Of a DNA stretch of 64,000 nucleotides, positions 1 to 64,000 are shown one piece after another. Position numbers and translations under genes: made by a program. The DNA is from Phycisphaerae bacterium (lineage in GTDB: Bacteria > Planctomycetota > Phycisphaerae > Tepidisphaerales > Tepidisphaeraceae), in assembly GCA_025924315.1 (NCBI GenBank), contig JAICIO010000004.1:62001-126000 (forward strand), in the 5' to 3' direction. Under the pieces are notes generated by a model. The model was not told the DNA's origin, did no database searches, and saw only the letters and a list, made by a program, of their open reading frames with translations. How positions within the stretch are numbered: the first letter of the stretch is position 1; each line of letters opens with the position of its first letter.

Positions 1-2
1 CG

Positions 3-1589
3 ACCACGCTGGTCGAAATTCGCGGATCGCAGATCTTCGTGAATGGCGAGCATTTCCTGATCAAAGGCGCGACAGGTAGCGGGCTAAGCGCGGGTGATGC
101 GATTGCCGTTCATCGCCTCGGCATCAACCTCCTCCGTGGGCAGAAAGCGCTGGAAGATTGCGAGCGCGACGGCTTCATGAGCATCACGTCGCTGAATTTT
201 GGCTCGATCGCGTCACTCGACGCCATGAAAGCGCCCGATAGCGAGTTCGAGCAGACGATCACCAAGTGCCTCGAATGGCTGAAGCAAAACGACAGCGCCG
301 CGATCGCCAGTCCCAACACGCTGATCGTCCAACTCGGCAACGAGCGCAGCAGCGGCGGGGCTCCGCCGGGGCCAGAATCCGATTCACTCCAGCGTCGTCA
401 TGCCGCTCAACTGATCGCGCGGGCGCGGAACCAGATCAAACCGCTGGCGCCCATGCTGCCCGTCGGCTATGCGAACCAGGATCTCACCTTTCTCACACCT
501 GATTGCATGGACGTCTACATGCACAACAGTTTTCTCGCCAAGGATCGCTACAACTATCCGTGGGAAGACTTCATGAAGTGGCAGGGCTGCCTGCCGACGG
601 ACGGCAACGATCATGTTCGCCCGTTTGTGAATTCCGAGTTCGGCGCGAATCGCTATCTTCCCCAGGCGTATCACGGGGGACCGAACAATCCGTTCCTCGA
701 GCGCATCCATGCGTGGAATTTTCCCAATCGCTGGGCCGAGTTCATGGAGCACGGCACGGCCGGCGGATCGATTTACTGCCTCTACGATCTCGATTTGCCG
801 CGCGATCAGGGATGCTCGACCTTCGGGCTCTTCACGTTCGACCGCAAACCCAAGCTCGCCTGCTGGGACGTCAGCCACATGTGGCGCGATTTCGACCTCG
901 CGGTCGAAGGCGACAACCTCGTGCTGACACACAAGCGCGATTACTGGGCGCGCAATATCCGCCTGACGCTTTCACCGGAGAACGGCAAAGTGGTCACGCG
1001 TGAAATCGACGACATCGGCCCGAAGACCGATCGCAGAATCGCGCTGAAGTCGCTTTTTGCAGGGGACGCACCCAAGTCTTTGCGCTGGTCGATCGACTTC
1101 ACAACCCACAGCGGCCTGCCCAACGCCGCCATCGGCGCGTGGCCAACTTCACTCGAGGAAGCGGACTTTCTCAAGAGCCTTCAGGGACGCGACACGTATC
1201 CGCTGCTGAGCGAACTTTTCGACACCGAGGTTCTAACGGCCGATGGCAAACCCGCCCCACGAACCCTCGCGGAGATGACCAACGCCGACGGCATCATTCC
1301 CGTCGCGATGCGCAAACGCAACGGCGTGACGTATCTCCTTCTGATCACCCGCGAGAACGCCGACAAGCACGGCCCGATTCGTCACGGCATCAATCTCGAC
1401 GTCGCGTTTAAGGGTAAGGTGACGAAGGTCGACGACACAACCCGCGCGGATCTGCCGGATACGGTCGAAGCCACATCGATCCAAGACGGGCTGCGTCTCA
1501 CAAATCTCGACGCCGCCAGAATCCCCGGCGCCATCGGCCAACGCTGCCAAACGCCGTTCAAAATGCCGGTCTACAAAATCTCGCCGTGA
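3..1589 (+). CDS. GH2-like glycoside hydrolase (5' truncated by window edge)
   Basis: The frame is open from the first bases, so the true start lies upstream; an internal GTG at 39 is not a credible start because the conserved stretch VEIRGSQIFVNG already precedes it. The reading of a beta-strand with FVNGEHFLIKG leading into a TIM barrel is typical of family 2 beta-galactosidase/glucuronidase-type enzymes. The segment VQLGNERS fits the acid/base strand (NE pair) and FVNSEFGA the nucleophile strand of clan GH-A enzymes. A C-terminal beta-rich part of about 200 residues follows the barrel. No signal sequence can be judged because the N-terminus is missing. Substrate cannot be told. The stop at 1587 is followed after 9 bp by the end of a convergent gene. 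Confidence 0.72.
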   Translation, partial: TTLVEIRGSQIFVNGEHFLIKGATGSGLSAGDAIAVHRLGINLLRGQKALEDCERDGFMSITSLNFGSIASLDAMKAPDSEFEQTITKCLEWLKQNDSAAIASPNTLIVQLGNERSSGGAPPGPESDSLQRRHAAQLIARARNQIKPLAPMLPVGYANQDLTFLTPDCMDVYMHNSFLAKDRYNYPWEDFMKWQGCLPTDGNDHVRPFVNSEFGANRYLPQAYHGGPNNPFLERIHAWNFPNRWAEFMEHGTAGGSIYCLYDLDLPRDQGCSTFGLFTFDRKPKLACWDVSHMWRDFDLAVEGDNLVLTHKRDYWARNIRLTLSPENGKVVTREIDDIGPKTDRRIALKSLFAGDAPKSLRWSIDFTTHSGLPNAAIGAWPTSLEEADFLKSLQGRDTYPLLSELFDTEVLTADGKPAPRTLAEMTNADGIIPVAMRKRNGVTYLLLITRENADKHGPIRHGINLDVAFKGKVTKVDDTTRADLPDTVEATSIQDGLRLTNLDAARIPGAIGQRCQTPFKMPVYKISP

Positions 1590-1598
1590 GTCGAGCCC

Positions 1599-2027
1599 CT
1601 AGACGAGTTCATACCGGACAATGATGCAACTGGTGCTGTCTCCACGTGGCATGAATACTGAAGCAACGATGCCCCATGGATACGTGCCAGGCGCGAGCCC
1701 ACAACGCTCTTGCAGCCACAGGTCATGCGAGGCTTTGCGCGCTCGTTCGTTGCGCTCCGAGAAATCCGTCCAGGATTTGCCGAACCGATCATCGGCGTCT
1801 TCCATGTGGATCATCGAAAGACGCGGGCCGTGAAAGAAAACGGCAACCGAGAAGAGCAAGCCGGCTCGCATCGGTGGCAAGAACCAACTGTGCCAAGGCT
1901 CATTGTCAACGGCGGTGCGGCAATCGCGAAAGATGTCCAGCGACTGAAACTCATCACGCGTCGTGCGCGGCCCAAGTTCAACGGCTGGATGTTCGAAGGA
2001 AACGATGCCGGTCGTGTGATCGATCAT
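1599..2027 (-). CDS. hypothetical protein, 142 aa
   Basis: A 142-residue soluble protein with no signal peptide or membrane segment. It is rich in aromatic and charged residues (HSWFLPPM, FFHGPRLSMIH, SWTDFSERNERARKASHDLWLQERCG) and ends in a beta-like IIVRYELV. I do not recognise the family. It is convergent with the GH2-like gene (9 bp apart) and follows the minus-strand zinc-ribbon membrane protein after about 100 bp, so those two may be co-transcribed. Reality is supported by protein-like composition and by the lack of a competing frame; antisense frames here are low-quality. Confidence 0.55.
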   Translation of the reverse strand: MIDHTTGIVSFEHPAVELGPRTTRDEFQSLDIFRDCRTAVDNEPWHSWFLPPMRAGLLFSVAVFFHGPRLSMIHMEDADDRFGKSWTDFSERNERARKASHDLWLQERCGLAPGTYPWGIVASVFMPRGDSTSCIIVRYELV

Positions 2028-2088
2028 AAGTCACGTGCATGATACGAAGCGACCACCGATCGCTCATCCCGCCGATACGCGTGAGAAA

Positions 2089-2114
2089 TGTGGCACAGCC
2101 GCCCTCGGCTGTGC
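2089..2114. repeat. half copy of a WHSRPRLC-type hairpin (type D)
   Basis: A hairpin with CACAGCC and GGCTGTG arms preceded by TGTGG. The same hairpin with the same flank forms the right half of the full element at 43145-43219. Here the second hairpin is missing. It lies in the junction between two minus-strand hypothetical genes. Confidence 0.5.
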
Positions 2115-2126
2115 TTCGCGCGCACG

Positions 2127-2804
2127 TCAATGGATCGCGTGCTCCGACACCGTCATCAATCCAACCTTGCACCTGCAACACGGCACGCGATCGTCGTCTT
2201 TGACTCGATACGCTTCGATCCAATCGGGGCGATCGCAGCAGGGGCCCGTCGCGCGGAATTCGCCTTTTTCCGAGGGGAGCCGCTGACCGATCACCTTCTC
2301 AGGCGAACATCCGGATGTGGGGAATGCAATCCCGAATCGCCCCGGCGCGTCGGCTCGCGGCAGATTGCGGGCGGCGAGCTCTTCGCTGATCTTTCGATTC
2401 TCTTTCCAAATGATTGCCGGCCATACCAGCAGCGCGATGCCAAACGACGTTGCACCTTCCCACCATCCGAACCACAGGAAGACGGGCACGAAAACAATCG
2501 CCAATCCCCACCCCCATCTCGTTGCGCTTCGAACTGAATGTAGAACCAGCTTTTTCTCGAAATGTTTCTCGATCGTTTCCCCGCCTTTCCCGCAGTTCCG
2601 GCAAACGTAAAACGTTTCGCGAAAGAGTCGCCCGCGTTCGCTCGCCTGGTCAAGTGTGAGGCCCTCCTCCTCACATTCATAACCTTCCGCGGGATGCGGA
2701 AGGCACTTCAACCGCCCGTCGTCCAACTGAAGAGACATCGTGTCGGATAACCAGAACCGCCTCACGCCGCAGTTCGAGCAGGTTCCAATGCAGGATGCGG
2801 ACAT
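2127..2804 (-). CDS. zinc-ribbon-like membrane protein of unknown function
   Basis: A 225-residue protein. Cysteines at residues 5, 9 and 12 (CIGTCSNC), a CRNCG at 68-72 and a CCRC near the C-terminus suggest one or two zinc ribbons. Two hydrophobic segments at roughly residues 97-113 and 119-133 form a helical hairpin in the membrane, placing both Cys-rich parts on the same side, probably cytoplasmic. No enzymatic motif is visible and I do not know the family. The gene is divergent from the GH31 gene, whose start lies 82 bp away, so the shared upstream region probably holds both promoters. Confidence 0.6.
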   Translation of the reverse strand: MSASCIGTCSNCGVRRFWLSDTMSLQLDDGRLKCLPHPAEGYECEEEGLTLDQASERGRLFRETFYVCRNCGKGGETIEKHFEKKLVLHSVRSATRWGWGLAIVFVPVFLWFGWWEGATSFGIALLVWPAIIWKENRKISEELAARNLPRADAPGRFGIAFPTSGCSPEKVIGQRLPSEKGEFRATGPCCDRPDWIEAYRVKDDDRVPCCRCKVGLMTVSEHAIH

Positions 2805-2886
2805 GAGCCAATTCTATCGCGGAGAAGATAGCTCCGCTGACCGATTTGCGGCGCTGGTTGAACTGGGCTATGACCACCGCTCCAAC

Positions 2887-4992
2887 ATGCTCAGATTCCA
2901 ATCGACGATCGGGCTCGTTCTCTCGCTTCTCCTCGCGTGCGGGTCTGCATTCGCGGACGCTCCGAACGCGGAGCTAGTTGCGCCCGGTGTTTGGCGGTTG
3001 CGGTTCGGCAATCCCGAGACGTTGACGCCGGTGCACTTCCGCTCGGCGGAGCCGGCGATCGAGGGAATGAAGTCATTGCCCGTCGTGAACGATCCGCCGA
3101 TTGCGTCGGAAACGATTTCGTTCAGCGTTCGGCCGCGGGGGTGTGCGCTCGAGTTGCCGATGACCAAAGACGAGCGGATCTATGGCCTGGGCCTGAATAC
3201 GACGCTCTTCGAAATGTCCGGCAAGCGGGCGTTCATTGTTCCCAGTGATCATCCCGAGAACGAAACCAATGAATCGCACGCGCCGGCGCCGTTCTATGTT
3301 TCGAGCAATGGTTTTGGTGTCTTCGTCGATACCGCGAGATTCGCTTCCTTTTATGCGGGGAATGTTGATCCGGTGACCCAACAACATCAGCGCACGATGC
3401 TCGTCGACGTGCCGAGTGCGCAGGGCGTCGATGTGTATCTCTTCGCCGGTCCGACGATGATGGATGTCGTCCGCCGATACAACTTGTTTTCCGGTGGCGG
3501 ATGTGTCCCGCCGATGTGGGGGTTGGGAATCGCCTATCGAGGTCTCGCCAAGTTCAGCGCCGACGATTCGCTGAAACTCGCGAAATCCTTTCGCGATGAC
3601 CACATCCCTTGCGACATCTGGGGCCTCGAACCCGGCTGGCAGACGAAGTCGTACTCGTGCTCGTTCGTCTGGAACACCGCGAACTTTCCCGACCCGGATA
3701 ACTTCGTTCACCAGATGTCGACGATGGGATATCGGCTCAACCTCTGGGAGCATTGCTTCACGAGTCCCGCGTCTCCGATTCATGATGCGCTCGCGCCTTA
3801 CAGCGGAAACTTTCGCGTGTGGGGCGGGCTCGTGCCGGATTTTGCCTCGCCACAAGCGCGGAAGATTTTCATCGACCATCACGAGAAGGAAGTTTTCTCC
3901 AAAGGCGTTTCCGGCGTGAAGCTGGACGAATGCGACTATCAACCGTTCCGGTCGACCGGCGTCTGGTCGTTTCCCGAGGCCAGCGCATTTCCATCCGGAA
4001 TGGATGGTGAGCAGATGCATTCGATGATCGGCGTGCTGTATCAGCAGACGATGAAGGTGCCATTCGATCGCCGCAACCAGCGGACGTGGGGACTCGTCCG
4101 CAATTCGCATGCGCTCGCCGCGCCGCTTCCGTACACGGTGTATAGCGACTCGTATGATCTGCACTGCTACGTCCGCGGGGTCGCAAAGTCAGGGTTTGGT
4201 GGATTGCTCTGGACGCCGGAAGTGCGGAATGCCGATTCGGTCGAAGAGTTTTATCGCCGCACGCAAGTCGTCATCTTCACGCCATTCGCCTTGATCAACA
4301 GCTGGTTCCTGAAACTTCCGCCATGGCTACAGGTCGATCGCGCGAAGAACAATGCCGGCGAGGTGATGGCGAATCACGCCGAAGTGACGGCCGCGACGAA
4401 GAAACTGTTTGATCTGCGAATGAGCCTCGTCCCATATCTCTACGCCGCCTTCAACGAATATCACCTGCACGGCACGCCGCCGAATCGCGCGCTGGTGATG
4501 GATTGGCCGGACGATCCGAAGGTCGCGACGATCGACGACCAGTTCATGTGCGGCCCGTCGATCATGGTCGCGCCGCTGTTCCCCGGCCAAACCCATCGAA
4601 CGGTCTATCTCCCCAAAGGCACGTGGTACGACTTCTGGACCAAGGAGAAATACGACGGCGGCCAGACGATCGACATCAGTAAGCCCCCCGAGATCGGCCC
4701 CGTCTTCGTCAAAGGCGACACGCTGCTCCCGCTCGCCGCGCCGACCGAGCACTTCGATGACGACATCTGCTACGACATCACCGTGAACGTCTACGGCGAT
4801 CATCCCGCCGCGACCACGCTCTTCGAAGACGACGGAGTGAGCAATGATTTCGAGCAGGGGAAACAGAATCGAATTGATTTGAGTTGGTCGGATGGAAAAG
4901 GAACCGCCGTGAAAAACGGCGCCTATGCCGGACCAAAGCGTTTCAAAATCGTCGGATGGACGAAAGCGCGAGCAAAAGCCAATCAATCCTGA
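2887..4992 (+). CDS. secreted GH31 family glycosidase (alpha-glucosidase/alpha-xylosidase-like)
   Basis: Clan GH-D TIM-barrel hydrolase of about 701 residues. I place the start at ATG 2887 because it begins a clear signal peptide (hydrophobic core TIGLVLSLLLACGSAFA, cleavage after AFA); the frame stays open upstream to 2740 but that stretch runs against the divergent gene. An N-terminal beta domain leads to the barrel with WGLEPGWQ and NLWEHCF; the nucleophile motif GVKLDECD puts the catalytic Asp at about residue 347. A C-terminal beta region (GTWYDFWT, LPLAAPTEHFDDD) closes the enzyme as in other GH31 members. It should act in the periplasm or outside on alpha-linked oligosaccharides. Together with the upstream GH2-like gene it suggests a polysaccharide-degrading neighbourhood. 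The last 10 bp overlap the end of the convergent patatin gene. Confidence 0.85.
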   Translation: MLRFQSTIGLVLSLLLACGSAFADAPNAELVAPGVWRLRFGNPETLTPVHFRSAEPAIEGMKSLPVVNDPPIASETISFSVRPRGCALELPMTKDERIYGLGLNTTLFEMSGKRAFIVPSDHPENETNESHAPAPFYVSSNGFGVFVDTARFASFYAGNVDPVTQQHQRTMLVDVPSAQGVDVYLFAGPTMMDVVRRYNLFSGGGCVPPMWGLGIAYRGLAKFSADDSLKLAKSFRDDHIPCDIWGLEPGWQTKSYSCSFVWNTANFPDPDNFVHQMSTMGYRLNLWEHCFTSPASPIHDALAPYSGNFRVWGGLVPDFASPQARKIFIDHHEKEVFSKGVSGVKLDECDYQPFRSTGVWSFPEASAFPSGMDGEQMHSMIGVLYQQTMKVPFDRRNQRTWGLVRNSHALAAPLPYTVYSDSYDLHCYVRGVAKSGFGGLLWTPEVRNADSVEEFYRRTQVVIFTPFALINSWFLKLPPWLQVDRAKNNAGEVMANHAEVTAATKKLFDLRMSLVPYLYAAFNEYHLHGTPPNRALVMDWPDDPKVATIDDQFMCGPSIMVAPLFPGQTHRTVYLPKGTWYDFWTKEKYDGGQTIDISKPPEIGPVFVKGDTLLPLAAPTEHFDDDICYDITVNVYGDHPAATTLFEDDGVSNDFEQGKQNRIDLSWSDGKGTAVKNGAYAGPKRFKIVGWTKARAKANQS

Positions 4993-6176
4993 TAATGATC
5001 GAGCCAGTTGGGATCGCTCATCTGCGAGGCAATGGTGTCGGTGTTGCCGCTGCGCGTCACCAGCAGTTCCTTTTTCGTCTGCGGATCGATGAGGTCTCTC
5101 GTAAAAGGCGGATACCCGGTCTCTTGATCCAGATAAGCGACGAATCCGGCGCCGATGGCTCGCATCACATCAAAATGCTTTACGTCGTCCAGTTCGATCG
5201 CGGCCAGCTCCGGGTCCGTGAGTTGATGGATCGACTGTGCCGGCGTGTTGTCGTCATGCTGAAGCGGCTGATCGGGCAGCTTGTTGATCGCGGTGTGATC
5301 GAGCGAAATCTGGAAGCGACGATAATCGATGCCCGCACATGCACCTGAACGCAAAAAATAGCTTTGCATGTCCGAGGCATCCGCGCCCGCTTCGCTCATG
5401 ATCCACTGAAGCCAGAACATTGCGTCCGGGCCTGGTGGATCGGGAACTTCGTCCGCCGCGATCAATTGCTGTCGATAGCCTGTGCCGAAACTGACGACGA
5501 CCAATTGTTCGGCCGCGTACTTTCCGGGAGGGCCGTAACGTACCGCCTCAGTGATGGCGGCAAGGGAGGGATTGTTGTAGGTGGTGACTCCGCCATCGAC
5601 GAGTCGCTCAAGCGGCGTAAAGTAGGTCGGCGCCGACATGGTCGCTTCCATCGCAGCGCGAAGAAGTACGTCTTTGTATCGATCGGTCGACGTGCCGGCG
5701 TTATCACGCTTGCAGGCGAAATACGTCTCTTCTCCTTCGGCCACGTCGTTAGCGGTGATCAAGAGATCGATGTCATTCTGCGTGCAGACGTCCAGCAATG
5801 TCACATTGCTCAGTTCACTGCGAAGGATGTCGCGATAATTCTTTTTCGTGTACTCGGGTGGGTTGATAAAGCGATTGCCCAGCAGCCTCTCCGTGAAGAC
5901 CAGCTTCACGAACTTCGAGTAGAGGGATTCAATTTCAAGGGCTGTTTTCCCCGCGGCGATCAGCCCGGCGATAATTCCACCCGTGCTCGTCCCTGCGACC
6001 ATGTCGAATATCTCATGACATGGCTTCTGCGCGATCTCTTCCAGCCGCTTCAGAAGCTGGATCGTCATGATCCCGCGAATCCCGCCGCCGTCGAGGCAGA
6101 GAATCGCGCGTTTTGAAGCAGGAATCGCAAGAGCCTTCCGCCACGAACCGCTTGGTCTTCCGCCCCTTTTTGCCAT
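4983..6176 (-). CDS. patatin-like phospholipase
   Basis: 397-residue lipid acyl hydrolase. The oxyanion loop GGGIRG (about 30-35), the nucleophile elbow GTSTG with Ser64, and the DGGV motif with Asp194 complete the Ser-Asp dyad of the patatin fold. No signal peptide: a short basic N-terminus leads straight into the first beta strand (AILCLDGGG), so the enzyme is cytoplasmic. The C-terminal 150 residues (from about FWLQWIMSEAG) are outside the core. Related proteins serve as phospholipase effectors in nucleotide-signalling defence systems, but no cyclase or other partner gene lies beside it, so a housekeeping or stand-alone role is equally possible. Start ATG at 6176 is the only one ahead of the motif. 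Its 3' end overlaps the GH31 gene by 10 bp. Confidence 0.85.
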   Translation of the reverse strand: MAKRGGRPSGSWRKALAIPASKRAILCLDGGGIRGIMTIQLLKRLEEIAQKPCHEIFDMVAGTSTGGIIAGLIAAGKTALEIESLYSKFVKLVFTERLLGNRFINPPEYTKKNYRDILRSELSNVTLLDVCTQNDIDLLITANDVAEGEETYFACKRDNAGTSTDRYKDVLLRAAMEATMSAPTYFTPLERLVDGGVTTYNNPSLAAITEAVRYGPPGKYAAEQLVVVSFGTGYRQQLIAADEVPDPPGPDAMFWLQWIMSEAGADASDMQSYFLRSGACAGIDYRRFQISLDHTAINKLPDQPLQHDDNTPAQSIHQLTDPELAAIELDDVKHFDVMRAIGAGFVAYLDQETGYPPFTRDLIDPQTKKELLVTRSGNTDTIASQMSDPNWLDHYQD

Positions 6177-6264
6177 GAATGCTCCGTGCTGTTAAACAGG
6201 TTAGCTCGTCACCAGGGCGGACACCATTTCGGTCTATTTTTTCAACACGGCAAAGGGCTGGCGC

Positions 6265-6292
6265 AAAAAAACAACCCGTCTTGCGACGGGTT
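6265..6292 (-). terminator. rho-independent terminator of tRNA-Leu
   Basis: On the minus strand an 8-bp perfect stem (AACCCGTC paired with GACGGGTT, 4-nt loop) is followed by GTTTTTTT. It begins 4 nt after the 3' end of the tRNA gene, as expected for a tRNA terminator. Confidence 0.8.
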
Positions 6293-6295
6293 CGA

Positions 6296-6377
6296 TGCCC
6301 AGGACAGGACTTGAACCTGCACGAGTTGCCTCGCTACCACCTCAAAGTAGTGCGTCTGCCAATTCCGCCACCTGGGC
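6296..6377 (-). tRNA. tRNA-Leu (anticodon GAG)
   Basis: On the minus strand a complete class II tRNA can be folded: acceptor stem GCCCAGG/CCTGGGC with discriminator A, a D-arm, anticodon stem CTACT/GGTAG with loop TTGAGGT giving anticodon GAG (plus-strand positions 6341-6343), a long variable arm, and a T-arm with GGTTCAAGTCC. The long variable arm and the A discriminator agree with leucine identity. CCA is not encoded. A terminator hairpin follows at once. The gene reads codons CTC/CTT. Confidence 0.93.
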
Positions 6378-6405
6378 GAGGGTGGGGGAATTATACGCCG
6401 TTCAT

Positions 6406-7407
6406 TTAGCGTGTCGAGTGTTGGGATTGATACCAGTCGAGCGTCGCCTGCAGGCCGGGTTCGAAGGCGGCGATTGCATCGTAATTCAGCACACGTTTTG
6501 ATCGAGAAAGATCGGCGAGGCTGTGCATCACGTCACCCGGGCGCGGGGGGGTGTATTGCGGTTTGAGGTCGGGGCGATTCAGAACCTTCGCCATAGCGGT
6601 GGCGAGTTCTGTGATCGTGAGACTCCGCGCGGTGGCGATGTTGAAGACTTCGCCGTTCAGGCGCTCGGGATGACGTGCGGCCAGCAGGTTTGCGTGGACG
6701 GCGTTGTGGACGAAGGTGAAATCGCGGGTGGCGGTGCCGTCGCCGGTGATTGTGGGGTTTTTGCCGGAGAGGAGCATCCGCGCGAAAGCGGCGATCACGC
6801 CGGCGTACGCGCTGTTCGCATTTTGCCGCGGGCCGAAGATGTTGAAGTAGCGAAGCGAGACCGCGTCGGGCTCGTAGCTGTTGGCATAGGCGCGGACGTA
6901 ATGCTCGCCGGCGAGTTTGGTCGCGGCGTAGGGACTCTTGGGCATCGGCGTCATCGGTTCGACCTTCGGAAGTTCCAGGCTATCGCCGTAGGCGCTCGAC
7001 GACGCGGAGAACATCGTGCGTTTCACCTTCGCATCGCGGGCGGCGCTGAGAACATTCACCGTGCCGGTCGTGTTCACATCGTGATAGAGCCGCGGGTGCT
7101 CGACGCTCGCGGGGACGGAAACCATCGCGGCGAGGTGGAAGACGTAATCGGCGCCCTGCGTCGCGCGCGCGAGCGCTTGCTCGTCGAGGATCGAGGCCTT
7201 GATGAGGTTGATGTTCTTCAGGTGCGCGATGTTCGAGCCATCGCTGCCGCTGAGGTCGTCGACGACGGTGATCTTCGCGCCGAGCGCGCTGAGCGCATCG
7301 CACACGTGCGAGCCGATGAAGCCGGCTCCGCCAGTGACGACGACTTTGCGGTTCTGAAAAAAATCGCCGTGCAAGGCGCGCCAGTCTGTTTCGAATCGCG
7401 AGGACAT
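6406..7407 (-). CDS. NAD-dependent epimerase/dehydratase (extended SDR, UDP-sugar epimerase type)
   Basis: Extended short-chain dehydrogenase of about 333 residues. Residues 25-32 hold the nucleotide-binding TGGAGFIG; the acidic strand VVDDLSGSD follows; the catalytic Ser-Tyr-Lys set is visible as SSSAYG and YAATK. The C-terminal part (SLRYFNIFGPRQ, GDGTATRDFTFVHNAV) matches UDP-glucose/UDP-glucuronate 4-epimerase-like enzymes. I prefer the start at 7407 (MSSRFETD) over the ATG at 7446, which adds 13 low-complexity residues. It sits at the 3' side of a GT4 gene on the same strand, separated by palindrome A1, and probably supplies a nucleotide sugar for the surface glycan made by the neighbouring transferases. 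The exact sugar cannot be inferred. Confidence 0.85.
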   Translation of the reverse strand: MSSRFETDWRALHGDFFQNRKVVVTGGAGFIGSHVCDALSALGAKITVVDDLSGSDGSNIAHLKNINLIKASILDEQALARATQGADYVFHLAAMVSVPASVEHPRLYHDVNTTGTVNVLSAARDAKVKRTMFSASSSAYGDSLELPKVEPMTPMPKSPYAATKLAGEHYVRAYANSYEPDAVSLRYFNIFGPRQNANSAYAGVIAAFARMLLSGKNPTITGDGTATRDFTFVHNAVHANLLAARHPERLNGEVFNIATARSLTITELATAMAKVLNRPDLKPQYTPPRPGDVMHSLADLSRSKRVLNYDAIAAFEPGLQATLDWYQSQHSTR

Positions 7408-7470
7408 TGTGAGCAATAGTAAGCGATGAAGTGGGGGGAACGCCAAGATTGCAGTGCTAGTGGTCGCTTT

Positions 7471-7546
7471 GTAGGGTCCGCTTCAGCGGACCGGTTATTC
7501 GCTTTTTTAACCGAATAAATAACCGGTCCGCTGAAGCGGACCCTAC
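7471..7546. repeat. palindromic element A1 (double hairpin, CCGC subtype)
   Basis: A 76-bp inverted repeat opening with GTAGGGTCCGCTTCAGCG and closing with its complement; each arm also folds on itself (GGTCCGC/GCGGACC around a TTCA-like loop). Its right edge CCCTAC supplies the TAG stop of the minus-strand glycosyltransferase ending at 7543. One of seven copies in the window. Confidence 0.9.
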
Positions 7547-8646
7547 GGGAGTAGCGGACGATACTGCTGCGCCATCCTCTGAAGCGTGAAATCATTCGCC
7601 CGTTGGCGCGCAGCAGCGGCGTACTGCTCGCGCACGCCGGGTTGTGTGATCTTGATCATCGCATTCGCGAGGGCCGCGGCGTTTTCGGTGGGAACGAGCA
7701 GACCGTATTTCGAGCCATCGAGTATTTCCGATGGGCCTGAAGCGCAGTCGGTCGCGATGCACGGGACGGCGAGGTTCATTGCTTCGATCAGCACGAGCCC
7801 AAAGCCTTCCCAGAGCGATGCAAGGACGAGGGCGGTGGCGTGTTGGATGTACGGAAATGGGTTGTCGCGATGCCCGAGGAAGTGGACGGCGTCGGCGACG
7901 CTGGATTCGCGAACTTGATCTTCGAGAACGGCGCGGTCTTCGCCGTCGCCGATGATGACGAGGTGTTCGCGTGCGCCGCGTTGTCGGGCTGCAGCGAAGG
8001 CGTCGAGCATGAGGGGATAGTTTTTCTGGCGTGAGAGGCGTCCGACGGCGACGAAGTATTTTTCCGCGGGCAGATCGACTTTTTCAGCAGCGAGCTGGCG
8101 AATGCGATCGCCATCGACGCCGTGGGCGATCGCGCGGACGTTCCTTAAGCCGAAGTTTTCTCGCAGGTCCGAAGCCGCCCGCTCGGTCGGGACGACGACG
8201 GTTCGATCGCGGTATTGCCGCCGCATCAGAAAGCCAATGATCGAGCTGTGCGGCGAGTGCTTCATGCGCTCGCTGACGTGAAAGTGTTCTGTGAGCACAA
8301 TCGGCCGGTCGCGCACGACGGAAGTGAGCATCAGATTCGCGTAGGTTCCCACGCCGACGATTGCGTCGCTGTGGCTCTGGTCGATCTTGTGACGAAGCAG
8401 CCGCCGCTGCTGGATCGGCTCAAAAAACCGGCGAAAGTCGGTGTGCACTTCGCTCCCGATGATGTCGATCCGCTTGAACCGCGCGCGATCTTCATCGAGC
8501 AATCCGTTCTCGCGCCAGACGAGAAGCGACACCGCGAATTCGTCCGGGAATGTTTGATGCAGTGCGTCCGCGAGCAACCGGCAATACACGCCCGCGCCGC
8601 CGCGGAGGTCGATAATGACGAGAAGGATGTGCTGGAGGCCCGGCAT
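7543..8646 (-). CDS. glycosyltransferase family 4
   Basis: GT-B fold glycosyltransferase of 367 residues. The N-terminal Rossmann half starts ILLVIIDLRGGAG, the GT4 core has FVAVGRLSRQKNYPLMLDAF, and the donor-binding helix contains EGFGLVLIEAMN (E-x7-E) followed by CASGPSEIL. It should transfer a sugar from a nucleotide donor onto a lipid-linked or surface glycan at the cytoplasmic membrane face. Its neighbours (SDR epimerase downstream, GT2 plus acyltransferase divergent, another GT4 at 10384) form a glycan-assembly group. The stop codon is the TAG inside palindrome A1, so the last residues (QYRPLLP) abut the repeat. The start region abuts palindrome 8669-8749. Confidence 0.87.
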   Translation of the reverse strand: MPGLQHILLVIIDLRGGAGVYCRLLADALHQTFPDEFAVSLLVWRENGLLDEDRARFKRIDIIGSEVHTDFRRFFEPIQQRRLLRHKIDQSHSDAIVGVGTYANLMLTSVVRDRPIVLTEHFHVSERMKHSPHSSIIGFLMRRQYRDRTVVVPTERAASDLRENFGLRNVRAIAHGVDGDRIRQLAAEKVDLPAEKYFVAVGRLSRQKNYPLMLDAFAAARQRGAREHLVIIGDGEDRAVLEDQVRESSVADAVHFLGHRDNPFPYIQHATALVLASLWEGFGLVLIEAMNLAVPCIATDCASGPSEILDGSKYGLLVPTENAAALANAMIKITQPGVREQYAAAARQRANDFTLQRMAQQYRPLLP

Positions 8647-8668
8647 GTTGCGCGGGCATCATACCGTC

Positions 8669-8749
8669 CATTTAGCCGCGGGGCTTGCCCCGCGCGGAAG
8701 CCGCGGAGCGAAGTTGCGTTTCGCACGGGGCAAGCCCCGTCGCTAAATG
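8669..8749. repeat. palindrome, type D (GGGGCTTGCCCC arms)
   Basis: Outer arms CATTTAGC and GCTAAATG enclose two inner hairpins, each built on CGGGGCTTGCCCCG. The element lies between the divergent GT4 (minus) and GT2 (plus) genes, an exception to the usual 3'-end location. Confidence 0.75.
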
Positions 8750-8820
8750 AATGCGCGCCGACGTCCGGATATACTTAAGTCGCGGGGGCTTCGGGTCGAT
8801 GAGTTGAATTGAGGAATCGC

Positions 8821-9804
8821 GTGCCCAAGTCTTCCGCGTCCATCTTCGCGCCCAATCCCAAGGTGCCGGTGTCGGTCATGATCCCGACGCTGAACGAAGC
8901 CAAGAACCTCCCGCGGTGCCTCGATCATCTTCTCTGGGCCGACGACGTCGTGCTGATCGATTCGAATTCGACCGACGGCACGCAGGAAATCGCGCGGGCA
9001 TACGGCGCGCGGGTCGTGAACTTCCAATGGGACGGATATTGGCCGAAGAAACGCAACTGGGCGCTGCGCGAAGCGCCACTGAAGTACGACTGGATCCTGA
9101 TGGTCGACGCCGACGAGTGGATCGTTCCCGAACTCGCTCGCGAAGTAGCAGAAGCAATCAAATCGACTGAATACGTCGGCTTCTGGGTGAACCGGCGCTT
9201 CATCTTCATGGGGCAGTGGCTCAAGCATTGTGGTTATTATCCGAGCTGGAATTTGCGCTTGCTCAAGCGCGGCTATGGTGAGTTCGAGCAGCTCACCGAA
9301 GTCGGCGACACCGGAAGCGGCGACAACGAAGTGCACGAGCACGTCGTGCCGAAAGGCCCGACCGCATATCTCAAACACGACATGCTGCACCTGGCGTTCC
9401 CGACGATCGCGGTGTTCATGGAGAAGCACAACCGCTACAGCAATTGGGAGGCGGCGGTGCAGCTCCGCGGAAAGCACAAGCTGCACACGGGGATCGAGGC
9501 GAACGAAACGCTGCACGGCCGACGACGGCTGAAGAACCTCTCGCGAAAGATGCCGTTCCGTCCGATGCTCAGGTTTCTCTACAGCTACATCTGGCAGCGG
9601 GGATTTCTCGACGGTACCGCGGGGTTCATCTTCTGCCGCTTGCTCGCGATTTACGAATTCCTCTCCGTCGCGAAGTACAAGGAGTTGTTGCGCTTCGAAC
9701 ACGATGCGAGGGAAGCGAATTCGCTGAGCGAGGTTCCGTCCTTTGACCTGGAAGCGGCGCTGCAGGAGCGAGGCGTTCCATCGGCGAAGGAAGTGGTGGA
9801 ATGA
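8821..9804 (+). CDS. glycosyltransferase family 2
   Basis: GT-A type transferase of about 327 residues. The N-terminal VSVMIPTLNEAKNLPRCL, the donor strand VDADEW (DxD-like) and the acceptor region with ETLHGRR match the bacterial GT2 group used in lipopolysaccharide core/O-chain assembly (KdtX/WaaE-like). GTG 8821 is chosen because GAGG lies 6 nt before it; TTG 8809 has no such site. A hydrophobic stretch near YIWQRGFLDGTAGFIFCRLLAIYEF indicates membrane association at the C-terminal side. Its stop overlaps the start of the acyltransferase gene (ATGA), so the two are translationally coupled. Confidence 0.86.
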   Translation: MPKSSASIFAPNPKVPVSVMIPTLNEAKNLPRCLDHLLWADDVVLIDSNSTDGTQEIARAYGARVVNFQWDGYWPKKRNWALREAPLKYDWILMVDADEWIVPELAREVAEAIKSTEYVGFWVNRRFIFMGQWLKHCGYYPSWNLRLLKRGYGEFEQLTEVGDTGSGDNEVHEHVVPKGPTAYLKHDMLHLAFPTIAVFMEKHNRYSNWEAAVQLRGKHKLHTGIEANETLHGRRRLKNLSRKMPFRPMLRFLYSYIWQRGFLDGTAGFIFCRLLAIYEFLSVAKYKELLRFEHDAREANSLSEVPSFDLEAALQERGVPSAKEVVE

Positions 9805-10361
9805 CGCCCACTCCGCCGATCGAACAAAAGCGTCTCGTCAGCCCATGGACCCCGCGCGAGAAGATTGGCCGGGTGCTCTGGTCGATCGTGCAGGCGACGC
9901 TCTTTCGGCTCACCTTTCACAACTGGTACGGCGTGCGAAACGCATTGCTTCGCCTGTTCGGCGCGAAGCTCGGAAAAGACGTGCGCTTCCGTCGAACGGT
10001 GCGGATCGAGATTCCGTGGAATCTCGATTTCGCGGATGGCGTGACGATCGGGGATTTCGTGATTCTCTACTCGCTGGGCCCGATCAGGATCGGTGCGCGC
10101 TCGTTCGCCAGCCAATATGCGCATCTGTGCGCCGGCACGCACGACGCGACACGCAGCGACTATCCGTTAATCCGCGAGCCGATCACGATCGGCGAAGATG
10201 TGTGGATCGCGGCGGACGCGTTTGTTGGGCCGGGGGTGACGATCGGCGATCGAGTGATCCTCGGGGCGCGCGCGAGTGCGTTCAGCGATTTGCCAGCGGA
10301 TATGATTTGCGTCGGAAATCCAGCCCGAGCTGTGAAACCAAGAGAATTCAGGCGCGTTTAA
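9801..10361 (+). CDS. hexapeptide-repeat acyltransferase (WcaF-like)
   Basis: A 186-residue left-handed beta-helix acyltransferase. Hexapeptide repeats run from about ADGVTIGDFVIL to GVTIGDRVILGARA, the acetyl-CoA region has ITIGEDVWIAADAFVGPG, and CAGTHD carries the likely catalytic His. The closing VGNPARAVKPR is typical for putative colanic-acid/O-antigen acetyltransferases. It overlaps the GT2 gene by 4 bp and probably O-acetylates the glycan made by these transferases. The stop lies inside the left arm of palindrome 10360-10441. Confidence 0.85.
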   Translation: MTPTPPIEQKRLVSPWTPREKIGRVLWSIVQATLFRLTFHNWYGVRNALLRLFGAKLGKDVRFRRTVRIEIPWNLDFADGVTIGDFVILYSLGPIRIGARSFASQYAHLCAGTHDATRSDYPLIREPITIGEDVWIAADAFVGPGVTIGDRVILGARASAFSDLPADMICVGNPARAVKPREFRRV

Positions 10362-10441
10362 ACGGCCGCGAAATCGCAAGCGGCTATCGAACGTCGCTTG
10401 ACTTCGACGAGCTCAGTCGAGTCGCGATTTCGCGGCCGTTT
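10360..10441. terminator. palindrome between convergent genes, probable bidirectional terminator
   Basis: Arms of 18 nt (AAACGGCCGCGAAATCGC and complement) enclose a second smaller dyad around GACTTCGACGAGCTC. It overlaps the stop of the plus-strand acyltransferase and encodes the last residues of the minus-strand GT4. The core GCGAAATCGCAAGCG recurs at 46299-46361, so it is a dispersed repeat. Termination is inferred only from position and fold; no long T-run follows. Confidence 0.55.
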
Positions 10442-11583
10442 CCGATTACGCGATGATACAGCTTCTCGTATTGCGACGCGACGATCTCCGGATCCAGCGT
10501 CTGGAAAACCCACGCTCGGCCGCGCTGGCCGAGTTCTTTCAATCCTTCTCGATCGCTTAGCGCGATGCGAATCGCGTTTGCGATGGACTCGACCTTGCGA
10601 TCGACGATGATTGCGCCGGCTTCGGTCAACTCTTCGAAAATATCCACTCCGCGAGTCGTGATGACGGGGGTCTCGCAGGCGAGTGATTCGGGGAGGACCA
10701 GGCCAAAGTTTTCCTGGCTCGTCGGCAGGACGAAGAGATCGCACGCCTGATACAGCGACAACTTCAAATCACCCGTCACGAGGTCGGTGAACGTCACGCG
10801 ATCCTGCAGTTTCAGTGACTCGACTCGACTTCGCAGCGATTCCTTGTAGGTGGCGTCGCCCGGGCCGGCGAGGATCAATTGCACGCTCTGATTTGCGATC
10901 GCATCGATCAGGAATTCCGGTCCCTTTTTCGGATGCAGGCGCGAGAGGAAAAGGACCTTGGGCTCTGGCCGAAGAAGCGCGGGAAAATGCTCTTGCGCGA
11001 GCGCCGCGCCCGGTAGCGATTCAAATGGCGCGACGTCGAAAAGGATCGGAATGACGGCGGTGTTGGGATTGGAAAACCACTTGCTCGCCTGCCGCAATTC
11101 TTCACGGGCGGTGCAGTGGATGGCGCTGGCCTCGCTCAGCAAGCGCGCGCCGGCGACGCGGAGATAAAGTTTTTTCTTCAGCGTGCTCTGGGCCATCGAC
11201 CAGTCGTCGAGCATGCCGTGCGTCGTGAGGATGTACGGGATGTTGCGTGCTTCGGCGCGCCGCGCGAGCTGGATGTTCGACGCCAGCCACGGCGCGTGCA
11301 GGTGAACGACATCGGCGTCGTTCAGGACTTCACCGACCTTTTGAAGCGATGTTCCCGGAAGGAGATCGAGAAAACCCGGTGGTGAGGGGAGGTTTACGAG
11401 CTTTGGTTGATTAGGGCCGGACCAATTTGGCACGTCGCTCGAGTCGCCGGTGAGTAAGGTCACCGAATGCCCGCGGCTGGCCAGCACGGTGCAGAAGTCC
11501 AAAACCGAGCGCGGGACCCCGCCTTCCGCCAAGGTGATGGCGGGCAGATAGTGCACAATTCGCAGAGGTTTGCTCGGTTCCAT
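10384..11583 (-). CDS. glycosyltransferase family 4
   Basis: About 399 residues from MEPSKPLRIVHYLP. The N-terminal domain has LAEGGVPRSVLDFC (glycine-rich acceptor loop) and the C-terminal domain VLFLSRLHPKKGPEFLIDAI and ENFGLVLPESLACETPV (E-x7-E of GT4). Upstream ATGs reach 11691 but add Cys/Met-rich sequence not seen in the family, so I prefer 11583, with moderate certainty. The final residues (about GREIATRLSSSKSSDVR) are encoded by the palindrome at 10360-10441 and are unlikely to be functional. It completes the glycan-synthesis group at 6.4-11.6 kb. Confidence 0.84.
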   Translation of the reverse strand: MEPSKPLRIVHYLPAITLAEGGVPRSVLDFCTVLASRGHSVTLLTGDSSDVPNWSGPNQPKLVNLPSPPGFLDLLPGTSLQKVGEVLNDADVVHLHAPWLASNIQLARRAEARNIPYILTTHGMLDDWSMAQSTLKKKLYLRVAGARLLSEASAIHCTAREELRQASKWFSNPNTAVIPILFDVAPFESLPGAALAQEHFPALLRPEPKVLFLSRLHPKKGPEFLIDAIANQSVQLILAGPGDATYKESLRSRVESLKLQDRVTFTDLVTGDLKLSLYQACDLFVLPTSQENFGLVLPESLACETPVITTRGVDIFEELTEAGAIIVDRKVESIANAIRIALSDREGLKELGQRGRAWVFQTLDPEIVASQYEKLYHRVIGNGREIATRLSSSKSSDVR

Positions 11584-11701
11584 CCGCGGCGGAAGCATAC
11601 CCGCGCAACCGCTCATCCGCGAAAGGGGGCAACTCATTTCCCCTAAACGTTTTATCCGATAATATTCGAACCAATCCTTTTCCTCGGGCATAGATTAAAA
11701 A

Positions 11702-11730
11702 TTGACGGTCGCAACACGGCCACTTAAATT
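11702..11730 (+). promoter_or_regulatory. candidate sigma-70-type promoter for the DUF1501 operon
   Basis: TTGACG and TAAATT are spaced by exactly 17 nt, placing a start site about 25 nt before the ATG at 11766. The -35 matches 5 of 6 consensus bases, the -10 fewer. Sequence match only. Confidence 0.4.
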
Positions 11731-11765
11731 GCGGTAATCCCCACAAGAACAGGTACGTGTCACCT

Positions 11766-13223
11766 ATGAATCGACGAGATTTTCTCAAAGGCACAATCGC
11801 TACCGCGGCGGGGTTGGGGCTTTCGCAATACGCCCGCGCGGATTCGGGCGATCCGACCCCGCAGGCGCAGGCGCTTCACGTCCCGCAAGCCGCGCCCAAA
11901 GCGACCGCCGACGCGATGATCCTCATCTGGCTGCCGGGTGGTGTTGCGCAGACCGACACATGGGATCCCAAGAAGCACACGCCGTACACGCCCGGCATGC
12001 ATGGCAATCAGATCCTCGGCACCTGCGAGAGCATTGCGACGTCGGCCGACGGCATTCGGCTCGGCGCCGGTCTCGATAACCTCGCCAAGCAGATGCATCA
12101 CGCGACGATTCTGCGCTCGCTGACGAACCAGACGAAGTTCGGCGCGATTCATCTCAAGGCACAGTACTACATGATGACCGGCTATCTGTTCCCCTCGGGC
12201 GTGAAGGCGCCGAGCATGGGAGCGGTCGTCTCGCGAACGCTGGGGCGGCGCAATCCGCTCGTGCCGGCGTACATCGATCTCTGCCGCGACATCGACACGA
12301 GCGATCAGGAATTGCTCTTCATCAATGATTACCAGGGTCCCGGCTTTTACGGTGTGAACTACGCGCCGTTTGTCATCCCGCAGCCGTCACAAGGCCTGCC
12401 GACGCTCAATGCGATCGCCGGCATGAAGATGGATCGCCTCGATCGTCGTCAGCAATATCTGCAGGCGATTACCGGCCTGACGCAGAAAGAGCTGCAGGAC
12501 GCGCACAAAGTCAAAGACTACATGAAGGTGATGGAAGACGCGCGGGCGATGATGGATTCGCCGGTGAAAAAGGCGATCGACTTCGCCGTCGATGAGAAGC
12601 CGGAAACGATCAAAGCGTACGACACCGGCCATCGCTTCAGCCTGGGCTGTCTGCTCGCTCGGCGGCTCGTTGAAACGGGCGCTCGGTTTGTCGAAGTGGA
12701 ATATCAATATCAACCCTTCGGCGGATTCGACATGCACGCGGACGGGCGCGATCGCATGGTGAAGATGAAGGAGCACGTCGATAAGCCGATCGCGCGCCTC
12801 ATCCAGGAATTGCAGGAACGCGGCATGCTCGATCGCACGCTGGTCGTCATCGCGACGGAATTTGGTCGCACGATCGCCAATCAACCGTCGGCTGGCCAGG
12901 AACCCGACGGCTTCGCGGAGAAGTCGGACGGCTCGACGCTGACGATCGAAAACGAGCACATGTACGGTTTCCACGGCCATTTCAGCAGCTGCAACTGCAT
13001 GGTTTTCTTCGGCGGCGGGTTCAAGAAGGGCTTCGTCTACGGCAAGACGAACCCCGAGCATCCGATGCTCGCGATCGAAAACCCGGTCGAGCTGCCGGAT
13101 GTCCACGCGACGATCTACAAGGCGCTGGGCATCGCCCCCGATACAAATTATGTGACCGAAGGCCGGCCGTTCTTCGTGACCAACAACGGCAAGGGCAAGC
13201 CGGTGGATGCGATGCTCGGCTAA
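11766..13223 (+). CDS. DUF1501 domain-containing protein (Tat-exported sulfatase-like)
   Basis: A 485-residue member of the alkaline-phosphatase-superfamily-like DUF1501 group abundant in Planctomycetes. It starts MNRRDFLKG, a twin-arginine signal, with the hydrophobic stretch TIATAAGLGLSQYARA. Family features seen are ILIWLPGGVAQTDTWDPK near the N-terminus, FDMHADGRDRM in the middle, and LVVIATEFGRT. ATG 11766 is preferred to GTG 11757. It is followed by the DUF1549/DUF1553 cytochrome gene; these two families are nearly always paired in planctomycetes and are thought to work together on an exported redox or degradative process, but the biochemistry is unknown to me. A palindrome separates the two genes. 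Confidence 0.9.
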   Translation: MNRRDFLKGTIATAAGLGLSQYARADSGDPTPQAQALHVPQAAPKATADAMILIWLPGGVAQTDTWDPKKHTPYTPGMHGNQILGTCESIATSADGIRLGAGLDNLAKQMHHATILRSLTNQTKFGAIHLKAQYYMMTGYLFPSGVKAPSMGAVVSRTLGRRNPLVPAYIDLCRDIDTSDQELLFINDYQGPGFYGVNYAPFVIPQPSQGLPTLNAIAGMKMDRLDRRQQYLQAITGLTQKELQDAHKVKDYMKVMEDARAMMDSPVKKAIDFAVDEKPETIKAYDTGHRFSLGCLLARRLVETGARFVEVEYQYQPFGGFDMHADGRDRMVKMKEHVDKPIARLIQELQERGMLDRTLVVIATEFGRTIANQPSAGQEPDGFAEKSDGSTLTIENEHMYGFHGHFSSCNCMVFFGGGFKKGFVYGKTNPEHPMLAIENPVELPDVHATIYKALGIAPDTNYVTEGRPFFVTNNGKGKPVDAMLG

Positions 13224-13227
13224 TTGA

Positions 13228-13303
13228 AACCACAGATGAACACAGATGAACACGGATGAAAACTCAGATTCAGATCTGTGTTCATCCGTGTTCATCTGTG
13301 GTT
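13228..13303. repeat. palindrome, type C (ACAGATGAACAC words)
   Basis: The left arm is three degenerate copies of a CACAGATGAA word, the right arm its complement (TTCATCCGTGTTCATCTG). Length 76 bp. It fills the junction between the DUF1501 and DUF1549 genes. Translated on the minus strand it yields the nonsense word MNTDEHR, so an antisense ORF at 12387-13295 is an artefact. Confidence 0.8.
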
Positions 13304-13321
13304 CCCTTTTTGAGCTTTTGA

Positions 13322-16300
13322 ATGCTTGATATTTGGAAAAACGCCGCGATGTGGCATGCGATCAACGTGCATCTGCCGTTGGTGCTTGCGATGGTGGGGC
13401 TGCCGCTGGTGGCGGTGATGACGATCCGCCGCGGGCGGGATCGCTCGTTGCGCTGGGGGATGGTCGCGTTTTATGTGCTGCTGGTGTTGTCGGCGCTGTA
13501 CGCGGTTTACACCGGCGAGCGCGCGATGGCGGCGCTGTCGAGCGCCAACTCCGCCGATGCCTGGCAGCGCGTTGAGATGCACGAGTGGATGGCGAAGCGC
13601 GTTTCCATCTTCGCCGGCGTGACGGCGTTTTTACTGTTGCTGGTCAATATTCCGCGAGTCTGGGCGCGGCAGACGTTTCTTGTGCTCGCGCTCATCGCCA
13701 GCGTCTCGACGACCGCTTGGGTGGTTGTGACCGGCCACCTCGGTGGCACGGCGGTTTATCAATATGCCCTCGGCACGCCCACGACGGAAATGGGGTCCGG
13801 ACCGGCCAAGCCCGCGATCGCCGAGGCCGCTGCGCCGAACGCCGCGCCGAGCGTCGCGACTGCGACTCCGCCGGCGAATGCCACCCCGCCGGCGAATGCG
13901 AAGAGCGCGGTTCCGAACATCAACATCGTCAAGGCGGTCAGTTACGCGAAGGACATCAAGCCGATTCTCACATCTCGCTGCGTGGAATGTCACGAAGGCG
14001 CGGATGCCAAGGGCGCGTTTCAGGTCAGCAACGTGCTCCTACTGAAAAAGAATGGCCGCAAAGCCGGCCCGGGCGTTGTGCCCGGCGATCCCGCGGGCAG
14101 CGCGATCGTGCAATACATCACCGGCCAGCGTCAGCCTCAGATGCCGAAGGGCGCTAAGCCGCTCACGCCGGATCAGATCGAGCTGATCAAGAACTGGATC
14201 GCGCAGGGCGCGGAGGATGACACGGCTGGAACCGCACCGGTTCCCGCGGCCGCCAATGCGCCGAAGCTGACCGCGGATGCGCCGACCGCGCAAGCGACTT
14301 CGCAGGCCGTCGCTGCAAATACGCCTGCTCCTACCACTGCGGTCGCCACGACGTCGCCTTCGCCCACCACGCAAACGGTGAAAGCCAACAAGCCCGAGCG
14401 CGTTTACGACGCCGACGAGCATCTGGCCACGTGGAACCCCAAGAGCATCGACTGGTCGGTCACCGATAACGCCGCCGTTCGACGTTATCTGCGGTTGCAG
14501 CAGGTGCCTGTGGTCGCGATTCCGGACGTCAATCCAAAGGGCGCACAGAATCCGATCGACCGCTTCGTCATGCCGCGCTGGCCCGCGGGCGAGCCCGAGC
14601 CGCAGCTGTGCGATGATTCAACTTACATCCGCCGCGTGTCGCTCGACATCCTGGGCATGGTTCCCGTCGAGCAGGATGTCACGAGCTTCGTGGACGATCG
14701 CTCGAGCGACAAGCGTGAAAAGCTCGTCGATGACCTGCTCTCGCGCAACAAAGAATATGCGGCCAATTGGGTACCGTGGTGGGAAGACGCGCTGTGCAGC
14801 AGTGGCCAGCATCAGGGCGGCGTCGGCACGCACGGCAACTATCGCGATTGGCTGCTCAAGAGCTTCGAACAGAACAAGCCGTTCGACACGATGGTGCTCG
14901 AGCTGCTCGATCCGGAGATGCCGAACCACCCCGATCGCTATGTGTTGACCAAGTCGCACATGGTGACGGTGCAGAGCGCCGCTGATACTGCACAGGTGTT
15001 CCTCGGTACGGCGATCAAGTGCGCGAGCTGCCACAGCCATTTCGAAAATGCCGAATGGCCGCAGGCGCGGGCGGTGGCATTCGCGTCGTTCTTCTCTTCG
15101 ACGGACATGGAGATCATCCGCTGCGAGCGCAAGACCGGGCAGTTCGTGCCGGCGGCGTTTCCGTTTGAGCTTCCCGGCGCGCCCAAGACGGTGCCCACGG
15201 AAAAGAATCTTCGCCTGCGTCGCGTCGCGCAGCTGATCGTCGATCCCGCTAATCCCCGCTTCGCGAAGACCATTGTGAATCGCCTGTGGAAGCGATACTT
15301 CGGCCTGGGCATCTCCGAACCGGTCGATGACTATCGCGACGATCGTCCGCCGGCCAATCCGGAGCTGCTCAATTGGCTGGCCGACGACTTCATGCGCAAC
15401 GGATACAACATCAAGCACACGATCCGCATGATCCTCACCAGCCGGGCGTACCAGCTGAAGTACGACCCGAAGCTGGAAGACACGTTCGACGTTTCGAAGC
15501 CCACGGCGCCGCGGCTCATGCGCTCGCCGTCGTTGCGACGCCTGACCGCCGAGGAATTGCTCGACAGCATTCAGGTCGTGATGACGCAGGATCGTTCGCT
15601 TGCGAACGGTCGCCTGTACACGCAGGACGAATCGACCCAGCTCCTGCGGGCGCTGGGCAAGTCATCCACGCGAAACGAAGTGAGCACCGGCCGCAGTGAA
15701 GAGGCCGCCGTTGTGCAGGCGCTGCAGTTCCTCAACGGGCCGGAATATCACGATCGCATTTACAAAGGCGACCTCGTGATCGCCCTCTCGGCCATCGAAG
15801 ATCCCGCGAAAATAGTTGAGAAGATGTACTGGTCCGTGCTCGACCGAGCGCCGACGAAAGAGGAACTGGACCTCGGCGTGAAGTTCCTGCAGGTCGATCC
15901 GGCCAAGGCGACAACGCAGCCGGCCGAAACCGTGTGGCTCGACGAAGATCCGCCGAAAGACACGAAACAGATTGGCAACTGGCGCTACGCAACGCCGGCC
16001 GAAGTGAAACCCTTCAGTGGAACAAAAGCCCACGTTTCGGAATCGACCGGCGAGTCGCAGCACGTCATCAACGGTCTGAAGACGTCCGTGAAACCGACCG
16101 ACAAGCTGTTCACGTACGTTTATCTCGACCCCGCGAATCCACCGAAGGCCGTCATGCTCCAGTTCCATTCGGGGGCCAGCTTTGACCACCGCGCATACTG
16201 GGGCGATGAATCGATCGAGTTCACGCCGAAGCGCAAGATGGGCGATCTGCCAAAGGCCGGCGGATGGGTTCGCCTTGAAGCGACCGCGCGCGAGCTTGGC

Positions 16301-16471
16301 TTCAGCGATGCGACCACGGCAATTGACGGTGTGAGCTTCGACAACTTCGACGGCAAGTGCTACTGGGACAAGACCGGGCAGGTGAACACGATTCCCGTCC
16401 ACAGCACCGAAATCGTCGGCGACATGCTCTGGGCGCTGATGACGAGCCCCGAGTTTCAGTACATCAAGTAG
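13322..16471 (+). CDS. DUF2231-like membrane domain fused to planctomycete cytochrome (PSCyt1), DUF1549 and DUF1553
   Basis: A 1049-residue multi-domain protein. Residues 1-160 hold about four membrane helices (INVHLPLVLAMVGLPLVAV, MVAFYVLLVLSALYAVYT, VTAFLLLLVNIP, TFLVLALIASVSTTAWVVV) of DUF2231 type. A heme-binding CVECH at 220-224 begins a cytochrome c-like domain ending at about KNWIAQGAEDD. An Ala/Pro/Thr linker follows, then DUF1549 (DRFVMPRW, RRVSLDILGMVP), a second CASCH at 567-571, and DUF1553 (VNRLWKRYFGLGI, NPELLNWLADDF). The middle and C-terminal domains should face the periplasm. It lies 98 bp after the DUF1501 gene and is presumably co-transcribed. Unlike most paralogues, which have a simple signal peptide, this one is anchored by a polytopic domain. 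Confidence 0.88.
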   Translation: MLDIWKNAAMWHAINVHLPLVLAMVGLPLVAVMTIRRGRDRSLRWGMVAFYVLLVLSALYAVYTGERAMAALSSANSADAWQRVEMHEWMAKRVSIFAGVTAFLLLLVNIPRVWARQTFLVLALIASVSTTAWVVVTGHLGGTAVYQYALGTPTTEMGSGPAKPAIAEAAAPNAAPSVATATPPANATPPANAKSAVPNINIVKAVSYAKDIKPILTSRCVECHEGADAKGAFQVSNVLLLKKNGRKAGPGVVPGDPAGSAIVQYITGQRQPQMPKGAKPLTPDQIELIKNWIAQGAEDDTAGTAPVPAAANAPKLTADAPTAQATSQAVAANTPAPTTAVATTSPSPTTQTVKANKPERVYDADEHLATWNPKSIDWSVTDNAAVRRYLRLQQVPVVAIPDVNPKGAQNPIDRFVMPRWPAGEPEPQLCDDSTYIRRVSLDILGMVPVEQDVTSFVDDRSSDKREKLVDDLLSRNKEYAANWVPWWEDALCSSGQHQGGVGTHGNYRDWLLKSFEQNKPFDTMVLELLDPEMPNHPDRYVLTKSHMVTVQSAADTAQVFLGTAIKCASCHSHFENAEWPQARAVAFASFFSSTDMEIIRCERKTGQFVPAAFPFELPGAPKTVPTEKNLRLRRVAQLIVDPANPRFAKTIVNRLWKRYFGLGISEPVDDYRDDRPPANPELLNWLADDFMRNGYNIKHTIRMILTSRAYQLKYDPKLEDTFDVSKPTAPRLMRSPSLRRLTAEELLDSIQVVMTQDRSLANGRLYTQDESTQLLRALGKSSTRNEVSTGRSEEAAVVQALQFLNGPEYHDRIYKGDLVIALSAIEDPAKIVEKMYWSVLDRAPTKEELDLGVKFLQVDPAKATTQPAETVWLDEDPPKDTKQIGNWRYATPAEVKPFSGTKAHVSESTGESQHVINGLKTSVKPTDKLFTYVYLDPANPPKAVMLQFHSGASFDHRAYWGDESIEFTPKRKMGDLPKAGGWVRLEATARELGFSDATTAIDGVSFDNFDGKCYWDKTGQVNTIPVHSTEIVGDMLWALMTSPEFQYIK

Positions 16472-16489
16472 CGCGTTGGCCTGTTTCTC

Positions 16490-16565
16490 GTAGGGTGCGC
16501 TTTAGCGCACCGGTTATTCAATTTCGCTAAAGAAGTAATAACCGGTGCGCTGAAGCGCACCCTAC
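16490..16565. repeat. palindromic element A2 (GCGC subtype)
   Basis: A 76-bp double hairpin of family A beginning 18 bp after the DUF1549 gene stop. The left inner hairpin carries CTTTAGC instead of CTTCAGC, a loop change that keeps the stem. Confidence 0.9.
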
Positions 16566-16601
16566 ATTGGTTATGTTCGAACCCGTTTCAAGGAGACGTT
16601 C

Positions 16602-16895
16602 ATGACTCAGGTACCGCCGCCGCCCGTTCCGACGACGACGATCGAGCCCTTGAAAACCGCGGGGCTCGGCAAGCTCGCGTGCTTCGTTACGTTCGTCGCC
16701 GGCGTCGCGATCATCGCTACGAAGGAAGAGCAACTCGGCCAGGCGATCTTCAGCGCATCGCTCGCCCTCTGGGGGCTCGGATTCATCCTGATGATCGGCA
16801 GTTTCCTCGGCCGCCGCAAAAAGGCCTGGGCTGTCCTCGCGCTTCTGCTCAACGCCGTCATCGCGGCCTGGCTTGTCATCTCAGTGCAATCCTGA
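16602..16895 (+). CDS. small membrane protein, 97 aa, unknown
   Basis: A Pro-rich 20-residue N-terminus is followed by three hydrophobic helices (ACFVTFVAGVAIIAT, IFSASLALWGLGFILMIGSF, AWAVLALLLNAVIAAWLVI) joined by short loops with GRRKK between helices 2 and 3. A strong AAGGAG ribosome-binding site lies 7 nt before the ATG. I do not recognise a family; it resembles small DUF4190-like membrane proteins in layout only. It stands between element A2 and the glutamate dehydrogenase gene. Confidence 0.65.
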   Translation: MTQVPPPPVPTTTIEPLKTAGLGKLACFVTFVAGVAIIATKEEQLGQAIFSASLALWGLGFILMIGSFLGRRKKAWAVLALLLNAVIAAWLVISVQS

Positions 16896-17006
16896 TTTGG
16901 GGCGAGGAAAAGGGCCTGCAGGCGCCGCATAGGTTTCCCAACTCATCGCAAGACTTCGCACGGTCTGATCCGATATTGGATACTAGAATCGGACTGGAGC
17001 GAAGCC

Positions 17007-18314
17007 ATGCACATGACCAATAACGGCACCAATCAGCTCACGCCGAAAAAGCAGGAAGCAACCAAGCCGGCGCATTCGAAGTTCTGGGTGAACGCGCATC
17101 AGTATTTCGATCGCGTGTTCCAGACGATGAACCTCGATCAGACTTGGCGGTCGGTCCTGTCGTCACCGAAGCGCGTGCTGACGGTTTCATGCCCGGTGCG
17201 GATGGACGATGGTCGCATTCAGGTCTTCACCGGCTATCGCGCGCAGCACAACGGCGCTCGCGGGCCGTTCAAGGGCGGATTGCGTTACGATCCCAGCGTC
17301 TCGCTCGATGAGGTCATGGCGCTGGCGATGCTGCAGACGTGGAAGAACGCACTGGTCGATCTTCCCTTTGGTGGCGCGAAGGGCGGGATCGTCTGCGATA
17401 ATAAAAAACTCTCCGTCGGCGAGCGCGAGCGTCTCACGCGGCGCTACACGAGCGAAGTCATGCCGATCATCGGGCCGAACCAGGACATCCCCGCGCCGGA
17501 TGCGGGAACGGATGCCCAGGTCATGGCATGGTTGCTCGACACCTACAGCATGATGGTGGGGCACCAGGAGCTCGGCGTCGTCACCGGCAAACCGGTCGTC
17601 CTCGGCGGATCGGTCGGCCGCGAAGAGGCCACCGGCCGCGGGATCATGAACGTCCTCCGCAAATTCCTCGCGACACAGAACAAGACATTTACGGATATTC
17701 GCGTCGCGGTGCAGGGCTTCGGCAATGTCGGTTTCCACACCGCGCGTTTGCTCGACGCGCGCGGCGCGACGGTCGTGGCGATCAGCGCGAAAGAGGGCGG
17801 AATCTACGACGAATCCGGCATCGACATCGACGCCGCCGGCCTTTACTACAAAGAGCAGGGCGTGCTCACCGATTTCCCCGGCGGAGATGCGATCACCAAC
17901 GAAGAACTGCTCGTGTGCGATTGCGATGTGCTGATCCCCGCGGCCATGGAGAACACGATCACCGAAGAAGTCGCGCCGCACATCAAGGCGCGCGTCGTCT
18001 GCGAAGGCGCCAACGGTCCGACGACGCCGAAAGCCGACGAACTCCTCGGCGAAATGGGCGTCACGGTGCTGCCCGACATTCTCTCCAATGCCGGCGGCGT
18101 GACGGTCAGCTATTTCGAATGGGTGCAGGGGCTGGACAATTATTTCTGGAATCTCAAGCGCGTGCAGGACGAATTGCAGCGGATCATGGAACGCGCGTTC
18201 GACGAAGTGAACGCGAAAGCCGACGAAGCCGGCTGCGACTACCGCACCGCCGCATACACGATCGCGGTCGGCAGAGTGGCGGAAGCATGCCGGTTGAAGG
18301 GTCTTTTCCCGTGA
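17007..18314 (+). CDS. gdhA: glutamate dehydrogenase (Glu/Leu/Phe/Val family)
   Basis: 435-residue oxidoreductase that interconverts glutamate and 2-oxoglutarate plus ammonia in the cytoplasm. The catalytic region LPFGGAKGG places the active-site Lys at 125, and the substrate-binding FKGGLRYDP precedes it. The Rossmann domain has VAVQGFGNVG (GxGxxG). The adenine-ribose strand end (VVAISAKEGGIYD) lacks an obvious phosphate-binding set, which suits NAD more than NADP, but this is a weak inference. Length matches the about 420-residue hexameric class. GGAG lies 7 nt before ATG 17007, supporting that start. Element A3 follows 15 bp after the stop. Confidence 0.93.
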   Translation: MHMTNNGTNQLTPKKQEATKPAHSKFWVNAHQYFDRVFQTMNLDQTWRSVLSSPKRVLTVSCPVRMDDGRIQVFTGYRAQHNGARGPFKGGLRYDPSVSLDEVMALAMLQTWKNALVDLPFGGAKGGIVCDNKKLSVGERERLTRRYTSEVMPIIGPNQDIPAPDAGTDAQVMAWLLDTYSMMVGHQELGVVTGKPVVLGGSVGREEATGRGIMNVLRKFLATQNKTFTDIRVAVQGFGNVGFHTARLLDARGATVVAISAKEGGIYDESGIDIDAAGLYYKEQGVLTDFPGGDAITNEELLVCDCDVLIPAAMENTITEEVAPHIKARVVCEGANGPTTPKADELLGEMGVTVLPDILSNAGGVTVSYFEWVQGLDNYFWNLKRVQDELQRIMERAFDEVNAKADEAGCDYRTAAYTIAVGRVAEACRLKGLFP

Positions 18315-18328
18315 GTCGTTCGGCCGCC

Positions 18329-18404
18329 GTAGGGTGCGCTTCAGCGCACCGGTTATTCGTCTTTCGAATCGAAGAAATAACCGGTGCGCTGAAGCGCACC
18401 CTAC
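18329..18404. repeat. palindromic element A3 (GCGC subtype)
   Basis: A 76-bp double hairpin of family A, starting 15 bp after the gdhA stop. Between it and the convergent lipoprotein gene lies a second short inverted repeat at 18411-18454. Confidence 0.9.
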
Positions 18405-18410
18405 AAACAA

Positions 18411-18454
18411 GAAACCACGACAAGATTTCTCTTCGTGGCTGCGTGTCTTTGTGG
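18411..18454. repeat. short type C palindrome (AACCAC...GTGGTT)
   Basis: Outer AACCAC and GTGGTT enclose CTTCGTGGCTGCGTGTCTTT, made of degenerate words. The left arm is much eroded compared with the right. It is placed between gdhA and the convergent lipoprotein gene. Confidence 0.4.
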
Positions 18455-18466
18455 TTCAAAACTTTT

Positions 18467-19636
18467 TTACCGGGCCGACGCGACTTGTTCCCACACGTCG
18501 TCAGATTTCACAACCGTTCCCACCGCGCCCGGCGAGAGCACCGGCTTGATTGCCAGCACCAGGCCATCTTTGGTGGCTGCGTAGATCGTCGAATCCGCGG
18601 TGTTCATCGCGACCAGCGCCAGATCCTTCCGGCGGCTGCGGAACTTTGTATTGCCCGTCTTTTTATCCAGTGCCAGGATCCGATTGTCCGCTCCGCGGGC
18701 GTAAACGTTCTGCTCGTCCTCCGCGAGGAACTCCGTCGCGCCCATCGCGATCCACCGGGGCTTGCGATCGAACTCGCCATTGATCTTGTCGATCGCAACC
18801 AGGCCGGTTCCAGTCACATACTGATAAACGAGATCTTTCGTCGCGACCGGCGCGGTGGTCAGCGGCGAGCCGGCGAAGTAGCGCCAGCGGATCTTTCCGC
18901 TGCCGCGATCGAGCACGTACAACTTCGTATCCGTCGACGCGACATACAGCCCGTAATCATCCGCGACCAGATCCGCGGTGATCGGGCCTTCGGTTTTGAA
19001 GATGCCGTTCGGCAGCGCCCAAACCGCGTCGCGGCTTTCGTTGAGCGCGAAGACGTTGCCTTCTTCCGTGGCCGCGTAGATCGTCTCCTGGTAGATCACT
19101 GGCGCCGACGACACCCCCGCGCCGGTGTACACTTCCCACACAACATTCGCGTATTGCTTCGCCAGGTCGATCTTGGCGAGTCGCCCGCCCTGCGGGTAGT
19201 CCAATCCGCAGAAAACAAACTGCCCCGCCCCGATGACCGGGCTGCGAATCGAATGTTCCAGATCGAGCGACCCAAGCCTGCGGCCCATCGACGTGTAAAC
19301 TGCAAGCGAAGACCGCAGCGGATAGATCACGCGATCGGTCAGCGTCACCGGCCGCCGCACTTCGCCCGGCGTTCCACCCAGTGGATCGATGTGCTTCAGG
19401 TCGCCGGCCTTTGCATCCAGCACATAAACCGTGTTCTTTCCACTGTAGGCGTATACGGAACCGCCGACCAGATAGAGGCGGGCAAGATCGTCGTTCTTCA
19501 GATCAAGCGGATTTCGCCACGATTCGATAAATCCCTCTGCTGGCAGCGTTTCCGGTCCTTGCGGCTTCATCTCATGGTGCTTGCAGCCGCAGACCAGGGC
19601 GACGACCAACAGACAGCTCAATAGGTGCTTTGTCAC
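18467..19636 (-). CDS. PQQ-like beta-propeller lipoprotein
   Basis: 389 residues with a lipoprotein signal (LLSCLLVVALVCGC, lipidated Cys near residue 18). The mature part is a series of beta-propeller blades with the repeat pattern of alternating short strands, for example LARLYLVGGSVYAYSGKNT, YAATEEGNVFALNES, YGLYVASTDTKLYVLDRG, and YARGADNRILALDKKTGNT. This is the PQQ-like repeat fold seen in BamB and related scaffold proteins. It should sit in the periplasm on a membrane. It may be a BamB-like assembly factor or a planctomycete surface protein; no bam genes are beside it, so I leave it unnamed. Its 3' end converges on gdhA. Confidence 0.8.
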   Translation of the reverse strand: MTKHLLSCLLVVALVCGCKHHEMKPQGPETLPAEGFIESWRNPLDLKNDDLARLYLVGGSVYAYSGKNTVYVLDAKAGDLKHIDPLGGTPGEVRRPVTLTDRVIYPLRSSLAVYTSMGRRLGSLDLEHSIRSPVIGAGQFVFCGLDYPQGGRLAKIDLAKQYANVVWEVYTGAGVSSAPVIYQETIYAATEEGNVFALNESRDAVWALPNGIFKTEGPITADLVADDYGLYVASTDTKLYVLDRGSGKIRWRYFAGSPLTTAPVATKDLVYQYVTGTGLVAIDKINGEFDRKPRWIAMGATEFLAEDEQNVYARGADNRILALDKKTGNTKFRSRRKDLALVAMNTADSTIYAATKDGLVLAIKPVLSPGAVGTVVKSDDVWEQVASAR

Positions 19637-19862
19637 GGATGCTCCTGCTCAAGCCTTGGACAAGGCGCGGTTTACCCACACATCGTGGACCTGCCAGAAT
19701 ATCCGGATTCGCTCCGTAGCGTCAAACCTGTAAGGGGTTTAGGACAGGGGCGGGGTTTGCGATTTCGCTTTGCGACTTGCGATTGGGGTGTGCCGATACG
19801 GAACCGCAAAATATTCAGACCCTGCTTTCGTTTGTAAATTGAGAACATATCGGGAGGTCGAA

Positions 19863-21200
19863 ATGGCTCGGCGAAATCTGATCGCGATCGTTTTGGTGGG
19901 AATGCTTAGCCTCACAGCGCATGCGCAGCCCGCGAGCCGTCCCGCGCGCGGGGGCGAAGGGGCGCAGAGCTTCCCGCGTATCCGGGTGATGCTCGAGGAC
20001 CTCAAGTTATCGGACGATCAAAAGAAGAAGATCGAAGACATCTTCAACACCACGTCGCAGAACCTCCGCACCATGCTGCCCGAGATGAAAAACGCGACGC
20101 AGCAGGAGCGGATGGAGAAATACAAGCAGATCCTCACCGACCTGCGCGACGACATCGACCAGGTGCTCACGCCGGATCAGAAGAAGAAATTCAACGAATC
20201 GATGGAGGCGGTCCGCAGTGGATTCGCCGGACAACCCGGCCCGACGACGCAACCCGGCGCCGGCGGGGGGGCACCGGGCACGGCGCTGATGATGCGGATG
20301 CGATCGAAGCTCGAGCAGCTCGGTCTAACCGACGATCAGAAGGCAAAAGTGAAGAAGGTCCTGGAGGACGCGGGGCAGAAGATGCGGCAGATCGCTTCGA
20401 GCACCGAGCGCGGCAGCCAGGAGATGCGCGAAAAGGTGCGGGATTTGTTCGAGCAGACGCGCGATTCTCTTAAAGAGATTCTCACCCCCGACCAGTTCGA
20501 GAAGTTCACGAGCGGCATCCGCGAAAACTTCGGCGGAGGCGCAGGCGACAAGCCCGCGACGCAGCCCAAGATGATCGAAGAGAAGATGAAGGACGAGAAG
20601 ATGAGCGACGACAAGTCATCTTCGCCGAAGAACGACGACAAGAAATCGTCGAGCAAGGATGATCAATCCAGTGAAGCGTCGGCCGACGCGCCGCAGGCAG
20701 GGCACGCGGCGCCGGCGTTTGCGCTGCAGAAGGTCGATGCTTCGACCATGCTGCAGCTTTCCGCGTTCAAAGGCAAAGTCGTCGTGCTCACGTTCGGTTC
20801 CTACTCATCCCCGACGTTCCGCCGACGCGCTCAGGCGCTCGAAGATATTCGCAAGCACAACGACAACCGCGCCAACTTCCTCTTCGTCTATACGAAAGAA
20901 TCCCATCCCAAGGGGGGATGGGAAGTCGATCGCAACAAGGGAGAGGATGTCGACGTGCAGCAGGCGAAAGATCTTTCCGATCGATCCAAAACCGCCAAGC
21001 AAATGCACGAAGCCCTGCACTTCAACTGGCCGATGCTGATGGACACGATGGATGACTCCGCCGCCAAAGCGTACGGCGCCGGCGAGTGCACCACAGTTAT
21101 CATCAACCGCGACGGCACCATCTATTCCCGCCTGCAATGGTCTGATCCGTACACACTCAAGCGCCAGCTCGATGAGCTTTTCGCCAAGCGCGAATCGTGA
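19863..21200 (+). CDS. exported protein with two LTXXQ/Spy-like helical repeats and an iodothyronine-deiodinase-like thioredoxin domain
   Basis: 445 residues from ATG 19863, which follows a GGGAGG site and begins a signal peptide (LIAIVLVGMLSLTAHAQP). Two helical repeats open with LKLSDDQKKKIEDI and LGLTDDQKAKVKKV and close with LTPDQ, like Spy/CpxP-type modules. A charged Lys/Asp/Ser linker follows, then from about GHAAPAFALQ a thioredoxin-fold domain. VVVLTFGSYSSPTF, FLFVYTKESHPKGGW and LMDTMDDSAAKAYGA align by eye with the deiodinase pattern GSCTUPPF, YIEEAHxSDGW and DTMxN. The residue matching the catalytic Sec/Cys is Ser316 (codon TCC), so classical redox activity looks lost. Role unknown; a periplasmic folding or stress function is plausible. 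Confidence 0.75.
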   Translation: MARRNLIAIVLVGMLSLTAHAQPASRPARGGEGAQSFPRIRVMLEDLKLSDDQKKKIEDIFNTTSQNLRTMLPEMKNATQQERMEKYKQILTDLRDDIDQVLTPDQKKKFNESMEAVRSGFAGQPGPTTQPGAGGGAPGTALMMRMRSKLEQLGLTDDQKAKVKKVLEDAGQKMRQIASSTERGSQEMREKVRDLFEQTRDSLKEILTPDQFEKFTSGIRENFGGGAGDKPATQPKMIEEKMKDEKMSDDKSSSPKNDDKKSSSKDDQSSEASADAPQAGHAAPAFALQKVDASTMLQLSAFKGKVVVLTFGSYSSPTFRRRAQALEDIRKHNDNRANFLFVYTKESHPKGGWEVDRNKGEDVDVQQAKDLSDRSKTAKQMHEALHFNWPMLMDTMDDSAAKAYGAGECTTVIINRDGTIYSRLQWSDPYTLKRQLDELFAKRES

Positions 21201-21218
21201 TCGCAGATAAGCATAGAA

Positions 21219-21305
21219 GCGCAAAGACTACAGAGTTTGCAAAGAGCGCAAAGAATGAAACAGAGCTTGTCTTTGTTCTCTTTGTGAGCTTTGCAGTCTT
21301 TGCGC
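21219..21305. repeat. palindrome, type C (GCAAAGA words)
   Basis: The left arm is degenerate GCGCAAAGA/TTTGCAAAGAG words, the right arm their complement ending CTTTGCGC. It is 87 bp long, starts 19 bp after the deiodinase-like gene and precedes the aldo/keto reductase gene. Confidence 0.7.
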
Positions 21306-21377
21306 GCAATGCACTTCTCCTCGCGTCTGGCGGTTTATCCATTGCGTCCATCGCTTCGCCCGCGTATCTGAAATCCC

Positions 21378-22346
21378 ATGGACTATCGCGACATGGGACG
21401 GGCGGGGGTGAAGGTTTCGCCGATCTGTTTGGGCAACATGAACTTCGGCGGAAGCGCCGACGAGGCGACCAGCCGGTCGCTCATGGAAAAATCCGTCGGA
21501 GCCGGCATCAACTTCTTCGACACCGCCAACGTTTATCAGAAAACGGTTTCCGAGCAGATTCTCGGCCGATGGCTCAAGGACGGCGGACCGTCGCGACGCG
21601 ATAGGCTCGTCCTCGCCACGAAAGTCTACGGAAAGGTCGGCGAAGACCTCAACGACCGCGGGCTTTCACGTCGCCACATCGTTCGCGCCTGCGAGGACAG
21701 TCTGAAACGCCTGCAGACCGACCGGATCGATCTCTACCAATGCCACCATTGGGATCACGTCCGCATCGAAGAAACGATCCGCGCGATGGACGACCTCGTC
21801 CGCGCCGGCAAAGTTCTCTACTGGGGCACCAGCAACTTCAAAGCGTGGCACCTGACCGAAGCGACGCTGCTCGCCGAGCGCGTGCTCAACGCGCCGGTCC
21901 CGGTTACGGAGCAATGCCCCTATTCGCTGACGAACCGCCACGTCGAAAACGAGCTCGCGCCATTCTGCATGAAGTACGGCGTCCGCATGCTGCCGTGGAG
22001 TCCGCTGAATGGCGGCCGCCTGAGCGGCCTCTATCGCAAGGGCAAACCGATCGAAAATACACCACGCAACCAAAGCGAAGGCTTCCGCAAGACGCTCGAA
22101 AAGAACATGGATGTGATCGAAGCACTGACCAAGCTGGCCGAGGAACAGGGCAGAACGCTGCCACAACTCGCCTACGCTTTCCTCTACGCGCAGCCCCACG
22201 TCGCCAGCGTGATCGTCGGTCCGCGAACGATGGAGCATCTGGACGAAGCGATCAAAGCGCTCGACTTCAAGCTCGACGACGCGACGGTTAAGAAGATCAA
22301 CGAAATCGTCCCGCCAGGAACATCGCCGGATTACGTCGGTTGGTAA
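21378..22346 (+). CDS. aldo/keto reductase
   Basis: 322-residue TIM-barrel NADPH-dependent oxidoreductase, cytoplasmic. The AKR signature is present: GINFFDTANVY with catalytic Asp and Tyr, VLATKVYGK with catalytic Lys, DLYQCHHWD with the substrate His, and the cofactor-binding C-terminal VIVGPRTMEHLDEAIKAL. It groups by these features with the YghZ/Gpr-like and voltage-channel-beta-like AKRs that act on small aldehydes or sugars; the substrate is not predictable. The ATG at 21378 starts directly at the first beta strand (MDYRDMGRAGVKVSPICLG), the usual N-terminus. Element A4 starts 7 bp after the stop. Confidence 0.9.
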   Translation: MDYRDMGRAGVKVSPICLGNMNFGGSADEATSRSLMEKSVGAGINFFDTANVYQKTVSEQILGRWLKDGGPSRRDRLVLATKVYGKVGEDLNDRGLSRRHIVRACEDSLKRLQTDRIDLYQCHHWDHVRIEETIRAMDDLVRAGKVLYWGTSNFKAWHLTEATLLAERVLNAPVPVTEQCPYSLTNRHVENELAPFCMKYGVRMLPWSPLNGGRLSGLYRKGKPIENTPRNQSEGFRKTLEKNMDVIEALTKLAEEQGRTLPQLAYAFLYAQPHVASVIVGPRTMEHLDEAIKALDFKLDDATVKKINEIVPPGTSPDYVGW

Positions 22347-22353
22347 ATGATCC

Positions 22354-22428
22354 GTGGGGTCCGCTTCAGCGGGCCGGTTACTTCTTTTGACCCGAATTCA
22401 ATAACCGGTCCGCTGAAGCGGACCCTAC
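22354..22428. repeat. palindromic element A4 (CCGC subtype)
   Basis: A 75-bp double hairpin of family A between two convergent genes: it begins 7 bp after the aldo/keto reductase stop, and its right edge gives the TAG stop of the minus-strand gene. The left arm has drifted (GTGGGG, GGGCC) relative to the right. Confidence 0.9.
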
Positions 22429-23099
22429 GAACGGCGCTTCGTCTTCTCTTTCACTTTATTCACGACCGATTTCACACGTTTGATCGTCTTCTTCTCGGGC
22501 AATTCCAACCCGAGGTGATAATCAATCGCCCGCTGGCCGACTGCCTGCACTTCGATCCAGTTCCATCCCGCACCGATGGCGGCACCGACGATTGGCACCG
22601 TCTTCGTCGCGACGGCCTTTTCGGTCAGGCGAATGCTGAGCATCTTGATCGCCCGTTCACCGAGCTCATCGACCGCGACTTTGGTCGCGAGTTTTCGCAC
22701 CACGCTTTTGGTGACCTCTTCGCCAGCGCGGATGCCCAGCTTGCGCAAGACCTGGCTCACGGCCCCGGGAAAGATCACGCGCATGATGTCTTTGCGAAAG
22801 TCGTCGGGGTTTGAGAGCGATTCCGGATCGAGCAGGGCGGCGATGGTGCCCGCGAGCTTGCCTTCAATCTTGAGCATGGCGGCCGCGTCGGCCAGCCCCG
22901 CAGGCAGCATCGTGAGCGGACTCGCGGCCAAGCCCGTCGCCGCGCCGACCGACATCGCCCACTTCCGAGCATCGGTTACCGCACGTCGGGCGATCTGCAC
23001 ATCGGTCGACTTCGGATGATCGGCCCGCAAGTCCGCGGCGGCGCGACGGCACTCCTCCGCGTCGGGGATCAGCCACCGCATCAGTTCCTGAGGATTCAT
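22425..23099 (-). CDS. EcsC-family-like protein
   Basis: 224-residue protein, mostly amphipathic helix with two hydrophobic glycine/alanine-rich parts: MSVGAATGLAASPLTMLPAG near residue 50 and KTVPIVGAAIGAGWNWIEV near residue 175. The latter (PxxGAAIGAGxNW followed by a motif like VGQRAIDYH) is how I recognise the EcsC family, whose function is poorly known but includes membrane-associated proteins. The C-terminus is highly basic (KRVKSVVNKVKEKTKRRS) and ends at the TAG supplied by element A4. No partner is evident. Confidence 0.6.
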   Translation of the reverse strand: MNPQELMRWLIPDAEECRRAAADLRADHPKSTDVQIARRAVTDARKWAMSVGAATGLAASPLTMLPAGLADAAAMLKIEGKLAGTIAALLDPESLSNPDDFRKDIMRVIFPGAVSQVLRKLGIRAGEEVTKSVVRKLATKVAVDELGERAIKMLSIRLTEKAVATKTVPIVGAAIGAGWNWIEVQAVGQRAIDYHLGLELPEKKTIKRVKSVVNKVKEKTKRRS

Positions 23100-23134
23100 A
23101 TTCTTTCTGTTCGCAAATGACGCGCCATTGCAGG

Positions 23135-23209
23135 GTAGGGTGCGCTTCAGCGCACCGGTTATTCATTGTGCGAAAGGAAAAATAACCGGTGCGCTGAAGC
23201 GCACCCTAC
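23135..23209. repeat. palindromic element A5 (GCGC subtype)
   Basis: A 75-bp double hairpin of family A between two minus-strand genes. Its right edge supplies the TAG stop of the upstream gene (23206); its left end lies 35 bp before the start of the EcsC-like gene. Confidence 0.9.
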
Positions 23210-23874
23210 GGTGGTGGATTCAATCCGCTGTTCACATCTTTGATCATTTTCTGGGCGCGAGTTGTTTGAACGCATTCCACGTGCCCATCGAGAAACGCGA
23301 TGTTCGTGCCACGCGCATGATTCGTGATCGGTTCGTAAATCGTGACATAGTCCGAGGGTTTCGAAACCGAATTGATCCGGATGCTTTTCGCCACGTAAAC
23401 ATAATTCGACGGCCCGCCTTTCAGCGCCGGACAGGCGAGTGGGGTCGAACCAGGAAGGGCGGCGTTCAGCGTCGGCGGCGCCCATCCGCCGTTGGCCGTC
23501 GCGTACATCATGATGCCGACCGAAAGCTGCCGCAGTTGCGACATACATTGCACCGTCTCAGCAGCATCGCGTGCTCGATAGTACGCCATCGGAAGAGACA
23601 CGATGATCCCCGCCCAGATCATGAAGTTCGCCACGCCGAGCATGAAGCCGAGCAGCGATGTTCGCCGGCCGACGCCGGTTTGCTCCGCGAGCTTTGCCCC
23701 GCGCCGTCCGCAGCGCATCGCGAGGAAGCCGGTCACAAACGGAACGAACAACAACGCCCCGAAGATGATGCTGCGCCGCGCCTCCGCGTTCAGCGAGGGT
23801 GGCGTTGCATACTCGACCACCTGCGTCGGCTGCGTCGGAATCGGCGGATATCCGCGTTCGTCCTGTTCTTCCAT
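23206..23874 (-). CDS. DUF4190-like membrane domain fused to prepilin-like H-X9-DG region (paralogue 2)
   Basis: 222 residues. The cytoplasmic Pro-rich N-terminus is followed by two membrane helices (SIIFGALLFVPFVTGFLAM and LLGFMLGVANFMIWAGIIVSLPMAYY) in the DUF4190 style with a Gly-rich turn between. The outer part has QCMSQLRQLSVGIMMYATAN, similar to the N-terminal helix end of DUF1559-type pseudopilins, and a late AFLDGHVE matching their DG motif. It has no prepilin peptidase site. The gene lies 10 bp after its paralogue (23885-24550), with the same domain layout and a shared ending RAQKMI...GxNPP, so the pair arose by tandem duplication. The stop is provided by element A5. Function unknown. 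Confidence 0.65.
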   Translation of the reverse strand: MEEQDERGYPPIPTQPTQVVEYATPPSLNAEARRSIIFGALLFVPFVTGFLAMRCGRRGAKLAEQTGVGRRTSLLGFMLGVANFMIWAGIIVSLPMAYYRARDAAETVQCMSQLRQLSVGIMMYATANGGWAPPTLNAALPGSTPLACPALKGGPSNYVYVAKSIRINSVSKPSDYVTIYEPITNHARGTNIAFLDGHVECVQTTRAQKMIKDVNSGLNPPP

Positions 23875-23884
23875 CGGTGCCTCG

Positions 23885-24550
23885 TCACTTGACCTTCGCC
23901 GGCCGCGGCGGGTTAAAGCCGGCGTTTAACTCCGCGATCATCTTTTGCGCCCTGGACGTTGAAAGGATTTCGCAATGGCCATCGGCGTAGGCGAAGTTCA
24001 CCGAACCCGGGTGATTGCCCGGCGGTTCGTACATCATCACAACCGTCCAGGAAGGCTGGGTGGTGCTCGCTTGGCGCGTTCCGCCGAGAACGTAAACATA
24101 GTTGCTCGGCCCGGAAACGTTCGGGCACGCGAGCGACCGAATCCCCTTCGTATTCAGCGATGGTGGAAACCAGCCTTTGTTCACCGTCGAATACGCGAAC
24201 ACGTCCGCGGCGATGTCGCGCATGTGCGTCAGGCAGGTGATCTGTCTCGCATGTCCGCGCATGCGGATGATTTCCGGCGGAACCGTGATCGCCAGGCATA
24301 GCCAAAGCAGCAGATTGACGATCCCCAAGCTCAGCCCAACATCCGACGCGGACTTCCCGACGCCATTCAGCGCCGCGGTTTTGTATCCCCATCGCGCTTC
24401 GCGAATCGCTAAGAATCCGGTGATGAAGGGCACGAAGAGCATCAAGCCGTACATCACGCTGCGCATGGCAGGGGGATTGCGCTTCGGGTGGACGGATTCA
24501 TACTCGATCGCTTGCACCTGCGACGATGAAGAAACGTCAGTGTCGTTCAT
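23885..24550 (-). CDS. DUF4190-like membrane domain fused to prepilin-like H-X9-DG region (paralogue 1)
   Basis: 221 residues, paralogous to the next gene downstream over its whole length. Membrane helices SVMYGLMLFVPFITGFLAI and GLSLGIVNLLLWLCLAITVP are followed by ITCLTHMRDIAADVFAYSTVN, SLACPNVSGPSNYVYVLGG and NFAYADGHCE, the DG-containing motif of DUF1559-like proteins. The Cys before the conserved helix and the Cys in LACP are shared with the paralogue and might form a disulphide. It is the first gene after the ABC permease and is separated from it by a terminator-like hairpin at 24573-24595, so it may have its own promoter. Confidence 0.65.
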   Translation of the reverse strand: MNDTDVSSSSQVQAIEYESVHPKRNPPAMRSVMYGLMLFVPFITGFLAIREARWGYKTAALNGVGKSASDVGLSLGIVNLLLWLCLAITVPPEIIRMRGHARQITCLTHMRDIAADVFAYSTVNKGWFPPSLNTKGIRSLACPNVSGPSNYVYVLGGTRQASTTQPSWTVVMMYEPPGNHPGSVNFAYADGHCEILSTSRAQKMIAELNAGFNPPRPAKVK

Positions 24551-24572
24551 GTTCCTGCCACCGAAAACACAA

Positions 24573-24595
24573 CTGCCTCAGCAAAGCTGAGGCAG
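24573..24595 (-). terminator. hairpin terminator after the ABC permease gene
   Basis: A perfect 10-bp stem (CTGCCTCAGC/GCTGAGGCAG) with a 3-nt loop lies 34 bp beyond the permease stop on the minus strand and is followed by TTGTGTTTT. This supports termination of the ABC operon before the prepilin-like pair. Confidence 0.55.
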
Positions 24596-24628
24596 CCGCG
24601 CGAATGTCGCATCCCCTGCGCACCTACA

Positions 24629-26734
24629 TCACCGCGACTGCCGTCGAATCGTCATGTCAAAATTCTTCACCATCGACTTGTACATCGTCCAGACCGCCAG
24701 CGCATAACCCGCCGTCGCGATCCAGCTCACGATGAGAATCATGATGCGGGCAGTGAACATGTCGTTCGGGCTTGAGCCGGGCGCGAAGGTGTTCGGCGCC
24801 CATTTCTCCGGGTCGATCAGCATCGTCATCACCGTAAATGGGCTGAAGCTCGCGATGGCGACGCCGATCGTGTTGTCGCCGCGGTTCATGCTGGTCAGGA
24901 TCTGCCCACCGCACCAACCGAGCAATCCGCAGATGCCGATCATGATGCCGACGCTCGCCATCACCGCGCGCACTGTCGTGCGGCAACGCAGCGACATCTG
25001 CATGCCCAGGATCGATGCGAACGCGACGACCACGATCAGCATGCCGGGCAAAATGAAGATCGCTTCCGGGAACACCAGCCACTTGAACGACGGATCGTTC
25101 GTCGACGCGAGGTGAAACGAGTCGGCCAGGATGAACAGCAGCGCGCTGATGACCGGTACGGCGATCAGCGGCAGCACGAAGCTCACCAGCCCACGGAGCT
25201 TGCCCCAGATGTAATAGCGGCTGGTGATCGGCGTGGTGAGAAGCAGGTCGAGGCTGCCGTCCTCCTTTTCGCGCGTAACGGTGCTGGCGGCGGCGTTGGT
25301 GACGATGAGCAGGATCACCGCGAATTCGATAATCGTCGCACCCAGCAGGAACTGCCGCGCGTCGTCCTGATTCACCCGCCGCGGAATCGCTTCGAGATCG
25401 AGCGTCGCGAGGACATCGTTGCGCTTGCCCGTCGTGCTGAAAGCCTTCACCTTCGTTCGACCCATCAGCGCGGTCTGGCCGACGTTCGATTCGCCGATCT
25501 TGATCACCGTCGCCGGATCGACCTTGAATGTTCCGCCTTTATCCCCGCTGATGAACAGCGTGTTGTCGGCCGGGCTGAAGCTGCCGGCGGAAATGTAATT
25601 GCCCTGTAAATCCTCGCGCGAGTAGAGCGAAACCAGCACGATCGCGCCAATGATGCCGGCGGCGATGAAGCCGTAACGCACGATCGACGCGCGCGCCGCC
25701 GACGCTTTCGTCTTCGCTTCGCGCCATGCGATCGGGTTGCTCCACACGATGCGCGGCTTGCGCGTGCGGTCGCCTTTGCTGATCTTGAGCTTCTGCAGCA
25801 GCCATGTCTTGGGCGACACCGTCGACTGCGCCATCCGCCGCAGCAGAACGATCGACGGCATCACGAGCACGAAGCTCACGAAGAACATGAACCAGATGTA
25901 GAACGACGTCGGATTGCTGAGGTACCAGCTCCACGGCCACGATCGCAGGTTCTCCGGCAGCAGGGCGGGATCGGGCGGCGAATAGTTGTTCGGATCGATG
26001 ATGGCGCGAATCGCCAGGTGCGGATTGATCGCCGTCAGCCAACTCGTCTGCGAAAGGGTGGCGCCGGTCAGTCCCGTCACCGGATCGACCAGATGCACTT
26101 TGAAGTAATCGACCTGATCGAGCAGAATCCCACCGACGAGATAGATCGCGATGAACAGGTAAAAGCTGAAGATCGTCCGCCGCGTGCCGACCTTGAAGGT
26201 CGCAATCGCCATCGCGAGCGCGCCCGTGACGAAAGCAGTCGCCGCCGCGACAAAGAACGACGCCGCGATCGAGCTGATCGCCACGCCACCGAAGATCTGC
26301 GTCACCGAAAAAATCGGAATCCCGCTGATGAGCAGGGCGATGACGAAGAACAATCGGCTCAGCAGCGACCCAAGGACGATCTGGCCATTCGTCAGCGGGG
26401 TCGAGAGAAGAATGTCATACGTCTGCGAATCCTTCTCCTGCGTAATCGCCCCGGCGGTGAAGATCGGCGCGAGCAACGCAACGAGCCAGAGCTGGAAATA
26501 ACTCATCAGCCGGAAAATCGACCCCGACGCATTCGAAAGGTCGCGCACGCTCATCCCGCTGATCGACGTCGCCGACGTCGCCAACGAAAAAATCACAATC
26601 GCGATCAGCAGCCCAAGGTAAATGCAGCGAATGAGCAAATCGCGACGACGCTTCCCGCCCGATTCCACCACGCGCAGCAGAATCGGATTCGCGGGAACCA
26701 ATCGCCAGAGATAGTCGCTAATTCCAAGCACCAA
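24629..26734 (-). CDS. ABC-2 type transporter permease, two permease units fused
   Basis: 701-residue polytopic protein made of two ABC-2-like permease halves. The first half (about 1-300) has IRCIYLGLLIAIVIFSLAT, MSYFQLWLVALLAPIFTAGAI followed by QEKDSQTYDILLSTPLTNGQIVLG; the second (about 350-701) has FAVILLIVTNAAASTVTREKEDGSLDLLLTTPI. The repeated motif (T-x-E-K-[ED]-x-x-[ST]-x-D-[IL]-LL-[ST]-TP-[LI]-T) shows the internal duplication. A single-chain fused permease would make a functional dimer with the ATPase at 26945. It is the last gene of the minus-strand set starting at 30379. Substrate unknown; such ATPase-permease-large-protein sets resemble Gld-type exporters. Confidence 0.83.
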   Translation of the reverse strand: MVLGISDYLWRLVPANPILLRVVESGGKRRRDLLIRCIYLGLLIAIVIFSLATSATSISGMSVRDLSNASGSIFRLMSYFQLWLVALLAPIFTAGAITQEKDSQTYDILLSTPLTNGQIVLGSLLSRLFFVIALLISGIPIFSVTQIFGGVAISSIAASFFVAAATAFVTGALAMAIATFKVGTRRTIFSFYLFIAIYLVGGILLDQVDYFKVHLVDPVTGLTGATLSQTSWLTAINPHLAIRAIIDPNNYSPPDPALLPENLRSWPWSWYLSNPTSFYIWFMFFVSFVLVMPSIVLLRRMAQSTVSPKTWLLQKLKISKGDRTRKPRIVWSNPIAWREAKTKASAARASIVRYGFIAAGIIGAIVLVSLYSREDLQGNYISAGSFSPADNTLFISGDKGGTFKVDPATVIKIGESNVGQTALMGRTKVKAFSTTGKRNDVLATLDLEAIPRRVNQDDARQFLLGATIIEFAVILLIVTNAAASTVTREKEDGSLDLLLTTPITSRYYIWGKLRGLVSFVLPLIAVPVISALLFILADSFHLASTNDPSFKWLVFPEAIFILPGMLIVVVAFASILGMQMSLRCRTTVRAVMASVGIMIGICGLLGWCGGQILTSMNRGDNTIGVAIASFSPFTVMTMLIDPEKWAPNTFAPGSSPNDMFTARIMILIVSWIATAGYALAVWTMYKSMVKNFDMTIRRQSR

Positions 26735-26761
26735 TCACCTTTTGTGGAGGGGCCACGCCTC

Positions 26762-26834
26762 TGTCATTCTGAGCGAAGCGAAGAATCTCGCGATTCCGAC
26801 GGCGGGCCAGATCCTTCGCTGCGCTCAGGATGAC
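26762..26834. repeat. palindromic element B1
   Basis: A 73-bp inverted repeat with arms TGTCATTCTGAGCGAAGCG and its near-complement, the shortest and most drifted of three copies (others at 33441 and 37481). It lies inside the ABC operon and encodes the C-terminal half of the 57-residue ORF at 26764-26937. Confidence 0.8.
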
Positions 26835-26937
26835 CGACATCGTGCGCGGCAATCATCTCGCGAAGCGCTTGAATGAATTCCTGCAACTCTTCCGGGGACA
26901 GTTTCTGCGCGGCCTGGGCTATTTCCTGAACAGTCAT
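26764..26937 (-). CDS. 57-residue protein with palindrome-encoded tail
   Basis: ATG 26937 opens the helical sequence MTVQEIAQAAQKLSPEELQE, which continues FIQALREMI and looks like a real small helical protein, similar in feel to the short antitoxin-like or regulatory helices found beside other genes. From residue 36 (HPERSEGS onward to the stop) the reading runs through palindrome B1, so the tail is repeat-derived. It sits between the ABC ATPase (7 bp upstream) and the permease (29 bp downstream), in the same direction. The original product may have been a longer protein cut short by the insertion. Function unknown. Confidence 0.5.
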   Translation of the reverse strand: MTVQEIAQAAQKLSPEELQEFIQALREMIAAHDVGHPERSEGSGPPSESRDSSLRSE

Positions 26938-26944
26938 GATGACC

Positions 26945-27883
26945 TCACTGCACGAGCCCTTTGGTCAACCGCATAAACGCCGTCTCGAGATTCACTTCTT
27001 CCTCTTTCAGCAACGTCAAGCGGAACCCCGCCCCGATCAGCCGCTGCGGGATGAACGAGTAATCTTTGATCTCGTCGTCTTTGATGCCGACTTCGATGAA
27101 ACCGTTGTTGTTGTTCACTTCGAGCTTCGGATCCTGGGCGAGCAGGGCGGCGGCCTGGGCTTGGTTGTCGGCGACGCCGACGTGCAGGACTGTGCCCATT
27201 CGCGCGCGGCGGACGATGTCCGCGACCGGGCCGCTGTACTTCAGCTCGCCTTGCTCGATGATCCCGACCGTGTTGCACAGGTCCGCCAGCTCCGGAAGGA
27301 TGTGCGAGCTGATCAGAATCGTCTTGCCCATTCGGCGAAGTTCTTTGAGCAGCTCGCGCATTTCGATTCGAGCGCGCGGGTCGAGATTGCCGGCGGGCTC
27401 ATCGAGCAGCAGCACCTTTGGATCGTGCACGAGCACGCGCGCGATCGACAGACGCTGTTTCATCCCGCGCGACAAACCGTCGACGGCCGCATCGCGCTTG
27501 TAGGCGAGATCCGTCAACTCCAGCACGTCGTTCACGACCTTGTTTCGCGCCGGGCCGTTGATGTTGTACGCCGCGGCGAAGAACTCGAGATACTCCTGCA
27601 CCACCATGTCTTCGTACGCGCCGAAGTAGTCCGGCACGTAACCAATCAGCGGGCGGATCATGCGCGATTGATAACCGACGACGAGATCGCAGATGCGCGC
27701 CTCGCCCCAGGTCGGCTGAAGCAGCGTGGCGAGGATTTTGATGGTGGTCGTCTTGCCAGCGCCATTGGGGCCAATGAAGCCGAAGCAGTCGCCTTCATTG
27801 ATCTCGAGGTTGAGATTCGACAAGGCCACCAGCGTGCCGTAACGCTTGGTGAGGTTGACAGTCTTAATGACGGGCGCGGGCAT
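26945..27883 (-). CDS. ABC transporter ATP-binding protein
   Basis: 312-residue cytoplasmic ATPase. Walker A GPNGAGKTTT, Q-loop region IGYVPDYFG, signature LSRGMKQR, Walker B VLLLDEP and switch His in LISSHIL are all intact. The signature reads LSRGM rather than LSGGQ, common in the ABC-2/DrrA-like class. A 90-residue C-terminal extension (MGTVLHVGVADN onwards) is usual in this class. It pairs with the double permease downstream and with the 829-residue membrane protein upstream, whose stop lies only 6 bp before its start, so the genes form one operon. Confidence 0.92.
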   Translation of the reverse strand: MPAPVIKTVNLTKRYGTLVALSNLNLEINEGDCFGFIGPNGAGKTTTIKILATLLQPTWGEARICDLVVGYQSRMIRPLIGYVPDYFGAYEDMVVQEYLEFFAAAYNINGPARNKVVNDVLELTDLAYKRDAAVDGLSRGMKQRLSIARVLVHDPKVLLLDEPAGNLDPRARIEMRELLKELRRMGKTILISSHILPELADLCNTVGIIEQGELKYSGPVADIVRRARMGTVLHVGVADNQAQAAALLAQDPKLEVNNNNGFIEVGIKDDEIKDYSFIPQRLIGAGFRLTLLKEEEVNLETAFMRLTKGLVQ

Positions 27884-27889
27884 TGTCGG

Positions 27890-30379
27890 TTACCTCGTGA
27901 TCTCAAAGCCCCGGCTGCTGGCAGCCGGGGCGTTCAGTGACACCTGTGTCGTCGGTCCAGTCGTTGTCGACTCAGTCGTTGGCTCGGTCGTCGGCGGTTT
28001 ACTGACGGCGCTGTGATCGAGCGGCAGAATGAACTGATAAAACGTCGTCCCCGTTCCGCGCGTCTCGTCGCCGTCCACTTCCAGCGGGAAGGGCAGCGGC
28101 TCATCATCGACCTGCGCGAGCACGACGAGCTGCCCCGACGCAAGCGATGACGAGCAATCCAGATTTCGAGCGCCACGGCGAAGGATCTCGATCCGCTCAT
28201 GCGCCTGATCGCGATACGTCGGCGTTAGCCGATCATACAAGCTCAACATCGGAAACGATCGCCGAACGTTTCGGTCCGAATCATTGCCGTTGATTTCGCC
28301 CATCTGATTCGGTTGGAAGGCGGCGAACCAATAAGGTTCCCAGTCGAGCGCGATTCTTCCACGAACCTTCATTCCTTTTTCCGGAATGTCTCCGCGGTCC
28401 TGGTTCACGAGCGGAACCGGTTTCCCGTCCGCATTCTTATTGAACTCTTTTTTCAGATCGAGGGTGACGCCGGGGTCCCACGTCGGCAAGTAGAGCATCC
28501 AATCGACGGGATTTGTGGCGTCTGGGTATTTGAATGCGATGTAGATGTTCTTGAGCTTCTTATCCGTTCCATTGGTGAGATTACCTTCGATCGTGTCCCC
28601 GACATCGATTGGGATCAGTTTCGCCGAACCCTCGACGCGCTTCTGCAAATCCCCCGTCCACCTCGCTTCAAACTTCTTCAGCGTGCTTCGGAACGGCACC
28701 GTGATGAACGATCCCTCTGCCGGATCTCCGCCGACATTCACGCTGTACTGCTGCGGGATCACCTGGCTTGCGTCGCCGGTCACGTATTTCGGATGGATCG
28801 CGAACGCGTTGATCATGCTGATCGAGTTCGGTGTGACATCCTTCATCTCGATCTTCCGATCGCCGTCCTTCGGGATGTACAGGCCAAACCGGCTGTAAAC
28901 CGTCGCGGGTTCATCAGGCGCGGCGCGCACGACGCTCACGTGTCGCAATTCCGGCGGGCCGCGCACGACGAGGCGGAAGATGATTACCGTGAGCACCGTC
29001 GCCACCAGCGCCGCCGCGCCGAACATGAACCAGCTCAGGTGCGACTGCTTCTTCGCGACGAGGTAGCCGTAAAGCCCCGGCCCCGCGACGAGCCAGTAGA
29101 CCACGAAGAATCCGATCGCGACGGTGATGAGGTACGCCGTCTTCGAAGGCATCTCCATGCCGGAGAGCATCGATTGCCCGAGGTCGGCGCCCGGCCCGAG
29201 GCCCCAGCGTTCCTTGTCCGACTCCGGTGTTTTCGACGTGACGATCAGCGGTTTGTTCTGCCAATCGAAAACCTTGTCCCACACGAACGGCCAACCGGTC
29301 GAAGCGCGGGCGGCGATGTTTGGATCGCTCAGATCCTGTGCCACCCACACGACGCTGCCCAGGCCATACGGCGCGCGAACGATGTACGGCGTCTGGTCTT
29401 TGCCGGCCGCGTCCCAGCTCATCCACATATCGACGATCGCGTTCTGCTTCGGCATCGCGCGGGCGAACTTGAATGGTCCCTTCGGCCGCAGCCACGTCGG
29501 GTTGATCAGCTTATTTCCAAATTGATCGAAATTACCTGAATTCGCGATGCCGATCAGCGGTTCGAGATCGTCCTTCTCATCCACCCCTTGCACGACGACC
29601 GGCAGCAGATCGCCGAACTCGGCTGCGCGCTGCCATTCGGGCGATTGCAAAATCACCAGCGTTCCGCCCTGGCGCACGTACGTTTGCAGGGCGCGATACT
29701 TTTCATCCCCGCCGCTCTTGAGGGCCGCGGGGTCGGCGTTCATCCAGAGGATCGCATCGACACCGACGAGCCCGATCGGATTTTCCGGCAGCCCGTCGAC
29801 CCGCACGCTTACCATCTGCACGTCTTCCATGATCCCCAGCACGCCACTCGATCCGACGGCCTGGTATTCATTCCACGCCGGCGAGCGCCCTTCACCCACC
29901 GCGACGATGAATTTCGTTCCGCGACGCGTGCTGAATGCGCTGTTGCTCACGGGATCGATATTCGCCGCCATCTGCGTCACGCGCAGCGGCGCGATCGCCT
30001 TGCCGTCTTTCGTCAATGAGACTGGAAGCTCTCGCTGCAGATCGGAAAGTTGCCCGCCGTTGCTCACATCAGCCAAGCCGGTTTTTGACACGCTCGGATA
30101 GAAGTACATCCAATAGCGCTGATCCCCAACTCCGCCGGTGACGGTGATATCGCGCTTGAACGTGACTTCGTCGCCGTCCAGATCCTTCTGCTTGACGTTG
30201 ATGGTGTAAGTGCCGGTTCCCGCGCCGCCCGGCTGAAGATGCACGACCATCGGCGTCGGCGCATCCGGGCGGTAAAAATTATTGATCCCAATGCTCTCCA
30301 CCTCGCCCTTCATTTGAGCGAGGGCGACGATCGGCATGAGCAAGAGGGTGATCCCCACCCAGAAAAACCGCATGAACAT
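27890..30379 (-). CDS. large exported/membrane protein of ABC transporter operon
   Basis: 829 residues with a signal peptide (FFWVGITLLLMPIVALAQ). Residues 25-390 form a periplasmic beta-rich domain; GLVGVDAILWMNADP and LQTYVRQGGTLVILQSPEW resemble the glutamine-amidotransferase-like fold used in DUF4159/GldG-type proteins. Two to three membrane helices follow (AYLITVAIGFFVVYWLVAGPGLYG, WFMFGAAALVATVLTVIIFRLVV), then a second periplasmic region to the end, which is Thr-rich (TEPTTESTTTGPTT). It is the first gene of the operon with the ATPase and fused permease and probably acts as the accessory or substrate-handling subunit. MFM offers two nearby starts; I keep the first. Confidence 0.75.
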   Translation of the reverse strand: MFMRFFWVGITLLLMPIVALAQMKGEVESIGINNFYRPDAPTPMVVHLQPGGAGTGTYTINVKQKDLDGDEVTFKRDITVTGGVGDQRYWMYFYPSVSKTGLADVSNGGQLSDLQRELPVSLTKDGKAIAPLRVTQMAANIDPVSNSAFSTRRGTKFIVAVGEGRSPAWNEYQAVGSSGVLGIMEDVQMVSVRVDGLPENPIGLVGVDAILWMNADPAALKSGGDEKYRALQTYVRQGGTLVILQSPEWQRAAEFGDLLPVVVQGVDEKDDLEPLIGIANSGNFDQFGNKLINPTWLRPKGPFKFARAMPKQNAIVDMWMSWDAAGKDQTPYIVRAPYGLGSVVWVAQDLSDPNIAARASTGWPFVWDKVFDWQNKPLIVTSKTPESDKERWGLGPGADLGQSMLSGMEMPSKTAYLITVAIGFFVVYWLVAGPGLYGYLVAKKQSHLSWFMFGAAALVATVLTVIIFRLVVRGPPELRHVSVVRAAPDEPATVYSRFGLYIPKDGDRKIEMKDVTPNSISMINAFAIHPKYVTGDASQVIPQQYSVNVGGDPAEGSFITVPFRSTLKKFEARWTGDLQKRVEGSAKLIPIDVGDTIEGNLTNGTDKKLKNIYIAFKYPDATNPVDWMLYLPTWDPGVTLDLKKEFNKNADGKPVPLVNQDRGDIPEKGMKVRGRIALDWEPYWFAAFQPNQMGEINGNDSDRNVRRSFPMLSLYDRLTPTYRDQAHERIEILRRGARNLDCSSSLASGQLVVLAQVDDEPLPFPLEVDGDETRGTGTTFYQFILPLDHSAVSKPPTTEPTTESTTTGPTTQVSLNAPAASSRGFEITR

Positions 30380-30458
30380 GGACTGTACGTGCCTTGTGTT
30401 GGACCGTCAATTATATGGCGGGTCTAGCTCTATATGTGACCGTTGGCAGGGGCAAAAA

Positions 30459-30515
30459 TGGTGATTGGTGATTGGTGCGTGACGGATCGAGTCAGTCACC
30501 AATCAACAATCACCA
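30459..30515. repeat. palindrome, type C (GGTGATT words)
   Basis: The left arm is TGGTGATTGGTGATTGGTG plus CGTGAC, the right arm its near-complement, giving a 57-bp stem of 7-nt words. It is gene-less and lies between the starts of the exported-protein gene (80 bp away) and the end of the MazG-like gene (4 bp away). Confidence 0.75.
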
Positions 30516-30518
30516 AGC

Positions 30519-30803
30519 TCATTTATGTCCTTCCGGCTTCTTCTCCCCCAGGTATTTCTTCGCGATCACGGTGGCCAGGTCGACATCGTTGATATTCGCC
30601 AGCGTGCACAGCCACGCGACGACATCGGCGAACTCTTCTTCGAGGTTGGCGCGATCATTGCCATTGAGCGCCGTCGCCAGCTCGCCCACCTCTTCGATAA
30701 ACCACAAAAAGGTCTTCGGCGTCCCGCGCTCGCGATCGACTTTCTCGTACCGCTCGCGGATGTGGTTCTGAAATTGTGCGATCGTTAATTGCTGTGGATC
30801 CAT
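30519..30803 (-). CDS. MazG-like nucleotide pyrophosphohydrolase
   Basis: 94-residue all-alpha NTP pyrophosphatase of the MazG/iMazG type. The metal-binding helices carry WFIEEVGELATAL and the second acidic motif LEEEFADVVAWL, giving the E-x-x-E...E-x-x-D arrangement. Length suits the small single-domain dimeric group that cleaves nucleotide triphosphates (house-cleaning enzymes). It ends 4 bp from a word palindrome and starts 15 bp from another, so its expression unit is just this gene. Start ATG 30803 gives the expected helical N-terminus (LTIAQFQNHIRERY). Confidence 0.85.
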   Translation of the reverse strand: MDPQQLTIAQFQNHIRERYEKVDRERGTPKTFLWFIEEVGELATALNGNDRANLEEEFADVVAWLCTLANINDVDLATVIAKKYLGEKKPEGHK

Positions 30804-30817
30804 TGTTGAGAGAGCTT

Positions 30818-30880
30818 AACGTGACACGGGCTTTCCAGCCCGTGCGGGGTGCGCACGGGCTGGAAAGCCCGTGTCACGTT
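30818..30880. repeat. palindrome, type D (GTGACACGGGC arms)
   Basis: Outer arms AACGTGACACGGGCTTTCCA and complement; each half is itself a hairpin (GGGCT/AGCCC). It resembles 41984-42036, which shares the GTGACACG and CTTTC features with a different core. It lies just upstream of the MazG-like gene. Confidence 0.8.
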
Positions 30881-30888
30881 CACAGGTT

Positions 30889-33546
30889 TCAGTTCTGCGG
30901 TCGACGATTCTCTTCGATCCACTTCTCGAGCACCGGGATCACGCGCTCTTCGCGCTCGAGCCCCGCCTGGTTCCCCGCCTTTTCATACAACTCCGCCAGC
31001 AGCTTGTGAGCCTGAAGGTCGTACGGATCGACATACACCGCCTGCATCCCATATTTCTCCGCGTCATCAAACTTACCTTCGTCGCGATAGATTCGGGCAA
31101 TGCGCTTCGCGTACTGGTTGTCCTTCAGGTCCACCTTGTGCAGGCGGATCAGATGCTCGATCGCCTTGTCCGGCTGGTTCACCTGCTTCGTGAGATACAG
31201 TCCCGCCAGTCGCTGATGCGGCAGCTGATCGACCGGTCGCAGCGTCACGATCTGCTCGAAAAGCTTCACCGCCTCCGGGTATTTCTTCTCCTTGATCATC
31301 AGCTCGCCTTCATCGCGCAGCTTGGCGTACTTCTTGCTCGTTTCCGGGTCGTAACCCCACGTGCTCACCTGCTTTTCCGTCCACGCGAAGAAGTCGCTCG
31401 TGAACTGCGTGATGCTCACCTTCAGCACGCGCTGAAATGCCTCCGCCTCGCTCGCGCCGTGCTTGAACTGATCGAGCATCTGAAGGATCGCTTCGTGGCC
31501 GTACTTTTCTTCGATGTAGGTGCAGATCCAGAACGATTGCGCGTACGCCATCTGCCGATCGTTTGGTTTTTGCGGGCGGACAAATCCCCACGTGAGATTG
31601 TCCATCGTGAAGAGTTCGTGCTTCTTCACCGCGTTATACAGCATCGGCACCCATTCCCAGCGCAGCGGCGAATGCTCCTGATAGACCGCGAGGCCTTCGG
31701 TCATCCAATGCGGGATACGATTATCCGTGGCCGCGAGCGTGACGGTGTGCGTGAATTCGTGCCGCAGCACCTGCGACCAGTTGAACGTCCCCATCGTCGC
31801 GGTTCCACGGCGTGGCGAAACAAGGGCGATCACCCGGCCGGTGCTCGCGCCGACGGTGCCAATCCATGGCGAGCCGGTCGTGCGAACGCTGAACGCATCG
31901 TGCGTCGGGAAGACTTCGATGTACGTCTTGCGCTTCGGCTCGCATTTGTATTCGGGGCACACTTGCGGATAGACGGTCTCGAGATAATCGCTGAAGTATT
32001 CCGGGATGATCGGATCGAGCTTCGCGTCGTACATCACGATGAAATGAGCCGTTTCCTTGCGGGCGAATCCGCCGAGCTCGTCGAGCAGCCGCAGATAATT
32101 CGTCGTCGCGAGATTGAACGGGTCGAGCGCGTGGGCGGTGTTGAGCGTGACGCGCGCTTCGTCCTCATCGCCACTTTGCGTGTAGAGCAACCCGAGCCCA
32201 TTTCGCGTCGCGGTCCACCATGGCGCGCGCTGGATCGCGATTTTGTACATTTCCGCCGAGCGCGGGTATTGCCGCATCGCGCCGAGCTGCTCGGCCATCT
32301 CGAAATACGCCGTCGCGTTGTCCGGATCGATCGAATCGACCTGCTTGAGCACCGCCGCGGCCTTGTCGTCTTCCAATCGCAACGCATGCGTCGCCGCGAG
32401 CAGGCCGAGCGCCTCAATATTCTGCGGCTGTTGCTGCAGCACGCGCTCGATCGGCTTGAACGCATCGACCGGCCGCCGCTGGTGCAGGTAATTCCGCGCT
32501 TCGAGAATGTCCGCCCTTGCCGATCCGCGATCGATGTGGCGAATCGCGTCGATCGCCTTGTCTCCCGTGTCGAAATCAAACGACTGAATCGCAATGCGAC
32601 CCATCAGGTCGATTGCATCGAGATCGCCTTCGTTCAATCGCAGCGCGGCCTGCAGTTCCTTCGTCGCTTCGGTCGTGTTGTCGTGCGAGAGAAAATACTC
32701 CGCCGCCGCGACGTGGGCAGGGCCGTACGCGCGATCGATCTCGTCGTACGCTTTGACGAAAATATTCAGAATCGCCTGGTGAAGATTCTCGTTCTTCTCA
32801 TACGCGCCGTTCAATGTCGCCCAGCGATCGATCGCCCGGCCGATCAGCGTCACATTATCCGCGCTCTGCAGCGCCGGATCCGGCCGGTCCTGCTTCAGCT
32901 TCGCGAGGTAATCGCGCTTGTCGTCGAGGAACCAGTTGTAGAAATTCTTCGCGTCGTTCAGCTTCCCCAACTGCTCCGAAACCCAACCCGCATAATAGTG
33001 ACCGGGAATCGAATTCGGATTCGCCTTGAGATGCTCGTTGAGCACCGTCATCGCGGCGTCGTTCTTTCCCATTTCCGAAAGAATCCGCGCGCGGAGCACT
33101 TCGGCAGACGATGCTTTGGGAATCGTGTCCACGGAAAGCAGATCAATCGCAGGCTGCTTCTTCCCGATCGCATTCATCGCGGTGGCTTTCAGGATGGCGA
33201 TCTCGGTCGCGTCGCCTTTGACGTGGGCGAGATTCTGCAGAGCGAGCTTGTATCGGCCGGTCTGCACCTGCAGCCGAGCTTTGTCGAGATCGTTGAAGTA
33301 CTTCGGATACTGAAGTGGCGGCAGATCCTCCGGCAACAACGGCTCGATCCACTTCTGCGGAATCGATTCGCGAGACAGGTCCTGCGCGCGCGTCGACGTC
33401 GACGCGATCAGACTCATCAGTAGGATAAAAACGATAAGCCTGTCATCCTGAGCGAAGCGAAGGATCTCGGGTTCGGAACACGTGTTGCCACATCGAGATC
33501 CTTCGCTTCGCTCAGGATGACGGCGCGCGGGGTACATCGGTTTCAT
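30889..33546 (-). CDS. TPR-repeat protein with HExxH (MA-like) metallopeptidase domain
   Basis: Up to 885 residues. Multiple TPR motifs fill about residues 60-490 (for example YYAGWVSEQLGKLNDAKNFY, LGLLYTQSGDEDEARVTLNTA), then a gluzincin-like domain with HEFTH at about 596-600 and WMTEGLAVYQE as the third ligand, then more TPRs. It should be exported: a hydrophobic LIVFILLMSLIASTSTRAQ is a signal core. The N-terminus is odd: between the ATG at 33546 and that core lie about 30 residues (HPERSEGSR...) encoded by palindrome B2. The next in-frame Met (33417) cuts off most of the signal core, so the start is uncertain and the insertion may impair export. A TATAAT sits only about 5 nt before ATG 33546. 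Confidence 0.8.
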   Translation of the reverse strand: MKPMYPARRHPERSEGSRCGNTCSEPEILRFAQDDRLIVFILLMSLIASTSTRAQDLSRESIPQKWIEPLLPEDLPPLQYPKYFNDLDKARLQVQTGRYKLALQNLAHVKGDATEIAILKATAMNAIGKKQPAIDLLSVDTIPKASSAEVLRARILSEMGKNDAAMTVLNEHLKANPNSIPGHYYAGWVSEQLGKLNDAKNFYNWFLDDKRDYLAKLKQDRPDPALQSADNVTLIGRAIDRWATLNGAYEKNENLHQAILNIFVKAYDEIDRAYGPAHVAAAEYFLSHDNTTEATKELQAALRLNEGDLDAIDLMGRIAIQSFDFDTGDKAIDAIRHIDRGSARADILEARNYLHQRRPVDAFKPIERVLQQQPQNIEALGLLAATHALRLEDDKAAAVLKQVDSIDPDNATAYFEMAEQLGAMRQYPRSAEMYKIAIQRAPWWTATRNGLGLLYTQSGDEDEARVTLNTAHALDPFNLATTNYLRLLDELGGFARKETAHFIVMYDAKLDPIIPEYFSDYLETVYPQVCPEYKCEPKRKTYIEVFPTHDAFSVRTTGSPWIGTVGASTGRVIALVSPRRGTATMGTFNWSQVLRHEFTHTVTLAATDNRIPHWMTEGLAVYQEHSPLRWEWVPMLYNAVKKHELFTMDNLTWGFVRPQKPNDRQMAYAQSFWICTYIEEKYGHEAILQMLDQFKHGASEAEAFQRVLKVSITQFTSDFFAWTEKQVSTWGYDPETSKKYAKLRDEGELMIKEKKYPEAVKLFEQIVTLRPVDQLPHQRLAGLYLTKQVNQPDKAIEHLIRLHKVDLKDNQYAKRIARIYRDEGKFDDAEKYGMQAVYVDPYDLQAHKLLAELYEKAGNQAGLEREERVIPVLEKWIEENRRPQN
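33441..33521. repeat. palindromic element B2, inside a coding 5' end
   Basis: An 81-bp inverted repeat with arms TGTCATCCTGAGCGAAGCGA and complement. It lies within the open frame of the TPR peptidase, between its first ATG and its signal-peptide core, without breaking the frame. Confidence 0.85.
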
Positions 33547-33603
33547 GACGATTCCATTATAGGTGTGGCATAACTCTTCCGCGATTGGTTCAATACCTCA
33601 TTC

Positions 33604-34758
33604 ATGCCAGACCTCGCCAGCCTCATTGGCAACGCCGACGCCTTTCCGATCCTGCGGAAGTGGCATTTCTTCAACCACGCCGGTGTTTGCCCGATCCCGA
33701 AGGTCTGCGCGGATGCGATGCGGGCGTATTGCGAACAGTCCGAGACGGCTGGCTATCTCGCGATCAATTGGTATCACCTGATCGAGGAACTGCGGATTCT
33801 CTGCGCCGAGCTGATCAATGCCGAGCGCGAGGAGATCGCCTTCGTGAAGAACACCAGCGAGGGCCTCAGCATCGTCGCCAGCGGGATCGATTGGCAGTGG
33901 GGCGATCAGATTGTCACGACCGCGGTCGAGTATCCCGCCAATGTGTATCCGTGGATGGAGGTTGTGCGCAATCATGGTTGCAAGTTGATTCAGGTGCCGG
34001 AAGAGACGGACGAGACGGGCAAGCGAGTCGTGCCGACCGAGAAGATCCTCGAAGCCGCCAATGATCCGCGCTGCCGGATCGTTTCGCTTTCACATGTCGA
34101 ATACGCCAGCGGGCAACGACACGACCTCGCCCGCATCGGCCAATTCTGCCGCGACAACAAAAAACTTTTTTGTGTCGATGCGATTCAAACCATCGGCGCA
34201 TGCCCGGTCGATGTGAAGGCGATGAACATCGATTACCTCTCGGCCGACGGACACAAGTGGATGCTCGGTCCGGAGGGTGCGGGAATCTTTTACTGTCGCC
34301 GCGAACTGATCGAGCGCACGCGGCCGCTGATGGTCGGATGGATGAACGTCGTCAACGCGAGCGATTATGGCAATTACAACTACACGCTCCGTAGCGACGC
34401 GCAGCGGTTTGAATGCGGCACGTACAACGTCCCGGGATTGCTCGGGCTCTTCGCATCGCTTCAACTGATCAAATCGGTTGGCATTTCAAACATCTTCGAT
34501 CGACTGAAAGTCCTCACCGATCGCTTGATCGACGGACTCACGAGCAAAGGCTATCCCGTGATCAGCTCGCGGCGGTTTGGTCAATGGAGTGGGATTGTCA
34601 GCTTCGCATCGCCGAAGGAGAAGCCGGAAGAGATCTGGCTGAAGCTGCGGAAAGAACAGCAAACCGAAATCGCCGTTCGCGAAGGGCGATTGCGCGCCTC
34701 ACCGCACTTTTACAACACCGAAGAGCAGGTCGATCGCCTCGTCAGCCTGCTCCCGTGA
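33604..34758 (+). CDS. aminotransferase class V family PLP enzyme (cysteine desulfurase/kynureninase-like)
   Basis: 384-residue fold-type I PLP enzyme. The phosphate loop FVKNTSEGLS, the cofactor Asp in FCVDAIQTIG and the Schiff-base Lys218 in SADGHKWM are all present. The opening FFNHAGVCPIP and C-terminal VREGRLRASPHFYNTEEQVDRL match the cysteine-desulfurase-like/isopenicillin-epimerase-like branch. No SUF or Fe-S genes are near, and the flexible loop Cys of SufS-type enzymes is not obvious, so the substrate stays open. It is divergent from the TPR peptidase (57 bp). Element A6 begins 3 bp after the stop. Confidence 0.87.
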   Translation: MPDLASLIGNADAFPILRKWHFFNHAGVCPIPKVCADAMRAYCEQSETAGYLAINWYHLIEELRILCAELINAEREEIAFVKNTSEGLSIVASGIDWQWGDQIVTTAVEYPANVYPWMEVVRNHGCKLIQVPEETDETGKRVVPTEKILEAANDPRCRIVSLSHVEYASGQRHDLARIGQFCRDNKKLFCVDAIQTIGACPVDVKAMNIDYLSADGHKWMLGPEGAGIFYCRRELIERTRPLMVGWMNVVNASDYGNYNYTLRSDAQRFECGTYNVPGLLGLFASLQLIKSVGISNIFDRLKVLTDRLIDGLTSKGYPVISSRRFGQWSGIVSFASPKEKPEEIWLKLRKEQQTEIAVREGRLRASPHFYNTEEQVDRLVSLLP

Positions 34759-34761
34759 TTT

Positions 34762-34836
34762 GTAGGGTGCGCTTCAGCGCACCGGTTATTCGCATTTCGA
34801 ACGAAGAAATAACCGGTGCGCTGAAGCGCACCCTAC
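34762..34836. repeat. palindromic element A6 (GCGC subtype)
   Basis: A 75-bp double hairpin of family A between convergent genes: 3 bp after the aminotransferase stop, with its right edge giving the TAG stop of the minus-strand gene ending at 34833. Confidence 0.9.
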
Positions 34837-35555
34837 AAAGCCGCCCGTTGGGATTCATTGAGCGTTGTCGTCGTCCACTCATATTCGACATTTCGAAGGA
34901 GCATCGCGCAATCGACGGCGAGCGAATCTATTGCGAATGCGTGTTCGAACACGCTCGAGGTCGCTTCCCACAACGCCATTGCGCGAATCGGCCAACTTTT
35001 CGGCACGATCTCCATCCCTTCGAGTTCGCCCTTCGGTGTCGCGGACGTGTAAGTGCTCGTCGCGGGTTGAAGGAAAGTGGTTGCTTCTTCGACGGTCGCG
35101 AAGATCGCTTCCTTTGGAAGAAAATCGGCGGCGAAAGCATCGACCCGGACGTGGGATTGATCGTCGTCGCTGTCGCAGGTGATGCGGAAGCGCGCGTCCT
35201 GTTCGTGCACGTGAAATCGGCCGTGGTTCAGCTTGCCGGGGAAGATGCTTCCGCCGAGCACGACCGAGCGCGCTGTTGTATCGCGACGCAGGACGTACCA
35301 CCCCGCGCGCGTGTCGCCGTTGTGCGTCCACTGGACCGCGATCTGGTGAGCGATGTGCTCCGGCTGCGTCGTGATGAGCGACGGCATCAGCCGCGGTTTC
35401 GGGGGCTTGAGGCGGACGAGCGATAGCGCGGCGATCGCGTGATCTTTGAAGAGCCGGGCGCGAAATGGAGCGGGAAGCGGGGCATTCGCGGCGCTTTCCT
35501 GCGCGCGATAAATAACCAGGATCTGTCGATCGATCGTGGCGCTGGTCGGGGGCAT
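34833..35555 (-). CDS. hypothetical protein, DUF2071/YqjF-like
   Basis: About 240 residues starting MPPTSATIDRQIL; the frame is open up to 35648 but that would overlap the upstream gene, whose stop lies 5 bp before ATG 35555. The C-terminal part has FATVEEATTFLQ, SATPKGELEGMEIVPKSW and DCAMLLRNVEYEW, a pattern I associate with DUF2071-type proteins, though the match is from memory and weak. The middle has VQWTHNGDTRAGWYVLRRDT and FHVHEQDARF in strand-like order. No signal peptide. The last residues (NESQRAAL) end at the TAG inside element A6. It probably forms a two-gene unit with the HTH protein upstream. Confidence 0.6.
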   Translation of the reverse strand: MPPTSATIDRQILVIYRAQESAANAPLPAPFRARLFKDHAIAALSLVRLKPPKPRLMPSLITTQPEHIAHQIAVQWTHNGDTRAGWYVLRRDTTARSVVLGGSIFPGKLNHGRFHVHEQDARFRITCDSDDDQSHVRVDAFAADFLPKEAIFATVEEATTFLQPATSTYTSATPKGELEGMEIVPKSWPIRAMALWEATSSVFEHAFAIDSLAVDCAMLLRNVEYEWTTTTLNESQRAAL

Positions 35556-35560
35556 CGCGA

Positions 35561-36067
35561 TCACACCGGCTTCGGTTTCGTCTTGTCGTCCTTCTTCTTC
35601 AGATGATAGTGGCCTTTCTCGCAGCTGATGACAAAACGCTCGACACATGCCTTAAGGTCTTCCCATTTCTGACGAATCTCGTCCGCTTCCTGCGAGTCGA
35701 TGTGCGAATCGTCTTCGACCGATGCCGTCACGGCATCGAGCAATTCGCTGAACTCTCGCACCATGCTGCGGGTTTCGTTGAAGATCGATTCATCCATGCT
35801 CTTGCGAATGTCGGGCACGGGATTCGAAACGTAAAACCCGCCGGCGTCGTTGCAGAGCCAGCGGATGAGGCGAATGTCCTTCGTGAGCATGTACATTTCG
35901 CGAACGCGATCGAGCGGATTTTTCGCGCCGCTTTGATCCGGGTCTTCGCTATCCGCGGGCGGCTCGCACCACTTGTAAACCAAGGCCGGCGAAACCTTCA
36001 GCGCCGCCGCGACCGCCTTCACCCCGGGCTCATCCACCGCCTGTCGGATCACTTCGTAGGATTTCAT
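35561..36067 (-). CDS. helix-turn-helix regulator-like protein (CII-like)
   Basis: About 168 residues from MKSYEVIRQAVDEPG (ATG 36067). The N-terminal VKAVAAALKVSPALVYKWCEPP is a clear helix-turn-helix of the phage CII/regulatory type. The following DPLDRVREMYMLTKDIRLIRWLC and MDESIFNETRSMVREFSELLDAVTAS are helical and probably mediate oligomerisation. The C-terminus is lysine-rich. It is divergent from rsmA with 45 bp between the starts, so it may regulate itself or that promoter. The upstream frame to 36103 is open but adds unlike sequence. Confidence 0.7.
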   Translation of the reverse strand: MKSYEVIRQAVDEPGVKAVAAALKVSPALVYKWCEPPADSEDPDQSGAKNPLDRVREMYMLTKDIRLIRWLCNDAGGFYVSNPVPDIRKSMDESIFNETRSMVREFSELLDAVTASVEDDSHIDSQEADEIRQKWEDLKACVERFVISCEKGHYHLKKKDDKTKPKPV

Positions 36068-36112
36068 ACCGAAGATTCTAACAAGGCGTGTCGTCCCATA
36101 CACTCATGGCGG

Positions 36113-36994
36113 ATGGCACAGTCAAAACATCAGATTCAGGAGTTGCTGTCGCGAGCCGGAAGCGGTCCGCGACGGCAGTTTGGGCAGAATTTCATGATTG
36201 ATCAGAACCTTGTGCGCGTGGTCGCGGAGGCGGGGGAGATTGGGCCGGGGGATGTGGTGATTGAGGTCGGACCGGGAACGGGCACGCTGACGGAAGAACT
36301 GATTGCACGGGCGGGGAAAGTGATCGCGATGGAGATTGATCGCGATCTGGCGGCGATGTTGCGGGAGAAGTTTTCTGGGGAGAAGAAGTTTCAGCTCATC
36401 GAAGGCGATGCGCTCGCGGGGAAGCATGCGATCAATCCTGAGCTGCTGGAAGCTTGCCACTTTAGTGGCAAGCCCGCGGGTGCGCGGGTGAAGCTCGTTG
36501 CGAATTTGCCGTACAACATTGCTTCTCCCTTGATCATTGAGTTGCTGATCGCCGGAGCGGACCTGCTCGCGTTCACCGTGCAGAAGGAAGTCGCGGATCG
36601 GTTGCGTGCGCCTGCGGGAAGTGAAGCATACGGGCCACTTTCGGTGATGGCGCAGATGCTCTCGGATGTGGAGTTGCTGCGGACGCTTCCACCGCAGGCG
36701 TTTTGGCCTCCGCCGAAGATCGAATCGGCGCTGGTGCGGATGCGGCGCCGCGATCGGCTCGGCACGCTTGCGAGCGAGTTCGGCGGATTCGTCGCGACGC
36801 TGTTTTCGTTTCGGCGAAAGACGATTCGCAAGGCGCTGACGCAGGCGGGATACGAAGACGTTGAACGGATTCTCGCGGCGCAGGGGATCGATCCACAGCG
36901 CCGGCCGGAGGTGCTCACGCCGGAGCAGATTCTGTCGCTGTTCCAGGCGACGCGATCGCGGATGGGAGAAGCAAGCCCACCACGAGAAGACTGA
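36113..36994 (+). CDS. rsmA: 16S rRNA (adenine(1518)-N(6)/adenine(1519)-N(6))-dimethyltransferase
   Basis: 293-residue KsgA/Dim1 methyltransferase that dimethylates two adjacent adenines in the 3' end of 16S rRNA during 30S assembly. Motifs in order: GQNFMIDQN at the N-terminus, VIEVGPGTGTLT (SAM motif I), AMEIDRDL, IEGDALA, and the catalytic NLPYNIASPL (motif IV), then FTVQKEVADRL and WPPPKIESALVR, all diagnostic. ATG 36113 gives MAQSKHQIQELLSR, a suitable N-terminus, although the frame is open much further upstream through antisense sequence. A stretch ACHFSGKPAGAR after the first domain looks like a short low-complexity insertion. The end overlaps the convergent DUF4149-like gene by 80 bp. 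Confidence 0.93.
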   Translation: MAQSKHQIQELLSRAGSGPRRQFGQNFMIDQNLVRVVAEAGEIGPGDVVIEVGPGTGTLTEELIARAGKVIAMEIDRDLAAMLREKFSGEKKFQLIEGDALAGKHAINPELLEACHFSGKPAGARVKLVANLPYNIASPLIIELLIAGADLLAFTVQKEVADRLRAPAGSEAYGPLSVMAQMLSDVELLRTLPPQAFWPPPKIESALVRMRRRDRLGTLASEFGGFVATLFSFRRKTIRKALTQAGYEDVERILAAQGIDPQRRPEVLTPEQILSLFQATRSRMGEASPPRED

Positions 36995-37400
36995 TCGTGA
37001 TGGTCATGTAAAAGATCATCGTTCGCCCGTGCAGCGCTTTGAACTGCGGCGAGCTGCTTTGGCCGGCGATGCGCAGCAGTTCCATCTTCGGTGTGATGGC
37101 GATCGGTGGAATGATCGCGGCGACGCTCGCGATGCAGAAGAGAACGAAGATAACCGTGAGCAATGCGCGCGGGACGCGCAAGCGCCACACCGCGGTTGCG
37201 ATGAGTGCGATCGCCGCGAGGACGAGTTGAAATGTTTCGAATGCGATGAACATGCGTGGCGCGGCGCGCACGGCGACGTCGCGGTCGGTCTTAAAGAGCA
37301 CCTGGACGAAGAGGAACAAGCCGAGGATCGCGCCGAACCAGAGTCCCCAGGTGAGAAGGACGATGAGCGGGAGAAGGTAACGCGTGCGGGACGATTGCAT
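36915..37400 (-). CDS. DUF4149-like membrane protein
   Basis: About 161 residues from MQSSRTRYLLPL (ATG 37400). Four membrane helices can be seen: LLPLIVLLTWGLWFGAILGLFLFVQVLF, FETFQLVLAAIALIATAVW, LLTVIFVLFCIASVAAIIPPI and MIFYMTITISLLVVGLLLP. A charged loop before helix 4 contains FKALHGRTM. The layout (WFG in helix 1, conserved FxALHxR before the last helix) fits DUF4149/TMEM205-like proteins. It overlaps the 3' end of rsmA by 80 bp in the opposite direction. Confidence 0.7.
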   Translation of the reverse strand: MQSSRTRYLLPLIVLLTWGLWFGAILGLFLFVQVLFKTDRDVAVRAAPRMFIAFETFQLVLAAIALIATAVWRLRVPRALLTVIFVLFCIASVAAIIPPIAITPKMELLRIAGQSSSPQFKALHGRTMIFYMTITISLLVVGLLLPSAIASPGTATESAPA

Positions 37401-37480
37401 GCGTACGTGATTAACGCGCGCGGGCGGGGTTGGCAAAAGATCGCCTCGGTAGTTCCAAGTGTCGCATCCGCGCCAAAAGA

Positions 37481-37561
37481 TGTCATCCTGAGCGAAGCGA
37501 AGGATCTCGATACCGCAACGCGTCTTCGATATCGAGATCCTTCGCTTCGCTCAGGATGACA
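37481..37561. repeat. palindromic element B3
   Basis: An 81-bp inverted repeat with near-perfect arms (TGTCATCCTGAGCGAAGCGA and complement) and a central ATACCGCAACGCGTCTTCGATAT-like spacer region with its own small dyad. It lies between the DUF4149-like gene's 5' side and the RTX gene's 3' end. Confidence 0.85.
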
Positions 37562-37613
37562 CGGTCCACGCCGTCCTTGCGCAATGAGGGAGAAGGCACT
37601 CAACGAACAGGAA

Positions 37614-39662
37614 TCACCCGTTGATCTCGATGCTCACGAGGATGTCATTCGCATCCGAGCCGGTATTCAAATCGTTGTCGCCGGCGTCGCCGTTGACGGT
37701 GTCGATGGCGCCATCGCGGGAGAAGAACTGGTCGTCGCCTTGTCCGCCGGACAATGAGTCGCTGCCGGAATCGCCGACGAGTCGATCGTTACCGCCGCCG
37801 CCGAGCAGAGTGTCGCTGCCGCTGCCGCCGGTGAGGTAATCGACATTCGAGCCGCCGTCGAGCACGTCGTTGCCGGCATTGCCCGCGAGCGTGTCGCGGC
37901 CATCAAATCCGTTGATCGTGTCGTTTCCACCGCCGCCCTGCAGCGTGTCGTCGCCTGCGAAGCCATTGAGCAGATCGTCGCCCGCGCCGCCGAGAATCGA
38001 ATCGTTTCCGGTCGAGCCGGTGAGCGTATCGTTGTTGTCGCCGCCGATGATCACGTCGTTGTCCGGGCCGGCATTGACGTAAACGCCCATGACGCCCGGG
38101 CCGATGGTGATCTCATCGTCGCCCGCGCGGGTGCTGATCTGGATCGAGCCAAACGTCGACGTGTCAATGTCGGTGATCGAGCCGTTGATCGTCACGCGGT
38201 ACGTCGTTCCGTTGAGCACGTCGATCGAGATGTTGTCGCCCTTGCCGGTTCCGGCGACCTGCAGCACGTTGCTAATTACCGTCGCGCTGCCCGATTGCAG
38301 CGGAAGCGGGGTGCCCGTCAGCACGCGGGTGACAGCGAACTGCGCATCACCACCGCCTGCGGCGCGACCGACCACGATCGCGTTGCCGTCGGTGCCGAGC
38401 GTAACGGCGTTCGCGCTGCTGAAGTCAGGCAATGGCGTCATGCCATCGGCGCTGAAGGTCGTATCGAGCACGCCCTTGTCGGTGAATCGGGCGACCATCG
38501 CGATCGGACTGCCGCCCGAGTCCTCACCATTGCCGCTCACGAGAATCTTCCCGTCGGCCGGCTGAATTACGACGCCTGTGCCGCTCAGCAGCTTCTGCGT
38601 CGTTCCACTGGCGGTGGTGGTGAAGATGCCGCCGGTGCCGAACGTCGAGTCGAGCGTGCCGTCGTTAAGGTACTTCGCCATGTAGAAGCCATGATCGCCG
38701 GTGAGCGGGCTTCCAATGTTGCCGACGACGATGAAGCTTCCATCCGCATTGAACGCAACGCCGTGGAGGTTCTCCGAATTGGTCGCGCTATTCCCGTTGA
38801 ACTGGCCGTCCAAGTTCGTCTGAATGCGACCGTTCACGCCGAAGGTCGTGTCGAGCACCACCCTGGCCTTGTGATTTTCGATAACGAGGTCGTACTTGGC
38901 GATGGCGAGGCTCGTGGTGTAGCGGAACGGATTGCCAAAAATCCCCAGTCCCGTCCGCTGACGGAAGTAGCCGACCGCGACGATCTGAATCTGTTTGGTG
39001 AACGGATCGGTGTAGGTCGCAATTGCGTTGGCGAGCGACGTATTGTGTGTCCCGCCAACGTCGCCGTTCGGGAAGTTCGCGGGAATGCCGTTCACATCGA
39101 ACACTTCCAGGCCGGTGTTGCTCGCGAGCAGCCACCGATTGCCGGTCACGACCTGCACATCATGCCCGCCGATGTTTTGTGCGACGCCGGACTGATTCAG
39201 GCCGATGTCGGGCGTTCCATTGTTCTTGAGGAATGCGGTGCCGTGAGGCGTGACGAGCGATGCCGGACCGGTACCGGTGATAACGAAGTTCCCATTGGGC
39301 TGCTCGGCGAGACCCTCGCCGCCGGCGGCGGCGTTATTTACTGAAATGCCCGAGCTGGCAAAGCCGTTGTCCAGCGCTCCGCTGACCGGATCGTATTTCG
39401 CGACGATCAGCGAGCTTTTGTCGACGTTCTGCCCACCGACGGCGATCTTGCCGGTATCGGGCTCGACGACCACGTCGGTCGCGAACGCGCCGGTTCCGCC
39501 GAAACCAGGGATCGTTGTCGTCGTCGTTCCAGCCGTGCCGAAGCTCGCGTCGATGTCGCCCGCGGCGAACAGAATCCGGCGCTCCAGCGAGTCCATCCAC
39601 GTAACTGAAACAGATTTTTCGATGATCGCCTTCGCGCTGCGGACCTTGCTGCGAGCTGACAT
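37614..39662 (-). CDS. LEPR-XLL/delta-60-repeat and RTX calcium-binding surface protein
   Basis: About 682 residues from MSARSKVRSAKAI. The N-terminus has MDSLERRILFAAGDID, a LEPR-XLL-like start common in planctomycete surface proteins, then delta-60-type beta-propeller repeats (DASFGTAGTTTT, VVVEPDTGKIAVGG, LDTTFGVNGRIQTN, GTLDSTFGTGGIFTT). The C-terminal third is hemolysin-type calcium-binding nonapeptides (GGxGxDxLx; for example GGAGDDLLNGFAGDDTLQGG). It is probably exported and folds on calcium outside the cell. A second LEPR-XLL/RTX gene lies directly upstream (39753). The start is chosen at the Met nearest the basic N-terminal stretch; the frame is open to 39740. Confidence 0.82.
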   Translation of the reverse strand: MSARSKVRSAKAIIEKSVSVTWMDSLERRILFAAGDIDASFGTAGTTTTTIPGFGGTGAFATDVVVEPDTGKIAVGGQNVDKSSLIVAKYDPVSGALDNGFASSGISVNNAAAGGEGLAEQPNGNFVITGTGPASLVTPHGTAFLKNNGTPDIGLNQSGVAQNIGGHDVQVVTGNRWLLASNTGLEVFDVNGIPANFPNGDVGGTHNTSLANAIATYTDPFTKQIQIVAVGYFRQRTGLGIFGNPFRYTTSLAIAKYDLVIENHKARVVLDTTFGVNGRIQTNLDGQFNGNSATNSENLHGVAFNADGSFIVVGNIGSPLTGDHGFYMAKYLNDGTLDSTFGTGGIFTTTASGTTQKLLSGTGVVIQPADGKILVSGNGEDSGGSPIAMVARFTDKGVLDTTFSADGMTPLPDFSSANAVTLGTDGNAIVVGRAAGGGDAQFAVTRVLTGTPLPLQSGSATVISNVLQVAGTGKGDNISIDVLNGTTYRVTINGSITDIDTSTFGSIQISTRAGDDEITIGPGVMGVYVNAGPDNDVIIGGDNNDTLTGSTGNDSILGGAGDDLLNGFAGDDTLQGGGGNDTINGFDGRDTLAGNAGNDVLDGGSNVDYLTGGSGSDTLLGGGGNDRLVGDSGSDSLSGGQGDDQFFSRDGAIDTVNGDAGDNDLNTGSDANDILVSIEING

Positions 39663-39752
39663 AACTTCTCCAGAGTTGTAACGTTCAACAGATGGCAACG
39701 ACCAAGCGCCCACGCGCCACACGTGAGACATCCGGCCCACCCAGGCTCTTTT

Positions 39753-40520
39753 TTAAAACGGCGTGTGCGGGAAGAATTCGATGCTGAGCAGCTTATCGAC
39801 CGGGATATCCTCGGTGACCGCAGCGTCTATTCCGCCGTTGCCGACCAGCGTGTCACGCTGGAAATCGCCCGCGAAGAACGAATCGTTGCCCGCGGAGCCT
39901 TCCATGTAGTCGCTATCGAACCCGCCGTCGAGGCGATCGTTTCCGCCGCCGCCAAGCATCGAATCGTTTCCGTCGTCACCGAAGAGGTAATCGACGTTGG
40001 CTCCGCCGTAGATCGTGTCGTTCCCTTCGTTGCCGTGCAGGAGATCGCGGCCATCGTCGCCGAGGATCTTGTCATTGTCCGCGCCGCCGTTGATCGTGTC
40101 ACTGCCGCCCCGGCCGCTCAGCAGGTCGTCCCCGCCTCCGCCGTCGATCGAATCATTGCCGCCGCCGCCCGTCAGGCTGTCGTTGCCGTCGGCGCCGATG
40201 AGCGTGTCGTTGCCATCTCCGCCCAGAACGTATGCCGGTGGGGCGGTCACCCGACCCGAAACAGCCCGATCGCCGGGGAGCAGCGTGACCGAATCGTCGC
40301 CCGCCTCGGCATCGATCGTAACTGAGTTAACGTCTGAATATTCAAAGAGAAACGGTGTGCCGTTGATCGAAACTTGAAGTTGCGTGTTTTGGTTTACAGC
40401 CTGCACGATGATCACGTCATTGGCGGGCGTTCCGGCCGCTTCCACAATCCCGCTGCCATTGAGCGCCGCCGTCCCATCTGCCACAAACAACCGCCGCGTT
40501 TCCAGACCTTCGAGGTTCAT
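39753..40520 (-). CDS. LEPR-XLL RTX calcium-binding protein
   Basis: 255 residues. The N-terminus MNLEGLETRRLFVADG is LEPR-XLL-like with no conventional signal peptide. Residues 30-90 form a beta domain (VIIVQAVNQNTQLQVSING, DAEAGDDSVTLLPGD). About 90-235 carry roughly a dozen RTX nonapeptides (GGDGNDTLIGADGNDSLTGG style). The C-terminal tail is VDKLLSIEFFPHTPF. Likely exported and calcium-folded, perhaps an adhesin or S-layer-like component. It precedes the larger RTX gene by 90 bp in the same direction and shares its architecture, so the two may form an operon. The region 40521-40869 upstream has no gene and probably holds the promoter. Confidence 0.82.
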   Translation of the reverse strand: MNLEGLETRRLFVADGTAALNGSGIVEAAGTPANDVIIVQAVNQNTQLQVSINGTPFLFEYSDVNSVTIDAEAGDDSVTLLPGDRAVSGRVTAPPAYVLGGDGNDTLIGADGNDSLTGGGGNDSIDGGGGDDLLSGRGGSDTINGGADNDKILGDDGRDLLHGNEGNDTIYGGANVDYLFGDDGNDSMLGGGGNDRLDGGFDSDYMEGSAGNDSFFAGDFQRDTLVGNGGIDAAVTEDIPVDKLLSIEFFPHTPF

Positions 40521-40869
40521 ACAAAGCCCTTTGATGTATGGGACTACAGCATCGCAACGTGCCGCTGCGCTGTCAAACTAGAACGATTTGCGAGACACCG
40601 TGCAGCCCGAGGTCGCACGTAATGTGAAAAACAGAATTGCAACACCGAGTTCCCCAACTTCACCCGCCGACGCATTCACCGCGCGGAACGGGCCATATAA
40701 AGGCGTCGCCGACGCCCTCTTCCTTTCATAACGCACAAGCACTTCCGCATATTTAGCAGTTCTCCGAAACACAAAGAACTGCCAGCCCGTTAGCCCGGGT
40801 TAGCCCGGCCGCTCGCGGCCGGATCTCCGGCCGCAAGCGGCCGGGCTAAACTCGAACGCAACCGCCGAT
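40521..40869. other. intergenic region with one palindrome
   Basis: About 350 bp without a credible gene. It contains a small hairpin GGCGTCGCCGACGCC near 40704 and the larger palindrome at 40801-40848. A 64-residue frame on the minus strand (40578-40772) has no ribosome site or family resemblance and is not accepted. Confidence 0.5.
40801..40848. repeat. palindrome, type D (TAGCCCGGCCGC arms)
   Basis: Arms TAGCCCGGCCGCTCGCGG and complement with a 4-nt centre; each arm folds on itself through CGGCCG. An extra partial copy of the outer word (TTAGCCCGGG) lies just before it. It follows the 3' end of the M50 protease gene by 21 bp. Confidence 0.75.
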
Positions 40870-41457
40870 CTACGAGCCCCGATTCCCGAAGAGCATTCCG
40901 AATAGCGTCACCAATACGCAGGCCACGAATACACCCCACGCGTGCGACGCGACCACCGCCTTCCGATCGCGCCCGAAGCCCAACCGCTCACCGCCGCGAT
41001 GCCAGATCCAAAGTCCCGCCCCAAAAGCCACCACGCCAAAGCCCAGCAGCACCCATCGCGAAACGCCGAGCGACACCAGTTCCTCCGCATCCCCGACCGG
41101 ATCGAACGCTCCAACGCCGATATATGCCCCGTTGGCGATCAAACAGAATCCCGCGACAAACCACAGGAGGTAAGCCACCCGCAGACGAGAAAGCGAAACC
41201 AGCGCCGCGATCGCAAGCGGAATTGCGCTTCCCAAAACCGCGCCAGCCCATACTTCAATCACCCGATGCGGATTCGGATGCACATCCGTCCGCGAAATCA
41301 CCAGCGGATGCCAGATCACGCGCTGGACGGTTCCGCCGGTCAGTTTGGCGCCAATGAGGTGACCCGTTTCGTGAACAAGCATCATGAGCAACCACGAAAG
41401 CCACATCAGGCTAGCGAGCAGGAGGATTTGCAGCAGCCGATCGCGCATCACGGGCAC
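40870..41457 (-). CDS. M50-family membrane metallopeptidase-like protein
   Basis: 195 residues with about five membrane helices. The first helix ends in LVHETGHLIGAKL, the HExxH zinc site of site-2 proteases. The second ligand motif may be in the later FDPVGDAEEL region, but it is not the classic LDG, so catalytic competence is uncertain. Other helices are WAGAVLGSAIPLAIAALVSL, VAYLLWFVAGFCLIANGAYIG, VLLGFGVVAFGAGLWIW and VFVACVLVTLFGMLF. It overlaps the end of the DinB-like gene by 10 bp in the same direction, hinting at translational coupling. Confidence 0.7.
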   Translation of the reverse strand: MPVMRDRLLQILLLASLMWLSWLLMMLVHETGHLIGAKLTGGTVQRVIWHPLVISRTDVHPNPHRVIEVWAGAVLGSAIPLAIAALVSLSRLRVAYLLWFVAGFCLIANGAYIGVGAFDPVGDAEELVSLGVSRWVLLGFGVVAFGAGLWIWHRGGERLGFGRDRKAVVASHAWGVFVACVLVTLFGMLFGNRGS

Positions 41458-41954
41458 AACCGCCGCCGCGTGCGGATCTGGCCGGCGTGATAGATGTCGT
41501 GAATCATGAGGATCGAGAACAAGTGCACCGCCGATCGTCCGTGCCGGCCGGGAACGGGGCGATCAAGGGCATCTTCGGTACATGCCTGCAGGCATTCGAC
41601 GACGACCCTGTGCGCACGGACCAGCAAATCGATCGCCCCCGCGATGCCCGCCGCCGCATCAAGGCCATACGCCGCCCCACACGGAAACTCCCACGGCAGC
41701 GAGGGATGATCGCCGTCGTCATTGACGCTGGGATCGACCAAAACCATTGGCACGTTAAACGCCTGATGGCAATACGTCGTCTTCGCCCACGCGACATGCC
41801 GCACAAGCTGCTCCGCCGTCGGCACGTTCTCATCTACCCGCCACGACGCCTGGGCCGCTGTGATCTGGTCCAGCGCCGCCATGAGCGACATGTCCTTCCG
41901 GCCGTCAAACGCCTCGGCGGTCTGTTCAATCAGAAGTTGTTTGCAGGTCGGCAT
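41448..41954 (-). CDS. DinB/YfiT-like four-helix protein
   Basis: 168 residues from MPTCKQLLIEQT; ATG 41954 follows GGGAG by 7 nt, so the longer frame to 41993 is not used. The DinB-like fold is suggested by three well-spaced histidines: EQLVRHVAWAKT, and ILMIHDIYHAGQIRTRR near the C-terminus, which would bind a divalent metal. Such proteins are often thiol-dependent transferases or of unknown role. It overlaps the M50 gene downstream by 10 bp. Confidence 0.75.
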   Translation of the reverse strand: MPTCKQLLIEQTAEAFDGRKDMSLMAALDQITAAQASWRVDENVPTAEQLVRHVAWAKTTYCHQAFNVPMVLVDPSVNDDGDHPSLPWEFPCGAAYGLDAAAGIAGAIDLLVRAHRVVVECLQACTEDALDRPVPGRHGRSAVHLFSILMIHDIYHAGQIRTRRRLCP

Positions 41955-41983
41955 GGTTCTCCCGCTTAGAGCATGAGGCTTTT

Positions 41984-42036
41984 GACGTGACACGACCTTT
42001 CAGGACGTGCGCATGACCTGAAAGGCCATGTCACGT
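41984..42036. repeat. palindrome, type D (ACGTGACACG arms)
   Basis: Arms ACGTGACACGACCTTTCAGG and near-complement around a 12-nt centre. It resembles 30818-30880 in its outer word. It lies upstream of the DinB-like gene, 41 bp before the next palindrome. Confidence 0.7.
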
Positions 42037-42057
42037 TCATACCATCAGACTCGCTCA

Positions 42058-42167
42058 GAGCGTGTAATCTTTTCAGCGTGGCGAGGGCATCTTGCCCTCG
42101 CGAACGCGGCTGTAGCCGCAAATGCGAGGGCGAGACGCCCTCGCCACGCAAAAGATCTCACGCTCTC
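42058..42167. repeat. palindrome, type D (GCGTGGCGAGGGC arms) with extended outer stem
   Basis: The core 42077-42148 has arms CGTGGCGAGGGC and complement with inner hairpins on GAGGGCATCTTGCCCTC, a GCGGCTGTAGCCGC middle and GAGGGCGAGACGCCCTC. The similarity extends outward (GAGCGTG...AATCTTTTC against GAAAAGAT-like CACGCTC), giving a total of about 110 bp up to the stop of the next gene. Confidence 0.75.
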
Positions 42168-42573
42168 AGTGCGACGAGACCACGCGCAGCAGTTCGATGA
42201 TCGGTTCGTCCATCGCGTCGTGAATGAGCATGATCGCGATGCAGCAAACCACGCTGATCAGCGCATGAACACACGTCGCCACCGCGCGGTTCTTCACGAA
42301 GCCGTGAACAAGAGCCACAACGCCAAAAAGCACAATGGCAATGATGGGAAACGCGCCCGCGGGGATGGCGAGAATCACCTTCGTCTTCGTCGATGCGTCG
42401 ACCTTGAAATCCATCAGGGTCTGCTCAACGACCTTGCGATTCGACGGCAAAGACGCCGCAAAATAGGCGAGGACAAGTACGGTAATCCCGAGAACGATCC
42501 AGTTCAAAATCTTCAGAGCCGCAGGATCGTCTTCGCGATTCATCGCCACGTTCATCGTCTCATTCATGCTCAT
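42166..42573 (-). CDS. membrane protein of unknown function, 135 aa
   Basis: Starts at ATG 42573, overlapping the GNAT gene's stop by 4 bp (ATGA), which decides the start. After MSMNETMNVAMNRED come three membrane helices: ILNWIVLGITVLVLAYFAASL, VILAIPAGAFPIIAIVLFGVVALVHGF and VATCVHALISVVCCIAIMLIHDAM. No motif is recognised. It is translationally coupled to the GNAT gene. The stop touches the outer stem of the palindrome at 42058-42167. Confidence 0.65.
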   Translation of the reverse strand: MSMNETMNVAMNREDDPAALKILNWIVLGITVLVLAYFAASLPSNRKVVEQTLMDFKVDASTKTKVILAIPAGAFPIIAIVLFGVVALVHGFVKNRAVATCVHALISVVCCIAIMLIHDAMDEPIIELLRVVSSH

Positions 42574-43136
42574 TTCGAAGGATTCTCCAGCACACCGACC
42601 GTTTGAAACCACGCGGGCTCATCCAGCGGATTGCGCTCGATGCGCATGCCGATTCGCTGCATCACGCCGATCGACGCGGCGTTATCGTGCTCCGTTGTCG
42701 CCACGATCCGCGCAAGTTTCAATTGGTTGAACGCAAACGCCACCATCGCCGCCGCGGCTTCGCTCGCATACCCGCGCCGCCGATGCGTCGCCGCGATCGC
42801 CCAGAATAATCCAACTTCGGGCCGAAACAGATCCGGATTCGAATTCGAACCACACCAAAGCGACGGCAGCCGATCGAACGGCCCAAAACTTGGCACAAGC
42901 CCAATCGCTCCGATCACTTCTCCGCCATCACGCAACTCGATCGCATAATCCCCATAGGGCGGCTGCTGAAGCTGCTCGAGCGCCACGTAATTTCGCATCG
43001 TCCACTCGAGCCACATCCGCCGCACCTCCCGCGGCGCTTCGCCGAAGCAGTCATCATGCAACGGCGCGACTGCATCCAAATCCTCCAGCGTAAACCGTCG
43101 GATGCGAAGTCGGGATGTGACGATCGGTTGTTTCAT
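42570..43136 (-). CDS. GNAT-family N-acetyltransferase (RimJ/RimL type)
   Basis: 188 residues from MKQPIVTSRLRIRRFTLED, the normal start for the ribosomal-protein-acetyltransferase-like GNAT branch. The acetyl-CoA loop is THRRRGYASEAAAAMVAFAF, with IATTEHDNAASIGVMQRIGM as motif B. It should use acetyl-CoA to modify an amine on a protein, antibiotic or small molecule. An upstream extension to 43232 exists but its residues (VWHSRPRLC and HSPGAPGLCH) are palindrome-encoded (43145-43219), so it is rejected as a start. Coupled to the downstream membrane protein. Confidence 0.85.
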   Translation of the reverse strand: MKQPIVTSRLRIRRFTLEDLDAVAPLHDDCFGEAPREVRRMWLEWTMRNYVALEQLQQPPYGDYAIELRDGGEVIGAIGLVPSFGPFDRLPSLWCGSNSNPDLFRPEVGLFWAIAATHRRRGYASEAAAAMVAFAFNQLKLARIVATTEHDNAASIGVMQRIGMRIERNPLDEPAWFQTVGVLENPSK

Positions 43137-43144
43137 CAGAACCA

Positions 43145-43219
43145 TGTGGCACAGTCCCGGCGCGCCGGGACTGTGCTTCTGCTCGCGCATCGAACACAGC
43201 CGAGGGCGGCTGTGCCACA
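43145..43219. repeat. palindrome, type D (TGTGGCACAG outer arms, two different hairpins)
   Basis: Outer arms TGTGGCACAG/CTGTGCCACA enclose one hairpin on CAGTCCCGGCGCGCCGGGACTG and a second on CACAGCCGAGGGCGGCTGTG. The second is the same as the half copy at 2089. It lies between the methyltransferase 3' end and the GNAT 5' end. Confidence 0.8.
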
Positions 43220-43239
43220 CGTGATTTATCACACCGCTT

Positions 43240-44016
43240 TCACGAGCACCGCTGAATAAACGAGATCGATCCGCTGAACTTCATCGTTCGCGGTTGATCG
43301 TCGAAGAACGGCCCGACGCCGTCCCGGATCCACTTGGCCGCGTCCTCGATCGGCACCGAGCCGCTCTCCACCGCCGCGATCACGTTCGTTTGCGTCAGCA
43401 GATACGCCGTGAGCTGATCCGCTGTCATCGTTTCATCGTGCGCGAAACGCTCGGTCGCCCGCAACTCGAATCCGAACGGCGCGACGAGCTCCGCGCTGAC
43501 GCCCACAGACCGCCGCGGAGGGGTCGTGAAACGTTTCTGATAATCCTCGTGCGCCCAGGCTCGAAACGCCGCGTTCTCCGCCATTTCCCCGTTAAACCCG
43601 CTGGTGTAGACGACGAGCCACGCCGACGGTTTCAGCACGCGATGCGCCTCGCGCAAGAACGCCGCCTGATCAAACCAATGAAACGCCAGCCCGACGGTCA
43701 GCAAATCAATCGACTCCGCCTCAAACGGCAACCGCTCCGCCGGCGCGAGATGTGTCCGGATGCGTTCGTGCTCTTTCGCCTCCGCGAGCATCTCGGGCGA
43801 AATATCAGTCCCGTGCACTTCGTCCGCGATCTCCAGCAGCGCCTGCGACGACTGTCCCGTTCCACAAGCGACATCGAGCGCGCGAGCGAAGCGCGATCGC
43901 CCAGTGACTTCGACGATTCGCTTCATCACCCGCGGATGGAAGTACGGCCGCGCGCTCGCGTAACGCTGCGCGGCCGATCGATGCACGAAGAGATTGGCAA
44001 CCCCATCACTTTTCAT
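43240..44016 (-). CDS. class I SAM-dependent methyltransferase
   Basis: 258 residues. SAM motif I ALDVACGTGQSS, motif II acidic TDISPEMLA, APAERLPFEAESIDLLTVGLAFHWFD (motifs III and post-I of the UbiE/BioC-like small-molecule methyltransferases) and REAHRVLKPSAWLVVY. The N-terminus RSAAQRYASARPYFHP is typical of the YcgJ/trans-aconitate-like group. Substrate unknown. Cytoplasmic. The stop is 20 bp after palindrome 43145-43219 on the plus map, placing the element at its 3' end. Confidence 0.87.
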   Translation of the reverse strand: MKSDGVANLFVHRSAAQRYASARPYFHPRVMKRIVEVTGRSRFARALDVACGTGQSSQALLEIADEVHGTDISPEMLAEAKEHERIRTHLAPAERLPFEAESIDLLTVGLAFHWFDQAAFLREAHRVLKPSAWLVVYTSGFNGEMAENAAFRAWAHEDYQKRFTTPPRRSVGVSAELVAPFGFELRATERFAHDETMTADQLTAYLLTQTNVIAAVESGSVPIEDAAKWIRDGVGPFFDDQPRTMKFSGSISFIQRCS

Positions 44017-44059
44017 TTGCGAGCATTATTGTAGCGGGGATAGTCGAACGCGCAATTCT

Positions 44060-44166
44060 GGTGGCACAGACATTCTTGTCTGTGATGCGGCGATGTACTC
44101 ATCGACGCATATCGGCCGCCGAGTACGGCGTCCCACCACCGATCCCCGCGCGCCGGGAGTGCCACC
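44060..44166. repeat. palindrome, type D (GGTGGCAC outer arms)
   Basis: Outer arms GGTGGCAC/GTGCCACC with a CACAGACATTCTTGTCTGTG hairpin on the left and a CCGCGCGCCGGG dyad on the right, separated by about 50 bp. The whole layout recurs in inverted order at 59214-59331, so the two are the same element in opposite orientation. Confidence 0.75.
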
Positions 44167-44180
44167 GTTGCCCCCGACCA

Positions 44181-44603
44181 TCACGCGGGCGTGTCTTTGT
44201 CTGATTTCGTGTTGCGCTTGGCCGCCAGATCAAACGCCTCATTCAACAAACTCTTCACCGTCTGAAATGTCCCCTCCGTCGGATTCAGCACGCACAGCCA
44301 ATGCATCCGCCCATACACCGGATGTGGCATGATCCGGTCGAAGGCGGCGAAGTCGTGCTTCGCGTCCATTGCATCGCGGCCGACCACGCGCTCGAACGTT
44401 TCTTTCGTCACGCCGACGTTCAGCCGAAACACGGAAGGACGATCGAGATCCGAAAATTGATCGTACATGTCGTTGGTGACGAGCGTCGCGAAGGGAAGCT
44501 TGCGATCGCCGCGAAAAAAGAAGAACGAATTCCCATCCGCGCCCGCGGACTGCGCCTCGGCGAACGTCGCGGCGATGTATTGGCTGACGTCTTTGTCCGT
44601 CAT
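44181..44603 (-). CDS. DUF6194-like protein
   Basis: 140 residues from MTDKDVSQYI (ATG 44603). Conserved-looking parts are SFFFFRGDRKLPFATLVTNDM, DLDRPSVFRLNVGVTKETFE, and RIMPHPVYGRMHWLCVLNPT, a pattern I associate with DUF6194. The frame is open to 44795 but the extension runs through another palindrome (44632-44704) and is rejected. The C-terminus is AKRNTKSDKDTPA. Function unknown; soluble. Confidence 0.72.
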   Translation of the reverse strand: MTDKDVSQYIAATFAEAQSAGADGNSFFFFRGDRKLPFATLVTNDMYDQFSDLDRPSVFRLNVGVTKETFERVVGRDAMDAKHDFAAFDRIMPHPVYGRMHWLCVLNPTEGTFQTVKSLLNEAFDLAAKRNTKSDKDTPA

Positions 44604-44631
44604 GACGCCACTAAGGATACCAGACGCCGCT

Positions 44632-44704
44632 TCTGAGCGGAGCGAAGGGGCGGATGTTTTTGGCCGGACCGACCGGGGATCCGCCTCTGCGCGTTCGCTC
44701 AGAG
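44632..44704. repeat. palindrome (TGAGCG...CGCTCA)
   Basis: Arms CTGAGCGGAGCGAAGGGGCGG and near-complement (CCGCCTCTGCGCGTTCGCTCAG). It lies between the DUF6194-like start and the end of the serpin gene. Partly degenerate. Confidence 0.6.
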
Positions 44705-44724
44705 CCGGCGTCAAAAACGCTCGG

Positions 44725-46233
44725 CTACGAAGGTTTTGTAACTCGCCCCATGAACAGCACCGTTCCCGTTGCATTTTCGCGAATGATGAAAACAAACGGC
44801 TTGTCCGCCCGAAACGTCGGCACGAACGGCACCTTCTCCGGCATCGCCAAGCCCCTGGCCATCAGCACGGCCGTCGCAGCCGCGGCTTCCGTGCCTTTTT
44901 CATTCACATCCACGAACGCCTTGTGGATCACCGCGCTGATGAACAATCGCTTCCGCGGATCGCTGCTGGGGCTGATGCCGTCGAACTGCGCGCCGTTCGC
45001 GTCAATCGGATTCACGAACGCGCGCTTCATTCCAAGCGCTTCGAGCGATTTCGACATTTCGTAACCGGTCTCCAGCTTGAATTTCGGCAGATAAACGTCA
45101 ACCTTGCGCGCTTTCAGTCGCCCGGTCCACTTCGACAGGTTCTCGGCGGACAGGTTCGATTCGAGATTCTTCAGCCCCGCCGGCGTCTGCGGAAGCAACA
45201 CGATCATCGAAAGATCTCCGCCCTTGTACGGAAGCTCCGCCATCAGGAAACCGTCGTTGCCTGGATAGTTCGACGCATCCTCGGCGTGGCCGCGCGTGCT
45301 GGTCATCTCCGGCGTTGCGAAGATCGACCCATCCGCATTGAACGCCGCGTACTTCGCGCCTTTCGGGTTCATGTGATGCATCAGCTTCGCGCGCGTCTTT
45401 TTCCCGTCGAGCATCGTGAAATCCTGATCCGTCGTCTCATCCTCCTTAAACGGATCCGCCCACTCGCCCTTGAAATAGACCGCATTCGTCAACACGAGCC
45501 GCGTGTCCGGCGTGATCTGCTTCGGCGCGATCAGATCCTTGATCCGATCGTGCGTCTGTTCGCTCACCCAGTCGTTGATCTTCTTCCGGCTGCCCTCCGG
45601 ATCATTCACAAAATCCACCGGAAACAATCCGCCGCTCTTGTAGTATTTCGAAATCGTGTCGAGAAACGCCTTTTGAAACTCAAATGTCTTCTCGCCCCAC
45701 AGCGCATTGGCGTCGCGGAATTCGTACTGATCCACCTTCGACTGCAGATCATTGAGCTCCGCCGCGGTTTTCTGGGCTTTTCGTTGCAGTTTCGTCGTTG
45801 AATCGTCGTATGAATGATCGTTCTTCAGCTTCTCGTTGTCCGCGTCGAGCTCCTTTCGAAGGTTCGCGATCCGGTCCCGTAATTCCGGGGGCGCGGGCTT
45901 TTCACTGAGCCGATCCGAGAGCAGCCCGAGCGACTTGTGCAGCGCGGAAAGATCGTTCGGCGCGTGCAGCACGCGGACCATCTCATCCGCGGTCTGCCCC
46001 CGCGCGCCCTCGGCCGTCATTGCCAGCGCGCTGGTCATCGAGAACGGCGAGAAGAAGAGGTTGTCGTCCGCATGATCACCTGCAATGCGATTGTATAAAT
46101 CGCACGCAAACGCATTCACTGAATCCGCCGCAACATGATCCGCAGGCGCCGAAGCCGTCTTCGCGACCGCGCTCGGCGACAGGCCGAACAGAACGATGAG
46201 TAGGACAGCGACAACGAATCCGGTGTGAAGCAT
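44725..46233 (-). CDS. exported serpin with a coiled-coil insertion
   Basis: 502 residues, longer than the usual 380-420. A signal peptide (TGFVVAVLLIVLFGLSPSAVA) starts it. Serpin hallmarks are FFSPFSMTSALAMTAEGARG in the N-terminal helices, RLVLTNAVYFKGEWADPF, and near the C-terminus the hinge and reactive loop GTEAAAATAVLMARG followed by KPFVFIIRENATGTVLFMGRV. The hinge EAAAATA has the small residues required for inhibitory strand insertion, so it may be a working protease trap. Between about residues 100 and 180 there is an extra heptad-like stretch (LRDRIANLRKELDADNEKLK, TKLQRKAQKTAAELNDLQSK) that normal serpins lack. No protease partner is adjacent. Confidence 0.87.
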   Translation of the reverse strand: MLHTGFVVAVLLIVLFGLSPSAVAKTASAPADHVAADSVNAFACDLYNRIAGDHADDNLFFSPFSMTSALAMTAEGARGQTADEMVRVLHAPNDLSALHKSLGLLSDRLSEKPAPPELRDRIANLRKELDADNEKLKNDHSYDDSTTKLQRKAQKTAAELNDLQSKVDQYEFRDANALWGEKTFEFQKAFLDTISKYYKSGGLFPVDFVNDPEGSRKKINDWVSEQTHDRIKDLIAPKQITPDTRLVLTNAVYFKGEWADPFKEDETTDQDFTMLDGKKTRAKLMHHMNPKGAKYAAFNADGSIFATPEMTSTRGHAEDASNYPGNDGFLMAELPYKGGDLSMIVLLPQTPAGLKNLESNLSAENLSKWTGRLKARKVDVYLPKFKLETGYEMSKSLEALGMKRAFVNPIDANGAQFDGISPSSDPRKRLFISAVIHKAFVDVNEKGTEAAAATAVLMARGLAMPEKVPFVPTFRADKPFVFIIRENATGTVLFMGRVTKPS

Positions 46234-46298
46234 CGATCACCTCCGCGGCACGATGTTACCGCGCGATTTGCCAGCCAGCGTATTGATCCAAAAAACAA

Positions 46299-46361
46299 AC
46301 GCGAAATCGCAAGCGATGCTTCCTGCCGCGGAGCGTTCGGCGATCGCTTGCGATTTCGCGT
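46299..46361. terminator. palindrome with T-run, probable terminator of the esterase gene
   Basis: Arms ACGCGAAATCGCAAGCGAT and complement, sharing GCGAAATCGCAAGCG with the palindrome at 10360-10441. It lies between the serpin start and the stop of the esterase-like gene. A TCCTTTTTTC follows on the plus strand and AAAAAAC precedes, so it could terminate minus-strand transcription from the esterase gene. Confidence 0.55.
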
Positions 46362-46393
46362 CCTTTTTTCGAGCGTCGTCTCACACTCGATGA

Positions 46394-47659
46394 TCAATCA
46401 ATGACCGCCAGCCAATCGAAATCAGTAAAGCTCTGCGGCGTGAACGGAAAATACCCCGGATGCGCATTCGATCGCGTCGCCGTCGCTTCGATCACCGATC
46501 GCGACAACCGCTCTCCCCGATAGGTCGGCACGAGCTCCGCCTGCCCCGGTCCGCGACTGAGCAGCGCCTCCAGCGTTCCCGCCTGCGGCGCTCCAAGATT
46601 CATCGTCGGCAACCTCGCCGCGCTCGTCCCGATCATCGCATATCGATCCCCCAGCCGCGCGCTCATGTGTGCCCCCGCCGGCCACCACCGCCAATGCTGA
46701 TCACCCCATTTCCACTCCGCTAGCCCGCGCTTGAGATGACTGTTGTGCGCAAACGCAAACACCTTTCCCCGCCCGCGCTCGCGCTCGATCATGTACGAGA
46801 GATTGTCCGCCATCATCCAATCGCGAATGCCCAGCAGCTCCGAAATCCGATTCGCCGACGAGCTCCCCATGCCGGCGTGATACGTGAGCAATTGCCGCGC
46901 TCCGCGTGCATGCTGCAGCGCGTCGAGATAACGCAATGCATCCGTTTTTCTGACCAATTCCGGCCGCCGCGTCTCGAGCTCCGTGATCAACTCTTCAGTC
47001 TCAATCCGAAGCGACACCGCATTCGCCGATCGCCCGACCGACTTCGACGGATCTATCATCGCGGCCGGATTTTCCCAGTCGGCATCATTGCCGATGAGCG
47101 CTTCAGTCCGCGCGCGACGATCATTGACCGCGTCACCATCGATTGGCGCAAGAAAATCGAGCGCAAACCGCAACATCCCCCACGGACTGTCGCCGCCGGT
47201 CATTTCCAGCGGCCCGTCAAACCCGTAAAAGTTCAGCTTCACGCGATGCGAGTCATCCGCGTTGTACGCCCGCATCCACTCGATCAGCTCCCGATTCGCC
47301 GTCATCTGTCCGAAGTTATGACTGAACCCGCTGCTCAGCACCGTCTCAAGCGACTCATCCCCGCGGCCGTTGATGAAATCATTTGCCTTGAACCCCCGCG
47401 GATAGCTGCTCTCAATCGCGATCGCGGTGTAACCATGCTTCTCGACAAGCCGCTGAAACACGCGATTGCGAAACATAAGCACTTCATTCCACAAATGCGT
47501 CGGCTCGCCGAGCCCGAGCAGCTCGATCGAATCGCCGGCGGATGCAATGATCCGATCAACGGCGTTGTTCAGCGACGTTGTCGAATCAAGCGAGACCGAA
47601 ACCGCTTCGTTGGCGATCCAATCTTCGAGGGTTGCGTAGTTCGGCGAAGAATGAGACAT
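46394..47659 (-). CDS. erythromycin esterase family protein
   Basis: 421 residues of the Ere/succinoglycan-biosynthesis-like esterase family. Landmarks are LLGLGEPTHLWNE with the catalytic His, AIAIESSYPRG, FYGFDGPLE, and FAFAHNSHLKRG, in the order seen in EreA/EreB-type enzymes. Whether it opens macrolide rings cannot be said from sequence; many chromosomal members have other or unknown substrates. It is cytoplasmic, with no signal peptide. It is flanked by palindromes on both sides: 46299-46361 at its 3' end and a nested pair at its 5' side. Confidence 0.83.
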   Translation of the reverse strand: MSHSSPNYATLEDWIANEAVSVSLDSTTSLNNAVDRIIASAGDSIELLGLGEPTHLWNEVLMFRNRVFQRLVEKHGYTAIAIESSYPRGFKANDFINGRGDESLETVLSSGFSHNFGQMTANRELIEWMRAYNADDSHRVKLNFYGFDGPLEMTGGDSPWGMLRFALDFLAPIDGDAVNDRRARTEALIGNDADWENPAAMIDPSKSVGRSANAVSLRIETEELITELETRRPELVRKTDALRYLDALQHARGARQLLTYHAGMGSSSANRISELLGIRDWMMADNLSYMIERERGRGKVFAFAHNSHLKRGLAEWKWGDQHWRWWPAGAHMSARLGDRYAMIGTSAARLPTMNLGAPQAGTLEALLSRGPGQAELVPTYRGERLSRSVIEATATRSNAHPGYFPFTPQSFTDFDWLAVID

Positions 47660-47677
47660 GCTCGAAGATTTCTCAAG

Positions 47678-47839
47678 ACGCAGATAGACGCAGATGAACG
47701 CAGATCAAGAAAGAATTCTTGACCACGAATGAACACGAATCTTCACGAATGAATGCAAATCTGCTTTCAATTCGATTCGTGTCCATTCGTGTTCATTCGT
47801 GGTCAACCTCTTTTAGTTTTTAATCTGCGTTGATCTGCG
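47678..47839. repeat. nested palindromes, type C (CGCAGAT words outside, CACGAATG words inside)
   Basis: The outer arms (CGCAGATGAACGCAGATCAA and complement) are split by an independent inner inverted repeat at 47719-47806 with CCACGAATGAACACGAAT words. The inner one looks inserted into the centre of the outer one. It lies between the esterase start and the GNAT stop. Confidence 0.75.
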
Positions 47840-47850
47840 GCTCAATTTCC

Positions 47851-48321
47851 TCACGTCAGCCGCTTCTCGTAGAACACGCTGCGCTCGATCGAGCTTTTCG
47901 GCATCCGCAGATACGCGCCAAACGCGTCGCAGCGTGTGAAGCCGGCCCGCTCGTAGAGGCGCATGGCGGCGTGACGGACGTCGCCGGTCTCTAACGTCAA
48001 TCGTTTCACTCCGTGAGCGCTCGCTTCGGATTCCAGCCGCGCGAGGATCGCCTGTGCGACCTGCTTCCCCCGCGCCGCCGGCCGCACGTACATCCGCTTC
48101 ACCTCCGCGAAACCGTCTTCGAATGCAATTCCGCCGCAACCGACGGCTTCGCCGTCGAGTCGTGCAACAAAGAAGAGAATATGCGGCTGAAAAATCCGCT
48201 CGACGCTGTACCCGTGCGCCTGCTCCGGCGAATAAACCCCATTCAGCTCCGCATCCAGCTCCGCGACAAGCGCCCGCGCATCGGCGGTGGGGGACTTGAC
48301 GTGTTCGAGTCGAATCGGCAT
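47851..48321 (-). CDS. GNAT-family N-acetyltransferase
   Basis: 156 residues from MPIRLEHVKSPTA (GAG about 7 nt upstream; a GTG at 48333 is an alternative). Acetyl-CoA-binding segment VRPAARGKQVAQAILARLE and the preceding GCGGIAFEDGFAEVKRMYV are classic GNAT motifs A and D; LYERAGF closes motif B. Substrate unknown. It is one of two GNATs in this accessory stretch. A parallel frame in another phase (47813-48349) is arginine-rich and is a shadow. Confidence 0.85.
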   Translation of the reverse strand: MPIRLEHVKSPTADARALVAELDAELNGVYSPEQAHGYSVERIFQPHILFFVARLDGEAVGCGGIAFEDGFAEVKRMYVRPAARGKQVAQAILARLESEASAHGVKRLTLETGDVRHAAMRLYERAGFTRCDAFGAYLRMPKSSIERSVFYEKRLT

Positions 48322-48345
48322 TGGTTTTCTCACAGCAAATTGAAG

Positions 48346-48837
48346 TCAATCGCGTCCGTCATCGGCCTTTTCTTCCGGATCGTACGCGCGAAGCGCCGCC
48401 GCGTGACGTGCAACATACTCTTCCAACAGCCGCCACACATTTTCGTTTCCGCACAGCAGATTTGTGTAGGGCTCGAATGGACTGTCGGATCGATGATCGC
48501 CCTCTGCGATGTACTGATCGAGAAATGCCAACCGGCGCTCGAGGAACTTGTGCGGCTCGGCGAACGGAAAGAGCTTCACCGCCGCCGCGAGCGCGTTGGC
48601 TTCGTCTTGTGCGCCGATCTCATGATATGCGTCAACGAAAATCGAATACGGCGGCTCGTGTGGGAAGTCGCACTCGAAAAGATATTGCAGTCCGCCGTTG
48701 TTAATCATGCCTTGCGCTGTGGAAATCACGGCGACTGTCCGAACGGGCGTTAGCAACAGTTTGACGTCACCGACACGATTCGCCTCCGCGCCTGCAAACT
48801 TCATGGCACGATCCAAATCAGTTTCACCTGTATTCAT
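48346..48837 (-). CDS. DUF4375 (DMP19-like) protein
   Basis: 163 residues from MNTGETDLDRAMKF. STAQGMINNGGLQYLFECDF and ANALAAAVKLFPF are the recognisable DUF4375 core, with an acidic C-terminal end (YDPEEKADDGRD). ATG 48837 is fixed by a 4-bp overlap with the reading frame of the frameshifted gene upstream (its TGA at 48834-48836), arguing that these two are co-translated. The family is common in polymorphic-toxin/immunity type neighbourhoods but its role is unknown. Confidence 0.78.
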   Translation of the reverse strand: MNTGETDLDRAMKFAGAEANRVGDVKLLLTPVRTVAVISTAQGMINNGGLQYLFECDFPHEPPYSIFVDAYHEIGAQDEANALAAAVKLFPFAEPHKFLERRLAFLDQYIAEGDHRSDSPFEPYTNLLCGNENVWRLLEEYVARHAAALRAYDPEEKADDGRD

Positions 48838-49123
48838 TGGTTGTCCGCCTCGCCGAAGAGCGTGAACTGAAACCGCTCCGCGAAATCCCTCGCGCACGCC
48901 GAGCACACCCACCAATACTCATCAGCCGTCGTTATCCCTCGCGCAGAACATCTTTGACGTCCTCGCGATCCATGAACTTTGTCCAGCAAAACTCGCAGTG
49001 GTCGTGATCCCATCCTGGCCGGGTCTCACGCCATACTCGCCAGTACAGCGTCGCCCCCGACAGGTAATCCTTCTGCGTGCGCAGCCGCCAGTCGCTCTCG
49101 TCGGGATTGTTCGACATCTGCAT
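48834..49123 (-). CDS. small Cys-rich protein with a frameshift
   Basis: The first frame starts MQMSNNPDESDWRLRTQKDY and gives 63 residues with HDHCEFCWTKFM, stopping at 48932. In the -1 frame the sequence continues without a break as ITTADEYWWVCSACARDF, giving a second CxxC, and stops at 48834, exactly overlapping the start of the DUF4375 gene by ATGA. The composite of about 96 residues with two CxxC pairs (a zinc-binding layout) agrees with a family of small bacterial proteins I know only by pattern. The shift lies at GAGGGATAACG. It could be a pseudogene, a sequencing error or programmed slippage. Confidence 0.65.
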
Positions 49124-49129
49124 TGCTCG

Positions 49130-49699
49130 TCAGGCGCGAAGCTCCGCCAGACCGTTCGGCGCTAATTCGAACCAATCGGTCGAGATGTGCCGGTCCATGT
49201 CGGCGATCACTTTGTCCATGTAGCCTTTCATCGTGTCACGAAATGCCTCGTCGCCTCGCGCCGCGACGCACATCAACTGCACTTGCGGGACGCTGACGAT
49301 GAGCTGATCGGTTTCCAGCTCGCGGCGAGCCCATTCGTACAAGCCCGGCCACAGGATACAGGACGACGTGAGCCTTTCGCCGAACCACAGCGCGAAATGA
49401 AAGCCAGACGATGTTTTGTTCACCTGCCGCTGGATTGTTTCACTCGATTCCGCGAGCACCGAGAGGTTTCCGATCGCAACGCGCTCAGCAGCGGCCCGAT
49501 CGAGGCCGTGCGCGAGCATCTCATCTTCGTGAACGTTCTTGATCCGATCGTCGTTCACTTCCACCAGCAACGAGAAGAGATTATTGCCGATTGGGCGAAC
49601 AATGCCGAACGCGTCCAGGCTCGGCTGGCCGATGTCCGGCGCGTCCGGCGGAAGGGAAAAGTACGTCGCGGGCACGACGATGGGATATAGGTTTTTCAT
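49130..49699 (-). CDS. DUF1444-like protein
   Basis: 189 residues. The order DAFGIVRPIGNNLFSLLVEV, LDRAAAERVAIGNLSVLAES, LTSSCILWPGLYEWARREL, and LIVSVPQVQLMCVAARGDEA resembles the YtpQ/DUF1444 family in its middle section (a small helix AxxNL, then DSSxILxP, then a strand with an aromatic/acidic end). No catalytic motif or signal peptide. It is followed 6 bp later by the frameshifted Cys-rich gene, so both and the DUF4375 gene may form an operon. My assignment is by resemblance only. Confidence 0.55.
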   Translation of the reverse strand: MKNLYPIVVPATYFSLPPDAPDIGQPSLDAFGIVRPIGNNLFSLLVEVNDDRIKNVHEDEMLAHGLDRAAAERVAIGNLSVLAESSETIQRQVNKTSSGFHFALWFGERLTSSCILWPGLYEWARRELETDQLIVSVPQVQLMCVAARGDEAFRDTMKGYMDKVIADMDRHISTDWFELAPNGLAELRA

Positions 49700-49722
49700 G
49701 CCATCCCCAGGGTGCGAGCACT

Positions 49723-50097
49723 CTAACGATGCTGCGAGAGCGAAAGCAGATTGCCGTCGGGATCTTTAAACCATGCAACCAGCGCCCCCGCGGGCGATTG
49801 CCAGATGCCGTCGGCGTCCTGGTTCATGGCTTCGTACCGTTCGAATTGGATTCCGCCGTCGCGCAGCTCGCGCACGGTTTCACGAATATTCGCCACCGCG
49901 AAACCCATCGCGGTGTAAGGCGCCGCGTGCACGCGGTCGACCTTCTGAATCCGCAGCATCGTCCCGCCGACGTCGAAGACGAGCGCGGGCGGCGTGTCAG
50001 CGATGAATTTCAATTTCAACACGCGCTCGTAAAAATCGCGCGAGCGGTCCGCGTCGGCGGTGGCGAGGAAGAGGATGGGGTCGTTGAGCGGGGTCAT
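49723..50097 (-). CDS. VOC-family (glyoxalase-like) protein
   Basis: 124 residues from MTPLNDPILFLATADADRSRDF. Paired beta-alpha-beta-beta-beta units of the glyoxalase/bleomycin-resistance fold are visible: DRSRDFYERVLKLKF, GGTMLRIQKV in the first and AMGFAVANIRETVRELRDGGIQF and VAWFKDPDGNLLSLSQ in the second. The FKDPDGN motif is a signature of the group. Metal ligands His/Glu are not all evident, so it may be a resistance-type ligand-binding protein. The longer frame to 50418 is not protein-like. Confidence 0.85.
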   Translation of the reverse strand: MTPLNDPILFLATADADRSRDFYERVLKLKFIADTPPALVFDVGGTMLRIQKVDRVHAAPYTAMGFAVANIRETVRELRDGGIQFERYEAMNQDADGIWQSPAGALVAWFKDPDGNLLSLSQHR

Positions 50098-50114
50098 TAG
50101 CTGCTTTCGTCTTT

Positions 50115-50156
50115 GCGACACGATGCCGCCCGCCGCTTCGCTCTGGGACGGCTTGA
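50115..50156. repeat. half copy of type D element (GCGACACGATGCCG)
   Basis: The sequence GCGACACGATGCCG followed by CGCTTCGCTCTGGGACGGC matches, with few changes, the right half of the element at 52891-52984. It lies between the VOC gene start and the stop of the membrane protein gene. Confidence 0.55.
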
Positions 50157-50165
50157 AGGTGGATT

Positions 50166-50627
50166 CTAACGTCTCAGGCCGGTCGGGGCGTACTGGGTCA
50201 CGAATTGTTGTCGTGCCCGTTCTGACATGAGTGTAAAGAACGGGACGCCAACCAGGATGCCGAGAAGGATCGCGACCAGTGCGACCTGCGGCAGGGTGGG
50301 GTTCTCGATGTGACGGGTTCCGAGGGAAACCGTCATGTGGTCGGTTCCGAAGATCAGCGAGGTGATGACCATCATCGCATCGGCCGCGAGCAGGAGGCCG
50401 GTGATTCCGATGACCCACTTCCGTGCGGTCGGGCTGTGGCGTTTGAGAGCGCTGGCGGCCCAGAGCAGGAAGATGGGCGTGAGATCGATGCGTAAGGAGT
50501 CATAGAGAATCGGCTGGAGGATCATCGACGCGACCGAGAGGCCCGCGAGGATCTGGAAATAGATCGCGACGAAGCGGCCGGTGTCGAAATCAGGACGCGG
50601 GGCGTAGTCGAGGGTTGGTGGAGGCAT
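50166..50627 (-). CDS. membrane protein of unknown function, 153 aa
   Basis: After the tail MPPPTLDYAPRPDFDTGRFV four hydrophobic helices follow: AIYFQILAGLSVASMILQPIL, LTPIFLLWAASAL, WVIGITGLLLAADAMMVITSLIFG and LPQVALVAILLGILVGVPFFTLM. The C-terminus SERARQQFVTQYAPTGLRR is cytoplasmic by the positive-inside rule. No motif that I can name. The upstream 510 bp have no gene. Confidence 0.62.
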   Translation of the reverse strand: MPPPTLDYAPRPDFDTGRFVAIYFQILAGLSVASMILQPILYDSLRIDLTPIFLLWAASALKRHSPTARKWVIGITGLLLAADAMMVITSLIFGTDHMTVSLGTRHIENPTLPQVALVAILLGILVGVPFFTLMSERARQQFVTQYAPTGLRR

Positions 50628-51137
50628 CGGGATCGGGATCGCTTTGCGATGATCGTACGCGGGAGCGGAAAGCGACTAAATGCTCGGTGGGATCGTGGCC
50701 AGCGGAGTTGACCACGCCGCTGTACGTTCCTGAGTGGGTCGATTGGGTGTGTGGAATTCGAGGCAGAATGTTATCGCATTTCGAGAAGTTGTTTGGTATA
50801 TGTTTGGGACTTGCGTGGGACGAAGGGAGGTCACGCATCGCATGACGAAAGTGACGAGTCGAGGGGAGGGAGACAACTCGGATGCGCGACTCACTCACTG
50901 TACAGGGTGGGTATTCCGCGATGTGCCAAAACGTTCCGTTCTGTTCGACAACTGACGAAAATGCGAAACGAAGCCAACGTATGCGGAACTTGGCGTATAG
51001 ATCGAGCCCGCAGCGGCACTTATGTGCTCCTAGCCGGCGCATTCGGAGATGTTCCAAGATGTTCCAGAATGCGCAGCGCGGAAAATGAAGAACGAAGCCA
51101 AAACCAGCGTAAGCTATTTTGAACAAATGGCTTATGC
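50628..51137. other. 510-bp gene-free region with degenerate direct repeats
   Basis: No credible gene on either strand. Two related stretches of about 72 bp (near 50912-50983 and 51040-51114) share ATGTGCCAA/ATGTTCCAA, AAAATG and ACGAAGCCAA words, each ending in a weak GCC...GGC dyad. A 178-residue minus-strand frame across them contains the duplicated words and is judged a repeat product. Confidence 0.5.
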
Positions 51138-52790
51138 CTAGGCCAAGGCGGTTTCGACGCTGGACAGGGAATCGAGGGTGTCGACCCAGTATTGGTCGGT
51201 GCCGTCGGCGCCGTTGACGACGTCGCTGGTGCCGTCTTTGGCGTAGAGGATGTCGTCGCCGGAGCCGCCGAAGAGGGTGTCGTGGCCGGTGCCGCCGTCG
51301 AGGAGGTCGTTCTGGCCGTTGCCGGAAAGCTGGTCGTCGCCTCCGCCGCCGAGGAGCTTGTCGTTGGATCCGCCTCCGCCGAGGGTGTCGTTGCCGTCCT
51401 CGCCCCAGAGGCGATCGACGCCCGCGCCGCCGTCGAGCGAGTCGTTTTGGTTGCCACCGTAGAGGCGGTCGTTGCCGTCCTGGCCGACGAGCGTGTCATT
51501 TCCACCGTAGCCGTTGAGGCGGTCGTCGCCGGCGCCGCCCTCGATGAAGTCTTTGCTCGCGCCACCGCTCAGTGTGTCGGAGTTGGCTCCGCCGATGATT
51601 GTGTCGTTGCCGAGGTTGCCGTCGACATAGCTGCGGATGTTGACCCCGGAAAGATCAATGAGGTCATCGCCGTCGCCGGCGTAGACCTCAATCCGGCCGA
51701 CGAGTGAGGCATCGAACGTCTGCGAATGAGAGCCGCGTTTGACCGAGAGAATCCCGCCGGAAACGCTCGCGGAAATAGAGTCGTCGGTGCTGGTGCCCTC
51801 CACGGTGAGGATGTTGTTCGCGAGCGTCGCGAAGTTGAGCGCCTGCGAGTTGGCGACGAAGTCGCGCTGCACGTTGCTCGATCCGACGGTGACGCTGTTG
51901 AGCACGATCGAGCCGCCAAGATTGCCACCGGACGCGGTGACTTTGTACGTCCCGGCCGGCACCTGCACCTGATATCCGCCGGCGGTCATTGAGGTCGTCG
52001 TGAACGTTCCGCTGGTGCCTTCGAGCTTGATCGTCGCGCCGCCGATGCCTTCGCCGTCTTCGTAATAACCGTCGTTGTTCGTGTCGGTGTAGACCGCGCC
52101 GAGGAACATCGGGTTGCCGAAGTTCGAGCGGGCGCCGAAGTCCTGTGTGATGAGGATCGGCCCGACCGATTTTCCCGGGGTGGAATCGATCATGCGGATG
52201 CCGACCTCGCGGAAGGCGGAGCTCATCATGTTGTCGCGATGGCCTGGGGGATTTTGAATGCCGTTCGTGTCGTTGCCCCAGTCGATGGCGAAACCAGCGT
52301 GGCCGTGGAACGTGGACTTGGCGTAGGCGTAGACGTTTTCGCCGGCGGTGGAGTAGATGTAGCCGGCGTTGTGAATTCGATCCCCAAGGTTCGCTTCGCC
52401 CGAGAGCTGATGCGACTGCTGATCCTGTTGAAGCATCAGCTCGGTATGTGCTTCGGCGGCGGAATAGAGCTCCGAATTCCACGCGACGGGCTGCACCGGC
52501 GTGAGCGAGGCCCACTGGTCGGCCAGAACGGAGGTGTTGACGTTAAAAAAGTCGAGTGCGTTGTTGACGTTCGGGTCACTCGAATGAATCAGCAGCGGCA
52601 GCTCGCCCGCGGGGTTGGTGCGCATGCGGTTGAGCAGCTCGAGCATTTCCTGTTCGCGGCCGGTTGGATTGAACGAGAGGTACCGGCGCAGCTCGAGCGA
52701 CTCGACTCGGGTTGAAGCCGATTCGAGGGCCGAAGCCTTCACACGTCGCCCGCCACGGCGAGCCTGCATCAAACGGCCAAACAACTGCAT
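51138..52790 (-). CDS. LEPR-XLL surface protein with CAP (SCP-like) domain, B-type fold and RTX repeats
   Basis: About 550 residues from MQLFGRLMQARRGGRRVKAS. VESLELRRYLSF is LEPR-XLL-like. A CAP/PR1-like domain follows (EMLELLNRMRTNPA, SAAEAHTELMLQQ, GENVYAYAKSTFHGHAGF with PPGHRDNMMS and the His/Glu pocket). Then an SdrD/CnaB-like unit (VYTDTNNDGYYEDGEGIGG), and from about residue 390 calcium-binding nonapeptides (GGAGDDRLNGYGGNDTLVGQ). The protein should be exported and calcium-folded. The frame extends to 52925 but its first residues derive from the palindrome at 52891-52984. It is the third LEPR-XLL/RTX protein of the window. Confidence 0.85.
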   Translation of the reverse strand: MQLFGRLMQARRGGRRVKASALESASTRVESLELRRYLSFNPTGREQEMLELLNRMRTNPAGELPLLIHSSDPNVNNALDFFNVNTSVLADQWASLTPVQPVAWNSELYSAAEAHTELMLQQDQQSHQLSGEANLGDRIHNAGYIYSTAGENVYAYAKSTFHGHAGFAIDWGNDTNGIQNPPGHRDNMMSSAFREVGIRMIDSTPGKSVGPILITQDFGARSNFGNPMFLGAVYTDTNNDGYYEDGEGIGGATIKLEGTSGTFTTTSMTAGGYQVQVPAGTYKVTASGGNLGGSIVLNSVTVGSSNVQRDFVANSQALNFATLANNILTVEGTSTDDSISASVSGGILSVKRGSHSQTFDASLVGRIEVYAGDGDDLIDLSGVNIRSYVDGNLGNDTIIGGANSDTLSGGASKDFIEGGAGDDRLNGYGGNDTLVGQDGNDRLYGGNQNDSLDGGAGVDRLWGEDGNDTLGGGGSNDKLLGGGGDDQLSGNGQNDLLDGGTGHDTLFGGSGDDILYAKDGTSDVVNGADGTDQYWVDTLDSLSSVETALA

Positions 52791-52890
52791 CAACGGATGC
52801 CTTTCGAACAAAACCTGCCTGATTTGATCGGACCTTCGATCATATCCGCAACAGGGGAATTCGGGGATCGAACTTAGACTTTTCGTTCGC

Positions 52891-52984
52891 TCAAGGCCGT
52901 CCCAGGGCGCAACGCCGGGCGGCATTCTTCACATCGGTCGCGCGACACGATGCCGGCCGGCGCTGCGCTCTGCGACGGCCTTGA
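52891..52984. repeat. palindrome, type D (TCAAGGCCGTC arms)
   Basis: Arms TCAAGGCCGTC/GACGGCCTTGA; the left half (CCCAGGGCGCAACGCCGGGCGG) and right half (CCGGCCGGCGCTGCGCTCTG) mirror each other, and each has internal dyads. A half copy is at 50115-50156. It lies upstream of the CAP/RTX gene, in the 513 bp before the flagellar operon. Confidence 0.75.
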
Positions 52985-53247
52985 CGTGAGGTCCATCACA
53001 TCCTGGAGCCGTCAGTCGATTCAACCTAGAGACGCACACGCACACGAGAATCTTTCACCGCATCTCGATTCATCCTTGCAAAAGCTGCGTGAAGCTGGCG
53101 AAAGCTGCGCTTCTGGTTCGGCGTGCGAGAAGGTTCTGATACGACGAAGGGATAAAAATGTTTAGCGCGAAATTCTTCGAATTGTGCTGGAAAAGCAATG
53201 GTTTCCGCTTCGTCTTCGCATTTGCTGCGAGCGCTCGGGCACCTCTG

Positions 53248-53263
53248 TGGCACGGCTGTTGAT
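53248..53263 (+). promoter_or_regulatory. candidate sigma-54-type promoter of the flagellar operon
   Basis: TGGCACGGCTGTTGAT fits the TGGCAC-N5-TTGCW pattern except for A in place of C at the -12 GC. It lies about 40 bp before ATG 53304. Sigma-54 control of late flagellar genes occurs in many bacteria; here it is only a sequence match. Confidence 0.35.
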
Positions 53264-53303
53264 AACGGCCGGCGGGGATTTGTTTTCCGGGAGCAGTGAA
53301 TCG

Positions 53304-53552
53304 ATGAATCAAGATGTCCAGACTTTGTCCATCGGAGAACGTCTGGTCCGTGCCGCGCACTTGGCGGTCGCGGCGCATCTGGGTCAATCGATGGCGAACC
53401 CGAATGCCAGCGGGCGGCGCATCGTGATCGGCGGAGCCGGTCCTGCGTGGTTCACGGATGAACCGACGTCGTCCGCGGTCGATCGTCCTGAGCAGATCGA
53501 AAGATTGGCCTCAGATCGATCGACCCTTTCCGCCGAGGGAGGGGCCGAATGA
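53304..53552 (+). CDS. small protein opening the flagellar operon, 82 aa
   Basis: ATG 53304 follows GGGAG and starts MNQDVQTLSIGERLVRAAHL. The rest is AVAAHLGQSMANPNASGRR, then a glycine/alanine part and an acidic C-terminus. The stop overlaps the flgF start by 4 bp (ATGA), so it is translationally coupled. I do not recognise the family. It could be a flagellar accessory or leader protein. A candidate sigma-54 site lies just upstream, and the operon appears to begin here. Confidence 0.55.
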   Translation: MNQDVQTLSIGERLVRAAHLAVAAHLGQSMANPNASGRRIVIGGAGPAWFTDEPTSSAVDRPEQIERLASDRSTLSAEGGAE

Positions 53553-54313
53553 TTTACGGCCTATACCTGTCGGCCACGGGCGTCCTGACGAACTCGTATC
53601 GTCAGGACGTCATTAGCAATAACCTGGCCAACGCCGAGACGGTTGGCTACAAGAAAAACGTCGCGCTGTTTCAGCAGCGTCTCACCGAGGCCCAAGCGGA
53701 GCGCAACCCGAACCGCTCCAGTGATCTCCTCGAGAACATCGGCGGCGGATTGCTCTGCGCGCCGACGGAGATGGACACGACGCAGGGCGAGCTGGAGAAC
53801 ACGGGCAACAAGCTTGACGTCGCCATCACCGGGGACGGCTATTTCGGCGTGCAGGATGCCAACGGCGGGATCAAGCTCACGCGCAACGGGTCGTTCCAGC
53901 TCGATCGCCAGGGTCGTCTGATCCTATCAAATACAGGCAATCTGGTTCTCGACCAGGACCGCAAGCCGATCACGCTCGATCCGACGCAACGCAGTCTGAT
54001 CGAGATTGCCTCCGACGGCCAGATCACCGTCGCCGACAAGCAGGTCGCCAAGCTCGGCGTCTTTAGTGTTCCCGATCCGAAGCAGCTCACCAAGCAAGGC
54101 GAAACGCTGCTGAACTATTCCGATCCGAACAAGATCACTCCGTCAAAAGCCACAGTCGTCGGGGGCGCCTTAGAGCGCGCCAACGTAGACCCCGCCACCG
54201 AGCTCACCGTGCTGATGGACGCCCAGCGCCAGCTCGAAGCGAATGCGAACATGATTCGCTATCAGGATTCGACGTTGAATCGGCTGGTGAATGACGTCGG
54301 TAAAGTCGCTTAA
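53549..54313 (+). CDS. flgF: flagellar hook-basal body protein, FlgF type
   Basis: 254-residue rod protein. N-terminal GLYLSATGVLTNSYRQDVISNNLANAETVGYK is the FlgF/G/E signature with the conserved ANxxT/N motif; GFGxx-like DGYFGVQDANGG begins the central domain; the C-terminal VLMDAQRQLEANANMIRYQDS carries the helix that forms the rod coiled coil. I call it flgF rather than flgG because a clearer FlgG follows at 54837. It acts in the proximal rod, exported by the flagellar type III system, so no signal peptide is expected. It is coupled to the small gene upstream; a four-helix-bundle cassette starts right after it. Confidence 0.85.
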   Translation: MIYGLYLSATGVLTNSYRQDVISNNLANAETVGYKKNVALFQQRLTEAQAERNPNRSSDLLENIGGGLLCAPTEMDTTQGELENTGNKLDVAITGDGYFGVQDANGGIKLTRNGSFQLDRQGRLILSNTGNLVLDQDRKPITLDPTQRSLIEIASDGQITVADKQVAKLGVFSVPDPKQLTKQGETLLNYSDPNKITPSKATVVGGALERANVDPATELTVLMDAQRQLEANANMIRYQDSTLNRLVNDVGKVA

Positions 54314-54318
54314 GCGAA

Positions 54319-54772
54319 AGAAGCCAGAAGCCAGTAGCCAGAAGCCAGTAGGAAGAAGGGGACTCGTGATGGCGCGCACCTTTCAAGAATTGAACGTGTA
54401 TCAGAAGGCACATTCGTGGGTGCTCGACATCTATCGCGCTAGCAGACAGTTCCCGCGCGAAGAGATGTTCGGGTTGACATCGCAGTTGCGACGCGCAGCG
54501 GTCTCCGTTCCCGCAAACATTGCGGAGGGGTTCGTCAAGCGCGGGCGTGCCGACAAGATTCGGTTTTACAACATCGCTCAAGGATCGCTCGAAGAATGTC
54601 GGTACTATCTTATTCTGGCGCGGGATCTGCAGTTCGCGCAAACGGATGAGGAGCTTGGGGCGATCGATGAAGTGAGCCGCATGCTCGAGGCGTATATCAG
54701 CGCAATTGCGGCGTCGCGACGCAATCCCCTCCGCCTTCTCTTCTGGCTTCTGGCTCCTGGCTTCTGGCTTCT
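54319..54772. mobile_element. four-helix-bundle cassette C1 with AGAAGCCAG-word inverted arms
   Basis: Left arm 54319-54360 (AGAAGCCAGAAGCCAG words) and right arm 54727-54772 are near-complementary over about 45 nt. They enclose a single gene for a four-helix-bundle protein. The right arm is also read as the last part of that gene. It is inserted between flgF and flgG. Confidence 0.65.
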
Positions 54773-54803
54773 CTCGTCAAGTCCCCGACTTCTCTCAAGA
54801 TGA
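54369..54803 (+). CDS. four-helix-bundle protein (23S rRNA-intervening-sequence/S23 type), cassette C1
   Basis: 144 residues from MARTFQELNVYQKAHSWVLD. Family marks are LNVYQKA, FGLTSQLRRAAVSVPANIAEG, RFYNIAQGSLEECRYYLILA and DEVSRMLEAYISAIAASRR, giving a four-helix bundle like proteins encoded in 23S rRNA intervening sequences and like the Avd accessory proteins of diversity-generating retroelements. The tail after ASRR (NPLRLLFWLLAPGFWLLSSS) is encoded by the right palindromic arm and is not part of the fold. It lies between flgF and flgG in the operon direction and has no known link to flagella. It is probably part of a mobile cassette. Confidence 0.85.
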   Translation: MARTFQELNVYQKAHSWVLDIYRASRQFPREEMFGLTSQLRRAAVSVPANIAEGFVKRGRADKIRFYNIAQGSLEECRYYLILARDLQFAQTDEELGAIDEVSRMLEAYISAIAASRRNPLRLLFWLLAPGFWLLSSSPRLLSR

Positions 54804-54836
54804 CGCTCTCGCTCGTCCGATAACACTCAAGCAACC

Positions 54837-55652
54837 ATGGCCATCACCGCACTTAATTCCGCTGCGACTGGACTTCGGGCGCTGAGCACGCGCATCGACG
54901 TGGTGGCGAACAACCTCGCGAACGCGGAAACGACTGCGTTCAAGCGAAGCCGCGTGAACTTCGAAGACCTGATGTATCAGGCGGTGAAGCAGCCGGGTTC
55001 GCAGAATGCCGCGGGCGACATCTCGCCGTCGGGCATCTACGTCGGCCTCGGTGTGCGGATCAGCAACACGCAGCTTGATACGGAGCAGGGCTCGCTCGAA
55101 AACACCGGGCGCCCGCTCGACATCAGCATTTCCGGCAATGGTTTTTACAAGATCAAGATTCTCGACACGATCGGCAGCGGCGAAGGCTATACGCGCAACG
55201 GCAACTTCTTCATCAACAACAAAGGCGAGCTCGTGCTCGGCATGGGCGATGGTTACAAGCTGATCCCGCCGATCACCTTTCCCGCGGGCGTGAACGAGTC
55301 GACCGTCGGCGTCGCCGAAGACGGGACCGTTACGTACATCAAACCCGGCAGCAACACGAAGAGCGTCGCGGGCCAACTGCAGATCACACAATTCCGAAAT
55401 CCGCAGGGGCTATCGCTGCTCGGCGGAAGCATCTACACCGAAACCGATGCATCCGGTCCGCCGCTCGAAAGCAAGCCGGGCGAAAACGGCGCGGGCAGCG
55501 TGCTGCAAAACTTCCTGGAAGGAAGCAACGTCGATCCGGTGAAAGAGCTCGTCACGCTGATCAAAACGCAGCGCGCGTTCGAGCTGAACAGCCAGTCGAT
55601 CCAGACCGCGGATCAGGCTCTGCAGACGATCGGCAATTTGAGAAGAGGGTAG
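54837..55652 (+). CDS. flgG: flagellar basal-body rod protein FlgG
   Basis: 271-residue distal rod protein. N-terminal SAATGLRALSTRIDVVANNLANAETTAFKRSRVNFEDLMYQ is diagnostic for FlgG; GLGVRISNTQLDTEQGSLENTGRPLDISISGNGFY is the start of the central domain and NFLEGSNVDPVKELVTLIKTQRAFELNSQSIQTAD the C-terminal rod helix. It is exported by the flagellar type III pathway to the periplasmic rod that the L and P rings surround. It ends 58 bp before flgA; a short hairpin lies in that gap. Confidence 0.92.
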   Translation: MAITALNSAATGLRALSTRIDVVANNLANAETTAFKRSRVNFEDLMYQAVKQPGSQNAAGDISPSGIYVGLGVRISNTQLDTEQGSLENTGRPLDISISGNGFYKIKILDTIGSGEGYTRNGNFFINNKGELVLGMGDGYKLIPPITFPAGVNESTVGVAEDGTVTYIKPGSNTKSVAGQLQITQFRNPQGLSLLGGSIYTETDASGPPLESKPGENGAGSVLQNFLEGSNVDPVKELVTLIKTQRAFELNSQSIQTADQALQTIGNLRRG

Positions 55653-55659
55653 TGATGTA

Positions 55660-55679
55660 GGCGCGACGCCTGCGTCGCC
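55660..55679. repeat. short hairpin (GGCGCGACGCC..GCGTCGCC), half-type element
   Basis: GACGC/GCGTC plus GGC/GCC make an imperfect hairpin in the 58-bp gap between flgG and flgA. It resembles single-hairpin halves of type D elements. Confidence 0.35.
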
Positions 55680-55710
55680 CTGATCTGTCGATGCGACATG
55701 GAGGTCGCTC

Positions 55711-57078
55711 ATGTACAACCGATGGCCGTTAGGAAAACGCAAAACCGTTCAGCTGATGGTGATCCTCACCATCCTCGCCTGGGCCACGCAGACACTCTTT
55801 CATCAGTGGGGTTTCGGCGCTGAACTTCCGCTCGATCAAGCAGCGACAACTCAACCGTCCGATGTTACGCCGACCGACGAGCCGCAGGAAAAGTTCGTCC
55901 CCGCCGCCGCGCAATCGATCGGCTCGACGCTCGAACTCCGCAGCGAAGCGACGATCACCGGCGGGGAAGTGAAGCTCAAGCAGGTGTGCCGATGGGCAGA
56001 TCGCGACAAGGCGACGTTCGCGCCGATCGCGGATCTGGTGCTCGTTCGCATCGGCGAAGGAAAGCCGTTCCGCTCGATCAGTGTCGATGAAATCAAGAGC
56101 ACTTTGCACGACGCGGGCGTGAATCTCGCGACGATTAACTTCGTCGGCACGACCACTTGCACGATCGCCCGCGGGGACGTGCAGTACGATGAGCGAACCG
56201 CGCTGCAGCAGTGGATCGACGCGCGGCAGGGAAAAGCCGGCGCGACGCAGCCGAGCCAGACGATGGTCGTCGTGAATTCTTCAACGAAAGCGGCCGTGCC
56301 CACGCAGGCTGCGGCGATCATTCCGGTTTCGAATACGACGCCGGCGCCTGCGCATCTGGAGCCTCTGCCGACCCCCGAGCCGGCGACGCAAAAGACGACG
56401 CGCACGCTTCGCGATGCGCTGATTGCGGACGCTTCGGCAAGGCTCAGTCTTCCGGCGGACACGCTTCAAATCGATTTCAACGCGCAGGACGAAAAGGTCC
56501 TCAACCTCGCCGAGCCGACCTTCAAGTTTCAGGTCGATGCCGTCCGCGTCCGCGATCTCGGCGACGTGCAGTGGAAGGTCACGCTGCTGAGCGACCTCTC
56601 GAGCAGCAAGCCGATGTATATCGCCGCTTTCGCTCGCGCATGGCAGAACCAGATCGTGATCGCCAAACCGCTCGCCTATAAGTCGATCATTCAGGAATCC
56701 GACGTCATCGAGCGTCGCACCCTCGCCGATCATCTCTCAGACGATCCGCTCGTGACCAAGTCACAGACGGTCGGCCAGCAGGCGGCGCGCGATCTCAAGC
56801 CGGGCATGATCATGACCGCGCGGATGGTCGATCCGGTGCCGCTCGTGAAGAGCGGGCAATACGTGACCGTCACGCTGAACCAGGGCTCGGTGCAGATCAA
56901 GACGGTTGCGAAAGCGCTCGACGGCGGATCGTATGGCCAGACGATCCGCGTGAAGAATGAATCGACGAGGGACGTGTTCGACGTGACGCTCACCGGCCCA
57001 CAGACCGCCACGATGAACACGCCGAGCACGACGAATGACCAGGAACCCGCCGCCAAAGTCGCCACGGCGCGGGATTGA
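55711..57078 (+). CDS. flgA: flagella basal body P-ring formation protein FlgA
   Basis: 455 residues, about twice the size of enterobacterial FlgA. An N-terminal membrane segment (QLMVILTILAWATQTLFHQW) leads to a region rich in Thr/Gln/Pro (QAATTQPSDV, TPEPATQKTTRT). The conserved C-terminal SAF-like domain contains VIAKPLAYKSIIQESDVIERRTL, QTVGQQAARDLKPGMIMTARMVDPVPLVKSGQYVTV and GQTIRVKNESTRDVFDVTLTGP. It is a periplasmic chaperone for P-ring (FlgI) assembly. Two earlier partial repeats of the domain may account for the length. Element A7 follows 16 bp after the stop. Confidence 0.87.
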   Translation: MYNRWPLGKRKTVQLMVILTILAWATQTLFHQWGFGAELPLDQAATTQPSDVTPTDEPQEKFVPAAAQSIGSTLELRSEATITGGEVKLKQVCRWADRDKATFAPIADLVLVRIGEGKPFRSISVDEIKSTLHDAGVNLATINFVGTTTCTIARGDVQYDERTALQQWIDARQGKAGATQPSQTMVVVNSSTKAAVPTQAAAIIPVSNTTPAPAHLEPLPTPEPATQKTTRTLRDALIADASARLSLPADTLQIDFNAQDEKVLNLAEPTFKFQVDAVRVRDLGDVQWKVTLLSDLSSSKPMYIAAFARAWQNQIVIAKPLAYKSIIQESDVIERRTLADHLSDDPLVTKSQTVGQQAARDLKPGMIMTARMVDPVPLVKSGQYVTVTLNQGSVQIKTVAKALDGGSYGQTIRVKNESTRDVFDVTLTGPQTATMNTPSTTNDQEPAAKVATARD

Positions 57079-57093
57079 GGATGAGTTTGTCTT

Positions 57094-57168
57094 GTAGGGT
57101 CCGCTTCAGCGGACCGGTTATTCAGGCGCTCGAAAGACAAATAACCGGTCCGCTGAAGCGGACCCTAC
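57094..57168. repeat. palindromic element A7 (CCGC subtype)
   Basis: A 75-bp double hairpin of family A between flgA (16 bp before) and flgH (33 bp after), inside the operon. Confidence 0.9.
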
Positions 57169-57201
57169 CAAAGCGATAAAAGCATCTCTTCGAGGGCATG
57201 C

Positions 57202-58017
57202 ATGAAGTTCCCCCGCAAAGCGTTTTCGTTTCTTTCGTTCACCGCGGCTTCGTCGGCGATTGTCGCGACGGCGCAGGTCGCGCCAACGACGTCTCGTCCG
57301 AATGGCGGCCCGGTCGGCCAGACCGCACAGGACGCGGCGCAGTCGCAGTCAACGAATGCTGATGCGAACTACCTTCAACCGCGGCAAAGCACTTCGCTGC
57401 TGCGCGTCGCGATGGCGGCGCAGGTTCCGCAGCAGCAGACGACGCAATTGGGACACCAGAACAGTCTCGCGCAGATCAGCTTCCTCGCGGTTCCCGAGCC
57501 GCAGCCGAAGGTCGTGAAAAAGCACGACATCGTCACCATCATCATCCGCGAAGAGAGCGAGTATTCGAGCGAAGGCACGACCGATCTGAAGAAACAGGCG
57601 GACCTGAATGCCGCCATTACGGAGTTCGTCCGCATCAACCTGGCGAACAAGGCGCTGCAGAGCAACATCGGCAGCACCGCGCCGACGATCGCGATGAACG
57701 GCTCGCATAACTTCAAAGGCGAAGCAACGGTCGACCGCACGGACAGCTACACGCAGCGAATCGGTGCCGAAGTACTCGACGTGAAGCCGAACGGCACGCT
57801 CGTGCTGCAGGCGATGAAGACGATTCAGACGGATGAAGAAGAGCAGTCGGTCATCCTCAGTGGCGTCTGCCGGGCGGAAGACATCACCGCCGACGATACG
57901 GTGCTGAGCACGCAGTTGCACGACCTGACCGTTCGCAAGACGCACAAAGGCGCCGTGCGCGACACGACGAAGCGCGGCTGGGTCCCGAGATTATTGGACG
58001 TGTTGAACCCGTTTTGA
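57202..58017 (+). CDS. flgH: flagellar L-ring protein FlgH
   Basis: 271-residue L-ring protein of the outer membrane. The family core is HDIVTIIIREESEYSSEGTTD, INLANKALQSNIGS, NGSHNFKGEATVDRTDSYTQR, EVLDVKPNGTLVLQAMKTI and QSVILSGVCRAEDITADDTV, all as in FlgH. The N-terminus MKFPRKAFSFLSFTAASSA is a signal-like sequence but there is no lipobox Cys; the only Cys lies in SGVC. Most FlgH proteins are lipoproteins, so the anchoring is unusual. It precedes flgI, its partner in the outer-membrane bushing. A type C palindrome separates the two. Confidence 0.88.
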   Translation: MKFPRKAFSFLSFTAASSAIVATAQVAPTTSRPNGGPVGQTAQDAAQSQSTNADANYLQPRQSTSLLRVAMAAQVPQQQTTQLGHQNSLAQISFLAVPEPQPKVVKKHDIVTIIIREESEYSSEGTTDLKKQADLNAAITEFVRINLANKALQSNIGSTAPTIAMNGSHNFKGEATVDRTDSYTQRIGAEVLDVKPNGTLVLQAMKTIQTDEEEQSVILSGVCRAEDITADDTVLSTQLHDLTVRKTHKGAVRDTTKRGWVPRLLDVLNPF

Positions 58018-58031
58018 CGATGAGTGGAGGA

Positions 58032-58105
58032 CAGTTGTCAGTTGATGGTTGGCAGTTGGCAGTAAGAGCCGCCACTGACAACTGCAAACTGACAACTGCC
58101 AACTA
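58032..58105. repeat. palindrome, type C (AGTTGTCAGTTG words)
   Basis: The left arm has degenerate AGTTG(T/G)CAGTTG words, the right arm their complement; the length is 74 bp with no gene inside. It fills the flgH-flgI junction. Confidence 0.75.
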
Positions 58106-58123
58106 TTCGTAGGGCGGAGCCCG

Positions 58124-59191
58124 ATGCGAAAGATTTGTTTCATCCTGATCGCGATTGTCTGCTCGACTCGCGCCGCGTTTGCGGTGAAGGTCGCGGACAT
58201 CACGCGCATCAGCGGGCAGCGGACCAATGTGCTCACGGGTCTCGGCCTGGTCGTCGGCCTCAAAGGCACCGGCGACGGCGGAGATTTCTCGCCGGCGATC
58301 AAGCCGTTGTCGGCGATGCTGAAGAAGTTCTCCGACTCCGCCACCGTCACCGAACTTGCCAATGTCGCCAACGTCGCGCTCGTGAGCGTGACCGCGACCG
58401 TTCCTAAGGACGGCGTGCGCGACGGCGACAAGCTGGACGCGTACATCACAAGCCTCGGCGCCGCCACCAGCCTCAAGGGCGGGCGACTCTTCATCACGCC
58501 GCTGCTCGGTCCGACCGGTCTTCCCGCGGCCGAGGGCCTGCCGTTTGCGATGGTTGAAGGGCCGGTTGTGATTGAAGATCCAAGCACGCCGACGGTCGGC
58601 AAAGTCGCCAGCGGCGCGGTCATGGAAATGGACCTGCCCGCGCACTACATCGACAACGGCCGGTTCACGCTGGTGATCGAAGACCCCAGCGCCTCGTGGA
58701 CCAACGCGAGCACCATCGCGAAGATCATCAACGACTCGGAAGGCAACAACGGCGAAACGCTTGCCGTCGCGGCCGATCCGAAGAACGTCATCGTCAATAT
58801 TCCCGTCAACGAGCGAGAGCATCCCGACAGCTTCATCAGCCGCGTGCAGCGACTGCCTGTGCCGCTGTTGCCGAGCGAAGCGCGCGTCGTGATCAACGAC
58901 CGATCCGGCACGATCGTGATGACCGGCGACGTCGAAATCAGCCCGGTGGTGATCAGCCACAAAGGGCTGACGATCAGCACGATCGATCCAAAACCGGTGC
59001 CCACCCCACGGACCCCGGTCGTTAATACAAAAGATGTCGTCGCACTGGATACGACCAACGAGGGCGGCGCCAAGCTGCAAGACCTGGTGAACGCGCTCGA
59101 TCAGCTCAAAGTGCCGTCGGAGGACCGCATCGCCATCGTGAAAGAGCTGTACAAGACCGGAAAGCTCCACGCGAAGTTGATCGTGGAGTGA
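58124..59191 (+). CDS. flgI: flagellar P-ring protein FlgI
   Basis: 355-residue periplasmic P-ring subunit with a signal peptide (ICFILIAIVCSTRAAFA). The N-terminal VKVADITRISGQRTNVLTGLGLVVGLKGTGDGG is the FlgI hallmark. Further conserved parts are KNVAxVxVTA-like NVALVSVTATVPK, GGRLFITPLLGPTG, RSGTIVMTGDVEISPVVISHKGLTI and LQDLVNALDQLKVPSEDRIAIV near the end. It assembles around the rod with FlgA help. A type D element begins 22 bp after the stop. Confidence 0.93.
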   Translation: MRKICFILIAIVCSTRAAFAVKVADITRISGQRTNVLTGLGLVVGLKGTGDGGDFSPAIKPLSAMLKKFSDSATVTELANVANVALVSVTATVPKDGVRDGDKLDAYITSLGAATSLKGGRLFITPLLGPTGLPAAEGLPFAMVEGPVVIEDPSTPTVGKVASGAVMEMDLPAHYIDNGRFTLVIEDPSASWTNASTIAKIINDSEGNNGETLAVAADPKNVIVNIPVNEREHPDSFISRVQRLPVPLLPSEARVVINDRSGTIVMTGDVEISPVVISHKGLTISTIDPKPVPTPRTPVVNTKDVVALDTTNEGGAKLQDLVNALDQLKVPSEDRIAIVKELYKTGKLHAKLIVE

Positions 59192-59213
59192 GGATAAGGC
59201 TGAGATGACTCTT

Positions 59214-59331
59214 GGTGGCATCCCGGCGCGCCGGGACCTGTGACGGGACAAGAATCCTCGACCCGATCCATCGAAACGAAATCGACCGCGGAATACCGCG
59301 TTCGATCACAGACAAGAATGTCTGTGCCACC
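59214..59331. repeat. palindrome, type D (GGTGGCA outer arms), inverted relative to 44060
   Basis: Outer GGTGGCA/TGCCACC, a left CCCGGCGCGCCGGGACC dyad and a right ATCACAGACAAGAATGTCTG hairpin. The order is reversed relative to the copy at 44060-44166. It lies in the flgI-flgJ junction. Confidence 0.75.
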
Positions 59332-59377
59332 GTCGCGCATGAGGCGCTTCAGTGGGATACGAAAGCGTCGGAGACGC

Positions 59378-59815
59378 ATGCAACCCGCAGTTCTTCAAAC
59401 CTCGCAGGGATTCATCCCGCTTCGCTCGCCGAGCATGTCGCACGGCGGAATGCTCAGCGCGCACGACAAGCTCGTGAAGCACACGCAAACCTGGGTCGCG
59501 CAGAGCTTCTTCGGCACACTGCTGAAGCAGATGCGCAACGACCCATTCCGATCCGAACTGATGGACGGCGGCCGGGGAGGCCAGGCGTTTGGCGAACTGT
59601 ACGACCAGCACCTGGCCGAGCGCATGAGCCGCGGGGTCGGGCACAAGCTCGTCGATTCGATCGTGCGGAAGATCGAGGCGAAGAACGCATACGCAAAGCA
59701 GAAGACGGGACTCGGGACTCGGGATTCGGGACTCGGGTCGAACGCGCCCGCGACGAATCCCGGATCCCGGAACCCGAATCCCGGAAGCCGGAGGCAAAAT
59801 GCGTCAGCTCGCTGA
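59378..59815 (+). CDS. flgJ: FlgJ-like rod-binding protein with palindrome-encoded tail
   Basis: 145 residues from MQPAVLQTSQGFIPLRS (GGAG 7 nt upstream; the longer frame from 59240 runs through the preceding palindrome). The rod-binding domain spans about residues 25-110: TWVAQSFFGTLLKQMRNDPF, GGRGGQAFGELYDQHLAERMS and VDSIVRKIEAKNAYAKQ. No muramidase domain, as in many non-proteobacterial FlgJ proteins. After TGLGTRDSGLGS the last residues come from an inverted repeat (59706-59784). The end overlaps flgN by 17 bp. Confidence 0.82.
   Translation: MQPAVLQTSQGFIPLRSPSMSHGGMLSAHDKLVKHTQTWVAQSFFGTLLKQMRNDPFRSELMDGGRGGQAFGELYDQHLAERMSRGVGHKLVDSIVRKIEAKNAYAKQKTGLGTRDSGLGSNAPATNPGSRNPNPGSRRQNASAR
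59706..59784. repeat. palindrome, type C (CGGGACTCGGGATT words) inside flgJ 3' end
   Basis: Left arm CGGGACTCGGGACTCGGG words, right arm CCCGGATCCCGGAACCCG words, length 79 bp. It is read in frame as the Gly/Arg/Asn-rich tail of the FlgJ-like protein and is followed directly by flgN. Confidence 0.75.
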
Positions 59816-60287
59816 CATTGAGCTCATCCTCCAGCAACTCGTCGCTGAGCATCACAAGCTGCTCAAGCATGTCGAGATGCAGCAGGAGGCGATGAAGAAG
59901 TTCTCGCTCGACAAGATGGACGACGCGACGAACCTGCAGGAAGCGACGCGCCTGCGTATCGCCACGCTCGAGAACCGCCGACGCGCCATCGCGATGCAGA
60001 TCGCCAAAGCCATGCGTCTCAACGGCGATCTAACGATCAAGAAACTCGCGGAGATGTTCCCGCAGCGCGCTCCTGTCCTGCTCCAGCATCGCGAAGACCT
60101 GCGCAACATCATCGAGAAGATTCAGACGCGAACGCACGTCGCCGGGCGCCTCGCGGGCGCGGTCCTCGGTCATCTCAATACAGTCGTCAGGCTTGTCAGC
60201 GGCGCCGTCGAGCGCGCCGGCGTCTACAACAAGAATGGCGTGCCGCAAGTGTCGAAGCGCATCGGCGTCATGGAGGCGGTGGGATAG
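59799..60287 (+). CDS. flgN: FlgN-like flagellar export chaperone
   Basis: 162-residue all-helical protein starting MRQLADIELILQQLVAEHHK. A long amphipathic helix with heptad-like spacing (LLKHVEMQQEAMKKF, ATRLRIATLENRRRAIAMQIAKAM) is the FlgN pattern, and it stands directly before flgK, whose product FlgN normally chaperones together with FlgL. Cytoplasmic. It overlaps the 3' end of flgJ by 17 bp. Assignment is from fold and context; sequence identity in FlgN is always low. A four-helix-bundle cassette begins right after its stop. Confidence 0.75.
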   Translation: MRQLADIELILQQLVAEHHKLLKHVEMQQEAMKKFSLDKMDDATNLQEATRLRIATLENRRRAIAMQIAKAMRLNGDLTIKKLAEMFPQRAPVLLQHREDLRNIIEKIQTRTHVAGRLAGAVLGHLNTVVRLVSGAVERAGVYNKNGVPQVSKRIGVMEAVG

Positions 60288-60291
60288 CGGG

Positions 60292-60735
60292 ATTGTTCAT
60301 TAGGTCATTTATTCATTTGTTCATTGCAGACATGAGTGACGCAGCGCGCAAAACGATCGAGATGAAGAAGCGAACCAAGCAGTTCGCACTGCGGGTGATC
60401 CGCCTGGTGCGCGAGCTGCCGAAGGGTGATGAGGCGCGAATCATCGGTCAGCAGCTATTACGCAGCGGCACCTCGGTCGGGGCGAACTACCGCGCGCTGT
60501 GCCGCGCACGTTCAGACCGTGAGTTTGTTTCAAAGGCCGGTGTGGTCGTTGAGGAAGCGGACGAATCAGCGTTTTGGATGGAGCTGATCGTCGAGGCGGA
60601 GTTGATGTCCTCAAAGCGTGTCTCGCTCCTGCTACAGGAGTGCAATGAGATTCTTGCGATCATTGCTGCGGCTTACAACACCGCGCGACGCCCTCTGAAA
60701 TGAACAAATGAAACAATCAACAATGAACAAATAAA
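60292..60735. mobile_element. four-helix-bundle cassette C2 with TTTGTTCATT-word inverted arms
   Basis: Left arm 60292-60328 (ATTCATTTGTTCATTG words) and right arm 60699-60735 (CAATGAACAAATAAAC words) are near-complementary and enclose one four-helix-bundle gene. The arm sequence shares nothing with cassette C1, but the layout is the same. It lies between flgN and flgK. Confidence 0.65.
60332..60703 (+). CDS. four-helix-bundle protein (23S rRNA-intervening-sequence/S23 type), cassette C2
   Basis: 123 residues from MSDAARKTIEMKKRTKQFAL; the upstream part of the frame (FIRSFIHLFIAD) is arm-encoded. Helices FALRVIRLVRELPK, GQQLLRSGTSVGANYRALCRA, SDREFVSKAGVVVEEADESAFWME and LLLQECNEILAIIAAAYN give the four-helix-bundle family pattern, in particular QLLRSGTSVGANYR. 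It belongs to a different branch from the cassette C1 protein; the two share only the general pattern. The right arm begins at its last codons (PLK stop). It is unrelated to flagellar function by family. Confidence 0.85.
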   Translation: MSDAARKTIEMKKRTKQFALRVIRLVRELPKGDEARIIGQQLLRSGTSVGANYRALCRARSDREFVSKAGVVVEEADESAFWMELIVEAELMSSKRVSLLLQECNEILAIIAAAYNTARRPLK

Positions 60736-60737
60736 CT

Positions 60738-62438
60738 ATGTCTCTCATCGGCGCATTAAATGCTGGCAAGACTGCTCTCGCGGTGCATCAGGCCGCGATT
60801 CAGGTTACTGGCAACAACATCTCGAACGCGGGCAATGCGGATTACACGCGGCAGACGGCGAACATGTCGCCGGGCGCGGATCAGCAGATCAAGCCGGGCG
60901 TGTTCGTCGGCACGGGCGTCGATCTCACGTCAGTCCAGCGGCAGATCGATGACGCGCTCGAGGGGCGATTGCGCGGCAGCACGTCCGATGCGGAAGCCGC
61001 CGATGAATCGCAGCAGTGGCTCGGTCGCGTCGAGTCCGTCTTCAACGAGCTGAGCGACAACGATCTCTCCACGCAGCTGAGCACGTTCTTCAACAGCTGG
61101 TCGGATCTCGCGAACAAGCCGCAGGACATCGGGCTTCGACAGGTCGTCATCCAGAACGGCGACACGGTTGCGAAGTGGTTCCAAAATCTTCGCGGACAAC
61201 TGAACAGCCTGAGCAATGACGTCGACGACCGCATGAAGGGCCTCGTCGGCGATGCCGATCAGCTCGCTCAGCAGGTCGCGGACTTGAATGGGCAGATTAC
61301 GACCGCGGAAGGTGGAACACCCGGCCAGGCGAACAGTTTGCGCGATCAGCGCGACGCGGTGCTCAAGCAGCTTTCGCAGTTGGTGGATGTCAAAACCGTC
61401 GACGACGGCGGCGTTGTCAACGTCTACGTCGGCTCGCAGCCGGTCGTGATGGGCTCGACCAACCGCGGGATCGGGCTCAAGACGGAGACCGTCAATGGCC
61501 AGATTCAGAGCACCGTCATCTGCAAAGCGGACAACGGCAATCTCCAACTCACGAGTGGTCAGCTCGGCGCGCTCACGACCGTGAAGACGCAGATCAGCGG
61601 CGTGACCAACAAAGTCGATTCGCTCGCGCACAACCTGATCTTCGAGCTGAACAAGATTCATGCATCCGGCCAGGGCTTGCAGGGTTTCTCGAGCACGACT
61701 TCGACCAACCTCGTCGACGATCCGACCACGGCGCTCAACGATCCGAAGACAGGCCTCGACTTCACGCCGAACAACGGCAGCTTCGTCGTGCATGTGACGA
61801 ACAAGACGACCGGTTTGACGACCAGCACGCTGGTGCAGGTCGATCTCGACGGACTGAACGGCAACGACACGACGCTCAATTCCCTCGCGGGGGACATCGA
61901 CAACGTTGCGAATATCTCCGCGAGCGTGAATGGCGGGCAGTTGAAGATCTCGTCCGACAGTCCGGATGTGGAGATCAGCTTCTCGCAGGACAGCAGCGGC
62001 GTACTGGCGGCACTTGGGATTAACAACTTCTACACCGGCAACGACGCGCACGATATCGCGGTCAGCTCAACCGTTGCGGGCAATCCCGCGCTCCTTGCCG
62101 CTGCCAAGAATGGTGAGCCCGCCGACAACCAGACGGCCCGCTCCATCGCGGATCTGGAAACACAATCGATCAAATCGCTCGACGGCGCGACCCTGAAGGA
62201 CACGTACCAGGCGATGGTGAACGGAATCGCGACGAGCGCTGCGTCTGCCAAGACAAATGCCGAAGCGACCGGGAACGTGCGCGACACGCTCGAGTCGCAG
62301 CGCGAAGCGCTCAGCGGCGTGAGCCTCGACGAAGAAGCAGTCAACCTGATGAAAGAACAACGCGCCTTTCAAGGCGCCGCCCGCCTGATCACGGCGGTGA
62401 ACGAGATGATGGATACGGTCATGAATATGGTGCACTGA
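60738..62438 (+). CDS. flgK: flagellar hook-associated protein FlgK (HAP1)
   Basis: 566 residues. N-terminal LNAGKTALAVHQAAIQVTGNNISNAGNADYTRQTA is the FlgK start; the body has GVDLTSVQRQIDDALEGRLRG, DLSTQLSTFFNSWSDLANKPQ and NGQITTAEGGTPGQANSLRDQRDAVLKQL; the C-terminal VSLDEEAVNLMKEQRAFQGAARLITAVNEMMDTV is the conserved helix. It forms the first hook-filament junction with FlgL. It is exported by the flagellar type III system, chaperoned by FlgN, encoded upstream. A weak word palindrome follows before flgL. Confidence 0.93.
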   Translation: MSLIGALNAGKTALAVHQAAIQVTGNNISNAGNADYTRQTANMSPGADQQIKPGVFVGTGVDLTSVQRQIDDALEGRLRGSTSDAEAADESQQWLGRVESVFNELSDNDLSTQLSTFFNSWSDLANKPQDIGLRQVVIQNGDTVAKWFQNLRGQLNSLSNDVDDRMKGLVGDADQLAQQVADLNGQITTAEGGTPGQANSLRDQRDAVLKQLSQLVDVKTVDDGGVVNVYVGSQPVVMGSTNRGIGLKTETVNGQIQSTVICKADNGNLQLTSGQLGALTTVKTQISGVTNKVDSLAHNLIFELNKIHASGQGLQGFSSTTSTNLVDDPTTALNDPKTGLDFTPNNGSFVVHVTNKTTGLTTSTLVQVDLDGLNGNDTTLNSLAGDIDNVANISASVNGGQLKISSDSPDVEISFSQDSSGVLAALGINNFYTGNDAHDIAVSSTVAGNPALLAAAKNGEPADNQTARSIADLETQSIKSLDGATLKDTYQAMVNGIATSAASAKTNAEATGNVRDTLESQREALSGVSLDEEAVNLMKEQRAFQGAARLITAVNEMMDTVMNMVH

Positions 62439-62440
62439 TG

Positions 62441-62502
62441 CAGGTGGCTCGTGGCATGTAGCGCGTTGTAACAACAAGCAACGAGCGACACGCAACCGGC
62501 AA
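62441..62502. repeat. weak palindrome, type C (GTAGCGCGTTGT words)
   Basis: GTGGCATGTAGCGCGTTGT on the left and ACAACAAGCAACGAGCGACA on the right are degenerate complements. This is the least certain of the eight junction elements in the operon. Confidence 0.35.
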
Positions 62503-62507
62503 ACGTT

Positions 62508-64000
62508 ATGGCGATTCTTCCCCTCCAACTCGCGCGCGTCAGCAATCTGCTTCGGACCAACGTGGCCACGGGCACGATTGCCAAGCAGCAGCAGTCGCTG
62601 CTCGAGGTGCAGAACGAGCTTTCGACGGGGAAGAAGATCAACTCGCCCAGCGACGATCCCGGCAATGCAGCGATCGTGCAGCAGCTGCAGAAAACGCTCG
62701 AGCAGCGGCAGGGTTATTCCGACAACCTGCAGCAGGCGAACAGTCATCTGGGCGAGGTGGATACGACGCTCGGTAGTCTCACCGACCTGCTCCAGCAGGC
62801 TCAGAGCATCGCGTCGGCGAACGTCGGCTCGGATGTGACCGCCGACCAGCGCGCCAGCGCCGCCGCGGTCGTGAAGAGCATCTACAACCAGGTGCTGACG
62901 ACCGGCAATACCGAGTTCGAAGGCGTTTACATCTTCGCCGGCGATCGCTCGACGGAGGCGCCATTCAAGGAAACGTCGGGTGGCGTCGAGTACGTCGGCT
63001 CGCCGACCGTACTGCAGAATCAGTACGACGAGAACACGGTGCTGCCGTTCATGGTCGATGGCAACGCGGTGTTTGGCGCGCTCTCGACGCGCGTCGAAGG
63101 CTCGGCCGATCTGACGCCGGCAATGGATACCACGACGCGCATCGAAGACGTGAGAGGCGCGACCGGTGACGGCGTGCGCCTCGGCTCGATCCAGATCAGC
63201 AACGGCTCGGTGAGCGCGGACGTCGATCTTTCGAGTGCCGACACGATGCAGGACGTCATCAACTCGATCAACGCCGCGGGCGTGGGCGGAATCACCGCGT
63301 CGATCGGCGCGGACAATATGAGCCTGCAGTTGACCGGTGCAGCGGGTGACGACATTACCGTGAAAGAAGTCGGCGGAGGAACGACCGCATCTGACCTCGG
63401 CATTCTCACGACGACCGGCGGAGGCGCGGGCAATCCGGTGAACGGCGCGAGCGTGAAGCCAACGATCACCCCGCTGACGAAGCTCGCGGATCTCAAGGGC
63501 GGCGCGGGCATCGATCTGACGGACGGCATCACGATTACGAATGGCTCGGTCACGAAGTCGATCGACTTCAGCGGCGACACGACCGTTGAAGACATGCTCA
63601 ACACGATCAACAACGCCGGTGCGTCGGTGCGCGCCGAGATCAACGACACGGGCACGGGGATCAACATCCTCAATCCGAACGAAGGCGCGCAGATGACCAT
63701 CGCCGAAAACGGTGGCACGACTGCGGCGGATCTGGGTGTGCGAAGCTTCACCGCGAATACACCGCTTTCGGAGCTGAACAACGGCAAGGGCGTGCGCATG
63801 GTCGACGGCGATGACATGACGCTCACCGACAGCAGCGGCAAGAGCTTCAACGTCGATCTGAACAACCCGAGCACGATCCAGGATGTGATCGACTCGATCA
63901 ACAGCGCCGCAACGACCGCGGGCGCGGGGGTGACGGCGTCTTTTGCGACGACGGGCAATGGCATCGTGCTGACCGATACCGCGGGCGGAGCCGGCAAGCT
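62508..64000 (+). CDS. flgL: flagellar hook-associated protein FlgL (HAP3), continues beyond window
   Basis: At least 497 residues, open to the end of the window without a stop. The N-terminus LARVSNLLRTNVATGTIAKQ, QNELSTGKKINSPSDDPGNAA and LGSLTDLLQQAQSIASANVG is the flagellin/FlgL N-terminal helix. After about residue 140 comes an expanded central region with three flagellin hook IN motifs (DVINSINAAG, DMLNTINNAG, DVIDSINSA), each preceded by a beta unit. The conserved C-terminal helix lies outside the window. It joins FlgK to the filament. Start ATG 62508. Confidence 0.88.
   Translation, partial: MAILPLQLARVSNLLRTNVATGTIAKQQQSLLEVQNELSTGKKINSPSDDPGNAAIVQQLQKTLEQRQGYSDNLQQANSHLGEVDTTLGSLTDLLQQAQSIASANVGSDVTADQRASAAAVVKSIYNQVLTTGNTEFEGVYIFAGDRSTEAPFKETSGGVEYVGSPTVLQNQYDENTVLPFMVDGNAVFGALSTRVEGSADLTPAMDTTTRIEDVRGATGDGVRLGSIQISNGSVSADVDLSSADTMQDVINSINAAGVGGITASIGADNMSLQLTGAAGDDITVKEVGGGTTASDLGILTTTGGGAGNPVNGASVKPTITPLTKLADLKGGAGIDLTDGITITNGSVTKSIDFSGDTTVEDMLNTINNAGASVRAEINDTGTGINILNPNEGAQMTIAENGGTTAADLGVRSFTANTPLSELNNGKGVRMVDGDDMTLTDSSGKSFNVDLNNPSTIQDVIDSINSAATTAGAGVTASFATTGNGIVLTDTAGGAGK

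Follow-up and report, generated by a model that had tools for sequence, protein, structure and literature searches.

Here we report that two short gene cassettes in a stretch of 64,000 nt from a Phycisphaerae genome (the window, analysed at its full length) are probably members of a family of minute mobile elements, in which the S23 four-helix-bundle protein is a putative specificity factor. Each cassette holds one TIGR02436/PF05635 gene with inverted arms of degenerate 7-nt words on both sides (Table 1), and profile and arm scores confirm this anatomy, which had been proposed in a sequence-only reading of the window. The two genes scored 114.5 and 82.3 bits with TIGR02436 (cut-off 24) and 118.9 and 54.8 bits with PF05635 (cut-off 33.8), and with all values above the curated cut-offs both belong to the family. 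The arms scored 29.5 and 21.5, whereas the highest scores among 1000 dinucleotide shuffles were 14 and 13, and the arms of cassette 1 are 92% complementary to each other. In folding predictions, both cassettes close into a stem-loop (z -6.3 and -3.7). Searches of the two genes against Pfam and NCBIfam returned the S23 profiles and weak bAvd/Avd matches, and no nuclease or transposase domain. A known RNA family was ruled out by an Rfam scan, which gave only a tRNA in the window.

Table 1. Cassettes, neighbouring genes and gene-less hairpins, numbered from the first nucleotide of the window.
Feature	Position	Strand	Description
Gene-less hairpin	13228..13303		10-nt word ACACAGATGA, GxxExxY-type; z -9.2
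Gene-less hairpin	21219..21305		~9-nt word GCGCAAAGA, GxxExxY-type
Gene-less hairpin	30459..30515		7-nt word TGGTGAT, S23-type; z -5.8
Gene-less compound hairpin	47690..47838		10-nt words, GxxExxY-type
flgF, upstream of cassette 1	53549..54313	+	
Cassette 1, 5' arm	54315..54351	+	four AGAAGCC/AGTAGCC words and tail
Cassette 1, S23 four-helix-bundle gene 1	54369..54803	+	TIGR02436, PF05635; reading frame passes through 3' arm
Cassette 1, 3' arm	54740..54776	+	inverted copy of 5' arm
flgG, downstream of cassette 1	54837..55652	+	
Gene-less hairpin, flgH-flgI spacer	58033..58104		7-nt word CAGTTGN, S23 AGTTG clade type
Gene-less hairpin, flgJ-flgN spacer	59706..59783		7-nt word GGGACTC/GGGATTC, S23-type
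flgN, upstream of cassette 2	59799..60287	+	
Cassette 2, 5' arm	about 60292..60330	+	TTGTTCATT-type words
Cassette 2, S23 four-helix-bundle gene 2	60332..60703	+	TIGR02436, PF05635
Cassette 2, 3' arm	about 60694..60735	+	AATGAACAA-type words

All six gene-less palindromes of the sequence-only reading were recovered, and eight shuffles of the whole window gave none. A single system for all six had to be given up, since they fall into two word classes: the hairpins at 30459, 58033 and 59706 have 7-nt words resembling S23 arms, and those at 13228, 21219 and 47690 have 9-10-nt words resembling the arms of GxxExxY nuclease genes, which are a parallel family with words of that length. Wordless hairpins with no relation to either class are present in the window as well: GTAGGG...CGGTTATT, which is REPIN-like, and GTCATCCTGAGCGAAGCGAAGGATCTCG.

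In the family to which the window belongs, 26 genomes were examined; inverted word arms were present on 54 of their 74 S23 genes and on none of 279 control ORFs. One clade of S23 genes (L055, L058, L059, L060 and L063) is armless, which counts against the mobile-family reading. Most AGAAGCC elements of the window's genome have exactly four words per arm, whether the gene is present or absent, and a few arms have expanded arrays of 9-12 words. The S23 clades distinguished by word include AGAAGCC, GCGACGAA and AGTTG. That the arms of the two window cassettes are unrelated in sequence is true but misleading, because each cassette carries the word of its own S23 clade. Words follow the phylogeny of the S23 proteins (Mantel rho -0.22; the most extreme of 2000 permutations was -0.14, and none reached the observed value), and the mean arm similarity between genera falls from 16.6 to about 5 with growing protein distance. 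The arms are mostly 80-97% identical, while the third codon positions of the S23 genes have almost reached saturation, at 33-51% identity. In a cross-phylum scan with one S23 protein as query, which thus covers one S23 clade, 63 of 80 relatives, drawn from about 20 phyla, had kept the same AGRAGTC-like word; this count is based on an arm score of at least 14 plus periodicity, because all loci of the set share one word and the null with mismatched flanks is therefore inflated. The coupling between protein and word need not reflect recognition throughout; part of it could have arisen because gene and arms are inherited together.

Gene-less hairpins of three word classes are abundant mainly where the genome carries the S23 gene of that word. 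GCGACGRA is the top word in the two genomes that have the matching S23, G000 and G025; at least 80 AGTTG words were counted in all four cognate genomes vs 2 of 22 others, and at least 10 AGWAGYC words in five of six cognate genomes vs 2 of 20 others. The Fisher p values for the three word classes (0.003, 0.001 and 0.002) refer to thresholds picked after the counts were seen, and the genome-wide counts were derived from patterns and sampled stretches. Three words, AGTTG in G000, AGWAGYC in G020 and GATTTTTG in G009, are abundant without a cognate S23 gene in their own assembly, and the mobile-family reading therefore needs loss of the gene or gaps in incomplete genomes. The idea that gene-less copies are deletion derivatives had to be abandoned, since an unfiltered hmmsearch found no S23 remnants in 20 gene-less loci, and their loops are mutually unrelated.

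The alternative that they are non-autonomous forms, and the wider claim of a mobile system, are supported by empty sites, by a polymorphism between sister species and by insertions in a DnaE2 linker. Empty sites, for which a search in relatives had been suggested, were found at flgF-flgG, at flgN-flgK and in the DnaE2 linker. The flgF-flgG spacer of the relatives examined (3-391 nt) contains no S23 gene and, in some, gene-less word hairpins. The flgN stop codon and the flgK ATG are 3-6 nt apart in several other genera, and at this site the sister species G009 and G010 form a clean filled/empty pair, a MITE-like insertion polymorphism; no target-site duplication is visible at this single clean site. 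G009 has several hairpins of one word; in about 380 kb of G010, no word hairpin at all passes an equal filter. One and the same DnaE2 linker hosts both S23 cassettes and gene-less hairpins, always in frame: it is filled by S23 in four genera (congeners of two are empty), holds other hairpins in others and is empty in yet other genera. Against mobility stands that S23 elements revealed neither a catalytic domain nor an excision product nor a duplicated target.

The full form of the element consists of a W-arm, the S23 gene and an inverted W-arm, each arm comprising about 4-5 tandem, clade-specific words of 7-8 nt that point inward, and the short form consists of the two arms only, joined by a loop that ranges from a few nt to some tens. 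We infer that the S23 protein recognises the W hairpin in its folded state, be it DNA or RNA, and acts as a specificity factor through which both forms are copied or inserted. The short forms would then be dependants mobilised in trans, by analogy with the presumed dependence of REPINs on RAYTs. Cutting and joining would be performed by host enzymes, because S23 has no nuclease or transposase domain. In operons, the insert may be tolerated by virtue of the hairpin in the transcript, which would be folded out or processed by RNase III, the enzyme that cuts the stem of the Coxiella 23S intervening sequence (PMC4990558). The S23 protein of X. campestris is a toroidal homopentamer (PMC4990558), and five chains are present in each of the solved structures of relatives, 2gsc and 2rld.

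It is unlikely, in our judgement, that the hairpins came first, i.e., that another enzyme of the host or of an element mobilises word hairpins and that S23 and GxxExxY genes are captured cargo, later co-inherited with the arms. Such an origin would agree with the equal anatomy of two unrelated protein families, the larger number of gene-less than of gene-bearing copies, the words without a cognate gene in their genome, and two opposite arms in G025 that flank a native stretch of dnaE2. However, captured cargo should swap words, and each word class is tied to one protein clade over about 20 phyla; the conservation of the arms near third-position saturation and the peak of word abundance in genomes with the cognate gene likewise speak against it. 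Still less probable is a non-selfish module of regulation or RNA processing, in which S23 would bind the arms in the transcript so as to control its own mRNA or those of its neighbours, and the gene-less hairpins would be regulatory sites spread by selection. The closed folding of the cassettes and the RNase III cleavage in Coxiella are consistent with such a role, as is the orientation of S23 genes, which are in sense with each of their two neighbours in 49 of 61 cases (p 2e-6 for each). Against it stands the insertion pattern of the gene-less copies, which occur at unrelated sites and in frame in DnaE2 and differ between sister species.

The proposal that arms are made anew at each event, for instance by RNA-templated synthesis with a reverse transcriptase (RT) and an Avd-like partner, is very improbable. 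It was prompted by the differing arms of the window cassettes, and the first S23 protein indeed matches bAvd (E 6e-4; 20.7 bits vs a curated cut-off of 40) and Avd (E 4e-6; 27.1 bits vs 80), scores that lie below the cut-offs. S23 thus shares with DGR Avd/bAvd proteins the four-helix bundle and this weak match, but differs in that neither an RT nor a template/variable repeat adjoins the window genes; the single RVT_1 match of the genome lies on another contig (C220). The claim is contradicted by the inheritance of the word with the protein clade and its conservation beyond saturation of third codon positions. An RNA-templated origin fares no better: RVT_1 is absent from several genomes that are full of word hairpins (G003) or have had a recent burst (G009), and an RT in the genome is therefore not needed, even though a striking excess of S23 genes has the sense orientation of the neighbouring genes. 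Slippage producing simple tandem repeats that flank small genes by chance might account for the few expanded arrays and is the least probable explanation of all, given the complete absence of word arms from the control genes and the constant, inverted and inward-pointing layout of four words.

It is conceivable, though short of an even chance, that S23 proteins provide the specificity component in a phylum-spanning and hitherto unrecognised class of mobile elements that moves without a known transposase, nuclease or RT of its own, each clade reading its own word of 7-8 nt as a repeated code in the hairpin; 23S intervening sequences and perhaps cyanobacterial heptamers would be its visible remnants, and GxxExxY nucleases a parallel system with words of 9-10 nt. 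S23 proteins would then offer a code for word recognition that evolved in nature, and many hairpins between genes and in-frame insertions in bacterial genomes would go back to a very common element that annotation has missed. We know of no carrier to date for the widespread heptamer repeats. The function and origin of S23 genes and 23S intervening sequences are so far not known (PMC4990558). One testable explanation would serve both for these and for the heptamer repeats. Full-text searches of open-access journal papers found no paper that links S23 genes to word hairpins.

Among known systems, the palindromic elements of Rickettsia share with S23 elements the insertion of hairpins in frame within genes; to our knowledge, they have neither an encoded protein nor a word structure. 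The heptanucleotide repeats of cyanobacteria, including STRR, resemble the arms in that degenerate 7-nt words are paired in a stem and two classes, TDNGATT (Class I) and NNTGAGT (Class II) in P6b of the tRNA-Leu intron, replace each other; in the part of the source drawn on here, a protein partner is not proposed for them (PMC4476775). The intergenic TAACTGA heptamer of Beggiatoaceae, also common to cyanobacteria and Bacteroidetes, forms almost only direct repeats; its author suggested a repeat-binding protein as mobile element, and a link to S23 is not reported there (PMC4679880). The 23S intervening sequences share the protein family and an S23 ORF within inverted ends, e.g., in Coxiella burnetii, where the ends are ~28 bp long and heptameric GACAGAT repeats lie beside the ORF; the window elements differ by their location in protein operons (flgF/flgG and flgN/flgK), and neither coupling of word and protein nor gene-less partners are part of that description (PMC4990558). 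Intervening sequences look like one special habitat of the S23 element family and would be its best-known branch. The RAYT/REPIN system is similar in that a family of genes is matched by palindromic repeats, a genome can harbour several distinct families, doublets without a gene are scattered over intergenic sites, and protein and repeat co-evolve (PMC3116915); as expected from it, gene-less repeats of three word classes are abundant in genomes that have the matching gene, with the exceptions of G000, G020 and G009. In contrast, S23 is not a Y1/HUH tyrosine transposase, and its arms are tandem words of 7-8 nt instead of GTAG-tagged REP hairpins; the word arms of the window contain no GTAG-tagged palindromes, and the GTAGGG hairpins form a separate set. 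Moreover, the S23 gene lies inside the arms, and its elements also occur in frame within a coding region. The best reading is thus a mobile family that would be organised like RAYTs and REPINs, with a pentameric, non-HUH protein.

The genome that holds the window (G000; 6.57 Mb in 262 contigs; window at G000:C4:62001-126000) contains five genes of the S23 four-helix-bundle family (TIGR02436/PF05635), all five flanked by inverted arms of degenerate words, a different one each (AGAAGCC, GCGACGAA, GAGGATA, TTGTTCA, TTGATTA). The two in the window are bracketed by 7-nt words; their arms score 29.5 and 21.5, where shuffled sequence reached at most 14 and 13. Scanning the window for hairpins recovered each of the six gene-less palindromes that the sequence-only reading had listed and yielded no word hairpins in eight dinucleotide shuffles; the four gene-less window hairpins that were folded as RNA gave z-scores of -3.7 to -9.2. 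The reading frame of the first window S23 continues through the 3' arm, and thus the words encode its C-terminus. GTCCGATAA is kept in the flgF-flgG spacers of many relatives and resembles a sigma-28 -10 element.

Coordinates of features (window positions unless a contig is named)
Feature	Position	Remark
S23 cassette 1	54315-54776	between flgF and flgG
S23 cassette 2	60292-60735	between flgN and flgK
S23 frame through 3' arm of cassette 1	54740-54803	
GTCCGATAA	54815-54823	ahead of flgG, directly downstream of cassette 1
Gene-less hairpins matching GxxExxY words	13228-13303, 21219-21305, 47690-47838	
Near-identical GTAGGGTSCGCTTCAGCGSACCGGTTATT hairpins	7471, 16490, 18329, 22353, 23135, 34759, 57094	REPIN-like, GTAG tag
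Hairpins with arm GTCATCCTGAGCGAAGCGAAGGATCTCG	33442-33521, 37481-37561	further repeat family; related copy nested in the AGAAGCC element L336
Opposite GCGACGAA arms in dnaE2 (locus L350)	718-1057 of L350 (G025:C66)	flank native 285-nt stretch, in frame

This anatomy recurs across the bacterial family to which G000 belongs: in 26 of its genomes (G000-G025), 57 of 74 S23 loci exceeded a mismatched-flank null at 1% and 54 had arms scoring at least 15 with a periodicity of at least 0.6, as did none of 279 control ORFs. Best arm periods were 7, 14 or 8, the median arm was 33 nt long (~4.75 words), and purines made up more than half of the 5' arm in 51 of 62 cases. Most AGAAGCC arms in G000 have exactly four words, whether or not they enclose a gene; one arm has grown to 9-12 words in three gene-less loci (L334, L336, L345), so word number can change on one side by slippage. 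One S23 clade from three genera (L055, L058, L059, L060, L063) has no arms and looks domesticated; L058 carries a Gly/Arg-rich tail.

Arms and protein are coupled. Related words occur within clades of the S23 tree (AG(A/T)AG(C/T)C; GCGACGAA with GGCACGAA; AGTTGNN; GAGGATA; GGGTTCAA; GAATGAC), the Mantel statistic lay well beyond all 2000 permutations, and mean arm similarity in cross-genus pairs was 16.6 at protein distances below 0.6 and ~5 for distant pairs. Of the 80 proteins closest to one particular S23, a set covering a single S23 clade (59-70% identity, the query's own record excepted; Cyanobacteria, Acidobacteria, Verrucomicrobia, Bacteroidota, Chloroflexota, Deinococcota and others), 63 had word arms, overwhelmingly AGGAGTC/AGAAGTC-like. 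The sequence-only reading had the arms made anew at each event; in related cassette pairs, however, arms were mostly 80-97% identical (~75% across the dialects GCGACGAA/GGCACGAA) and S23 third codon positions only 33-51%, so arms are inherited under constraint and not remade.

Gene-less partners, counted as two-word patterns in all 26 genomes, abound mainly where the cognate S23 is present (Fisher p 0.001-0.003, thresholds set post hoc). GCGACGRA occurred 24 times in G000, 23 times in G025 and at most 10 times elsewhere; the first two are the genomes that carry this S23. AGWAGYC counts in cognate-clade genomes were 101 (G000), 58 (G005), 25 (G003), 12 (G014) and 11 (G011), with G020 (63) and G023 (10) as exceptions; since most genomes are draft MAGs, an absent cognate S23 may reflect an assembly gap. 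AGTTG counts were 189, 159, 114 and 82 in the four cognate genomes, 143 in G021 (a congener of G020), 89 in G000, which has no cognate S23, and at most 22 in the remainder. Dialects also match: the prevailing form, AGAAGCC for G000 and AGAAGTC for G003, is the one found in the S23 arms of the respective genome. Gene-less copies consist of arms around unrelated loops of mostly 12-27 nt; 20 such loci held no S23 remnants, which speaks against their proposed origin as deletion derivatives.

Insertions are polymorphic, and the empty sites expected of a mobile system exist. The flgN-flgK junction holds a 70-nt hairpin in G009 and reads TAAG-CC-ATG in G010 (~82-87% nucleotide identity); 319 kb of G009 contained five word hairpins, four sharing a GATTTTTG-like word; no word hairpin passed the same filter across 382 kb of G010. 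None of the relatives compared carries S23 at flgF-flgG (spacers 3-391 nt) or flgN-flgK (down to 3-6 nt), and several have gene-less hairpins of other words there. The DnaE2 linker, usually 39-66 nt, is a hotspot that takes different hairpins: it holds S23 cassettes in four genera (G000, G025, G002, G005; L002, L017, L022, L036; 504-645 nt), while G012 has a GATGAGC-type hairpin there and G015 a CACAGAGAT hairpin. The congeners of G002 and G005 (G003 and G006) have an empty linker. Because every insert is a multiple of three in length and lacks stops, S23 is nested, in a different frame, within an uninterrupted dnaE2 frame. The arms of L350 may each have inserted singly, or they may have been assembled around host DNA.

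A second family, GxxExxY (TIGR04256, PDDEXK_3 nucleases; L162-L191), has inverted arms of 9-10-nt words at 27 of 29 genes in the 26 genomes (score at least 17). Here, too, arm words vary with the protein (Mantel rho 0.42; no permutation exceeded 0.27). The dnaE2 hairpin arms of G015 nearly equal those of its GxxExxY cassette L184, including the tail CTTTCTGGT.

S23 genes lie preferentially sense to the upstream neighbour in the family (46/62, p 2e-4) and to each neighbour in the cross-phylum set (49/61, p 2e-6), neighbouring ORFs being called mechanically. The S23 protein of X. campestris is a toroidal homopentamer (PMC4990558), and structures 2gsc and 2rld have five chains each; such a pentamer may bind the word hairpin and guide copying of the element, the copying itself being performed by host enzymes. 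The RVT_1 profile had no match in G002, G003, G009, G012 and G024, so a reverse transcriptase in the genome seems not to be needed, as far as these incomplete assemblies can tell.

The S23 word family would work like RAYT/REPIN (PMC3116915), but lacks its defining HUH transposase and GTAG-tagged REP. The heptamer stems of the Nostoc tRNA-Leu intron (PMC4476775) and the TAACTGA repeats (PMC4679880) are possibly related. The 23S rRNA intervening sequences share protein and layout with S23 cassettes, and that of Coxiella has heptameric repeats beside its ORF and a stem cut by RNase III (PMC4990558); they are therefore probably a specialised branch of the S23 word family.
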